Shown piece by piece: positions 1 through 33,470 of a stretch of DNA of 33,470 nt; the stretch's first letter is position 1, and each line of letters begins with the position of its first letter. The stretch comes from a virus: the IMG/VR virus record IMGVR_UViG_3300038566_000067, positions 1 through 33,470 of that record, one strand, 5' to 3'. The notes below the pieces were generated by a model. The model was not told the DNA's origin. It did no database searches and saw only the letters and a list, made by a program, of their open reading frames with translations. The position numbers and the translations under genes were made by a program.

Positions 1-1014
1 ATTAAACCCAGCATCTTTTAACAGGCTAATATCTGTTTCACTCGCACCTACTGATTTACGGTTTTTACCTGTGCTATCAGGGTAAACGTAAATCTCATTA
101 ATTTTCTTAAACTCACCCTGTGAAAGCTCAATCCAATACTTCTGCTTTAATAGCTCTATCATATTAGGAGTATCAAATGCGTTAATTATCTCATCTACTG
201 CGTGTGGTTTTCCGTTGCGCTGAACGTATATAACTGCACACATGCGGCTAACGTTAAAATCCATGCCCACATAAATTGGCTCGCCTGATTTGTAAGCCTC
301 ATCACTACCATTCAATATGCGGTCATACTGAGGGTAAACGCTGCCACTAGTTAAGTTAACAAATTCACCATCAAGGTAAGCGCTAATTAAGTTTTCTGGA
401 TACGTCTCGAATAAGTTTTCTATGTAGTCATCAGGCAAGTACTTTCTGTTTTCGTACGTTGAAGCCTGTACCATTGAATAACGGCTCTTTGGGTTGTTGG
501 CAAACCTTTCATACACAAACCTAAATCCCTCTGGCGTGGTTGTTACACCTAGCCAGTTTAGCTCAAGCCCAGGCACTTTCAAACGTAGTCGAGCGTTAAC
601 CTTATTCCAAGCATCATTAGCCTTTGCGGTTTTCATTGTGTCCAGTTCGTCACAAATGCCTCCAGCAACTTTATAACCTACGATTGATGCAGGGTCAGAC
701 ATTGATCGACAAATAACAGTTCCGTAGTACTGCCTGCCACGGTAAACATGCACCTCTTTGTTGCTGGTATTGGTTATTACCCTGAACCCCATAAGCTCAG
801 CAGCTTCTTCAAAGGTTGGGTAAAACACATCTCGTATAGATGGATAAGACGGTGCCCAAAAACCCCAGCGTGTACGAGGAAACATACTGATATACATTAA
901 CAGCTTTAAGCAACCTACAAACGTCTTACCTGAGCCAAAACCGCCAACATAAGCAGTGTTCTTTGTGCTTAGACCGTTAATGAAAACAGACTGAGGCGCA
1001 GATAGCTCAATCAA
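1..1014 (-). CDS. terL: Terminase large subunit (partial, C-terminus off the left edge)
   Basis: ATP-driven DNA packaging motor and headful nuclease, read from the reverse strand; about 338 residues are visible. Walker A is GGFGSGKT near residues 24-31. A Walker B-type segment reads GGICDELD, followed by a TTTPEG coupling motif. The nuclease (RNase H-fold) domain begins with VGMDFNVS and has a later acidic segment, YPDSTG. The start is inferred to be TTG at 1014, overlapping the TGA of the small subunit; no in-frame ATG lies just upstream. The remaining nuclease region and the portal gene must lie beyond the left edge. Family assignment rests on motif order and is secure; only the start codon is uncertain. 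Confidence 0.95.
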   Translation of the reverse strand, partial: MIELSAPQSVFINGLSTKNTAYVGGFGSGKTFVGCLKLLMYISMFPRTRWGFWAPSYPSIRDVFYPTFEEAAELMGFRVITNTSNKEVHVYRGRQYYGTVICRSMSDPASIVGYKVAGGICDELDTMKTAKANDAWNKVNARLRLKVPGLELNWLGVTTTPEGFRFVYERFANNPKSRYSMVQASTYENRKYLPDDYIENLFETYPENLISAYLDGEFVNLTSGSVYPQYDRILNGSDEAYKSGEPIYVGMDFNVSRMCAVIYVQRNGKPHAVDEIINAFDTPNMIELLKQKYWIELSQGEFKKINEIYVYPDSTGKNRKSVGASETDISLLKDAGFN

Positions 1015-1484
1015 TCTTTTTCGCCTGTGGTTATCTTCATCTTGCCAACTGGATCGCGTGTAGCAAAGTTGATTGTTAATGCAGGCGCTTCACCGTCAGT
1101 ACCATCGGAAATATAACCAGGCTTATACTTAACAGGCGCCAATCTTTCAGCGTCCCACTCAACAGCGCGTATCTTTTCCTTAACTAAGTTAGCCCATACA
1201 TTAGCGTTAAAGCCTTCAGGCTGCACACCTAATTCCGTTATAGCATCTTCAATAATTTGATGCCTTTCTTCGGCTTTTAAGTGGGTCCTAAACTCTAATG
1301 CCTGTGCATATCTCTCCGCGAAAATGTGGTTTTTACTCAGCCATTTATACAAAGTGCTATTGGCTGGCATAGCTGGGTCTTTAACAATAGACGCAACTGA
1401 CTCGCCATCCATAATCCTTTTAATTATTGCGGCTGCAATTCGTGGGCTGTACTTCGACACACGCCCCGCTTTTAATTTACTCAT
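1011..1484 (-). CDS. terS: Terminase small subunit
   Basis: DNA-recognition subunit of the packaging terminase, 157 residues. The N-terminal half has an HTH-type pattern (YSPRIAAAIIKRIMDGES, then a second helix around STLYKWLSKN), as in Sf6-like small terminases; the rest is charged and probably an oligomerisation region. The frame is open 26 codons further upstream from a TTG, but the ATG at 1484 is preferred because an AGGAG lies 11 bases before it. It overlaps the large subunit by four bases. Position next to the large subunit supports the call; sequence similarity to the family is judged from memory. Confidence 0.8.
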   Translation of the reverse strand: MSKLKAGRVSKYSPRIAAAIIKRIMDGESVASIVKDPAMPANSTLYKWLSKNHIFAERYAQALEFRTHLKAEERHQIIEDAITELGVQPEGFNANVWANLVKEKIRAVEWDAERLAPVKYKPGYISDGTDGEAPALTINFATRDPVGKMKITTGEKD

Positions 1485-1541
1485 TACCCTACTATCTCCT
1501 GATAATAAAGCGCCTAATCTCCTGATTAAGCTACTCATAGC

Positions 1542-1570
1542 ATTATAGCTTATTACAGGCAATAAAAAAC
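1542..1570 (-). promoter_or_regulatory. Candidate promoter for the terminase genes
   Basis: A perfect TATAAT lies on the minus strand at 1547-1542, about 58 bases before the small-subunit ATG and just after a terminator that closes the upstream operon. The -35 match is poor (T-rich, inside the terminator T-run), so an activator or an alternative -35 would be needed. A fresh promoter after a terminator makes sense for late packaging genes. Confidence 0.35.
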
Positions 1571-1588
1571 CCCACTATTGCGGGGTTT
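1563..1588 (-). terminator. Rho-independent terminator
   Basis: On the minus strand an AAACCCC/GGGGTTT stem with an 8-base loop is followed directly by a run of T. It sits 6 bases after the stop of the 141-residue gene and ends the left accessory operon before the terminase genes. Confidence 0.8.
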
Positions 1589-1593
1589 GTTTT

Positions 1594-2019
1594 CTAGCTT
1601 ACTGTATGTAATTCAAAGCCTGAGTTTCTTTTTGCTTGAATCACCTCGCTTTTACTTCCGGTCCTGACCTCTATATCAACACCTTCGGGGCTGTAAAGGC
1701 TAGCAAGTGCGGTCATTGGGTCGCCTTTAAAGCCCTCTATTAATATGTCATCTCTATCGCAATCTGTTAGTAATTTGAATATAAAGCCAAGCGATTTAAT
1801 TTGCAGGGCAGAAGGCTTTATAATACCACCAAAAGCCCTAGCGTAAATCGAGCAAAAAAAGTCTTCGTTATCACTAAACGTGTAAAGCCTATCTCTAGTC
1901 CAAAGCCCCTCGCTTGATATATTGAAAACTTGATTGTTAACATTCTTATTAAAAAATATGGCGAACATTTCTTCCATAATATCAACCTCTGCCATATCCA
2001 CATGTGTCATCTCACTCAT
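1594..2019 (-). CDS. Hypothetical protein, 141 aa
   Basis: I do not recognise this acidic protein. No signal peptide or membrane segment is visible. It starts at an ATG with AGGAG six bases upstream and is the last gene before a terminator, so it is the distal member of the left accessory operon. The N-terminus is rich in Met, Glu and Asp; the middle has mixed hydrophobic segments consistent with a small globular cytoplasmic protein. Its place next to the terminase genes could suggest a late role, but the terminator separates them. Coding status is supported by the good ribosome site and tight packing with neighbours. Confidence 0.7.
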   Translation of the reverse strand: MSEMTHVDMAEVDIMEEMFAIFFNKNVNNQVFNISSEGLWTRDRLYTFSDNEDFFCSIYARAFGGIIKPSALQIKSLGFIFKLLTDCDRDDILIEGFKGDPMTALASLYSPEGVDIEVRTGSKSEVIQAKRNSGFELHTVS

Positions 2020-2028
2020 TTCTATCTC

Positions 2029-2196
2029 CTAACTCAAATAACTATCAACGCCTTTCGGCTCTGTTTGTCTAATATGCCGCTCATAATTATCAACCTCTTT
2101 TTCTAGCTCCTTAACCTTTGCGTCATTATCCATTTTTGCATAAGCGATTATTTTAATTTTTAGCCCTTCAATTCGCTTCTTGTAGTAATCAATCAT
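2029..2196 (-). CDS. Small charged helical protein, 55 aa
   Basis: A short reading frame that fills the gap between two longer genes. It starts at an ATG whose last bases form the TGA of the upstream gene (ATGA overlap) and stops 9 bases before the next start. The protein begins MIDYYKKRIEGLK and is highly charged, with heptad-like spacing (VKELEKEVDNYERHI), so a short coiled coil is likely. No family recognised. Translational coupling and perfect tiling between neighbours are the main support. Confidence 0.65.
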   Translation of the reverse strand: MIDYYKKRIEGLKIKIIAYAKMDNDAKVKELEKEVDNYERHIRQTEPKGVDSYLS

Positions 2197-2486
2197 TTGA
2201 CCTCCGTGAACTCAATGTCAATATCTATATTGGGATGAGCTTCAAATGCAGACTCTTGCCACTCCATTAATTCAATAATTCGCTTTATGTCTGATAGTGA
2301 GCGTAAGTTCATCATGCAAATACACTGATTCAAAACAAAGGTTGATTTTCTTTTGATGTACTCTCTCCAAACAGCAACACTATCAGCCTTTTCATATTTG
2401 TAGTAAATGAAATCAATCCCGAAGTGTGTAGCGCCCTCTGGCGCATTATCAATTATACCTTTTAACTCTTTTAGTGATTCACTCAT
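2193..2486 (-). CDS. Hypothetical protein, 97 aa
   Basis: Unrecognised cytoplasmic protein starting MSESLKELKGIID. No membrane segment or clear motif; two Cys and three Met in the middle (CICMMNL) are hydrophobic rather than metal-site-like. Its ATG lies inside the last codons of the upstream gene (TATGAGTGA), and its stop overlaps the ATG of the 55-residue gene, so it is translationally coupled on both sides within the left accessory operon. Confidence 0.7.
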   Translation of the reverse strand: MSESLKELKGIIDNAPEGATHFGIDFIYYKYEKADSVAVWREYIKRKSTFVLNQCICMMNLRSLSDIKRIIELMEWQESAFEAHPNIDIDIEFTEVK

Positions 2487-2670
2487 AACTATTAACCCTA
2501 TCTATTAATTCGCCTATTGATTTATGCCTAGCCACTGATAAACCACCCTCTATCTGTATTTGAACTAGCGCTTTACGCATATCGTGAATTAATTTTGATT
2601 TATTATCATCGCTATATTTACAATAATCATCCAGACCATGAGTGCAAGGATTGCATGTGCATTTACTCAT
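2479..2670 (-). CDS. Cys-rich small protein, possible zinc knuckle, 63 aa
   Basis: The start chosen is the ATG at 2670, which overlaps the stop of the upstream gene; the frame is open further upstream, but that part is covered by the neighbour. The N-terminus has four Cys and one His within 17 residues (C4, C6, C9, H11, C17), consistent with a metal-binding knuckle; the rest is a charged helix. It ends NSYE, as does the upstream gene, with nearly the same stop/start junction. Function unknown. Confidence 0.65.
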   Translation of the reverse strand: MSKCTCNPCTHGLDDYCKYSDDNKSKLIHDMRKALVQIQIEGGLSVARHKSIGELIDRVNSYE

Positions 2671-2839
2671 AACTATTAAATCCCTCTTTAGGTATTTCGC
2701 GCCAACCTGTGATGCGGTTAATTGGATATAAACCACTGTAAAAGCGGTCATTCTTGTATGTTGCAACTATGTAGCCGTGGTGATTGCCTTCATTGTCGTT
2801 ATAGCTGCATAGCAAAGGCTTGTTAGTTGGTATTTGCAT
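2663..2839 (-). CDS. Small protein, possibly DUF551-like, 58 aa
   Basis: The frame begins further back with a TTG, but the first ATG (2839) is preferred. The protein begins MQIPTNKPLLC and has the layout of DUF551-type phage proteins: a short beta strand, a YIVATYKNDRFY strand, then a Trp-containing GWREIP near the end. This likeness is weak and pattern-based. It overlaps the end of the MazG-like gene by 17 bases and its stop overlaps the next ATG, so it belongs to the coupled left operon. Confidence 0.6.
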   Translation of the reverse strand: MQIPTNKPLLCSYNDNEGNHHGYIVATYKNDRFYSGLYPINRITGWREIPKEGFNSYE

Positions 2840-3527
2840 TATCTCGCTCAATCATAGCTTGCTTAAGATAACACGCAAGGTCTAGGGCTTCTTCGTAGGC
2901 ATCCTGTAAAGCATCACGCCCATTGTTAGGTCTAAGGGCTTCACCATAAGTCTTTATACCTATTTCCATGCGCTCAGTTAAATCAATCATTACTTGCGCT
3001 ACTACTGGTTTATTCTTTTGCATTTTTACTTCCTGATTATTTACTACATCTTCGCAACTATCCGGAATTTCCGGACTGTTCAACTTATCACGCTCAATCT
3101 CCAGGCGCTTTAACTCACCTATTGCCATTATTTGTGAGTATGTTAGTTTTCTTAGCCTAACGTTATTTACATTGCGTGCGTTTTGATACAATTCAAAGTT
3201 ATCGCAACATAGCAAAACATCTTCAATATCCATGCGGAAATACTCACTAGTTGCAAAGCTGTTAAACTCAAACCCAAACAAACCAAACACCTCAACCGCA
3301 TCATTATACTTCTGCTCGGTATCAAGCTCTGAGGCTTCGATATAATCACCTTGCTTTATGGTGTTTAGTTGGAAGTCCATCGAGAATCCATGCATGCCGT
3401 AAAAAGAATACTTTCTATCACCATTTAAATTTACAAGCTGGTATTTTTCACTGTCAGCACCGGCGTTAACAACCCACTGCTCACCATCAGCATAACACAC
3501 GGCATCATCTTTAAATTCAATATCCAT
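2823..3527 (-). CDS. Protein with C-terminal MazG-like domain, 234 aa
   Basis: The first 150 or so residues are unrecognised. The C-terminal 60 or so residues hold a run common in phage MazG-like or NTP pyrophosphohydrolase-like proteins: ERMEIGIKTYGEALRP followed by GRDALQDAYEEALDLACYL. The repeated acidic helix EExxD is what coordinates magnesium in MazG folds; here the AYEEALDLA helix fits. A role in hydrolysing (d)NTPs or alarmones is inferred. The start is the second ATG (3527) because GGAG lies six bases before it; it is first in its operon, about 23 bases after the predicted transcription start. Confidence 0.6.
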   Translation of the reverse strand: MDIEFKDDAVCYADGEQWVVNAGADSEKYQLVNLNGDRKYSFYGMHGFSMDFQLNTIKQGDYIEASELDTEQKYNDAVEVFGLFGFEFNSFATSEYFRMDIEDVLLCCDNFELYQNARNVNNVRLRKLTYSQIMAIGELKRLEIERDKLNSPEIPDSCEDVVNNQEVKMQKNKPVVAQVMIDLTERMEIGIKTYGEALRPNNGRDALQDAYEEALDLACYLKQAMIERDNANTN

Positions 3528-3556
3528 TACATTCTCCATTAATTAAATTCACACTA

Positions 3557-3600
3557 ATTTTAATGCTTATTGTCTTACTTTAGAAATAACATTTAGTTAT
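3557..3600 (-). promoter_or_regulatory. Promoter with ATAAC-N5-GTTAT operator (left accessory operon)
   Basis: Minus strand: perfect inverted-repeat element ATAAC-TAAAT-GTTAT at 3600-3586, then -35 TTCTAA (3585-3580), a 17-base spacer and -10 TAAAAT (3562-3557). Predicted transcription starts near 3550, shortly before the MazG-like gene. The element matches five others in the window in sequence and in distance to the -35 box. Confidence 0.75.
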
Positions 3601-3611
3601 ATAGATATGAC

Positions 3612-3629
3612 AAAACCGCATTAGCGCGG
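3612..3629 (-). terminator. Terminator after the coiled-coil membrane gene
   Basis: Minus strand: CCGC/GCGG stem with a 6-base loop (3629-3616), then TTTT (3615-3612). It lies 14 bases past the stop of the 124-residue gene. The stem is short, so strength is uncertain. Confidence 0.5.
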
Positions 3630-3642
3630 CCTGTATTAATAA

Positions 3643-4017
3643 CTACTTACCAAAAACCATCGCGACACCAATGGTGATAGGAGATAAAACGGCCAGCACT
3701 ACAACAGCTAAAACCTTGTTTTTTATCGCTATCACGTCATTTATTATCTGCTGATTTGATGCGTTTTTTATTTGTAAATCCGATATTGCGGCAGCCTGTG
3801 ATTCGTACTTAGCCCACAGCTTAACGTTAGATTCTCTCAGGTTGTCGTGCTTGACTGTGTACTCTCTAAACGTTGAGACAGTCTCTCGCAGTGAGTGTGA
3901 AAGCGTGTTTAACTCTGTTATCAATGATGTCATTTGCTCTGCACTGCGAGTGTTTTGATCTTCCATCATTTTTAACCTGGCGTCGTGCTCGTTTATCTTT
4001 TGCTCTAACTGTTCCAT
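3643..4017 (-). CDS. Coiled-coil protein with C-terminal membrane anchor, 124 aa
   Basis: Residues 1-95 are strongly charged and heptad-like (MEQLEQKINEHDARLKMMED onward), a long coiled coil. Residues 102-121 form one hydrophobic segment (VLAVVVLAVLSPITIGVAMV) ending FGK. This tail-anchored design resembles XhlA-type haemolysin/holin accessory proteins and other phage membrane coiled coils, but the lysis genes are elsewhere. It stands alone between the ncRNA terminator and its own terminator. No clear ribosome site precedes the ATG. Function could be membrane-linked replication, exclusion or lysis. Confidence 0.7.
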   Translation of the reverse strand: MEQLEQKINEHDARLKMMEDQNTRSAEQMTSLITELNTLSHSLRETVSTFREYTVKHDNLRESNVKLWAKYESQAAAISDLQIKNASNQQIINDVIAIKNKVLAVVVLAVLSPITIGVAMVFGK

Positions 4018-4046
4018 AATCGCTTAGTTCAATTGGGTTTTAAAAA

Positions 4047-4052
4047 ATTATA
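4047..4052 (-). promoter_or_regulatory. Candidate -10 element for the coiled-coil gene
   Basis: A perfect TATAAT on the minus strand, 30 bases before the ATG and just downstream of a strong terminator. A convincing -35 box is lacking. Proposed because the gene would otherwise have no promoter. Confidence 0.35.
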
Positions 4053-4068
4053 CATATAAAACAGGCGC

Positions 4069-4097
4069 AAAAAAAGCCGCTTACAAATATAAGCGGC
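4069..4097 (-). terminator. Strong Rho-independent terminator of the candidate ncRNA
   Basis: Minus strand: perfect 8-bp stem GCCGCTTA (4097-4090) / TAAGCGGC (4083-4076) with a 6-base loop, followed by seven T (4075-4069). It defines the 3' end of the transcription unit starting near 4417. Confidence 0.9.
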
Positions 4098-4417
4098 GAA
4101 TCTAATTTGATTGGTACGGAATGCACCGGTTGTGAGCTATCGGACTTGAACCGATATAAAGTAATTAAACCCGCTTTGACAGTTAAGCTAAGCTCACACC
4201 GCTGTACTCTAGTTAGCCTCGCTCTATCTCTCGACCGTGCTTAGCAATGCTATATATCGTCATAGCTACGAGATAATTTATTACCACCTATTGAGTTGGT
4301 TTATCTAGGCACGGTACGATACCCGCCAACTTATTTCGCATCCGCATGGATAGTCAATCCTCACCGTACTTTTTGCCATTCCTGTGTCTTTACGCGCCAA
4401 CTTCTGCACTGCACAAC
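4069..4417 (-). ncRNA. Candidate structured non-coding RNA with tRNA-like elbow domain
   Basis: About 345 nt bounded by its own promoter and a strong terminator, with no convincing gene inside. Near its 3' part is a tRNA-like fold: a 7-bp acceptor-like helix GTGAGCT (4197-4191) / AGCTCAC (4138-4132); a D-arm-like 4-bp stem GCTT/AAGC (4188-4185, 4176-4173) with an 8-nt loop; and a T-arm with 5-bp stem ATCGG/CCGAT and the classic loop TTCAAGT (4150-4144). Only 17 nt (4172-4156) replace anticodon arm plus variable loop, and they do not pair as an anticodon stem. The acceptor helix continues past one bulged A into CGGT/ACCG (4201-4198, 4130-4127), so the elbow is embedded, not a free tRNA end. 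Upstream, ACCGTGCCTAG (4315-4305) can pair with CTAAGCACGGT (4244-4234), one mismatch; TATCTC (4275-4270) with GAGATA (4230-4225) would cross it as a pseudoknot. Two near-copies of AAGTTGGCG also occur. Function unknown. Confidence 0.7.
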
Positions 4418-4420
4418 TTA

Positions 4421-4463
4421 ATAATACACTAACCGTTAAATATTGCTAATAACGTTTAGTTAT
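4421..4463 (-). promoter_or_regulatory. Promoter with ATAAC-N5-GTTAT operator (ncRNA)
   Basis: Minus strand: perfect ATAAC-TAAAC-GTTAT at 4463-4449, then -35 TTAGCA (4449-4444), a 17-base spacer and -10 TATTAT (4426-4421). Predicted start near 4414-4417. The element overlaps the stop codon of the preceding 41-residue gene, so that operon may read through into the RNA as well. Confidence 0.75.
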
Positions 4464-4581
4464 AATTGCCTGCTTTTTTACACTTATTGAACCAGTTAGT
4501 TAAACCTGGCTTGTGGTTGGTGAAACACTCAATGCCATAATGAGCGCCACACCTAAAACATAGATACATGCGTTTATTCAT
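4456..4581 (-). CDS. Zinc-finger-like miniprotein, 41 aa
   Basis: A short basic protein beginning MNKRMYLCFRCGAHYGIEC. C8 and C11 form a CxxC, with H14, C19, H23 and C34 as further possible ligands, so a small treble-clef or zinc-ribbon fold is plausible. It starts by TAATG overlap with the upstream gene and ends inside the ncRNA promoter element. Last gene of the operon that begins at 5932. No family recognised; DNA, RNA or protein binding are all possible. Confidence 0.65.
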   Translation of the reverse strand: MNKRMYLCFRCGAHYGIECFTNHKPGLTNWFNKCKKAGNYN

Positions 4582-4796
4582 TACATTTCCAAGTCGTTAG
4601 GTATATTGGAGCACTGGAAGCCGTTATTAAATTCAAAGCTTTGCGCTTTGAATTTTGCCAACTCTTTGTGCATCTCTGCGTTTTGCTCAATTAGATTGAT
4701 GTAATTATCAAGCAAGCTACAAACAAGCTCGGTTTTAACTTCCCAATCTTCATCTAATTCTGATTTGATTCTATATATCAATTCTTGGTCAATCAT
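4581..4796 (-). CDS. Small acidic helical protein, 71 aa
   Basis: Starts MIDQELIYRIKSELDEDWEV and is mostly helical and acidic, with a leucine/isoleucine-rich middle consistent with a short coiled coil. The start at 4796 is chosen because the upstream 46-residue frame stops two bases earlier; an upstream ATG (4826) is possible but would overlap that frame by 29 bases. Followed by the 41-residue zinc-finger-like protein in a TAATG overlap. Function unknown. Confidence 0.65.
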   Translation of the reverse strand: MIDQELIYRIKSELDEDWEVKTELVCSLLDNYINLIEQNAEMHKELAKFKAQSFEFNNGFQCSNIPNDLEM

Positions 4797-4797
4797 A

Positions 4798-4938
4798 CTA
4801 AACCCCATGCACACTAAATTTAACATTACATACCCGCCATTGTGGCAAGTCCATTGTATAACCTTTGTTCCAGCCCATCATCTGCATGGTTAATATGCCG
4901 TTTACGTGGGCGTTACTTCTTGTTCTGCATTGTTTCAT
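4798..4938 (-). CDS. Small hypothetical protein, 46 aa
   Basis: Short frame starting MKQCRTRSNAHVNG, rich in Met, Trp and Arg. Its ATG overlaps the TGA of the upstream gene (ATGA) and its stop lies one base before the next ATG, so it tiles the gap exactly. This arrangement is the only strong support. Basic, possibly nucleic-acid-binding; no motif recognised. Confidence 0.55.
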   Translation of the reverse strand: MKQCRTRSNAHVNGILTMQMMGWNKGYTMDLPQWRVCNVKFSVHGV

Positions 4939-5246
4939 TTTAAATCTTCCCCAGTAACACCTAATGCTTTAGCTATTGCTATGGCTGTATTTTTATCAAT
5001 TACCCAACCACTATCAAAAACGCCAAGCTCTCCACTTTCTAAAACAGTTACATGATTTGAAACTTCATGCTTGGTTATGTCGAAAGGTTTTTTAACTTCA
5101 ACACCTTCACTTTCTGTGCATGAGATTACACCTCCGCAAGCGCAATGAGTAACATTAAAGCCATCCTCACTATACTCATAACCAATAACTTTATTTTCAC
5201 ATAAGCATTGCGGCATAACTTCTATACGAATAGGTAAATCTCTCAT
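4935..5246 (-). CDS. Hypothetical protein with two CxC pairs, 103 aa
   Basis: The ATG at 5246 overlaps the upstream stop (ATGA) and is preferred to upstream starts in the same frame. Near the N-terminus a CLC pair, then a CAC pair followed by GG about 20 residues later, resembles a zinc ribbon with CxC knuckles. The C-terminal half is predicted globular and ends with a helix (NTAIAIAKALGVTGEDLK). Unknown function; sits in the operon running from 5932 to 4456. Confidence 0.65.
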   Translation of the reverse strand: MRDLPIRIEVMPQCLCENKVIGYEYSEDGFNVTHCACGGVISCTESEGVEVKKPFDITKHEVSNHVTVLESGELGVFDSGWVIDKNTAIAIAKALGVTGEDLK

Positions 5247-5443
5247 AACATTTGCGCCCCATACAAACCTAAGCCAAATAAAGCTGGCCAGATTAAATGC
5301 CATAGTCGCGAGCATGTAGCCTCAACTTTTGAAGGTAATCCGTACTGCTTAGCATATCCCCATGCTAAGTTTTCATTTTTAGCTTTGACGCGGACAGATT
5401 TGATATTACTGCCCGCTACAAAAGTTACTTTGTATAAATTCAT
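5243..5443 (-). CDS. Small hypothetical protein, 66 aa
   Basis: Starts MNLYKVTFVAGSNIKSVRVK, a beta-hairpin-like N-terminus, then a helix containing WGYAKQYGLP. The end (LIWPALFGLGLYGAQML) is hydrophobic and might associate with a membrane. A good AGGAG precedes the start, and the preceding HTH gene ends two bases before the ATG. Some phage proteins with this N-terminal pattern exist, but I cannot name the family. Confidence 0.65.
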   Translation of the reverse strand: MNLYKVTFVAGSNIKSVRVKAKNENLAWGYAKQYGLPSKVEATCSRLWHLIWPALFGLGLYGAQML

Positions 5444-5444
5444 T

Positions 5445-5618
5445 TCATTCTCCTTTAATGTCTGAGCTAATAATAATCCCAGCTTTGCATATAAAGCTAA
5501 ATAACTCAGGTTTTAACTTGTGCCAATCTCTTAACGTTGTTACTGGTACATGGCTTATTCTTGATAGCTCAGCAAGGCTTTTTAGCCCTGCTTGCTTTGC
5601 TTGTTTTGATGGTGTCAT
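5445..5618 (-). CDS. Small HTH DNA-binding protein, 57 aa
   Basis: A 57-residue frame starting MTPSKQAKQAGLKSLAELSR. Residues 10-33 fit a helix-turn-helix: AGLKSLAELS, turn ISHVPV, recognition helix TTLRDWHKLKPE. Similar tiny HTH proteins occur in marine phages and prophages. ATG overlaps the stop of the upstream gene (ATGA); the gene ends next to the ribosome site of the following one. It is one of two visible candidates in the window for the factor that binds the repeated ATAAC-N5-GTTAT element; that link is inference only. Confidence 0.65.
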   Translation of the reverse strand: MTPSKQAKQAGLKSLAELSRISHVPVTTLRDWHKLKPELFSFICKAGIIISSDIKGE

Positions 5619-5932
5619 TTTATAAACTTACCGTAAACCATTCTGCTTTTTGGTAGCTCATCTTGATAAGCGCCGTTTTCACTCCAATTGTTAATATCAT
5701 CAATTGACGCGCTTGAAACCTGGATTACGTCTGACATGTAACACCTTATTTTTTTAGCCCATCTTACAGCCTCGTCAAAGTCATTAGTTAAATATCTAGT
5801 ATCAAGGCATACAAAATCACCAAGCTCATTTCGGTTGTAAAAACCGTTATTATACTGCCTCCATCCACACTTTGTTTCTTTTACTACTATTTCAGTCTCA
5901 ATAATTCCGTTTTTAACCATGTACAATATCAT
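5615..5932 (-). CDS. Hypothetical protein, 105 aa
   Basis: First gene of its operon, with GGAG six or seven bases before the ATG and two candidate promoters within 150 bases upstream. The protein starts MILYMVKNGIIETEIVVKET and has a mixed alpha/beta composition, with several aromatic residues and a Cys in each half. No membrane segment, no recognised motif. Likely cytoplasmic. Confidence 0.7.
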   Translation of the reverse strand: MILYMVKNGIIETEIVVKETKCGWRQYNNGFYNRNELGDFVCLDTRYLTNDFDEAVRWAKKIRCYMSDVIQVSSASIDDINNWSENGAYQDELPKSRMVYGKFIK

Positions 5933-5977
5933 TTTAATTCTCCAATTAAGTTCGCGTTATTGCGTTTCAGTAAGTTC

Positions 5978-6052
5978 ATAATATATTCAATATAGCATTA
6001 AATCAACGAATATCGCGCACTTTAATATACCGTTTTGTTATAAGCATATAAC
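5978..6052 (-). promoter_or_regulatory. Promoter region with palindrome and ATAAC-N5-GGTAT element
   Basis: Minus strand: palindrome GTTATATGCTTATAAC (6052-6037), overlapping an ATAAC-AAAAC-GGTAT element (6041-6027, one mismatch to the repeated operator). Two promoters are possible: ATTAAA / TTTAAT (-10 at 6002-5997) directly after the element, and TTGATT (6006-6001), a 17-base spacer, TATTAT (5983-5978). The second is the better match. Both read into the 105-residue gene. Confidence 0.65.
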
Positions 6053-6499
6053 CTATTCTTGATAATCCAGTGCATACCCATTTTTATTATAATGACTCTG
6101 CATTGTTTCCCTGTAATGGTTATGCTGCTTTGTTGTGAATAATCTAGTAACAGGTAATAACTCCATATACCCGCATTGCTGCTCATAAGGCCAATTAAAA
6201 AAATCAAGCTTGTTGAGTGTCCATGATATTTTGTGACCGTACTCCACACTATCTAGCAGTATCGGCAACCCAAACATTCTTTTACATTGCAGCTCAACGG
6301 TTTTTACATTCTCGCCATCTTTATCTGCTATTTGCTTATACCAAACATGTATCTGTGCGTTAGCTGGTATTGTTCTTTTATCGCTCCATGGCTCAATAGT
6401 TACCTTTAGCGCTCCGCTATGCTTAAATAGCTCCTGCATTAGCTGAATAACTACCTGCGTATTTGTGCCTATGAATTTTATTGATTTAATTAAACTCAT
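6053..6499 (-). CDS. NinB-like recombination protein
   Basis: 148 residues. The middle has the pattern of the lambda Orf/NinB recombination mediator group: a beta region, then a helix with PANAQIHVWYKQIA (compare SLDQN..LW..L in NinB), a Cys-Lys pair before FGLPIL, and a C-terminal helix rich in Tyr and His. NinB binds single-stranded DNA and helps annealing proteins. Context supports this: the next gene upstream is YbcO-like, and ERF and SSB are encoded further away. Its ATG overlaps the upstream stop. Assignment is by pattern and moderate. Confidence 0.5.
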   Translation of the reverse strand: MSLIKSIKFIGTNTQVVIQLMQELFKHSGALKVTIEPWSDKRTIPANAQIHVWYKQIADKDGENVKTVELQCKRMFGLPILLDSVEYGHKISWTLNKLDFFNWPYEQQCGYMELLPVTRLFTTKQHNHYRETMQSHYNKNGYALDYQE

Positions 6500-6789
6500 T
6501 TAACCACCAGCAAGTCCTTTTCCATAAACCGCTCTTGAGTCTCCTCAAGGGCGCGAAGCTTTTCCGTGCTTAGCTCATGCTTGCTAAATTCAGTTTTAAC
6601 ACGCCCGTCGATTATGTCATGGCAATTACTGCACGAATAAATGGCAAACGTATCACTGCATTTTAAACCCATACCGCGCCGCCTGCCTATGTGACACAAA
6701 ACCACAGTTTCATTACTTGAGCAAACACCAAGGCGCAAAGTGCAATCTTCACCCCTTGCTGATTCGCGTATCTTTTTTGATTTAATCAT
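6496..6789 (-). CDS. YbcO-like (DUF1364) nuclease, HNH-type zinc fold
   Basis: 97 residues beginning MIKSKKIRESARGEDCTLRL. The family pattern is clear: ARGxDC, then a Cys (C23), LCHIG with a His near residue 33, GMGLK, and the CSNCHDIIDGR motif (C53, C56, H57) typical of lambdoid YbcO nucleases, which bind zinc in an HNH-like fold and cut DNA endonucleolytically. Located between the NinB-like protein and the primase, as in lambdoid nin-type regions. Length fits the family. Confidence 0.85.
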   Translation of the reverse strand: MIKSKKIRESARGEDCTLRLGVCSSNETVVLCHIGRRRGMGLKCSDTFAIYSCSNCHDIIDGRVKTEFSKHELSTEKLRALEETQERFMEKDLLVVK

Positions 6790-6792
6790 AAC

Positions 6793-7788
6793 CTACTCCC
6801 CTAAAGTGAAATCTATTGTATCCATTGGTTCTAGTAGCATATCGTTAAAGTCTTTTCCTTTAACTGATGGCGCTCTAATTATTACCTTTGAAACATCATT
6901 ATTATTTAGAAGGTTCTTATGCCCGCAAGTATAAGCCGCTGCTAAACCCGCCCCGTTCTTGTCGTTATCAGCGTATATAATTAAGGTCTTAACGCCTGCG
7001 GGAGCTTTAAACTCTTTCATTATTGAAGTGTTAAGCACTGACCAAACAGGAAAGCCAAACATTTGCTTTGCGCTTAACCCCGATTCTATACCCTCGCTAA
7101 TACCTAAAACCTCATCGTGCGGGAACATTCTAACAGCTACATTTGCAGCGTACTCATGACCGCAAGAATTGCATGGTAAGTTGTGCTTGCTTACCGTTTC
7201 CATTTTTTTATTTACTTCAACTTCTGCCTTCCTTCCACCCTCAAGATATGTTTTGTGAGTGTAAACAATATTCATTGCCTCATCTGTTGCCACTGCATAC
7301 ATACAGCTAAATGATCGGTTATAAGATCTGTCAAACTCAGAAGGCGCATGCTTTATGCTTAACTCTGGCATTGTGTGGATGCCTCTGCTTTTTAAATAAG
7401 CCTCAACCGGTGAATTTTTTATTGTATGTATTGCTGAGAATCTATTCATTAGCTGTTCTTTCCTTGGTGTTTGTGGTTTTTGGTTTTTTGTTTCTGCTTC
7501 TCTTTGCGTTGGTTTAAACTCATTGCCAATCAATTTATCTATTTCATTACATGTGGTTTTGTAGTCGGTGCCGTTAACTTCCATAACTAGGTTTATAACT
7601 GAGCCATTGCCGCACACGCAAATATAGCCAACTTTATTTTGATAACGGTGAAGCCTAAACTTTCTACGCTTTCCGCATATAGGACACCCTCCAGCAAAAT
7701 GCCTATTACCGGTTATTTCAGGTAATCCAAAGTGACTTAAGATTAATTCTTCATGACCTATCATTGCATCTGGTGTGCTTACTCTCAT
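6793..7788 (-). CDS. DNA primase with zinc finger and Toprim domain
   Basis: 331 residues. An N-terminal zinc-binding domain has C35, C38, C57 and C59 (CPICG and CVCG), as in DnaG/T7 gp4-type primases. The Toprim catalytic core has the glutamate motif SEGIESGLSA (E232) and the DxD motif YADNDKNG (D274, D276), followed by KDFNDML. A second CxxC (residues 206-209) sits in the linker. Primes replication in the cytoplasm, probably together with the helicase directly upstream, with which its ATG overlaps by four bases. No helicase domain is fused. Confidence 0.9.
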   Translation of the reverse strand: MRVSTPDAMIGHEELILSHFGLPEITGNRHFAGGCPICGKRRKFRLHRYQNKVGYICVCGNGSVINLVMEVNGTDYKTTCNEIDKLIGNEFKPTQREAETKNQKPQTPRKEQLMNRFSAIHTIKNSPVEAYLKSRGIHTMPELSIKHAPSEFDRSYNRSFSCMYAVATDEAMNIVYTHKTYLEGGRKAEVEVNKKMETVSKHNLPCNSCGHEYAANVAVRMFPHDEVLGISEGIESGLSAKQMFGFPVWSVLNTSIMKEFKAPAGVKTLIIYADNDKNGAGLAAAYTCGHKNLLNNNDVSKVIIRAPSVKGKDFNDMLLEPMDTIDFTLGE

Positions 7789-9284
7789 TTTCTACCCTTA
7801 GCGAATGCAATCATACGCGACTTAATGTAATTTCTTGTTTCTGTGCTTGGTGCTTTTACAGTTCCGTTCAATCCTTTTGGCCACACGCCAAATTTCTGCT
7901 TGTACTGATTGGAAATCCATCCATCACTGTAATTTTTACCTCGGTTAAGTCTTGCTTCATTTCGATAGCCAAGCAACTCAGAGTAAAACGCTTGCTTTTC
8001 TTGCTTGGTATATTGCTTCTTTTTACCCTTAACTATTTCAAGCTCTCGACTCTCATCAACTTCAACGTCCTCGCCGTTAATTGGTTTATATCCACATCGA
8101 GCGCAAACGTATTGACCGGCCGGCTTCATGTAATGACATTTAGGGCATTCTTTTGGTTGTTTTTCTTTTTTCTCTTTTTCTTTTTGCTGGCGCTTGACCT
8201 CATCAAGTCCGTCTTTATCGCTTACTAGTTCGTCATACTCAATTGAGCAAGGGTAGCCAAGTCTATGTACTGTTCCGCTATGGTCTAAGATGATACATCT
8301 ATCTTTACCTTCTGCGGTTCTAAGCCCTCGTCCTAGACATTGTATCCATCTTGCTTCCGACTTTGTTGGCCTTGCGTAAATTATGCACCTTACGTCCTCA
8401 TCTAATCCAGCCACCAATGTTCCCACGTTACACATAACTTTAGTTACACCAGTGCGGAATCGTTTAAATATTTGCTGCCTTTCTTCTTGTGGTGTATCTG
8501 CTGTAATAACCTCGGCACTTACACCAGCTTTACAAAAAGCGATTGTCACAAAGTTAGCGTGAGAAACGTTAACGCAAAAAGCTATTGTCGGCTCGTTCTC
8601 CCCGTTTTGAAGCCATGTTTTAATTATATTTCCAACTATTTGAGCATCACCCATTATCTCAGCAAGTTGATCCTCAACGTAGTCTTTACCATAAGCAGCT
8701 AAGTTTGATGTTTTAACGCCTTTCAAGTTTGGTCTAGTTGGTGCGAATATATCGTACTCACTTAAAAAGCCTTGTTCTATTAACTGGCGCATAGTTGTAA
8801 CTTTAATAAAGTTATCGTAGTAAGTGCCAAGCCAGTTAGCAAAAGGCGTTGCTGTTAAGCCTATCCATTTACGATCACCCTCAGCCATTAGCTTTAAAAG
8901 CTTTGCGCGTTTTATATGGCACTCATCAATAATCACAACATCGCAATCAGGGAAGTCGCGCCTAATTAGCGTATCAGCGCTGGCTATTTGTATTAAATTA
9001 TCAGGGTCATACCAAGGATGATCACGCCAGATTATAGCCGGTTGCGGTAATCCGTAATCCATAAACGCTTTAGCTGTTTGATCAATTAACGCGGTGTAAG
9101 GCGCTATGAATACACTTCTAATGCCGTTACGCTGCAACCCTGCCACTATTTCAGCGGCTATTGCTGTTTTGCCTGCACCTGTTGGCGCTTGCATTAAATG
9201 TGTGTCGTGTTTTTTCCAGTCTCTACGCAATATGTTAAGCGCGTTAGATTGGTGAGGTCTAAGTGTTAAGTTTGTATTTGACAT
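7785..9284 (-). CDS. Superfamily 2 DEAD/DEAH-type helicase
   Basis: 499 residues. Motifs in order: Q-like region (LRPHQSNAL), Walker A APTGAGKT (33-40), Walker B-type DECH (119-122), motif III GLTATP (141-146), and C-terminal motif VI-type QCLGRGLR. A zinc ribbon CPKC..CARCG follows around residues 380-400, after a Lys/Glu-rich linker. This ResIII-like architecture matches phage replicative or restart helicases found next to a Toprim primase. It unwinds DNA using ATP. The ATG lacks a strong ribosome site, but overlap with the primase and full motif set make the call firm. Confidence 0.92.
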   Translation of the reverse strand: MSNTNLTLRPHQSNALNILRRDWKKHDTHLMQAPTGAGKTAIAAEIVAGLQRNGIRSVFIAPYTALIDQTAKAFMDYGLPQPAIIWRDHPWYDPDNLIQIASADTLIRRDFPDCDVVIIDECHIKRAKLLKLMAEGDRKWIGLTATPFANWLGTYYDNFIKVTTMRQLIEQGFLSEYDIFAPTRPNLKGVKTSNLAAYGKDYVEDQLAEIMGDAQIVGNIIKTWLQNGENEPTIAFCVNVSHANFVTIAFCKAGVSAEVITADTPQEERQQIFKRFRTGVTKVMCNVGTLVAGLDEDVRCIIYARPTKSEARWIQCLGRGLRTAEGKDRCIILDHSGTVHRLGYPCSIEYDELVSDKDGLDEVKRQQKEKEKKEKQPKECPKCHYMKPAGQYVCARCGYKPINGEDVEVDESRELEIVKGKKKQYTKQEKQAFYSELLGYRNEARLNRGKNYSDGWISNQYKQKFGVWPKGLNGTVKAPSTETRNYIKSRMIAFAKGRK

Positions 9285-9324
9285 AAGAGCAAGTAGTCCT
9301 TAGTTTGTCGGTTAATGTTGTTTG

Positions 9325-9747
9325 TTAAGAGTCTTTCCATAGCCTAAATAAAATCACGCCAGTCTTATTGCTTCCATTTCTAATGACGTTAGGGCTAAGC
9401 ATGTATGCACCGCTTCTAACTTTTTTAATTAAATTCATCTTATCAAGAGCTTTAATTGTTTTATTTATAACTGGAACGCTAACACCTGTTTTATTAGCGA
9501 ATTCCCTCTGAGTACCATACAGCATGTTTTTTCCGTCTTTCTTTTCCAGTATGTAAGCTAAAAACTCAGTGGCTTGACCGCCTCCACACTTAATGTATTC
9601 ACCTAGAGTTTTTGCATATGCCTTCTCCCAGCCGTTTTGCTTGGCTCTCTCAATAAAAATTGACACGTCAACAATCTCACCAGTTATTTTATCCCTAACC
9701 TCGTAGGTTGCTGGGTTGAAGTAATCTTGATCTGCTTTGCTCATCAT
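9325..9747 (-). CDS. RepL-like replication initiation protein (winged HTH)
   Basis: About 140 residues from the chosen start; the frame continues upstream to a TTG at 9804 with another ATG at 9777. ATG 9747 is taken because AAGG lies five bases before it, but the next ATG (9744) is equally possible. The C-terminal half is a winged helix: REFANKTGVSVPVINKTIKALDK, then a wing (KVRSGAYMLSP) and a final beta strand (GVILFRLW). This resembles RepL-type plasmid initiators. It is followed by helicase and primase and preceded by AT-rich DNA with repeats, all consistent with origin recognition. Alternative: a transcriptional regulator. Confidence 0.6.
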   Translation of the reverse strand: MMSKADQDYFNPATYEVRDKITGEIVDVSIFIERAKQNGWEKAYAKTLGEYIKCGGGQATEFLAYILEKKDGKNMLYGTQREFANKTGVSVPVINKTIKALDKMNLIKKVRSGAYMLSPNVIRNGSNKTGVILFRLWKDS

Positions 9748-9804
9748 GTGCGCCTTGTTTAAGTTTGTTTTTAACATTGTATATCGGCATTCTAGGTTAT
9801 TCAA

Positions 9805-10082
9805 TAACTTTTATTAAATATTTTGTTTAACACTGCTACTCATTACCATGAATTTGTTTAAGTATCCAGCTACAAAAAGTAAAGAAAACTTAAACACAGA
9901 AACTTGTAAGCTTATGTTTTTACTTTATTTCGTGTTACAGCCTCTATATATCTATATTACACCCATGCAAAGGCAGCTAATCATTCAAATAGAGCATTTA
10001 CCTTAGTGTTTATCATTACCTATGGTTTTAGTGTTTAACATTGCGCTGTCGCGCTATATCGCTACGCGATGCCATAACAGAA
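9805..10082. other. AT-rich non-coding region, candidate replication origin
   Basis: About 280 bases without a convincing gene. It lies directly upstream of the RepL-like gene and contains direct repeats, several TGTTTAA or TTAAACA words in both orientations, an AT-rich tract with repeated TATATCTATAT-like words, and an ATCGC-TAC-GCGAT hairpin near 10059-10071. These are typical of an iteron-type origin next to its initiator gene. Promoters for the RepL-like gene must also be here, but no strong -35/-10 pair was found. Confidence 0.4.
10003..10042 (+). repeat. Pair of 15-base direct repeats
   Basis: TTAGTGTTTATCATT (10003-10017) and TTAGTGTTTAACATT (10028-10042) differ at one base and start 25 bases apart, roughly two and a half helical turns. 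A related word with TGTTTAACA and a shared CATTACC lies near 9822-9846. Iteron-like sites for the neighbouring initiator protein are suspected. Confidence 0.5.
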
Positions 10083-10104
10083 AAAGGGCTAATTAAAGCC
10101 CTTT
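10083..10104 (-). terminator. Rho-independent terminator
   Basis: Perfect 8-bp stem AAAGGGCT/AGCCCTTT with a 6-base loop; on the minus strand T residues follow (TTCTG after a TTT that is part of the stem). It lies 19 bases past the stop of the 84-residue gene and would separate the accessory operon from the origin region. Confidence 0.75.
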
Positions 10105-10122
10105 CCTTGATAATGCGCCGCT

Positions 10123-10377
10123 TTAGCGGCTACCGTACTTTACGACTAAAAGCCTTAGCCAAGCGTTTGCCATTCTGCGCCTGCAATTAACCTCTTGGTA
10201 TGACCTATAAACGCCGGTATGATTAAAAACCTTTGTATAGCCCTCTGAGAGCTTTGGCCACCAATTTGGGTTTAACATGCGTATTCGGTCGACTACCCAC
10301 TGTTTAGCCTCTGCGTGGCTCTCTGGGTGCGTTTTAAAGCATTTTGGCAGTAACGGGTCACTATCTACTTTGTGCAT
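10123..10377 (-). CDS. Hypothetical protein, 84 aa
   Basis: Starts MHKVDSDPLLPKCFKTHPES, with GAGGA six bases upstream of the ATG. Trp- and Arg-rich in the second half (NWWPKLSEGY, then NCRRRMANAWLRLL). Such short basic phage proteins often bind nucleic acid, but no family is recognised. Last gene of the 11886-10123 operon, directly before a terminator. Confidence 0.7.
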   Translation of the reverse strand: MHKVDSDPLLPKCFKTHPESHAEAKQWVVDRIRMLNPNWWPKLSEGYTKVFNHTGVYRSYQEVNCRRRMANAWLRLLVVKYGSR

Positions 10378-10393
10378 CTTAAGTCCTCATAAA

Positions 10394-10414
10394 AAGCCCC
10401 AATTAAGGGGTTTC
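10394..10414 (-). terminator. Possible terminator between small genes
   Basis: Minus strand: AAACCCC/GGGGCTT stem (one G-T pair) with a 6-base loop, then T residues. It overlaps the stop codon of the 59-residue zinc-finger-like gene and lies shortly before the next gene's ribosome site, so it may only attenuate. Confidence 0.6.
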
Positions 10415-10582
10415 GTTGCTGTCTGGCTCTGTAGTGGTTGGGAACTTATACTCAGCTCCACACTCATTATCTCGACAGTAGATTAAATCGTTATCCCATC
10501 CGCCACCATAAAGCGCTATTGTTTCACCTCCGCATATTTCGCATTTTATATGCCTCTTAGCTAGTTCGCTAAATATACTCAT
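10403..10582 (-). CDS. Zinc-ribbon-like small protein, 59 aa
   Basis: The ATG at 10582 overlaps the stop of the DUF4942-like gene (ATGA) and has AGGAG seven bases upstream. Protein starts MSIFSELAKRHIKCEICGGE; a first knuckle CEIC and a second C-x4-C (CRDNEC) about 20 residues later form a likely four-Cys zinc ribbon. The acidic, Thr/Pro-rich end is probably disordered. Function unknown; zinc ribbons of this size often bind DNA or RNA polymerase, which is inference only. Confidence 0.7.
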   Translation of the reverse strand: MSIFSELAKRHIKCEICGGETIALYGGGWDNDLIYCRDNECGAEYKFPTTTEPDSNETP

Positions 10583-11337
10583 TTGCTCGCTCCTAATTTG
10601 CCTTCGCCATACCAAGCTGCAATTATATCGTTTATTTTGTCGGTTATATCATCCCGCTTAAGCCATAAGTGAGCGTTGCCATTCTTAAACGCTTTTATTT
10701 TAAAATACTCGTCCTCGTACTCTTTGCACTTGATCATTTTGCGCATTGACTGGCTAAATAAATGCTCTTTAAATTCAACGCCATCAAGGGTGCGAACAAC
10801 GCGATCAAGATCATTCATTTCAGGCTCTTGATTGTAGTTAACTGACAGGTCACCGCAAAACACCGTAAACCAGTTGCGTAATATTATTTTTTTACCAATC
10901 TTAAACGCATCATTTGTTTTATATTGCGCACCAAGACGCCTAAACAACTCTACAACGCCGCGATTCATAAATTCCTCAGCTTGGTTATAGCTGCTTATTA
11001 GTGTGCTTCTAACGTTGTCTATGGTGAACGCCGGTGGATCTTTTTCTAGCGAATTAGAAAACTCATCACGCGCTATTTTATCCATATATTTATTAAATCC
11101 AGTCAACTCTATTGTTTGTCGCCACATGCGTCTGTCAACGTCCCTAGTTATCGCCTCTATACCGTGATAACCTCTAAATTGATGTACTGGGAATATATAA
11201 GTACCAACCTCTTTGCATAGCTTTTCAGCTCTCCGCTTGCACTTATCCATGCTTTCCAACTCTAAAACAATTGAGTCTCTATCAAATATTAGTTGCTCGA
11301 TTGTTTTTGGTACCATTAAATCTTTTCTAAACGCCAT
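10579..11337 (-). CDS. DUF4942-like protein, 252 aa
   Basis: The second ATG (11337) is chosen because GGAG lies six bases before it. Near the C-terminus is a stretch typical of DUF4942 proteins as I recall them: KNGNAHLWLKRDDITDKIND followed by IIAAWYG. The rest is helical and charged, without membrane segments. DUF4942 proteins occur in phages and conjugative plasmids, often near replication or methylase genes; their activity is not known to me. Overlaps the zinc-ribbon-like gene by four bases. Confidence 0.65.
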   Translation of the reverse strand: MAFRKDLMVPKTIEQLIFDRDSIVLELESMDKCKRRAEKLCKEVGTYIFPVHQFRGYHGIEAITRDVDRRMWRQTIELTGFNKYMDKIARDEFSNSLEKDPPAFTIDNVRSTLISSYNQAEEFMNRGVVELFRRLGAQYKTNDAFKIGKKIILRNWFTVFCGDLSVNYNQEPEMNDLDRVVRTLDGVEFKEHLFSQSMRKMIKCKEYEDEYFKIKAFKNGNAHLWLKRDDITDKINDIIAAWYGEGKLGASK

Positions 11338-11356
11338 TTCATTCTCCAAAATAAAG

Positions 11357-11372
11357 ACCCCAGTTAAGGGGT
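11357..11372 (-). terminator. Possible terminator or attenuator
   Basis: Minus strand: ACCCC/GGGGT stem with a 6-base loop, then CTTTATTTT. It lies between the secreted-protein gene and the DUF4942-like gene, 20 bases before the latter's start, so it may partly terminate transcription. Confidence 0.6.
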
Positions 11373-11389
11373 TTTGTTATTAAGTTTGG

Positions 11390-11695
11390 TTACTTGCTTT
11401 TAATGCAGGATAAAAACCACCCATTTTTAAATTTAACAATTTCCGCATCACTGTATTTTTTAGTGTTATACCTTCCTACCTCATAGGCTTGTTCTATCAT
11501 TAGCTGAATCAGGCTGTCTCCATTTGCTGTGTGGTAAATATCAGCCATAGGTACGCCAGATTGCCTCAAGTCCATATATCTACCTGCTAGCTCTGATATT
11601 TTTTTGCATGATGCTGCTTTATCGCTTGGCTTATCTTCTGCGATAGCTGTGAATGATAATGCTGTTAGTGCTGTTGCTAAAATTAATGTTTTCAT
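11390..11695 (-). CDS. Secreted (periplasmic) small protein, 101 aa
   Basis: The N-terminus MKTLILATALTALSFTAIA is a textbook Sec signal peptide with an AIA cleavage site before Glu20. The mature 82-residue part is soluble, with two Cys (near residues 29 and 97) that could form a disulphide in the periplasm. GGAG lies six bases before the ATG; the ATG overlaps the upstream stop. A phage early-operon protein sent to the periplasm may act in superinfection exclusion or envelope modification; that is inference, and no family is recognised. Confidence 0.75.
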   Translation of the reverse strand: MKTLILATALTALSFTAIAEDKPSDKAASCKKISELAGRYMDLRQSGVPMADIYHTANGDSLIQLMIEQAYEVGRYNTKKYSDAEIVKFKNGWFLSCIKSK

Positions 11696-11886
11696 TTCTT
11701 TCTCCAGTTTACGTGAATCTGCTTTTTAACTGTTAATGTAATCAATAGGCCATATCGACCCTCGTGTGTATGAGTTGGGATTCGATTCTTCTTGCGTATG
11801 CTCGTAAATGTACGAATAGCGCAGCGAATATCCTCCCAATCAAACGAGCTAATCTCGTTAGTGTTACCGTGTAGTATTGTGTTCAA
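11692..11886 (-). CDS. Hypothetical protein, 64 aa (TTG start)
   Basis: First gene of the leftward operon. TTG start at 11886 with GGAG eight bases upstream; no ATG is available in the frame. The protein has a basic, Arg/Lys-rich character (IRKKNRIPTHTHEGRYGLL) and ends VNWRKK. Overlaps the secreted-protein gene by ATGA. Unknown function; possibly nucleic-acid-binding. Confidence 0.6.
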   Translation of the reverse strand: MNTILHGNTNEISSFDWEDIRCAIRTFTSIRKKNRIPTHTHEGRYGLLITLTVKKQIHVNWRKK

Positions 11887-11917
11887 TTTAGACTCTCCAT
11901 TTATTTATTGTGCGTTA

Positions 11918-11946
11918 AATGTACTTTATGGATTTAATAAAAGCAA
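11918..11946 (-). promoter_or_regulatory. Candidate leftward promoter
   Basis: Minus strand: TTGCTT (11946-11941), a 17-base spacer, TACATT (11923-11918), about 32 bases before the TTG start of the first leftward gene. Divergent from the rightward promoter at 11984-12011, with a partial inverted repeat between them. Confidence 0.45.
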
Positions 11947-11958
11947 GTTATTTATAGC

Positions 11959-12011
11959 CTACTAAAAAGTTTTCTAAAGTAGGTTGACATATTCATTTAA
12001 TCGCCCATAAT
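11959..12011 (+). promoter_or_regulatory. Strong rightward promoter with flanking inverted repeat
   Basis: Consensus -35 TTGACA (11984-11989), a 16-base spacer and -10 CATAAT (12006-12011). Just upstream, CCTACT (11959-11964) and AGTAGG (11978-11983) form an inverted repeat around an A/T core, a likely operator that touches the -35. It reads into the RHH-like gene, which may autoregulate here. Confidence 0.75.
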
Positions 12012-12041
12012 GGACTCACCAAAACAAAACGAGGTTAGGAA

Positions 12042-12212
12042 ATGAAAGAGTTAAAAAAGGAATCTAAGCCAAAGCAAACTAAGCGCATTAATTTAGATTT
12101 ACCGCCGTTTGTTCATGAGTACTTAGATTCATTGCATGGCAACAAGAAAAACAACGCCGAGGCTCATTTAATGGCAGCGGCACGCAAAAACGGCTTTAGA
12201 GAAGCTAAATAA
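12042..12212 (+). CDS. Ribbon-helix-helix-like small regulator, 56 aa
   Basis: A Lys-rich N-terminus is followed by a beta-strand-like KRINLDLP and two helices (FVHEYLDSL and a second from NNAEAHLMAAARKNGF). This is the layout of Arc/MetJ-type RHH proteins, which insert a paired beta ribbon into DNA. First gene after the strongest promoter in the window, next to an inverted repeat, fitting an autoregulator. ATG has GAGG seven bases upstream. Alternative: a DNA-binding accessory protein. Confidence 0.6.
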   Translation: MKELKKESKPKQTKRINLDLPPFVHEYLDSLHGNKKNNAEAHLMAAARKNGFREAK

Positions 12213-12226
12213 CTGGAGAGTTAGAA

Positions 12227-12328
12227 ATGAGTAACGAACAACTATTAAAAGCTTTAGATGAAGCTAAGTTGAAAGGTGATGAAGCTCGCGTTTATGAGAT
12301 TGAACAAATATTAAGTTCGAGGTCTTAG
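12227..12328 (+). CDS. Very small acidic protein, 33 aa
   Basis: Sequence starts MSNEQLLKALDEAKLKGDEA and is predicted as a helical hairpin. GGAG lies about 9 bases before the ATG, and it ends two bases before the ERF start, so it is tightly packed in the operon. Its size makes it easy to miss; coding status rests on the ribosome site and spacing. Function unknown. Confidence 0.5.
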   Translation: MSNEQLLKALDEAKLKGDEARVYEIEQILSSRS

Positions 12329-12330
12329 CT

Positions 12331-12906
12331 ATGCAAAAGTCTGAATCAATAAAGCATATAGCCTCTGCGTTAAATAAAGCTCAAGCTGAAATGAGTGGCG
12401 CAAAGAAAGGGGCTAATAATCCGTTTTTTAAAAGCAAATACGCTGATATGAATAGTGTTGTTGATGCTGTGCGGATTCCGTTTTGCAATAACGGGCTTAG
12501 CTACAGTCAATTCCCAATCATGCAGGATAACAAGGTTGGCGTTGAAACAATCTTAATGCATGAGTCTGGTGAATGGATGAGTGATATTCTTGTGCTGCCA
12601 ATGGTTAAGCAAGACCCTCAAGCGGCTGGTAGCGCCATAACTTACGCTAAGAGATACGCCTTACAGTCTATTGCTGGTATTCCATCTGAGGATGATGACG
12701 GTAACGCAGCAAGCAATCAAAAAGCACCAGCTAAGCAGTCAAGCCAAAACGTTAATTGGTACAATGGCTTTGAAAACGACAAGCAGCTTATGCTGGTTGA
12801 TATTCAAAGCGGTGCAAAAACGGCTGATATGATTATTAGTGAATTAAAAGCAAGTGGCTTTGCAGTATCTAACCAAGTTGCAGATCAAATAAAACAATTA
12901 CGATAA
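12331..12906 (+). CDS. erf: ERF-family single-strand annealing protein
   Basis: 191 residues. The ERF signature is clear: ALNKAQAEM near the start, NPFFKSKYADM (30-40), and QDPQAAGSAITYAKRYAL (94-111) followed by GIPSEDDDGN. ERF proteins form rings that anneal complementary DNA strands and drive phage recombination and genome circularisation. The last 60 residues are a linker and a small C-terminal domain. It is followed by a coiled-coil protein and SSB, the usual partners. Start ATG has CGAGG eight bases upstream. Confidence 0.92.
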   Translation: MQKSESIKHIASALNKAQAEMSGAKKGANNPFFKSKYADMNSVVDAVRIPFCNNGLSYSQFPIMQDNKVGVETILMHESGEWMSDILVLPMVKQDPQAAGSAITYAKRYALQSIAGIPSEDDDGNAASNQKAPAKQSSQNVNWYNGFENDKQLMLVDIQSGAKTADMIISELKASGFAVSNQVADQIKQLR

Positions 12907-12917
12907 TGGAGAAGGTA

Positions 12918-13634
12918 ATGAGTGATTTTAATTTGGTTCTATTTTCGGATTTAACCACCGATGAGAAATTGGCACAGCTTGAAGCTGAGGGCGAAAAGTA
13001 CCAAGGTCTTTACGTTGATATGGCTGATAAAGAACAACGCAAGTTTGTGAAAGACCAAGCAAGCTTTGTTAATGATCTACTTAAAAAGCTAGACCGCAAG
13101 CGTATTGATTTATCAAAGCAGTACAAAGCACAGGTTGAAGATGAGGCGAAAGAAATCAAACTACGCCTTGAAAAAGCTAACAGCCCATTCACTGCTTTAA
13201 TTGAAGAATGGAATACAGAGCGCAAACGCATACTTGATGAAGAAAAGCGCATTCAAGCTGAGAAAGAATTGGCCGAGCAAATCGAGCGCGACCACGAAGA
13301 AGCTTTACAGTTAAATCGCCTATGGGATTTAGAAGCTAAAGAGCGTGAGGCGCAACGGGAATCTGAGCGCAAGCAGCAGGCAGAGCGTGAAAAACAAATA
13401 GCTGAACAAGCGGCAAAGCAAGCACTTATTGATGCTGAGAATGCACGACAGGCGCAATTGCAGCGAGAAGAAAACGCAAGGCTAAAGCGTGAAGCTGACA
13501 CCGAACATAAAAAGCAGATTAACAATGTTATTCTATCTGTACTGGTTGAAAATGGCATTGCAGAAGATGACGCAAAAACAGTAATTAAACTAGCCGCTAA
13601 AGGCTTACTACCAAATACACAAATTAACTATTAA
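12918..13634 (+). CDS. Coiled-coil protein of the recombination module, 238 aa
   Basis: Start taken at the second ATG, six bases after GGAG; the first ATG (12906) overlaps the ERF stop. Residues 35-100 are helical and residues 100-200 are an extreme Glu/Arg/Gln/Ala-rich coiled coil (TolA-like composition). The C-terminal 40 residues form a small globular domain (NGIAEDDAKTVIKLAAKGLL). Proteins of this build commonly sit between ERF or RecT and SSB genes; they may act as scaffold or exonuclease partner, but activity is unknown. No nuclease motif is visible. Confidence 0.75.
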   Translation: MSDFNLVLFSDLTTDEKLAQLEAEGEKYQGLYVDMADKEQRKFVKDQASFVNDLLKKLDRKRIDLSKQYKAQVEDEAKEIKLRLEKANSPFTALIEEWNTERKRILDEEKRIQAEKELAEQIERDHEEALQLNRLWDLEAKEREAQRESERKQQAEREKQIAEQAAKQALIDAENARQAQLQREENARLKREADTEHKKQINNVILSVLVENGIAEDDAKTVIKLAAKGLLPNTQINY

Positions 13635-13643
13635 GGAATCATT

Positions 13644-14138
13644 ATGGCTCATACAATCGTAGGTAAATTAAATCAGGCTGCAACTCAATTTCAGGCAGGT
13701 GACGGTACAGGCTTTGGAGTTAGAGTTGGGGTGCAATACTATGACCGAGAAACAAAACAGAAAGAATGGACGAACTTCGAGGCGGTTATCTTTGCTAATC
13801 AAGCGGCGCAAATTCAGTTCTATCAATCGGCTTTAGTTGAAGGTTCAGTTATTGAACTGTCAGGTGAATCAATAAAGATTAAAACCTTTGACGGTCAAAA
13901 CGGCCAGAAGATCACACTTGAGTTAATTGGTGCAAAACTTGGCTATGTTCATACAGGCCAGCAACCACAGCAAAATAACCATGGTTTCGCACAACAAAAC
14001 GCGCCACAGCAAGGCGGATATCAAAACAACCAGCCGCAAGGTGGATTCCAGCAACAAAGCACACCACAGCAACAAGGTGGTTACGCACCACAAGGCGGGT
14101 TTAATCCTAACCAAAACCCAAATGATCCACCATTTTAA
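13644..14138 (+). CDS. ssb: Single-stranded DNA-binding protein
   Basis: 164 residues. Residues 1-105 form an OB-fold (VGKLNQAATQFQAGDGTGF, then strands around EWTNFEAVIF and KITLELIGAKLGYV). Residues 108-158 are a Gln/Gly/Asn-rich flexible tail, and the protein ends DPPF, the acidic tip that recruits host or phage repair proteins. Coats single strands during replication and ERF annealing. Located between the coiled-coil protein and the RusA-like resolvase. Start is the only good ATG, 9 bases after the upstream stop. Confidence 0.9.
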   Translation: MAHTIVGKLNQAATQFQAGDGTGFGVRVGVQYYDRETKQKEWTNFEAVIFANQAAQIQFYQSALVEGSVIELSGESIKIKTFDGQNGQKITLELIGAKLGYVHTGQQPQQNNHGFAQQNAPQQGGYQNNQPQGGFQQQSTPQQQGGYAPQGGFNPNQNPNDPPF

Positions 14139-14153
14139 CCTTTAACCATTAAC

Positions 14154-14167
14154 GCGCCTTCGGGCGC
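14154..14167 (+). other. UUCG tetraloop hairpin without T-run
   Basis: GCGCC-TTCG-GGCGC, a very stable hairpin between ssb and the next gene. No T-tract follows, so it is more likely an mRNA-stabilising or processing structure than a terminator. Confidence 0.6.
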
Positions 14168-14179
14168 AATAGGTGATTT

Positions 14180-14359
14180 ATGAAAAAGTGGAATGATAGT
14201 TTTTATTCTGGCTTTCCTAAAAAAGATGGCAAATATTTAGTTAAGGCCAATGATATGGTTAACGCATGGGAGGAAGAGCTTATATTTAAAGGTGGTGAGT
14301 GGTATATGCTTAATGGTTATTTATTTCCAGCTCTAATTGATGAGTGGTGCGAGATATGA
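14180..14359 (+). CDS. Small hypothetical protein, 59 aa, DUF551-like pattern
   Basis: Starts MKKWNDSFYSGFPKKDGKYL after AGGTGA. The layout (aromatic N-terminus, P-x-DG-x-YLV strand, GGEWYML, and a final DEWCEI) resembles DUF551-type phage proteins, in which a Trp near the end follows a short beta sheet. Likeness is by pattern only. Its stop overlaps the ATG of the RusA-like gene (ATGA), so the two are coupled. Confidence 0.65.
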   Translation: MKKWNDSFYSGFPKKDGKYLVKANDMVNAWEEELIFKGGEWYMLNGYLFPALIDEWCEI

Positions 14360-14775
14360 GTGATTACAAATTTACATTGCCAATATACGGAATAGCTAAA
14401 CCCAAAAAAGGAGCGTTAACTCAGTCGCTGAATGTTAACTGGTATCGAAACGCCTTTCATCAAACAAGCAATGACGCTAAAAAGAAATTTAAGGAGCATA
14501 TAAAGCCTCAGATTGATAAGTTTGACCCAATCGAAGGAAAGATAAAGGTTAATTACGTTTATTACGCCAAGGCCAATAACTCGCCCGATTTAGATAATTT
14601 TGTTGGAACGGTTAAAAAGTTTTTCCAAGATGCAATTGTTGAGTGTGGGTTGATTCCAGACGATAACGTTAACTACATTGTAGAGAATAAAGAGGTGTAC
14701 GGCGGCATTGATAAAGATAACCCTCGTATTGAGGCTTTTATAACTGTTGTTGACGATTGGCAATTAAACACATAA
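14356..14775 (+). CDS. rusA: RusA-like Holliday junction resolvase
   Basis: 139 residues from the ATG at 14356 (an in-frame GTG four codons earlier is less likely). The catalytic pattern is SPDLDNF (D78, D80) followed by FFQDAIVECGLIPDDNVNYI (D92, D102, D103), matching the D-x-DN and G-x-I-x-DD blocks of RusA endodeoxyribonucleases. These dimeric enzymes cut four-way junctions that arise from recombination or before packaging. Last gene before a terminator. Length fits the family (about 120-140). Confidence 0.88.
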   Translation: MSDYKFTLPIYGIAKPKKGALTQSLNVNWYRNAFHQTSNDAKKKFKEHIKPQIDKFDPIEGKIKVNYVYYAKANNSPDLDNFVGTVKKFFQDAIVECGLIPDDNVNYIVENKEVYGGIDKDNPRIEAFITVVDDWQLNT

Positions 14776-14827
14776 ACTACAAATAGAAAATGTGTCACCT
14801 CCTTTTTCACATTTCTATTCTCCATTT

Positions 14828-14856
14828 AAAACCCGCTTAATTGCGGGTTTTCTTTT
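14828..14856 (+). terminator. Strong Rho-independent terminator
   Basis: Perfect 9-bp stem AAAACCCGC/GCGGGTTTT (14828-14836, 14843-14851) with a 6-base loop, followed by CTTTTTG. Ends the ERF-SSB-RusA operon. Confidence 0.88.
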
Positions 14857-14857
14857 T

Positions 14858-14912
14858 GTTATATGCATATAACTAAAAGTTATTTCACACACTCCACTTT
14901 ATTTAATATTAT
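14858..14912 (+). promoter_or_regulatory. Promoter with palindrome and ATAAC-N5-GTTAT operator
   Basis: Perfect 16-base palindrome GTTATATGCATATAAC (14858-14873) overlapping ATAAC-TAAAA-GTTAT (14869-14883), then -35 TTCACA (14884-14889), a 17-base spacer and -10 TATTAT (14907-14912). Predicted start near 14919, 23 bases before the next ATG. This is the clearest copy of the repeated element. Confidence 0.85.
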
Positions 14913-14941
14913 CTCTGTATCGAAACAATGGAGATAGAATA

Positions 14942-15190
14942 ATGAAAAATGCAGATTTACCAGCAATGCCAAACCCAGTGGAAGTATTGTACGACACGAT
15001 TAATAACGACAGTGCAGGTTATGGAAAAGCGAGTATCGGCCTAACCAAGCGCGAAATGTTTGCTATGCATGCAATGGCATCTTGGGTTAACCACCATGGC
15101 TCAGCGGGTGGTTACGGATTCAATGAAAAAGAAGCAGCAAGAAGCGCTGTTGAATGCGCTGACGCATTACTTGAGGAGTTATCAAAATGA
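14942..15190 (+). CDS. Phage hypothetical protein of the GLTKRE type, 82 aa
   Basis: First gene after the operator-bearing promoter, with GGAG ahead of the ATG. It has the pattern of a widespread short phage protein: PAMPNP near the start, then GLTKREMFAMHAMASWV, then a C-terminal helix with AARSAVECADALLEEL. The family is common in enterobacterial and vibrio phages and has no known activity that I can name. Its stop overlaps the next ATG (ATGA). Confidence 0.75.
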   Translation: MKNADLPAMPNPVEVLYDTINNDSAGYGKASIGLTKREMFAMHAMASWVNHHGSAGGYGFNEKEAARSAVECADALLEELSK

Positions 15191-15513
15191 CCCACTTATC
15201 AAGATTTGATATTGAGCAAGAAGCAAAGCAGCCTTTAGTAATAACCAAGATTACTGATGCAAACATCAATGCAGCCTTTGAGCTTTACACCAAAGACGAA
15301 ATTATCGAGCGCTTACTAGCTGATAAAATTTGGTTTAAGCTATCTGATCGTCAATTACATCGCGACTGTGTTGAATATAAACTTAGCCAGCACAACGAAA
15401 TAATGCTTGAGGTTATCCGTGAAGGTACAACAATCAAAGATGAGCTTTATAAAATGGCACTTACTGAGGTTGAAGAAATCATCGCAGATTATGAGGTTAA
15501 TCATGCCTCGTAA
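15187..15513 (+). CDS. Hypothetical protein, 108 aa
   Basis: Starts MTHLSRFDIEQEAKQPLVIT. Helical, acidic, with a short segment YTKDEIIERLLADKIWFKL that looks like a folded core. No family recognised. Coupled by ATGA to the upstream gene and overlapping the next gene by 11 bases. Confidence 0.7.
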   Translation: MTHLSRFDIEQEAKQPLVITKITDANINAAFELYTKDEIIERLLADKIWFKLSDRQLHRDCVEYKLSQHNEIMLEVIREGTTIKDELYKMALTEVEEIIADYEVNHAS

Positions 15514-15739
15514 GAAATACAACAAGATGAAAGGCGCTTTAGCTAGCGCCCGAGTTGGCCTAAAAAATTTAGCTGTATTTCACAGTCAAAAAGATAGCGG
15601 CGAAAAATATACTTGTATGTGCGTTAACTTTAAAACAGGCGAGCAAATACAGGTTGGTCAATCGTTAGCTTTTGCTATTGGCAAGATACGACACAAGTGG
15701 AATATACATTTAATCGCCAGCGGTAAAGAGTCAAACTGA
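15503..15739 (+). CDS. Small basic hypothetical protein, 78 aa
   Basis: Start at the ATG at 15503 because GAGG lies six bases upstream. Protein begins MPRKKYNKMKGALASARVGL, a basic helix, then a beta region (YTCMCVNFKTGEQIQV) and a C-terminal helix. Probably nucleic-acid-binding from its charge; not recognised. Its TGA is followed by an in-frame open stretch leading into the next reading frame. Confidence 0.65.
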   Translation: MPRKKYNKMKGALASARVGLKNLAVFHSQKDSGEKYTCMCVNFKTGEQIQVGQSLAFAIGKIRHKWNIHLIASGKESN

Positions 15740-15763
15740 AAGAATAGGTTTGAAGTTGACCAA

Positions 15764-15952
15764 GTGCCAATAACTGAGCCACTACTGCAAAGTGACCTTG
15801 TTGAATATCTTGATTGGCGACACAAAGAGCATGCAGCTAACTTTCAAAAACGAAACGAATTAACTAACGTGTCATGGCTTGCAGTACCGAATGGCGATGA
15901 CATAACAAACGAGCAAATAGATTTAATATTAACTAAATACGGAGCATGGTAA
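15764..15952 (+). CDS. Small protein resembling the start of a VRR-NUC nuclease, 62 aa
   Basis: GTG is the only plausible start, with a poor ribosome site; the frame is open without interruption back to the TGA of the previous gene, so readthrough or coupling may matter. The N-terminus EPLLQSDLVEYLDWRHKEHA and the later SWLAVPNGD echo the first helix and PNG loop of VRR-NUC nucleases, but the catalytic G-x-PD-x(n)-E-x-K part is absent, so it is either a truncated remnant or unrelated. Ends in a TAATG overlap with the MazG-like gene. Confidence 0.45.
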   Translation: MPITEPLLQSDLVEYLDWRHKEHAANFQKRNELTNVSWLAVPNGDDITNEQIDLILTKYGAW

Positions 15953-16395
15953 TGAGTAACGAAATTAAAACGATAGTTAAATGGTTTTCAGATGCAAAGC
16001 CGAATCCAACGATTGAAGATGTTTGTGTGCAAATTGGTTGTGGGTATGAGGAAACCATGGAAAGAATGGTATCGCTAGGAGACGACTGGTTTAGCGATGA
16101 AATGGAAGATCTTGCCGCTGAGTACAAGTGCAAAGATATTGGCAACATCCAGCACATTGAAAGCATGAGCGATGAAAAGAAACTCGAATTACTTGACTCT
16201 CAGTGCGATGAGATAGTAACTCGCATAGGTGAAGCCTACATGCTTGGCTTTGATATTATCGGCGCGTTAAATGAAGTTATTGCATCCAACGACTCAAAGA
16301 GAATGCCTGACGGTACATTCCCGCTGGATGAAAACGGCAAGATTACAAAAGAAAGCCCTAATTTCTTTAAGCCTGATTTATCTAAATTTATCTAA
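15952..16395 (+). CDS. PRA-PH/MazG-like nucleotide pyrophosphohydrolase, 147 aa
   Basis: The ATG at 15952 (second in the frame) is chosen for its GGAG. The C-terminal 70 residues carry the phage MazG-like pattern: LLDSQCDEIVTRIGEAYMLG, GALNEVIASNDSKRMPDG, ENGKITK and a final SPNFFKPDLSKFI. In this all-helical family acidic residues bind magnesium and release pyrophosphate from NTPs or related substrates. Possible roles are dNTP pool cleansing or altering alarmone levels. Second such protein in the window besides the one at 2823-3527. Confidence 0.75.
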   Translation: MSNEIKTIVKWFSDAKPNPTIEDVCVQIGCGYEETMERMVSLGDDWFSDEMEDLAAEYKCKDIGNIQHIESMSDEKKLELLDSQCDEIVTRIGEAYMLGFDIIGALNEVIASNDSKRMPDGTFPLDENGKITKESPNFFKPDLSKFI

Positions 16396-16415
16396 CTGCA
16401 TAGCCTATTCCAAAA

Positions 16416-16449
16416 CGTTATAACGGAATAGACTTAATTTTACTATACT
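16416..16449 (+). promoter_or_regulatory. Candidate promoter with CGTTATAACG palindrome
   Basis: Perfect 10-base palindrome CGTTATAACG (16416-16425) at the -35 position of a -10 TATACT (16444-16449). No good -35 box. The palindrome shares the GTTAT/ATAAC half-sites of the repeated operator with a different spacing. Reads toward the small genes and the lysis module. Confidence 0.4.
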
Positions 16450-16476
16450 AATGAAAATAACAAATGGGGAATATTA

Positions 16477-16725
16477 GTGAAAGATGAATATGAGCGCTTA
16501 CAGTTGATAGAGTCATTGGCTGAAAAGCTTTGTACGCCTATGTGTGACAATGAAACGAATATATTAAGGCGTAACACTTTAGAGTACACAATGCGCCGCA
16601 GGATTGAAGTTGCGAAGCGTGATGAGCTATACAGGCAGATTCGCATAGCTCAGAATAACCGTGATGAGCTATTGGAAATTAAACTATTTAGGCAGTTAAA
16701 CAAATTGGAGCATGGCAATGGATGA
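16477..16725 (+). CDS. Hypothetical helical protein, 82 aa (GTG start)
   Basis: GTG start with GGGGA six bases upstream. Starts VKDEYERLQLIESLAEKLCT (first residue is Met in the cell). Highly charged helices rich in Arg and Glu, likely a coiled-coil dimer. No family recognised. Overlaps the following 49-residue gene by eight bases. Confidence 0.65.
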   Translation: MKDEYERLQLIESLAEKLCTPMCDNETNILRRNTLEYTMRRRIEVAKRDELYRQIRIAQNNRDELLEIKLFRQLNKLEHGNG

Positions 16726-16867
16726 ATTAACACTTGAGCAGCAAGCTAAGCGCATAAATTTAATTAAAAAGGCTCAGCGTAAGATAGACCGAGAAAAGTC
16801 GGCACAATTCACTGAGCGACGTCGTGCGTTTGAATTTCAGCAAGATTTAAAGAGGTTGGGCGCATGA
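16718..16867 (+). CDS. Small basic helical protein, 49 aa
   Basis: ATG with GGAG seven bases upstream. Begins MDELTLEQQAKRINLIKKAQ; a single long Lys/Arg/Gln-rich helix. It overlaps its neighbours at both ends (the endolysin ATG overlaps its TGA), so it is coupled to the lysis gene. Unknown function. Confidence 0.6.
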   Translation: MDELTLEQQAKRINLIKKAQRKIDREKSAQFTERRRAFEFQQDLKRLGA

Positions 16868-17253
16868 AACATCATAAATTTAGCACTAGCTCATTAAATA
16901 CTTTGAATGGCGTTGACATGCGATTAAAAGAGATTGCACATATGGCGCTTGAGTTAAGTCGAGTTGATTTTGGAATTCCATCAACCGGTGGGTTACGCAC
17001 GGCAGAAGAGCAAAACGCACTATATCATGGTGGCAAGTCTCAGCTAGACGGTTATGAAAAGAAAAGCTATCACCAAACAGGCAAGGCGCTGGACGTTTAT
17101 GCTTTTGTGGATGGTAAGGCTAGCTGGGATAAATCACACCTATCAATGGTTGCATGTGCAATGCTGCAAGCGGCTAATGAGCTTGGTTATAAATTGGAGT
17201 GGGGCGGTCACTGGGTTAACTTTGTTGATATGCCGCATTTTCAGATGGCATGA
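16864..17253 (+). CDS. Endolysin, M15-family L,D-/D,D-type peptidoglycan peptidase
   Basis: 129 residues, the size of T5-like single-domain endolysins. Zinc ligands are in the family's order: SYHQTGKALDVY gives H70 and D77, and DMPHFQ gives H125; TGGLRTAEEQNALY matches the N-terminal substrate loop. Cleaves peptide bonds in the peptidoglycan stem, acting in the periplasm after holin release; no signal peptide. Followed by a small membrane protein and a holin. ATG overlaps the upstream stop (ATGA). Confidence 0.92.
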   Translation: MKHHKFSTSSLNTLNGVDMRLKEIAHMALELSRVDFGIPSTGGLRTAEEQNALYHGGKSQLDGYEKKSYHQTGKALDVYAFVDGKASWDKSHLSMVACAMLQAANELGYKLEWGGHWVNFVDMPHFQMA

Positions 17254-17408
17254 GTAAAGAGAAGCAACTAGAGCGTGAAATTCGCCATCTTAGATTTTCA
17301 CGCCGCAAAGCTTTACGCAAGCATGAAAAGTGGAAGTTTATCAGCTTGATGCTATTTTTATTTATTCTCCTTTTGCTATTTGCGAAAGGTTTTAATGTGG
17401 GGTGTTGA
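17250..17408 (+). CDS. Small single-span membrane protein of the lysis cassette, 52 aa
   Basis: Residues 1-30 are strongly basic and cytoplasmic (MSKEKQLEREIRHLRFSRRK), residues 31-45 are a Leu/Phe-rich membrane span (ISLMLFLFILLLLFA), and a short tail ends GC. The ATG overlaps the endolysin stop and it ends one base before the holin ATG, so it is in the middle of the lysis module. It could be a holin partner, antiholin or pinholin; it lacks the long periplasmic coil of an i-spanin. No lipobox is seen. Confidence 0.7.
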   Translation: MSKEKQLEREIRHLRFSRRKALRKHEKWKFISLMLFLFILLLLFAKGFNVGC

Positions 17409-17409
17409 T

Positions 17410-17901
17410 ATGAATTGGTCAGAGCTAGGTAAAAAGGTTGCGGACTTTGCACCACTTCTTGGTAGTGCATTGGGTCCTGTTGGTGCGGGTGTTGGTGCTT
17501 TAATATCGTCAGAGTTTGGCACTGAAAACACGCCAGATGCCATTAATAGTTTTATAACTGGAAATCCTGAGGCGCAAGTAAAACTAAAAGAAATTGAGCT
17601 TGCACACAAAACCAAACTGCAACAAATTAAACTTGAAACACTTCAAGCCGAGCTGGGTGATAAAGCTAACGCAAGACAGGCTCACAATCAAAGCAAGATG
17701 CCAGCTTATTTAAGTATTGGACTAACTGTGTTGATAGCCTTGTTGGTTTTCTTATTGTTTTACGTTGATGTACCAGCAGGAAGTCGTGAGGTTTTATTTA
17801 TGCTGCTAGGTGTTGTGGTTAAAGAGTGGGGTAGCGCTATGCAATTCTGGTTTGGCACAACTCGAAGTAGTGCAGATAAAACTAGATTGATGATTAAATA
17901 G
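17410..17901 (+). CDS. Holin of the 3TM GTA-type family
   Basis: 163 residues from the ATG at 17410; an in-frame upstream ATG would run through the preceding gene. MNWSELGKKVADFAPLLGSA with GPVGAGVGALISSEFG is the family's N-terminal hydrophobic region; the middle (52-95) is a charged helix (EAQVKLKEIELAHKTKLQQI); two spans follow (98-118 and 126-139) and the end carries FWFGTTRSSADKTRL. This matches the holin family found in gene transfer agents and phages, which makes membrane lesions to free the endolysin. Confidence 0.85.
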   Translation: MNWSELGKKVADFAPLLGSALGPVGAGVGALISSEFGTENTPDAINSFITGNPEAQVKLKEIELAHKTKLQQIKLETLQAELGDKANARQAHNQSKMPAYLSIGLTVLIALLVFLLFYVDVPAGSREVLFMLLGVVVKEWGSAMQFWFGTTRSSADKTRLMIK

Positions 17902-17956
17902 GCTTTTACTTTGCCGTTGATATTGGCAGCAAGATTAAAAAGTAGGGGTGTTAAAA

Positions 17957-18058
17957 ATGAGCAAGCAAGAATATTACGAATACTGCTTTGAGTGTTAATG
18001 CAATGGTGAAATACCGCTTAGTTATGATGAGGTAAGCCCTCTTATCGAGGGCTTATAG
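17957..18058 (+). pseudogene. Zinc-knuckle peptide interrupted by an in-frame TAA
   Basis: Read through one stop, the frame gives 33 sensible codons: MSKQEYYEYCFEC, stop (17996-17998), then CNGEIPLSYDEVSPLIEGL and a final TAG. CFEC-x-CNGE looks like a zinc knuckle. AGGGG lies eight bases before the ATG. A single CAA-to-TAA (or GAA-to-TAA) change would explain the break, or the stop is suppressed. Alternatively only the 13-residue peptide is made. The 3' part also forms the hairpin at 18034-18054. Confidence 0.45.
18034..18054 (+). terminator. Hairpin between convergent operons, possible terminator
   Basis: Perfect 8-bp stem AAGCCCTC/GAGGGCTT with a 5-base loop. T-runs are weak on both strands, so it may be a modest bidirectional terminator between the plus-strand lysis operon and the minus-strand tail operon. 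Confidence 0.45.
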
Positions 18059-18111
18059 CTATGAAATTTTTGTATGGTGCAACTCGCAGTATCGCGGATA
18101 AAAGCAAATTG
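18058..18111 (+). pseudogene. Diverged copy of the holin 3' end (18 codons)
   Basis: In one frame this reads AMKFLYGATRSIADKSKL, against AMQFWFGTTRSSADKTRL at the holin C-terminus: 11 of 18 residues identical and several codons shared. It has no upstream holin body and runs on to a TAG at 18144 inside the tail spike gene. Best explained as the leftover end of a second, related holin gene after recombination or insertion. Confidence 0.65.
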
Positions 18112-18114
18112 AGA

Positions 18115-20484
18115 TTAACTTACAAACAACTTGCTTACGTTTAGATTGTAAGTCTTATCGAAAGATATTTTTTTATCAGTTATATTGATTGAGCGAATCT
18201 GTCCGCCATTTATCATAACTGTAACGTCATCTGCCTCCGTATTTGCATCTGTTAAAGAAACTCCTCTAACCGCCCCAAAAGCTGGTGGTCGCAGCGAGAC
18301 AGGCATGGCCTCGGTGACATTTAATGGAGTATTACTAACATTTGTTGGTTCTGTAAATGTCCCAAACACTCTAGCAATACCAAAACCCACAGTACCAACG
18401 TATATATCTCCATTGGTGTACGCAGGTTGGAAGTTATTATTAGTTACTGGATTGGACAAATAGTTTAATTTAACCAGCACATCAGTATGCATGTATCTCC
18501 AATCTACCGCATTTTTATTGAAAGCTGGAACATTTACACCTTTCCCGTTCCTAAACCACTCTATCTGTATGCTTGACATTGAAGCCCCGTTAACATCTAA
18601 TAACACGTTCTGAGTTGGCAGACCACCAAAATCTCTCATTGTGTTATTCCTAAATGTAAGTGAGTGACCTCCCCCATTACTGGCTATGAACTCTACAATC
18701 CCAGCCCTAGACGTGACCTCTGTGCCGAAATAGTTATTTTCAAAAACCACCCCGTAAAAATTACCTGCGCCAGTTTTGTTCCAGATTATATTACCTTTTG
18801 AGTTGCCCTCTATATAACAACCGTCATTAAATATTATACCGTGAGATCCACCTTTACCTTGGAACACTACCCCTTGGTTATTCCCCTCTATTCTTGAGTT
18901 TCTAAAATGAATACCATCACCACCAGTCTCTATTACAACACCCATGTCTGACATGGCAAAATAACATCCATCAAAAATAGCAGTGTTAACAACATTAAAT
19001 GGCTCCAAGTCGTCATATTCCATAAACAAAGCCTTGCTCCCTGGAGTTTTACTTTGATTTCTGAATGCGCAATCTGTCCAGTTTGTATTCCAAGAACTCG
19101 AAATCCTTAAGCAGACTGCACCACCTAAGCAGTTGAAGTTTTTAAACTCACTAAACCTTACTCTTCTCGCATCAAATAATAACTTATCACTTGCACCTGT
19201 TAATGTTATGTTTTCGAAGTAGTTATCATAACTGCCATTAGAATTTGCAGGAGTCATAGCGTAAACCAAACTTGAACCTGTCCACGTTATTGTGATCGGT
19301 TTCACAGAAGTGAAGTTGAATCCGCTCTCTGGTAGCAAGAGTTGCTGATCAAAGCTGAAGTTTATATCACCTATCGCTCCACCATACTCATCCGCAGCAT
19401 GTTGCAATACCACTGCATTTCCAGTATCTGATTTTGATTGTGACACACCAAGCCCAACAAGTGATGGGTAATCATTAAAAGTTATTTTAGCAACAAGTCC
19501 AGACCCTGCATCCAGATTACCAAAACCATCAGGAGAACCTGCATCTATATAAAAAACTATCCCGCCTCTATCTACAATTGAAACTTTATCGCCAACTGTT
19601 AATGAAGATTCAGAAAGCTCTGAAGTTGACATGTTCCTTGTTGTTTTTTTGTACACTGAAGTCCGAGCACTAGAGTTGCCAACTTCAACATAATAGTCAC
19701 CATCCGCAATATAAAACTCAACAACCCCGACACTATCAGATACATTATTCGTACCATTCTGCACAATCTCAGTCGTACCAGCCGCATCGCTGTAAATAGT
19801 AGCTAAAATGTTATCAGAAGCTTTACTCACTTCGTAAACAACACCAACGCCACCTGCAAAGGTTGAAACTTTGGTGAGGTTATCAGTAGGTGACTGAAAT
19901 ATTTTTAGATCAAAATTATCAATGAATTGCTGTGCGTTAATTCCTGCTGTAGTTACTACGGCAGAGGCTTCATTCCATGTGCGTTGAGAGTATTCACCCT
20001 CTGTCGGTGTTGTGCCAGCAGTTACGGTTACAGGTAGCGCATTAACATCTGCATAAGCCCAATAATTGCCACTGCCATCAATTGCAACATCATTCGGCAA
20101 CTCATAAGTAAACCCGCTGGAAAAATCACCTACAACACGAAAACCGCGCGAGGTGGCTGTGTCGATAATTATTTGGTTTACTGTTTCTTCGACTCGATTA
20201 TTAAAGTAATCAGCCCCGACTACGGTCACAGGTGTTGATTGATTTTGGTATTCTAGAATGTAATCACCAGCCTCAACGAAAAAAGTAAACTGCCCTTTTT
20301 CATTGGTCTGATTAGCCAAGCCATCCTGTGCTATCTCAGAGGTTCCAGCTAAGTCCCTAAATATTGGTGCAAAAGTTCCACCAATAGTTTTAACATAAAT
20401 GGCTTCACCACTTACGTAATTTTTGTCGTTGTTATTGACGTCTCTTAGTGCGCCAATTGATACTGTAAAAGATTGTAAAGCCAT
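18115..20484 (-). CDS. Tail spike / receptor-binding protein with beta-helix
   Basis: 789 residues. Two N-terminal modules (about 39-87 and 228-276) share I-x-x-D-x-AGT-x-EI-x-Q-x-G and GDY-x-x-E patterns, so a domain is duplicated. Between them is a phage tail-fibre adaptor-like segment (GFRVVGDFSSGFTYELPNDV, GSGNYWAYADV, LPVTVTAGTTP). From about 300 to 700 are short repeated strands with many Asn, Gly and Phe (for example GIHFRNSRIEGNNQGVVFQG), typical of a parallel beta-helix as in depolymerase spikes. A glycan-binding or -cutting role at the cell surface is inferred; active-site residues cannot be named. Confidence 0.82.
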   Translation of the reverse strand: MALQSFTVSIGALRDVNNNDKNYVSGEAIYVKTIGGTFAPIFRDLAGTSEIAQDGLANQTNEKGQFTFFVEAGDYILEYQNQSTPVTVVGADYFNNRVEETVNQIIIDTATSRGFRVVGDFSSGFTYELPNDVAIDGSGNYWAYADVNALPVTVTAGTTPTEGEYSQRTWNEASAVVTTAGINAQQFIDNFDLKIFQSPTDNLTKVSTFAGGVGVVYEVSKASDNILATIYSDAAGTTEIVQNGTNNVSDSVGVVEFYIADGDYYVEVGNSSARTSVYKKTTRNMSTSELSESSLTVGDKVSIVDRGGIVFYIDAGSPDGFGNLDAGSGLVAKITFNDYPSLVGLGVSQSKSDTGNAVVLQHAADEYGGAIGDINFSFDQQLLLPESGFNFTSVKPITITWTGSSLVYAMTPANSNGSYDNYFENITLTGASDKLLFDARRVRFSEFKNFNCLGGAVCLRISSSWNTNWTDCAFRNQSKTPGSKALFMEYDDLEPFNVVNTAIFDGCYFAMSDMGVVIETGGDGIHFRNSRIEGNNQGVVFQGKGGSHGIIFNDGCYIEGNSKGNIIWNKTGAGNFYGVVFENNYFGTEVTSRAGIVEFIASNGGGHSLTFRNNTMRDFGGLPTQNVLLDVNGASMSSIQIEWFRNGKGVNVPAFNKNAVDWRYMHTDVLVKLNYLSNPVTNNNFQPAYTNGDIYVGTVGFGIARVFGTFTEPTNVSNTPLNVTEAMPVSLRPPAFGAVRGVSLTDANTEADDVTVMINGGQIRSINITDKKISFDKTYNLNVSKLFVS

Positions 20485-20486
20485 AA

Positions 20487-23102
20487 TTAAAAGTCTCTCT
20501 GTCCGCGTATAGTTGCATTGTTATCACCAGTTATTATAACAGCATTTCCGTTGCTGCGTATTGCATAGCCTGATTTGCCAGCAGCGCCGCTGTTTACTGT
20601 TGATTCAGAATCACCACCCCATGACCCAGCAGATATACCACCTAGACTAGCGGGTGCAGCTCTTGAGCCAGAGTTACCAGCCTGACCTACATCAGTAGTG
20701 CTAGGCTCTACAGTTGCACTGCCAGCACTGCCGCCACCACCGCCTACGTAACCCTGACCGCCACAGCCGCCATTACCGCCCCGCACAAAAGGTGGGTTTA
20801 CCGTGCTATCTGCTAGTGAGTATAGTGAGGGCGAGCCACCGCCGCCAGCGTACACCACGCCCTGAGTAACATCTAACACTGTCGGTACGGTTAGGTTTAT
20901 AGCATCACCACCAGCACCGCCAAGTAAGCCTGGTGCGTAAACCCTAGTTGGTAGGTCTTGCGGGTTTGGTGCAAAAGCTAGCGGTCCATTGGCGCCCTTA
21001 CCACCGGCTGCCAGTATTTGTCCGCGATGCACAATTTTAAATGTTACACCCGCTGCCTGAGTGCCAGTATCAAAAGCAAAGCTAGATGTAGAGGTGGCGC
21101 CAATAGTTACGTTTGACGCGATAAATATTAAGTATTCTCCAGTCTCGGTCGGCGCGTATTCATCACTAAGAATATAATTCTCTTTATCTTCATCAATGAT
21201 AAAATCAAAACTATCTTCATTTATAACGTCTTGATAAGTTATCGCTGTAACTGTGGCTCGCTTATTTTTCATATCATCTTTAATGCTGAGTATTTGCAAG
21301 TTTTGCGATAACGGCTGGCCATCATCATCAATAGATAGCTTGGTAGTTGCGTTTATTATTTCACCCTCTTCTATGCTACCCCCTGCCACATCACCGTATT
21401 TTTCGTAGTCGATTGTGAATGTATACTCCTGCGGCGGTTTTGTGTTTATATTCGCCAGTCTTGATATGCCGCCAACCGCAATACTTACATCAATATCGCT
21501 ATCAGTTAGAAATTTAGTATAAAATGTTTTTTCTTCTTGCGGCTCTAAAGTGCCAATTGACTCAGTGCCAATATTAATCGACTGAAAGATAATTGAACTA
21601 TTTTCATCATCAGTTTTTTTACTAGCATCAAACGGTGCAAATCCAATTGATGCGCGTGTTATTTGATCTTCGTACTTATTATCAATCCTCACACTATCAA
21701 TCAACAAATCAACATCTGTTAGCGTTATTGGTTGCTGCTCAAAATCTCCAACCGCTTTTATGCGAATCTTCTTTTTAAGCTCATCAAAGTACAAGCTGAT
21801 ATTGTTTTCAGCCCAGCTTCGTATAATTGTGTTTATAAACTTTTTAACACTATCAGGCTTTGTTACATAAACAGTACCGGCGTTATTTGGTACAGTACCA
21901 ATAACATCTGTGTAATCATCATAAAAGCGCGACTCTATCAAAGTGCGTGATTGCAGTATATTTACAATTTCCTGCACTGGATTAAAGTTATTTAACACTA
22001 GGCATCTTTGAGCTGATGCGTTAATTTTATGGTCTTTTTGCTCACTACCAGCAACACCGCGCGTAACAATATCAAGAATGCCAGCCGCTGAGTCGTTAAC
22101 GGTGTAATCAATCAATTCAGAGTCAATAATTACTGTGCCGCTATCGGCATCTGCGCCGTACTCATCAAGTAGCGCATTTTTTAGTGTTATTTGGGTAGAT
22201 GTATCAGTTATATCAGCAAGTAGTGAGCCTGCGCTTACATCGTGAGTTTTAGCCTTTGCTTCTTCTGCCAGCATCAATGGGTCAACGCCTTTGATGCTTA
22301 CCGAGTCACTATTACTGATATTGAAATCATCAATGATATACTCGCGAGATATGCAGTTAGATGGATCAAAAACATTATTAACCGTAAACCCTGAGTAAAC
22401 TATCATGCGTCTGTTTCTTAAATAACCGCCAGTACGTGCTTGTAGCTTGCGCAGCAATGTTGATTTATCTGTGCGTCTGTCAGGATATGGCACAGCGTAT
22501 TGGTCGCCATCTTCATTATCTTGAATAGTAACGCTAACAGTTGCATTTTTAGCCATTTCTAAGCTGGGCTTTAGTTTTGACGGGCTATGTGAAATTGAAC
22601 TCAAGCCGTTATAGTAAAGCTCACCAGACACTAATTGAACATCAGTAAATAAAAACTCTCGTGTAACATCGCGATCAAAACTATCGCTATTAGAGCAGCC
22701 TTTACCATCTGGCCTCTGCGGGTAACCTCGACAAGAGCCGTCTGCCTCACCACCATGTATAACTCTAAGCTCTGAGCCTGCATCAATATCACTAGCCGCT
22801 GTGCCAAACTGACCACGTGACACGATTGTTATTTGCGTATCACTATCAACAGTAACTTTGATTATTTCATTATTGCTAGTTATCGCGTAAGGATTGGCAC
22901 TAGTGAAAAATAAAACGTCAGAGCCAGCACTCTCAGATATTGGCATAACTCCTGTATAGGCATCGTTTACAGTTGCGCCAGAGTTAGTGCAAACACCTTT
23001 ATTAATAGTATCATCAACTGAGTATTTACATGCATTTGGGTAGATTGCCACAGCTTGAATTAATCGCGTGCCATGTTGTGATTTTAGTGTGTTAAATGAC
23101 AT
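20487..23102 (-). CDS. Tail hub/tip protein with glycine-rich C-terminal domain
   Basis: 871 residues, next after the distal tail protein in transcription order, the usual place of the baseplate hub (gpJ/Tal-like). The first 640 or so residues are beta-rich with several Cys and modules such as RLIQAVAIYPNACKYS and QNEDGDQY-like strands. Residues 700-871 are very Gly-rich (GGAGGD, YAGGGGSP, RGGNGGCGGQG, YVGGGGGSAG), like the polyglycine-sandwich receptor-recognition domain of gp38-type adhesins. The glycine-rich part is probably a second receptor-binding element fused to the hub. Followed two bases later by the spike gene. Confidence 0.75.
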   Translation of the reverse strand: MSFNTLKSQHGTRLIQAVAIYPNACKYSVDDTINKGVCTNSGATVNDAYTGVMPISESAGSDVLFFTSANPYAITSNNEIIKVTVDSDTQITIVSRGQFGTAASDIDAGSELRVIHGGEADGSCRGYPQRPDGKGCSNSDSFDRDVTREFLFTDVQLVSGELYYNGLSSISHSPSKLKPSLEMAKNATVSVTIQDNEDGDQYAVPYPDRRTDKSTLLRKLQARTGGYLRNRRMIVYSGFTVNNVFDPSNCISREYIIDDFNISNSDSVSIKGVDPLMLAEEAKAKTHDVSAGSLLADITDTSTQITLKNALLDEYGADADSGTVIIDSELIDYTVNDSAAGILDIVTRGVAGSEQKDHKINASAQRCLVLNNFNPVQEIVNILQSRTLIESRFYDDYTDVIGTVPNNAGTVYVTKPDSVKKFINTIIRSWAENNISLYFDELKKKIRIKAVGDFEQQPITLTDVDLLIDSVRIDNKYEDQITRASIGFAPFDASKKTDDENSSIIFQSINIGTESIGTLEPQEEKTFYTKFLTDSDIDVSIAVGGISRLANINTKPPQEYTFTIDYEKYGDVAGGSIEEGEIINATTKLSIDDDGQPLSQNLQILSIKDDMKNKRATVTAITYQDVINEDSFDFIIDEDKENYILSDEYAPTETGEYLIFIASNVTIGATSTSSFAFDTGTQAAGVTFKIVHRGQILAAGGKGANGPLAFAPNPQDLPTRVYAPGLLGGAGGDAINLTVPTVLDVTQGVVYAGGGGSPSLYSLADSTVNPPFVRGGNGGCGGQGYVGGGGGSAGSATVEPSTTDVGQAGNSGSRAAPASLGGISAGSWGGDSESTVNSGAAGKSGYAIRSNGNAVIITGDNNATIRGQRDF

Positions 23103-23965
23103 TAGTTATAACCCACCATTTCAAAATCAAACGTTGCAGTGTTTGCGCTGGTGTAGCTTGGCGCTCGTAAATTATTAGGGCTAGCATGTTGCCCGAATAT
23201 ATTTTGATTAACGTTTACATCCCATTTCATAAAAAACGGCTTGCCATCTTTTACATGGTTCATATAGTCGATATATTCAACATTAATCTCATCAAACGCT
23301 ATAAAGTCAAACGACCCGCTTTGAGCGTAACCAACCTGCTTCCTGCGCGAGATAATGAATTGACCTGTGTTAGATTGAAAGCCCACAACCTCATCGATAT
23401 TATTAGAATTTGCTGGTGTAAAACCTTCGTTAGGCATGCGGCTAAACTGCCACGACTTTCCAAGGTAAATAGTTCCTATGTAAAGCTTGCTAGTAAAGTT
23501 TAGTGTTAGCCTTTGACGCTGGCTTGATTGTAAATCAAACTTTTCACAGATTGTTTTTAAGTCACCTAATGGGGTGAAATTAGCAACAACAGTCCAAACG
23601 CCGTTTATTAAAAGCTCTAGAAAGCCAGTTAAACCCGCTGCTTTTCCGTTGTGAATTGCTATACCTAAGTAATCAAGCTCAACATCAGCCGCCTGCCTAA
23701 ACTCAATAGTTACACTCCCATTCTCAATTGATGGGCTGTACTGCGTGTTATCGCGGTAATCTAGCGCGTTAACAAATGGATACTGTGTATCTTCGTTATC
23801 CCCCGTTACCGTTGATGTTGGCAGTACGCTTCTAAATCCAAGGATGCTTTTACAGACACCACCGCCAGATTCACCGCCCAGAACAAATACGTTAGAGAGC
23901 GGCACAACATTATTTTGCTGCTCACTTTCGCTAACAATTAAATTGTTAAATATATTATCAGCCAT
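23102..23965 (-). CDS. Distal tail / tail tip protein, 287 aa
   Basis: Lies between tape measure and hub, the position of the distal tail (Dit-like) protein that connects tube to tip. Beta-rich, with segments such as SVTIEFRQAADVELDYLGIA and GFLELLINGVW that recall a carbohydrate-binding/discoidin-like sandwich, and a C-terminal half with RRKQVGYAQSGSFDFIAFDE. Its stop overlaps the hub ATG by one base and it overlaps the tape measure stop by eight. Family assigned mainly from synteny. Confidence 0.7.
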   Translation of the reverse strand: MADNIFNNLIVSESEQQNNVVPLSNVFVLGGESGGGVCKSILGFRSVLPTSTVTGDNEDTQYPFVNALDYRDNTQYSPSIENGSVTIEFRQAADVELDYLGIAIHNGKAAGLTGFLELLINGVWTVVANFTPLGDLKTICEKFDLQSSQRQRLTLNFTSKLYIGTIYLGKSWQFSRMPNEGFTPANSNNIDEVVGFQSNTGQFIISRRKQVGYAQSGSFDFIAFDEINVEYIDYMNHVKDGKPFFMKWDVNVNQNIFGQHASPNNLRAPSYTSANTATFDFEMVGYN

Positions 23966-26213
23966 TTATCAGTCCTACCCTTGCGCCTTGCTGCTGTCCG
24001 CTGTTACTAGCAATTATAACATCATCGTCACCTGATAGTAGCTCAGTCAATTGCTCTTTAGTTAAATAGCCGCCATTATCAAAACCTCTAAGGTCGATAA
24101 TGCGCCTAGTATTTTGTGAATCACTTGCAGCGTTGGTACTTGGCGTTGACGGGCTTGATGTGCCCGCTGTCGTTGGGCTTGGCACTGAGCTAGATGAGGG
24201 GCTAGCGCTGTTGATGGCTTTTAGCTGCGCTATACCAGTAGCGGCAATAGCGGCAGATAAACCGATAGCTACGGGGTATGGATTCTCAGCAAATGCGCGC
24301 GATATACCAGCCGCAGTATCTACAATAACGCCAACCTTTCTCAGTTTTTTCTGGCTCTTTTCTGATTTAGATCCAAATGACGCTGCCAGTGATAGCGCTG
24401 TATTAGCATAGCCCTGATAAGTATTTATTTTATTTGACGCTTCTTGCTGCTCTATTTGCGCCCGTTTTGACGCTCCATCTTTGGCTATCTCTGTAACCCT
24501 ATTTTCAAACTGCTCGCGAGCCAGTATAGCCTGTTCATCAAGCAGCCTAGCCGCCTCTGTTTTCTGCTCATCAGTTAGTGATTTATTCTCAGCAATAACT
24601 AGCTGCCTGTCGGTGATGCTTTGCAATTGAGCTTGAAATGCCTCATTCTCTTGCTGCATCTGCATAGCTAGATTAAAAGATAGCTGGGCTTGCTGCCTTT
24701 CATATTCGCTAGCTTGCATATCGTTAGCAGCGGCATGAAATTGCGAGTATATATTCTGGCGATCTAGTAGTGACTGCTGAATCATTTGGTTTTCACGTTG
24801 AAGCTTAGCTGTTAACTCATCTCCTATGGATGAGTCGGTAGATTGACCTAAAGACCTAGATGGTGCGCTTGTTCTTGTATTTGCGCCACCTATCGAGCCA
24901 TCGCTTAGCGATAGCTTTCTAGCCTCCCTTTCTTCTTTGTATTTTTTAATTATAGCGTCAGCTTCTGCTATTTTTTCTTTTTGAGCTGTCTTTTCAGCCT
25001 CCCTCTTATCAAAAATAGACTGTAGCGTCTTTTTTCTATCCTCATCAATCTTAGCTGTAGCCCTACCAAACTGACCGCGAGCTTGGTCTACACTGACATC
25101 ATCAAATGGGTTTAATGTTGCCTCAATAGCCTTGCCATATTCCTTAAGCTTATCCATACCAACCGCAATCTCAACAGTTATAACCTGTATAAGCGTACGT
25201 ATGTTTGGTATTATATTTAGGAAAGCTTGACCTATAAACTCAGTAGTAGCCGTGGTTGACGCCTCAAGACCACCACCTAGGTTTTCAAAGCTATTGAATA
25301 TAAAATCAGTTGTGGCAATCACATCTTTACCAATTAGATCTAACTGAGCGCTAAATAACTCAGCTATTTTACCAGCCGCGCCACTTTCAACCGCATCACC
25401 TAGAAAGTCTATTGCAGATGACAAATCAATAAGTCCATTTGCAAGAGCGCTACCTGCCCCCGTAGCATCATTGGTTAAACCGATAAGCCTAGTCATTGAG
25501 TTTCCAGCAACGGTTATACCTTCTGATATTGTTTTATTTGCCTTATCAAATGCGCTCTCAAACTCGGGCAATGCATTTTGCAGGGCAACAAACACTCTTT
25601 CTGTTGTTAACTTACCAGCCGCGCCAAGCTCTTTAAGCTCGCCAACGGTAACACCAAACTCTTTAGCTAAAGCCCTTGATACAGGCAGCGAAGCCTCAAG
25701 TATTGCTTTTAACTCTTCACCTTGCAGTGCGCCAGCACCTAAGCCCTGACCAAGCTGCACGAGTACGCTTGAAACTTCCTGAGCGCTTGCACCGTTGGCT
25801 TTGAATGCCTTAGTTAACCCTTCCACAACATCAAGCGAGTCTTTGGCGCTAAATCCGTAATCAGCTACAGAGTTGGAAATTCTTTGATAAGCATCAGCAA
25901 CACCTTGCAACTCAACCCTAGAGCCTTTTGCTATTTGGAATATAGCCTCTTGCACTGCCAGAGCCTCAACCGTTGTTTTTGTTGCCTGCTTTATCTGGTT
26001 GTTAATTGAAGTCCAAGAGTCAGCATACCTAACAAGAGCGGAAGCGCCAAGCGCAGCAACTAAAGCAGTCGCTATTCTTGTCATGTTAAGAAGTGACCTG
26101 CCAGAGTTATCAGCGCTAGAGCCAATACCTTTAACTGCTCGATTGGTTTTATTTGCGTCAGATATGGCGCTACTCCCATCCAACTTTATGCGTATAATTT
26201 TATCATCAGCCAT
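23958..26213 (-). CDS. Tape measure protein
   Basis: 751 residues. The N-terminal 300 residues have the tape-measure domain pattern (SINNQIKQATKTTVEALAVQ, VLVQLGQGLGAGALQGEEL, LKAILEASLPVSRALAKEFG, LGAAGKLTTERVFVALQNAL). Residues about 370-650 are charged coiled coil; an Ala/Ser/Pro-rich segment precedes the end. The long helical protein sets tail length and is chaperoned by the G/GT products encoded upstream. By the usual 1.5 angstroms per residue the tail would be about 110 nm; this is inference. ATG overlaps the GT stop by eight bases. Confidence 0.93.
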   Translation of the reverse strand: MADDKIIRIKLDGSSAISDANKTNRAVKGIGSSADNSGRSLLNMTRIATALVAALGASALVRYADSWTSINNQIKQATKTTVEALAVQEAIFQIAKGSRVELQGVADAYQRISNSVADYGFSAKDSLDVVEGLTKAFKANGASAQEVSSVLVQLGQGLGAGALQGEELKAILEASLPVSRALAKEFGVTVGELKELGAAGKLTTERVFVALQNALPEFESAFDKANKTISEGITVAGNSMTRLIGLTNDATGAGSALANGLIDLSSAIDFLGDAVESGAAGKIAELFSAQLDLIGKDVIATTDFIFNSFENLGGGLEASTTATTEFIGQAFLNIIPNIRTLIQVITVEIAVGMDKLKEYGKAIEATLNPFDDVSVDQARGQFGRATAKIDEDRKKTLQSIFDKREAEKTAQKEKIAEADAIIKKYKEEREARKLSLSDGSIGGANTRTSAPSRSLGQSTDSSIGDELTAKLQRENQMIQQSLLDRQNIYSQFHAAANDMQASEYERQQAQLSFNLAMQMQQENEAFQAQLQSITDRQLVIAENKSLTDEQKTEAARLLDEQAILAREQFENRVTEIAKDGASKRAQIEQQEASNKINTYQGYANTALSLAASFGSKSEKSQKKLRKVGVIVDTAAGISRAFAENPYPVAIGLSAAIAATGIAQLKAINSASPSSSSVPSPTTAGTSSPSTPSTNAASDSQNTRRIIDLRGFDNGGYLTKEQLTELLSGDDDVIIASNSGQQQGARVGLING

Positions 26214-26571
26214 GCTTTTTAGCCTCTTTAGCTTGCTTTTCGTAAAACATTTTTAAATGCTCCTCGTCTATTTCAAATATGATTTGAGCAAATAAATCAG
26301 GCTCGAAACCATGGCTGCCATTTAATTCTATATAATCAATTATAGCTCTGTGCTTAATATGCTGAGGGCTAGCCATTTGCCCGACTCTTTCGCGCTCCCT
26401 TTCAAGCCTATAAAAAGCACCAAGCAAACCTTTTGCTTTATCCGTGAGATTCGGTTTTTCTTTTGATAAATCAGCTATTACCTGTTTTTCGTATGGTGAC
26501 AGCATCTTTTTAGGAGTTCGCAATAACACATCAAGTGTCTTTTGCTTGTCGGTCGAATCCCACCTTAACGC
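26206..26571 (-). CDS. Tail assembly chaperone, T part made by -1 frameshift (GT)
   Basis: Open frame of 121 residues that joins the G frame at the A AAA AAG slip site. After the shift the reading is ALRWDSTDKQKTLDVLLRTP, then PKKMLSPYEKQVIADLSKEK, ending KQAKEAKKHG. No credible independent start exists: the nearest in-frame starts (GTG 26529, ATG 26505) lack a ribosome site. The GT fusion would be 273 residues. In lambda, gpGT coats the tape measure protein during tail assembly; the tape measure gene starts eight bases before this stop. Confidence 0.85.
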   Translation of the reverse strand, partial: ALRWDSTDKQKTLDVLLRTPKKMLSPYEKQVIADLSKEKPNLTDKAKGLLGAFYRLERERERVGQMASPQHIKHRAIIDYIELNGSHGFEPDLFAQIIFEIDEEHLKMFYEKQAKEAKKHG

Positions 26572-27026
26572 TTTTTTAACTCTTCAATGGCCTCAAATGC
26601 TTCATCATGCAAATATGCGTATGCGTCATTAGCGCCGCTTATTAATGTTGGTACCAAAAAGTTTCTATGCGACTCATCAAGAAATATTTTGCGGCATGTT
26701 TCGCGAGTAAATTTTAACTCATTGCCTTTTTCATCTTCTAAATAACCCCAGCCCGTAACGCCGTAGTTACCAAGCCAGTGCGCCCACAGTAAATTGTTAT
26801 CAACTTGTCTAGGTGGGTTAAAGCCATACACAGCTTTTTGCACATCAGCCATTTGCTTTTGCTGCTCAAACGTACCAACACGCAGCACATTAAAAAATAA
26901 ATCAGCGTTATCTGGCATAGGATAGATAGGTGCCCCATTCTTTATTTTTTCTTCATCCTCTTTAAAGCATGTGATTGAAGCGCTTATTTGCTCGTTTTTT
27001 TCTTCTTTGCGTTTGCGGAAAAACAT
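26565..27026 (-). CDS. Tail assembly chaperone, G part
   Basis: 153 residues, ending EELKKR. The middle is acidic and helical (GTFEQQKQMADVQKAVYGFN, LLWAHWLGNYGVTGWGYLED). It precedes the T frame and tape measure gene, as in all lambda-type long-tailed phages. The last codons contain the slippery heptamer, so most ribosomes stop here and some continue in the -1 frame. It lies downstream of the tail tube gene, from which it is separated by a plus-strand moron and terminator. Confidence 0.85.
   Translation of the reverse strand: MFFRKRKEEKNEQISASITCFKEDEEKIKNGAPIYPMPDNADLFFNVLRVGTFEQQKQMADVQKAVYGFNPPRQVDNNLLWAHWLGNYGVTGWGYLEDEKGNELKFTRETCRKIFLDESHRNFLVPTLISGANDAYAYLHDEAFEAIEELKKR
26571..26577 (-). 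other. Programmed -1 ribosomal frameshift site A AAA AAG
   Basis: On the minus strand A-AAA-AAG is in register with the G frame (TTA AAA AAG CGT TAA). Slipping one base back reads GCG TTA AGG and continues without a stop into the T frame. A AAA AAG is the dnaX-type slippery heptamer, very efficient in bacteria. A GAGG lies 13 bases upstream and could act as a stimulatory Shine-Dalgarno. Confidence 0.9.
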
Positions 27027-27075
27027 ATGACACCGTTGATAAAATGATAATGATTACATTCTAGCAAATTATTTA

Positions 27076-27129
27076 GTTATATGCTTATAGCTAAATGTTA
27101 TTTCACAACAGTGCGGTGATGGGTTAAAT
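27076..27129 (+). promoter_or_regulatory. Moron promoter with ATAGC-N5-GTTAT operator
   Basis: GTTATATGCTTATAGC (27076-27091) overlapping ATAGC-TAAAT-GTTAT (27087-27101, one mismatch to the consensus), then -35 TTCACA (27102-27107) and -10 TTAAAT (27124-27129, 16-base spacer). It reads against the structural genes into the 121-residue moron gene. Confidence 0.75.
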
Positions 27130-27160
27130 TAAGGCTCAAGCAAACAAACGGAGAATAAAA

Positions 27161-27526
27161 GTGGAAATGTTAAAGAAAATAGAAGCGGCAAACAAAGCGC
27201 TACAGGATAGACTTGAGGCGGAAAGAGCTAGGAAGTTTGAAAATGAAAGGATTGAAGCTGCAAAAAGATCTAAATTTAAAATTGGCGATATAGTTATGAC
27301 TCATGTCGCAAGAAAAATGCAAGCAGTAGAGATTGTTGATGTTTGTAATTTTACTGCTGTTGACGGTGGGGAGAGGGTTCACTATAGAGTTTTAACATCT
27401 TATGGCAGGGTTTTAAATAAAATCACATATCCAAGCTCGTGGGTTTCAGCTGGAAATGAAATTGAAAATACCATGGAGCTTATAGATAGACCTAAAGCAA
27501 AAGTTAAGAAAAGAAAAAGCCGCTAA
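27161..27526 (+). CDS. Moron gene, hypothetical protein, 121 aa
   Basis: A plus-strand gene inside the minus-strand tail operon, with its own operator-bearing promoter and terminator: the definition of a moron. GTG start with GGAG seven bases upstream. Residues 1-36 are a charged helix (MEMLKKIEAANKALQDRLEA), residues 37-85 look like a small beta barrel (KFKIGDIVMTHVARKMQAVE, RVHYRVLTSYGR), and the C-terminus is basic (KAKVKKRKSR). KOW/Tudor-like barrel folds can look like this; not a firm match. Function unknown; morons often alter the host cell. Confidence 0.72.
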   Translation: MEMLKKIEAANKALQDRLEAERARKFENERIEAAKRSKFKIGDIVMTHVARKMQAVEIVDVCNFTAVDGGERVHYRVLTSYGRVLNKITYPSSWVSAGNEIENTMELIDRPKAKVKKRKSR

Positions 27527-27537
27527 TTAAAGCGGCT
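27518..27537. terminator. Bidirectional terminator
   Basis: Perfect stem AGCCGCT/AGCGGCT with a 6-base loop. On the minus strand TTTTTCTTTTC follows, a good terminator after the tail tube gene. On the plus strand the moron stop codon lies in the stem and ATATAATTT follows, so it also ends the moron. Confidence 0.82.
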
Positions 27538-27544
27538 ATATAAT

Positions 27545-28708
27545 TTAGAAGTTTGTGAAAACTCGGATGGTCGTACCGGTCACTGGGTTTTCTTCTGCGT
27601 TAAAGTTAAGCGTAGATGGTGCGAATCCTGTTTCGCTTGGTTGCTCATGCTCAGCTAGGTATGCCCTCTCAACTTGAACTACCATCGAATTACCATCAGA
27701 CCAAATAATCTCAAATGCTAAATTAACTCGCGCACCAGCTAAAAATTGATCTTCCCAATATGATGAATTGGCGATATAGTTTTTAGCTACGAAATTACCT
27801 GTTACAGCAAACTCACGCGCGCCTAGTGACTTACGCTTACATCCCGCAGCAGCAGAGCCTTGATAGCCGTTTGCAATCTCAAGTGATGCAGATTTAAGTG
27901 AGCATTCAGCAGGCGAGCCATCAACCCAAAACTTTTTGAATTGATTTTCAGCGCCTACCGCTTCGCTATCATCTTCGGCTGCATCCGTTTGGCCAGCTAT
28001 CAATGTGCGACTTTCTTCTGCTACTTCCCACATCATAGTGGTCGTAGCTGTCAAAAGCTCTTCTTCTGGAATCTCAAGCGATAAAGCATCAATTAAGCCA
28101 TCAGTGAAATTAAAGTATGCAATCTCACCCGCTTTAGATTTATCTAATTGGCGACGTTGGCCTAAAAAGTAAGTCGGAGTTAACCCGTTTGAATATTTTT
28201 TACTTGCTACCGTAATGCTTGCGCCTGCCGCTTCTGTAGTTGCTGGGCTTGGAGTAGTAGTAATTTCATCACCAGCAACGCTGTCAACGTGATATGTGAT
28301 GTTGTTATCGTCATCAGTTGCGCCGCTAACAAAGATAAAATCACCAGCAGAAATAGTGTTACCAGGCACTGTAAAGCCCGTTGCTGTTACTGCAATATCA
28401 ACATCTGTAATTGTATTGTCATCAAGTTCAGAGTGATTAGCAGCTACTAGTAAATCTTTAGTTTGCTGGAATACTTCTGTTGATAATTCCGCGCCTTGCT
28501 CAGAGCTAGTCTGAATGTTGGCTTTGCCGTTTTGACTGTTGCTTAGCGTGCTTGATGTGGTCGAGCCTTTAGTTTGCTTAGGCAATCCACCAACACGCTT
28601 AACTTTAAAAAATTCAGGGTTGGTATCGGCAGCACCTTTAACTGTTTGCACAGATAAGTGTACGCTAATATCCTCGCCGACTAATTCGCGATCTGTTACT
28701 GTAGTCAT
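27545..28708 (-). CDS. Major tail tube protein
   Basis: 387 residues. Position after the tail terminator gene and before the G/GT chaperones is diagnostic. The N- and C-terminal parts resemble a phage tail tube fold (IAYFNFTDGLIDALSLEIPE, AGARVNLAFEIIWSDGNSMV). An insertion around residues 90-165 (VAVTATGFTVPGNTISAGDF, GASITVASKKYSNGL) probably forms an Ig-like surface domain. Polymerises into the tail tube. Overlaps the tail terminator by ATGA; good coding throughout. Confidence 0.85.
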   Translation of the reverse strand: MTTVTDRELVGEDISVHLSVQTVKGAADTNPEFFKVKRVGGLPKQTKGSTTSSTLSNSQNGKANIQTSSEQGAELSTEVFQQTKDLLVAANHSELDDNTITDVDIAVTATGFTVPGNTISAGDFIFVSGATDDDNNITYHVDSVAGDEITTTPSPATTEAAGASITVASKKYSNGLTPTYFLGQRRQLDKSKAGEIAYFNFTDGLIDALSLEIPEEELLTATTTMMWEVAEESRTLIAGQTDAAEDDSEAVGAENQFKKFWVDGSPAECSLKSASLEIANGYQGSAAAGCKRKSLGAREFAVTGNFVAKNYIANSSYWEDQFLAGARVNLAFEIIWSDGNSMVVQVERAYLAEHEQPSETGFAPSTLNFNAEENPVTGTTIRVFTNF

Positions 28709-29124
28709 AATATTTCCTCAAAATAACCATTAATGTTTACGTCAACTCTATAAAATTTAGAGTCTGATTGTTTGCCAATTATATCAATGTCGGCGGTTTG
28801 AGTCTTGTACTCGTCAAACTCTGTCTTTTCAAATAAAGCTTGTATCTCGCTAACAGTTGTTAGTATACCAGCCCTTTCCGTCCTGTCAGAATTTGGCACG
28901 TTAATCTGCACTGTGTGTATAAAATACTGTCTGGGGTTGCGTGTATTGCCAGCTGTTATGTTTTGGCGCAAACCTAATGCAGTGCTTTGAACTAGGTTTT
29001 TAGTGGCAATGGTAGTTTCAACTCCCCTATCTAAATTAACAATATCGCCAACCGTGTAGCCAGTCGGTACATTCTGCGCAAGTCTAAGCTGAAACGCCCT
29101 TGTTAATCCGTTTAAATAACTCAT
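28705..29124 (-). CDS. Tail terminator / minor tail protein, 139 aa
   Basis: Starts MSYLNGLTRAFQLRLAQNVP. Length and order (head-tail connector, HK97 gp10-like, then this, then tail tube) match the tail terminator (gpU-like) that caps the tube. Mixed alpha/beta, with strands such as RQYFIHTVQINVPNSD and SKFYRVDVNINGYF. Assignment from synteny; no catalytic motif expected. Confidence 0.65.
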   Translation of the reverse strand: MSYLNGLTRAFQLRLAQNVPTGYTVGDIVNLDRGVETTIATKNLVQSTALGLRQNITAGNTRNPRQYFIHTVQINVPNSDRTERAGILTTVSEIQALFEKTEFDEYKTQTADIDIIGKQSDSKFYRVDVNINGYFEEIL

Positions 29125-29501
29125 ATATTAACCGCCGCTTGTATTGTAAGGCTTAGTGTTTTTGGTGGTGTCTGTTGTGAATATCCAGTTTCCATTATTC
29201 TATAAGCGTATGGCTGATTATTCTGAATATAGATGGTCGGGTACTTAATTGATTTAGCCGTACCTATAACACCTATAGCAGCATTCAATGTTGCAGCGCC
29301 AGAAGTGTCAGGGGTATTTATAACGGCATTAGATGAGCGCCCAACACTAGCTATAAAGCTTGCCCTTAACGTACCTTTATCAACCGCAGCCTTACGCACC
29401 AATTCATTTTCAACATAGATGGCAGCTTCACGAGTGGCTTTATTTGCTTGCTCTTCAAGCCAGTCGCTACAATCTGACGCTCGCTCATTCTTACCCGCCA
29501 T
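29121..29501 (-). CDS. HK97 gp10-like head-tail joining protein
   Basis: 126 residues beginning MAGKNERASDCSDWLEEQAN. A helix, then the family's characteristic VDKGTLRASFIASVG (a helix-strand unit KGxLRxS), followed by strands (IYIQNNQPYAYRIMETGYSQ). This is the gp10 pattern: N-terminal helix, central KG-LR, Y-x-x-x-x-E-x-G near the end. Structural connector between head stopper and tail. Overlaps the next gene by ATGA. Confidence 0.75.
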   Translation of the reverse strand: MAGKNERASDCSDWLEEQANKATREAAIYVENELVRKAAVDKGTLRASFIASVGRSSNAVINTPDTSGAATLNAAIGVIGTAKSIKYPTIYIQNNQPYAYRIMETGYSQQTPPKTLSLTIQAAVNI

Positions 29502-29857
29502 TAGATAACAATCCTTACAAAGTATGCTGCACCTGCTGGATCGCCTTTCACTTCATTTATCTCATACTCAACACCATCGTAGCTACAGTAGTAACTTGCA
29601 TCAAAATCACTAGGTACAGGCGCAGAGTTTAGTATTACTAGGTAAATATCAGCAGCAGTAACATTGCTAAATACCTGCTCAGCAGTGCGCAAGTCAATTG
29701 GAATTGCTCCAGCTTCTACGGAAAACTTTATTTCAGTATCGGTTATCGGGTTATAGCCAATATCTTTTTTAATAACAAATGGTCGCTGGAAGCCTAAAAA
29801 CTCATCATTAATTAGTTCAGCAGCTAAGTCTTGAAACTCACTTTTAAAAGTAGCCAT
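29501..29857 (-). CDS. Head-tail stopper-like neck protein, 118 aa
   Basis: Starts MATFKSEFQDLAAELINDEF. A helix followed by beta strands (IKFSVEAGAIPIDLRTAEQV, ADIYLVILNSAPVP, GVEYEINEVKGDPAG), typical of small head-completion stoppers (gpFII or SPP1 gp16-like) that close the connector. Lies between the adaptor and the gp10-like protein. Called from gene order and fold pattern. Confidence 0.65.
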   Translation of the reverse strand: MATFKSEFQDLAAELINDEFLGFQRPFVIKKDIGYNPITDTEIKFSVEAGAIPIDLRTAEQVFSNVTAADIYLVILNSAPVPSDFDASYYCSYDGVEYEINEVKGDPAGAAYFVRIVI

Positions 29858-30330
29858 TAGCTGTAACCCTTGCTTACCATAAATCCGCCACCTTGACTTG
29901 TGGTGTACGGTTTTAATAATAAAGTAATGCGTGAAGTATCATAAGTGTAAGTAGGTGTTGAGCCTGCGCGATATTCCACCTCTTTCTCTAGCGTTGCAAG
30001 TTTCTTTCGCTCCCTAACCACTTCACCGTTAGCTGTAGCTGATGGGTTAACAAATAACTGCCCGTTAAGCGCCTGCCATGCAGCCTGAAACGCGCCTTTC
30101 GAAATGCCCGATATACTCACAAGGTTAGTGGGTAAATCCATCTTCTGCGCTTCATCAAGCTTGCTACCCTTAAACTTAAATGACGGGTCAATGTAAAATA
30201 ACGAGCTTTCAACCAATGCCGCTTCAATCTGCTCATCTGTGAAGCTTGAATAATCACGCGCTAAAGAATCAGCTTGAGCCTTAAACTCTGCTAATGTTAA
30301 ATATGAATCTGTACCAACTGTAACAGCCAT
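29857..30330 (-). CDS. Head-tail adaptor (DnaT-like / gp6-like), 157 aa
   Basis: N-terminus SYLTLAEFKAQADSLARDYS, then helices (EQIEAALVESSLFYIDPSFK) and a GSKLDEAQKMDLPTNLVSIS loop, which is the pattern of the adaptor often annotated DnaT-like in phages. In that family a Y-x-x-x-x-x-A repeat helix bundle sits on the portal. The C-terminal tail ends in a Gly-rich strand. It is the first connector gene, separated from the capsid genes by a plus-strand moron and small decoration genes. Confidence 0.72.
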   Translation of the reverse strand: MAVTVGTDSYLTLAEFKAQADSLARDYSSFTDEQIEAALVESSLFYIDPSFKFKGSKLDEAQKMDLPTNLVSISGISKGAFQAAWQALNGQLFVNPSATANGEVVRERKKLATLEKEVEYRAGSTPTYTYDTSRITLLLKPYTTSQGGGFMVSKGYS

Positions 30331-30360
30331 GCTAAAACCTATAATTTGTTTATTACGTTT

Positions 30361-30415
30361 GATTATAGCTTATAGCTAAAGGTTATTAAACATTCAATAG
30401 CTTTCCGGTTATTAT
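30361..30415 (+). promoter_or_regulatory. Moron promoter with ATAGC-N5-GTTAT operator
   Basis: ATAGC-TAAAG-GTTAT (30372-30386, one mismatch), then -35 TAAACA (30387-30392), a 17-base spacer and -10 TATTAT (30410-30415). Reads rightward against the neck genes into a three-gene moron. Confidence 0.72.
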
Positions 30416-30446
30416 TGGTGCAAGTTAAATAAATGGAGTTGAGAAA

Positions 30447-30566
30447 ATGACACCAGTGGAAATGTTTTTAACAGTTTTATATGTCGGAACATGCTTAGGC
30501 TTGTACGGCGTGATTAGTTTTATATCTTGGTTTGAAGATGAATATATAAATGGAGAAAGACTATGA
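30447..30566 (+). CDS. Moron small membrane protein, 39 aa
   Basis: Starts MTPVEMFLTVLYVGTCLGLY with one membrane span (about residues 6-25) and an acidic end (SWFEDEYINGERL). GGAG lies about 9 bases before the ATG. Its stop overlaps the ATG of the next gene (ATGA). A tiny membrane protein in a moron could act in superinfection exclusion, but this is inference. Confidence 0.62.
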   Translation: MTPVEMFLTVLYVGTCLGLYGVISFISWFEDEYINGERL

Positions 30567-30763
30567 ATAATTTAAGCGATATGACAGATTTAAGCTTCAC
30601 ACAAACCAAGCGAGCAATGACTAGCACGCACTTATCACGAGTTAGCCATCAATACCGCCCTGCGTGGGAAATTGCTGCTACAAATAACGCTAAACCTAAA
30701 GTTGTTATCGACCGTGCGCGTGATGGTAAGCGTAGTAATCCGACTGTATTTATGGGGTGTTGA
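30563..30763 (+). CDS. Moron hypothetical protein, 66 aa
   Basis: Starts MNNLSDMTDLSFTQTKRAMT; basic, with a possible helix-turn-helix-like pattern around THLSRVSHQYRPAWEIAATN but too short to be sure. Middle gene of the three-gene moron; ends VFMGC one base before the next ATG. GGAGAAAG lies before its start. Function unknown. Confidence 0.6.
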   Translation: MNNLSDMTDLSFTQTKRAMTSTHLSRVSHQYRPAWEIAATNNAKPKVVIDRARDGKRSNPTVFMGC

Positions 30764-30764
30764 T

Positions 30765-30923
30765 ATGGTACTAACTTTCATGTGCTATAGGTGTAGAGGG
30801 CGTTATGATAGGTCGGCATTTACACCTGATGCTATAAAGTGTTATCACGCAAGATGGTGTATTAAATGCGAGTCAACACCAGTCGGTACAATTCCAAAAA
30901 TAAAACAAAGCCCCGCTAATTAA
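30765..30923 (+). CDS. Moron zinc-finger-like protein, 52 aa
   Basis: ATG at 30765 is taken; the frame is open far upstream but overlapped by the previous gene. Starts MVLTFMCYRCRGRYDRSAFT; first CxxC is CYRC, then a second set (C29, and CIKC) about 20 residues later, a plausible zinc ribbon. Basic, so nucleic-acid binding is likely. Last gene before a strong terminator. Confidence 0.6.
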   Translation: MVLTFMCYRCRGRYDRSAFTPDAIKCYHARWCIKCESTPVGTIPKIKQSPAN

Positions 30924-30929
30924 CGGGGC
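30910..30929 (+). terminator. Terminator of the three-gene moron
   Basis: Perfect stem GCCCCG/CGGGGC with an 8-base loop, then GTTTATT. The stop codon of the zinc-finger-like gene lies in the loop. Confidence 0.8.
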
Positions 30930-30969
30930 GTTTATTGCCATGGAAAAAGTCCAACCTACTCTAAGCACT

Positions 30970-31152
30970 CTAGCCACTACTTATTGCATTTAGGCAATCT
31001 TGAAGCAGTGCATTTCTATTACTTGGGTCTGTTACTGTACCGCCAAGCGCTATAACAATAGCCTCAAGTATCTTATTTCTACTTAAATCCGGTGGAGGAT
31101 TGCCACCAATCTTGATAAGTATTTGTGAAAGCATTTCATTTCTAGATGTCAT
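30970..31152 (-). CDS. Small protein with repeated RN-x-LL module, 60 aa
   Basis: Two and a half copies of one module fill the protein: RNEMLSQILIKIGGN, RNKILEAIVIALGGTVTDPS and RNALLQDCLNAISS. The same module opens the 205-residue gene at 31433-32050. Function unknown; its place between capsid and connector genes suggests a virion decoration or an anchor for one. TAATG overlap with the preceding gene. Confidence 0.65.
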   Translation of the reverse strand: MTSRNEMLSQILIKIGGNPPPDLSRNKILEAIVIALGGTVTDPSNRNALLQDCLNAISSG

Positions 31153-31436
31153 TATATCACCTCATCAATAGGTGGGTTAAAGTGCTGCATAACTTCACGC
31201 AGTGGCTCAATTTCTAATATAACCCAAGGTTTTAATCCGCTATTAATATGCTCAATAATTTCACTTGATGATGAAAGCTCAACTATTCCATACTCTGCGT
31301 AATCAGCTTTCAATTGCTCTGTTTCTGCATCAGCAAATACAAGCACTTTGTAATTTTCAATAGATGGGGCGTGTGGGAATCGCTGCGTCAATTCATCAAC
31401 CCATTGCTCTTGCGGTATTATTGCGTATGCACTCAT
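31152..31436 (-). CDS. Hypothetical protein, 94 aa, capsid region
   Basis: ATG at 31436 overlaps the stop of the preceding gene (ATGA) and has GGGAG eight bases upstream. Starts MSAYAIIPQEQWVDELTQRF; alpha/beta, acidic, ending with PPIDEVI. Lies between two proteins with the RN-x-LL module. Not recognised. A head-associated role is inferred from location. Confidence 0.65.
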   Translation of the reverse strand: MSAYAIIPQEQWVDELTQRFPHAPSIENYKVLVFADAETEQLKADYAEYGIVELSSSSEIIEHINSGLKPWVILEIEPLREVMQHFNPPIDEVI

Positions 31437-32050
31437 GTTAAAAGCTCCCATTCGTCACCAGTGTAGTTAATCATAGTAGCGTTAACGTTTCCGACTGTTG
31501 CTAGCTGTGTAGCACCTTGGGCCTTATTGGTTAGTGGGATTTCGTTAGTTAGTACGCCTGACGAGTTGTATACCCTAAGCCCCTTAACGTAACCCTGTAG
31601 AAATTCAACAGCGTTAAACCTTGCGCCGATAATAGATATTTCTTTTCTTGTTTTATCTTGAATACTCGCGTCTCTGTCTAGCTTTATTGCATACTCTACA
31701 CCGCTTAATGGAACTTGATTTGTTAAAGCGCCGTCAACATAAATAAGGCAATCATTCCTTTCTGTTATAGCACCATTAAAAACTGTTACATCAAACCTGT
31801 CAGCTGTAGAGTCAAATAATTTAAAGTAATCATTAACCCTATAAAGATCGATCTCAACCCTACCACCTAACTGCAACTCTATTGGCGCGCTTAACTGCCA
31901 ATACTGTGTCGCCCCATCTAATCTAGCCACCTCAACTTTAGGGCTGGATACAGCAGCAAGCCAATCACTAAGCAGTGCGTTTCTGTCATCTTTATTTGTA
32001 ACAGTGCCGCCACTAGCAATGACTATCTGCGCTAATAAATCGTTTCTCAT
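31433..32050 (-). CDS. LamG-like decoration protein with RN-x-LL module, 205 aa
   Basis: The ATG at 32050 has GAGG five bases upstream. Residues 1-35 are an RN-x-LL module (MRNDLLAQIVIASGGTVTNK, then RNALLSDWLAAVSS). Residues 40-205 are beta-rich and resemble a concanavalin/LamG-like jelly roll (TQYWQLSAPIELQLGGRVEI, FDVTVFNGAITERNDCLIYV, FLQGYVKGLRVYNSSGV). Such domains occur in phage heads and tails as surface glycan binders. Located between capsid and neck genes, so a capsid decoration is likely; which surface it binds is unknown. Confidence 0.65.
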   Translation of the reverse strand: MRNDLLAQIVIASGGTVTNKDDRNALLSDWLAAVSSPKVEVARLDGATQYWQLSAPIELQLGGRVEIDLYRVNDYFKLFDSTADRFDVTVFNGAITERNDCLIYVDGALTNQVPLSGVEYAIKLDRDASIQDKTRKEISIIGARFNAVEFLQGYVKGLRVYNSSGVLTNEIPLTNKAQGATQLATVGNVNATMINYTGDEWELLT

Positions 32051-32061
32051 TATAACCTCAC

Positions 32062-32087
32062 AAAAAAGCCCCACATTTAGTGAGGCT
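32062..32087 (-). terminator. Rho-independent terminator after capsid genes
   Basis: Minus strand: AGCCTCAC/GTGGGGCT stem (one G-T pair) with a 5-base loop, then TTTTT. It lies after the 61-residue gene and would reduce transcription into the decoration genes. Confidence 0.8.
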
Positions 32088-32113
32088 TCCTATTTATCTA
32101 ATTTTAAAGCCTG

Positions 32114-32299
32114 TTACGCTTTAGTTGCGCCAAGCGCTACAGCTTTTTTAACGTAGTAATCTTCACCTGACACTTTCATGCCTGTTAAGTTTACTGTGCC
32201 AATTGATGTAGGTGTGAGCTTGTACTCTTTACCTTTACCATCTGTAGCAGTTAAAACAACATCTGTGCGAGTGAATGATTTAGATTTTGACTCTGCCAT
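32114..32299 (-). CDS. Small head protein, 61 aa
   Basis: Starts MAESKSKSFTRTDVVLTATD with AGGAG upstream. Beta-rich, Lys/Thr-rich; strands around KEYKLTPTSIGTVNLTGMKV. Located directly after the major capsid gene, where decoration or head-stabilising proteins are often found. Not a recognised family; could also be a connector accessory. Confidence 0.6.
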   Translation of the reverse strand: MAESKSKSFTRTDVVLTATDGKGKEYKLTPTSIGTVNLTGMKVSGEDYYVKKAVALGATKA

Positions 32300-32310
32300 T
32301 TTTTAGCTCC

Positions 32311-33264
32311 TTATAAAGTTGTTACAACTACGCCAGCGGTATCTTTAAGACCTAAGTCTGTGATACGTGACCAGTTAGCAGGTGTTGCAAGTGCCGTGTC
32401 ATTAGGTTTAACAACCGCATTGCTAAACGTATAACCCTTAAGACCTAGCATGAATGAACCTTCAGATTTAAGAATCTGCTTAGCGTTTTCTTCACTTAGG
32501 TCTGTTTCATTGTACGAACGGAAATCACCTTGGTCTTGAACAGATAAAGCACCTTGAACTAAGCCAAGCTGAATGTAGTTTTCAGTGCCTGCATTGTCAA
32601 AGTGCAGTGCGTCTGAGTCAGTCATGATTAATGGGCGACCGTGACCATCAGAAACAACGCGAATATTACCAAAATCAAACAGGTCGTTAGAGTTAGCAAC
32701 AGCATTACCCCAAATGTCAGTTTGTGACTTAGAGTGCATAACCCAAGCAACGATAGCAGATTGACGGTCGCCAAACTTGCCAGCACCTTGAATCAGGCTA
32801 GGTAATGAAGCTACACCCGCAGTACCATCATAATTAACATCTGCATCATCCATTGCCGCAACAGCAGAGTATAAGACAGAGTTAAGCATGTACTGCATAG
32901 CACCTGCTGCAATATCTTCACCGAATAAACGGCCAGCTTCACGCGGGTCACGATTAGTCCAGTCGAATGAAGTGTTAGTATAAGTGATGTTAGGCGTACC
33001 CCAACCCACTTTAATATCAATTTTTAGCAGCTCTTTAAGCGCATGCTCAGTCGCTGCCGCTGTAGATGCCGGGTTACGGTTGCCAACTAGCGAGCTAAGA
33101 TTCTCAAAAGCTGCCTTTTGATGCTTGTCACCAGCTACCGCCATAGTATCGAGCGTAATAGCGCCACGTGTAGCAGCGTTAAACAGTCGGATTTCTTGTT
33201 GAAGTGTTACCGCAAATGCACGGTATGCGTAATCGTTAAATACTTGAAAGTCGCCTAAAGCCAT
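32311..33264 (-). CDS. Major capsid protein (HK97 fold)
   Basis: 317 residues with a perfect AGGAGG ribosome site, as expected for the most abundant protein. N-terminal arm MALGDFQVFNDYAYRAFAVT, E-loop-like region, and the A- and P-domain pattern of this capsid group (AAGAMQYMLNSVLYSAVAAM, QSAIVAWVMHSKSQTDIW, VVSDGHGRPLIMTDSDALHF, YIQLGLVQGALSVQDQGDFR). Preceded by a scaffold-like gene and followed by head and neck genes. No separate protease is visible in the window. Confidence 0.88.
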   Translation of the reverse strand: MALGDFQVFNDYAYRAFAVTLQQEIRLFNAATRGAITLDTMAVAGDKHQKAAFENLSSLVGNRNPASTAAATEHALKELLKIDIKVGWGTPNITYTNTSFDWTNRDPREAGRLFGEDIAAGAMQYMLNSVLYSAVAAMDDADVNYDGTAGVASLPSLIQGAGKFGDRQSAIVAWVMHSKSQTDIWGNAVANSNDLFDFGNIRVVSDGHGRPLIMTDSDALHFDNAGTENYIQLGLVQGALSVQDQGDFRSYNETDLSEENAKQILKSEGSFMLGLKGYTFSNAVVKPNDTALATPANWSRITDLGLKDTAGVVVTTL

Positions 33265-33277
33265 GAGGCCTCCTAAT

Positions 33278-33453
33278 TTACTTTAATTGTACGTTTTCCA
33301 AGTAAGATAACTTATCGTCATTACTCATCTTGGAATAGTCGTTTTTGTCCTGACTAGTTGACGATGGTGAAACCGTTGAATAATCAGTACCAGATGCTTT
33401 TGACCCTGCTAAATGGTTTTGCATATCAGGGTCGCTTTTAGCCCAATCTCCCC
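33278..33453 (-). CDS. Scaffold-like protein (partial, N-terminus off the right edge)
   Basis: Only the last 58 or so residues are phage-derived: a hydrophilic, Ser/Asp/Lys-rich tail (AGSKASGTDYSTVSPSSTSQ, then SNDDKLSYLENVQLK). Position immediately before the major capsid gene and the low-complexity, helical end fit a scaffold or capsid-assembly protein. The reading frame runs on into the last 17 bases, but these look like primer sequence and were left out. Confidence 0.6.
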
Positions 33454-33470
33454 GATCGTGACTGGGAAAC
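33454..33470. other. Probable amplification primer (library artefact)
   Basis: The last 17 bases are GATCGTGACTGGGAAAC, the reverse complement of GTTTCCCAGTCACGATC, a tag I know from random-PCR (SISPA-type) virus amplification. It is close to, but not the same as, the M13 forward primer. The window's right end is therefore probably a library artefact and not the phage terminus. Confidence 0.8.

What the first reader, a model, noticed from the sequence alone, without database searches (positions are those of the whole stretch)
4069..4463. Stand-alone structured RNA with a tRNA-like elbow but no anticodon arm
Seen: promoter, about 345 nt without a convincing gene, perfect terminator. Near the 3' end are a 7-bp acceptor-like helix, a D-arm-like hairpin and a canonical T-arm (loop TTCAAGT), but only 17 unpaired nt replace anticodon arm and variable loop. 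The acceptor helix continues past one bulged A into CGGT/ACCG, so the elbow is built into a larger fold. Two further long-range helices are possible, one pseudoknotted. Known: phages carry large structured RNAs (GOLLD and ROOL are examples, often near tRNA genes) and tRNA mimics; this one is shorter and I do not recognise it. Inferred: a regulatory, decoy or packaging RNA.
Basis: partly seen in the sequence, partly recalled or inferred. Interest (0 to 1): 0.85.

Follow-up and report, generated by a model that had tools for sequence, protein, structure and literature searches.

The report
Phage structured RNA holding truncated tRNA
A group of viruses of the marine bacterium Pseudoalteromonas carries a previously uncatalogued non-coding RNA with a conserved pseudoknot and a conserved stem that holds whole or remodelled tRNAs; in this virus the stem holds a lysine tRNA that has lost its anticodon arm, which shows how a tRNA can be built into another RNA.

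Summary
A roughly 350-nt minus-strand locus lies between a sigma-70-like promoter and an intrinsic terminator. Near its 3' end is a tRNA-like element (acceptor, D-arm, T-arm) inside a longer helix. Rfam's tRNA model scores it 46.1 bits, but default filters and ARAGORN miss it.

Comparison of 24 distinct related loci, all from Pseudoalteromonas phages or similar viral contigs, shows two things.

(1) The 'elbow' is not original to this RNA. Contig L024 has an intact tRNA-Lys(UUU) at the same place; the window copy differs by a 5-nt deletion in the anticodon arm plus three substitutions.

(2) The conserved thing is the host RNA. It has a 5' hairpin, a pseudoknot supported by covariation, a slot that often holds real tRNA genes (Met, Asn, Gly, Pro), and a long helix with both-sided changes in 14 of 17 pairs. 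The helix's tip is exchangeable: intact tRNA, remodelled tRNA, or unrelated folds.

In 18 of 20 loci a strong match to the 16S anti-Shine-Dalgarno tail, without a start codon, precedes the pseudoknot. It is weak in the window.

I read it as a new, probably ribosome-directed, phage RNA family that works like GOLLD/ROOL tRNA-island RNAs but matches no Rfam family. The function is inferred; no expression data were available.

The parts
4444..4449 (-). promoter -35 hexamer TTAGCA
   Evidence: 17-nt spacer kept in most relatives, including those with a different promoter sequence (TTGACN-17-TATTGT)
4421..4426 (-). promoter -10 hexamer TATTAT; RNA start expected a few nt downstream, about 4414-4417
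   Evidence: -10 ends 4-5 nt before element A in ten loci of both phage groups
4383..4416 (-). element A: conserved 5' hairpin (TGTG/CACA enclosing GTGC/GCGC or GCAC)
   Evidence: alignment; loci
4293..4382 (-). variable linker module (swapped or absent in relatives)
4280..4292 (-). position of the orphan anti-Shine-Dalgarno complement (AATAGGTGGTAAT here, degraded; AAGG(N)GGTGAT in relatives), no start codon downstream
   Evidence: window -9.1 kcal/mol, median of 20 loci -13.75
4216..4276 (-). element B: pseudoknot domain. P1 4275-4272/4228-4225; P2 4270-4268/4260-4258; pseudoknot helix 4266-4262/4253-4249; P4 4247-4243/4223-4219; conserved loop ACGGTCGAGAGATAG
   Evidence: (P2 3/3, pseudoknot 5/5, P4 3/5 pairs with both-sided changes), coordinates
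4210..4215 (-). slot between B and C; empty here, filled by tRNA genes (Met, Asn, Gly, Pro) in relatives
4198..4209 (-). 5' strand of helix C (GAGTACA-G-CGGT)
4131..4197 (-). tip of helix C in this phage: tRNA-Lys-derived element without a normal anticodon arm; acceptor 4197-4191/4138-4132, D-arm 4188-4173, linker 4172-4156, T-arm 4155-4139, bulged A 4131
   Evidence: RF00005 46.1 bits; intact homologue L024 13139-13210, 60.8 bits, tRNA-Lys(ttt)
4119..4130 (-). 3' strand of helix C (ACCG-G-TGCATTC)
4113..4127 (-). alternative hairpin GGTGC-ATTCC-GTACC that competes with the base of helix C
   Evidence: sequence; both sides change in relatives (GATAC/GTATC, GATGC/GCATC)
4069..4097 (-). intrinsic terminator

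Best explanation
Shown: the locus is one member of a family of phage loci, each a cassette with its own predicted promoter and terminator, that encode an RNA with a fixed scaffold: hairpin A, pseudoknot B and long helix C. Between B and C, and at the tip of C, it carries exchangeable inserts: intact tRNA genes, tRNAs with a deleted, shortened or enlarged anticodon arm, or unrelated folds. In this phage the tip of C is a tRNA-Lys(UUU) that lost 5 nt of its anticodon arm while keeping acceptor, D- and T-arms. Inferred: the RNA is made as a discrete transcript and the scaffold is the functional part. In most loci a sequence just 5' of pseudoknot B pairs strongly with the 3' tail of 16S rRNA without a start codon, so the RNA most likely docks on the 30S subunit, either carrying tRNAs to it or occupying its anti-Shine-Dalgarno site during infection. 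In this phage both the docking sequence and the tRNA are eroded, so this copy is probably a reduced version that keeps only the scaffold. I give about 0.85 to the scaffold being a functional structured RNA, 0.9 to the tRNA-Lys origin of the elbow, and about 0.35 to the ribosome-docking step; the figure below is for the whole.
For: Helix C: 23 elements, 95.4% of cells paired, 14 of 17 pairs with both-sided changes, against 8.3 in shuffles and 3-9 in slid registers. Pseudoknot B: 95.7% paired; loop/partner pairs GCTAT/ATAGC, GCTAG/CTAGC, CCATT/AATGG and CGATT/AATCG at the same spacing. Origin of the tip: L024 has an intact tRNA-Lys there, 60.8 bits; the alignment shows one 5-nt gap and three substitutions. 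tRNA genes in the slot. Promoter geometry kept. The cassette is shared by phages whose flanks do not match the window by blastn, so it moves as a unit. Anti-Shine-Dalgarno match: 18 of 20 loci at or below -12.7 kcal/mol, against 0.6% of background 24-mers reaching -12.5 and a median of -6.2 upstream of this phage's own ORFs; the best match in the locus in nearly all, about 15-20 nt 5' of B.
Against: No expression or binding data. The 16S match is weak in the window (-9.1) and in PS_L5 (-6.9), so docking is least supported in the phage at hand. The loci are related by descent, so 18 of 20 are not 18 independent events. The family is narrow (one host genus as far as named). One relative (L013) has lost B and most of C, so the RNA is dispensable there. 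The sequences in alignments A2 and A3 were cut by hand to the helix strands (one T dropped in HS5), which favours the structure, although sliding the register destroys the signal. Single-sequence folding of B does not find the pseudoknot.
Confidence: 0.45

Rival explanations
1. Phage tRNA operon with structured processing elements. A, B and C help to express, stabilise or process the tRNAs in the transcript; loci without tRNAs, such as this one, are operons whose tRNAs have been lost, and the tRNA-like element is simply a tRNA pseudogene.
For: Several relatives have ARAGORN tRNAs between B and C or at the tip of C. The window element derives from a tRNA by deletion. Decayed tRNA-like pieces sit beside intact tRNAs in L015, L021, L024 and C7.
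Against: About two thirds of the loci have no recognisable tRNA, yet promoter, A, B, C and terminator persist with compensatory changes, so the scaffold is kept for something other than tRNA expression. The tip of C lacks an encoded CCA; its 3' side pairs with the leader instead.
Confidence: 0.27
2. RNA decoy or counter-defence RNA: the exchangeable tip, including tRNA elbows without an anticodon, baits host nucleases or tRNA-binding defence proteins, and its diversity reflects an arms race.
For: Constant scaffold with very diverse tips. Several tRNA-like tips or slot modules have a missing, miniature or enlarged anticodon arm: window, C7, the L033 and L024 slot modules, and possibly L015.
Against: Many tips show no tRNA likeness at all (PS_L5 type, HS5, H40/1, L018, L020). 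No defence system is known to be targeted. The L015 element is not recognised by the tRNA model even at E 5.
Confidence: 0.12
3. DNA-level recombination cassette (like an integron attC site or a hairpin insertion site): the inverted repeats are recognised as folded DNA and explain module exchange; the RNA is incidental.
For: Modules are exchanged between phages with different flanks, and helix C with a bulge and a variable tip recalls attC geometry (from memory).
Against: G-U and U-G pairs are common at several positions of helix C (UG in 11 of 23 at one pair), as expected of RNA. Promoter and terminator flank the structure at fixed distances. C lacks the attC core sequences (sequence inspection, consensus recalled from memory).
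Confidence: 0.06
4. Packaging or terminase-linked RNA or DNA site.
For: In the window's phage group it lies a few genes from the terminase small subunit.
Against: In the H40/1, H103, XCL1123 and C7 group it lies directly upstream of the (major) tail protein gene instead.
Confidence: 0.03

Closest known systems
GOLLD and ROOL RNAs (phage and prophage ornate RNAs near tRNA islands)
   Same: Phage-encoded, non-coding, conserved structured scaffold with pseudoknots and a less conserved region that can hold tRNAs; linked to tRNA genes; GOLLD binds ribosomes in pull-downs and tRNAs can lie in its linker (PMC12286853).
   Different: About 350 nt against more than 800 nt for many GOLLD members. No match to either Rfam model at E up to 5 in the window's locus. 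The tRNA sits at the tip of a conserved helix or between two conserved domains.
Canonical tRNA (RF00005), tRNA-Lys(UUU)
   Same: The element 4197-4131 scores 46.1 bits and is homologous to an intact tRNA-Lys in L024.
   Different: Anticodon arm lost, no encoded CCA, acceptor stem runs on into helix C.
tmRNA
   Same: A tRNA-like domain without a normal anticodon arm combined with pseudoknots in one RNA (from memory).
   Different: No tmRNA call by ARAGORN or Rfam, no tag reading frame, and the tRNA-like part is closed at its acceptor end by helix C instead of ending free.
Bacterial Y RNA YrlA
   Same: A non-coding RNA with a built-in tRNA-like module (from memory; papers listed were not read).
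   Different: No YrlA match in the window's locus. A sub-threshold hit in L015 (22.8 bits, threshold 69) covers only a T-arm next to a real tRNA-Asn.

Membership tests
tRNA (RF00005) | covariance-model score above the gathering score of 29 bits | tested here: met
   46.1 bits with relaxed filters; missed with default filters
tRNA (RF00005) | 5-bp anticodon stem with 7-nt loop and an anticodon | tested here: not met
   5-nt deletion against L024; only a weak 4-bp hairpin can form; no ARAGORN call
tRNA (RF00005) | free CCA 3' end after maturation | not testable with these tools
   no CCA encoded (A-ACCG follows the acceptor stem); addition after cleavage cannot be excluded
GOLLD / ROOL | match to the Rfam model | tested here: not met
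   no hit at gathering or E up to 5
GOLLD / ROOL | phage RNA adjacent to or containing tRNA genes | tested here: met
   tRNA genes between B and C or in C in several relatives; not in the window itself
GOLLD / ROOL | homo-oligomeric nanocage | not testable with these tools
   needs cryo-EM or native gel
tmRNA | tRNA-like domain plus tag reading frame, ARAGORN or Rfam match | tested here: not met
YrlA | match to RF02553 | tested here: not met
   no hit in window
structured non-coding RNA | compensatory changes in homologues | tested here: met
structured non-coding RNA | discrete transcript | not testable with these tools
   promoter and terminator predicted only

The most novel reading that the evidence does not exclude
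A new class of ribosome-directed phage RNA: it docks on the 30S subunit through the anti-Shine-Dalgarno tail with an adjacent pseudoknot and presents a tRNA or tRNA elbow from a fixed helix, thereby loading phage tRNAs onto, or blocking, host ribosomes. tRNAs captured in it lose the anticodon arm and become structural parts.
Probability: 0.25. Interest if true: 0.85.

Novelty: new variant of a known kind. Interest (0 to 1): 0.63.

Why it matters
Phage tRNA islands often carry large structured RNAs (GOLLD, ROOL) whose function is unknown. This family is small, sits in cultivable phages with cultivable hosts (Pseudoalteromonas phages SL25, PHS21, H40/1 and others), and has natural variants with and without tRNAs and with a strong or weak match to the ribosome's anti-Shine-Dalgarno tail. 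That makes the question of what such RNAs do to ribosomes directly testable. It also offers an example, caught between two related phages, of a tRNA turning into a structural domain of another RNA.

Tried and rejected
Protein-coding origin: L024 and C7 read ...KYGREIE... across part of B, and L014 and L017 read MARKDT in A, but frames, starts and stops are not kept between loci.

Bacterial homologues: a strict pattern scan of 84,980 genomes found none; a looser one gave 8 hits that are all unrelated sequence by inspection. The loose viral pattern scans brought in L025-L032 and L044-L052, which are chance hits.

Plasmids: no match for the PS_L5-type tip.

A second RNA cassette at 30447-30768 of the window, suspected from a blastn match to L021 and L012, turned out to be small plus-strand genes.

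Other relatives against Rfam: only tRNAs reach threshold.

The genome search 'relatives' is not available for a virus record.

Full report
What is in the window. The window is a 33.5-kb virus record of a phage close to Pseudoalteromonas phages PS_L5, AL, PHS3, PHS21 and SL25. The flagged stretch lies on the minus strand between two small gene blocks, a few genes from a terminase small subunit gene (phrog_1482, 1562-1011). It has a promoter-like pair with a 17-nt spacer, no convincing gene, and a perfect intrinsic terminator. ARAGORN finds no tRNA and Rfam at default filters finds nothing. With relaxed filters the tRNA model matches 4197-4131 over its full length at 46.1 bits. The element and its helix fold clearly better than shuffled sequence (z about -3).

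Relatives. DNA comparison found homologous intergenic loci in 15 Pseudoalteromonas phage records; pattern scans of IMG/VR and further comparisons added others. After removal of chance hits and duplicate records there are 24 distinct loci, the window included. They fall into two genomic settings: upstream of terminase genes in phages that also share other DNA with the window, and directly upstream of the (major) tail protein gene in phages whose fetched flanks share little or nothing with the window outside the RNA locus. The cassette therefore moves between phages as a unit. Pattern scans of bacterial genomes found no copy (the eight hits are unrelated).

Anatomy of the family. The order is: promoter; element A (a hairpin that starts 4-5 nt after the -10 box); a variable linker; a purine-rich sequence; pseudoknot B; a slot; helix C; terminator. 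In C7, H103, XCL1123 and some IMG/VR contigs element A is replaced by other sequence. Helix C is the best supported part: in 23 elements 95.4% of cells pair, 14 of 17 pairs change on both sides, and sliding the register by one base drops pairing to about 30%. A single A next to ACC is bulged in nearly all. G-U pairs are common, which points to RNA. B has a short hairpin whose loop pairs with a downstream segment; four different loop/partner pairs occur at the same spacing, and a further stem below a very conserved loop (ACGGTCGNGAGATAG) also covaries. Any one of these loop pairings alone could be chance (3-19% of shuffles); it is their repetition with different bases at the same place that carries the case. 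The three-segment arrangement at the 3' end, in which TGCATTC can pair either with GAGTACA upstream or with GTACC downstream, covaries both ways and might be a switch; this was not tested further.

The tRNA connection. Between B and C, real tRNA genes occur in Pq0 (Met, Gly), L014 (Pro), L015 (Asn), L018 (Met, Asn), L021 (Asn) and C7 (Asn). At the tip of C, contig L024 carries an intact tRNA-Lys(UUU): 60.8 bits, 5-bp anticodon stem, loop CUUUUAA. The window's tip is the same tRNA with three substitutions and a 5-nt deletion in the anticodon arm; the one change in the acceptor stem turns U-G into C-G. With only these two copies it cannot be said whether the remaining elbow is under selection. 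C7 has at the same place a tRNA-like fold with perfect acceptor, D- and T-arms but a 10-bp hairpin inserted in the anticodon arm. H103 and L024 have in the slot a tRNA-like element with encoded CCA, compensating acceptor stems and an anticodon arm of only 4 bp and 3 nt. L015 may have a second tip without an anticodon arm, but the tRNA model does not recognise it. Other tips are not tRNA-like; one type, shared by PS_L5, AL, PHS3, PHS21, SL25, L017 and H103, is itself well conserved, and its last stem differs between PS_L5 (ACCG/CGGT) and H103 (GCCA/TGGC) with pairing kept. So the tRNA elbow is one of several inserts, and repeated loss or remodelling of the anticodon arm is a trend, not a rule.

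The ribosome lead. Upstream of B, 20 loci were tested against the 16S 3' tail. In 18 the duplex is -12.7 kcal/mol or stronger, which is rare in the window (0.6% of 24-mers reach -12.5), far stronger than the median upstream of this phage's own ORFs (-6.2), in nearly all the best match in the locus, and about 15-20 nt before B. The sequence itself varies (AGGAGGTGAT, AAGGCGGTGAT, AAGGTTTGGTGAT, GTGAGGTGAT) while complementarity stays. No start codon at a usual distance is shared. The simplest reading is a docking site for the 30S subunit rather than a ribosome-binding site of a gene. In the window and PS_L5 it is weak. The canonical 16S tail was assumed for the host (established knowledge).

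Interpretation. Shown: a conserved structured RNA family with an exchangeable tRNA position, and the origin of the window's elbow from tRNA-Lys. Inferred: that the RNA is made as a discrete transcript, that it binds ribosomes, and that it carries or mimics tRNA for that purpose. The nearest known RNAs in behaviour are GOLLD and ROOL, which are also phage RNAs near tRNA islands; GOLLD binds ribosomes and can hold tRNAs in its linker (PMC12286853). It is not a member of either by the Rfam models. Literature searches in the held library found no description of this family or of phage tRNAs without an anticodon arm, but subscription journals are not covered.

Verdict. The single element in the window is a truncated tRNA inside a conserved RNA; the family is new to Rfam and worth a bench test.

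Noticed in passing
L035 (phage C7) 1040-1175, minus strand: tRNA-like fold with perfect acceptor, D- and T-arms and a long variable arm, whose anticodon arm holds a 10-bp hairpin insert of about 40 nt; could be a tRNA intron or a remodelled tRNA.
   Followed up: partly
L021 2364-2520 and L035 1297-1375 (minus strands), slot modules: Related modules whose central 6-bp stem is fully compensated (CCCATT/AATGGG against TTCAAT/ATTGAA) and whose loops each contain a six-base palindrome (TGATCA, TGGCCA), as in dimerising kissing loops.
   Followed up: no
L001 3255-3375, L017 1150-1270, L033 2620-2745: A highly conserved, non-tRNA tip module (AAAGGTGCGTCACGAG...GGCGCTGRA) with a covarying last stem and a possible AGCGC/GCGCT pseudoknot; no significant Rfam match.
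   Followed up: partly
window 4113-4130 and 4203-4209; same place in relatives: Two mutually exclusive pairings of TGCATTC (with GAGTACA upstream or GTACC downstream), both preserved by changes in relatives: a possible switch next to the terminator.
   Followed up: no
L013 461-614: Deletion derivative in which element A is joined directly to the 3' part of C and the terminator; shows the middle of the RNA is dispensable in that phage.
   Followed up: no
L008, L016, L018, L024 downstream of C: A second, tandem helix-C element with its own variable tip and another terminator.
   Followed up: partly
window 30447-30768, plus strand: Small plus-strand genes inside the minus-strand structural cluster, next to the head-tail adaptor gene; conserved in many Pseudoalteromonas phages.
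   Followed up: yes
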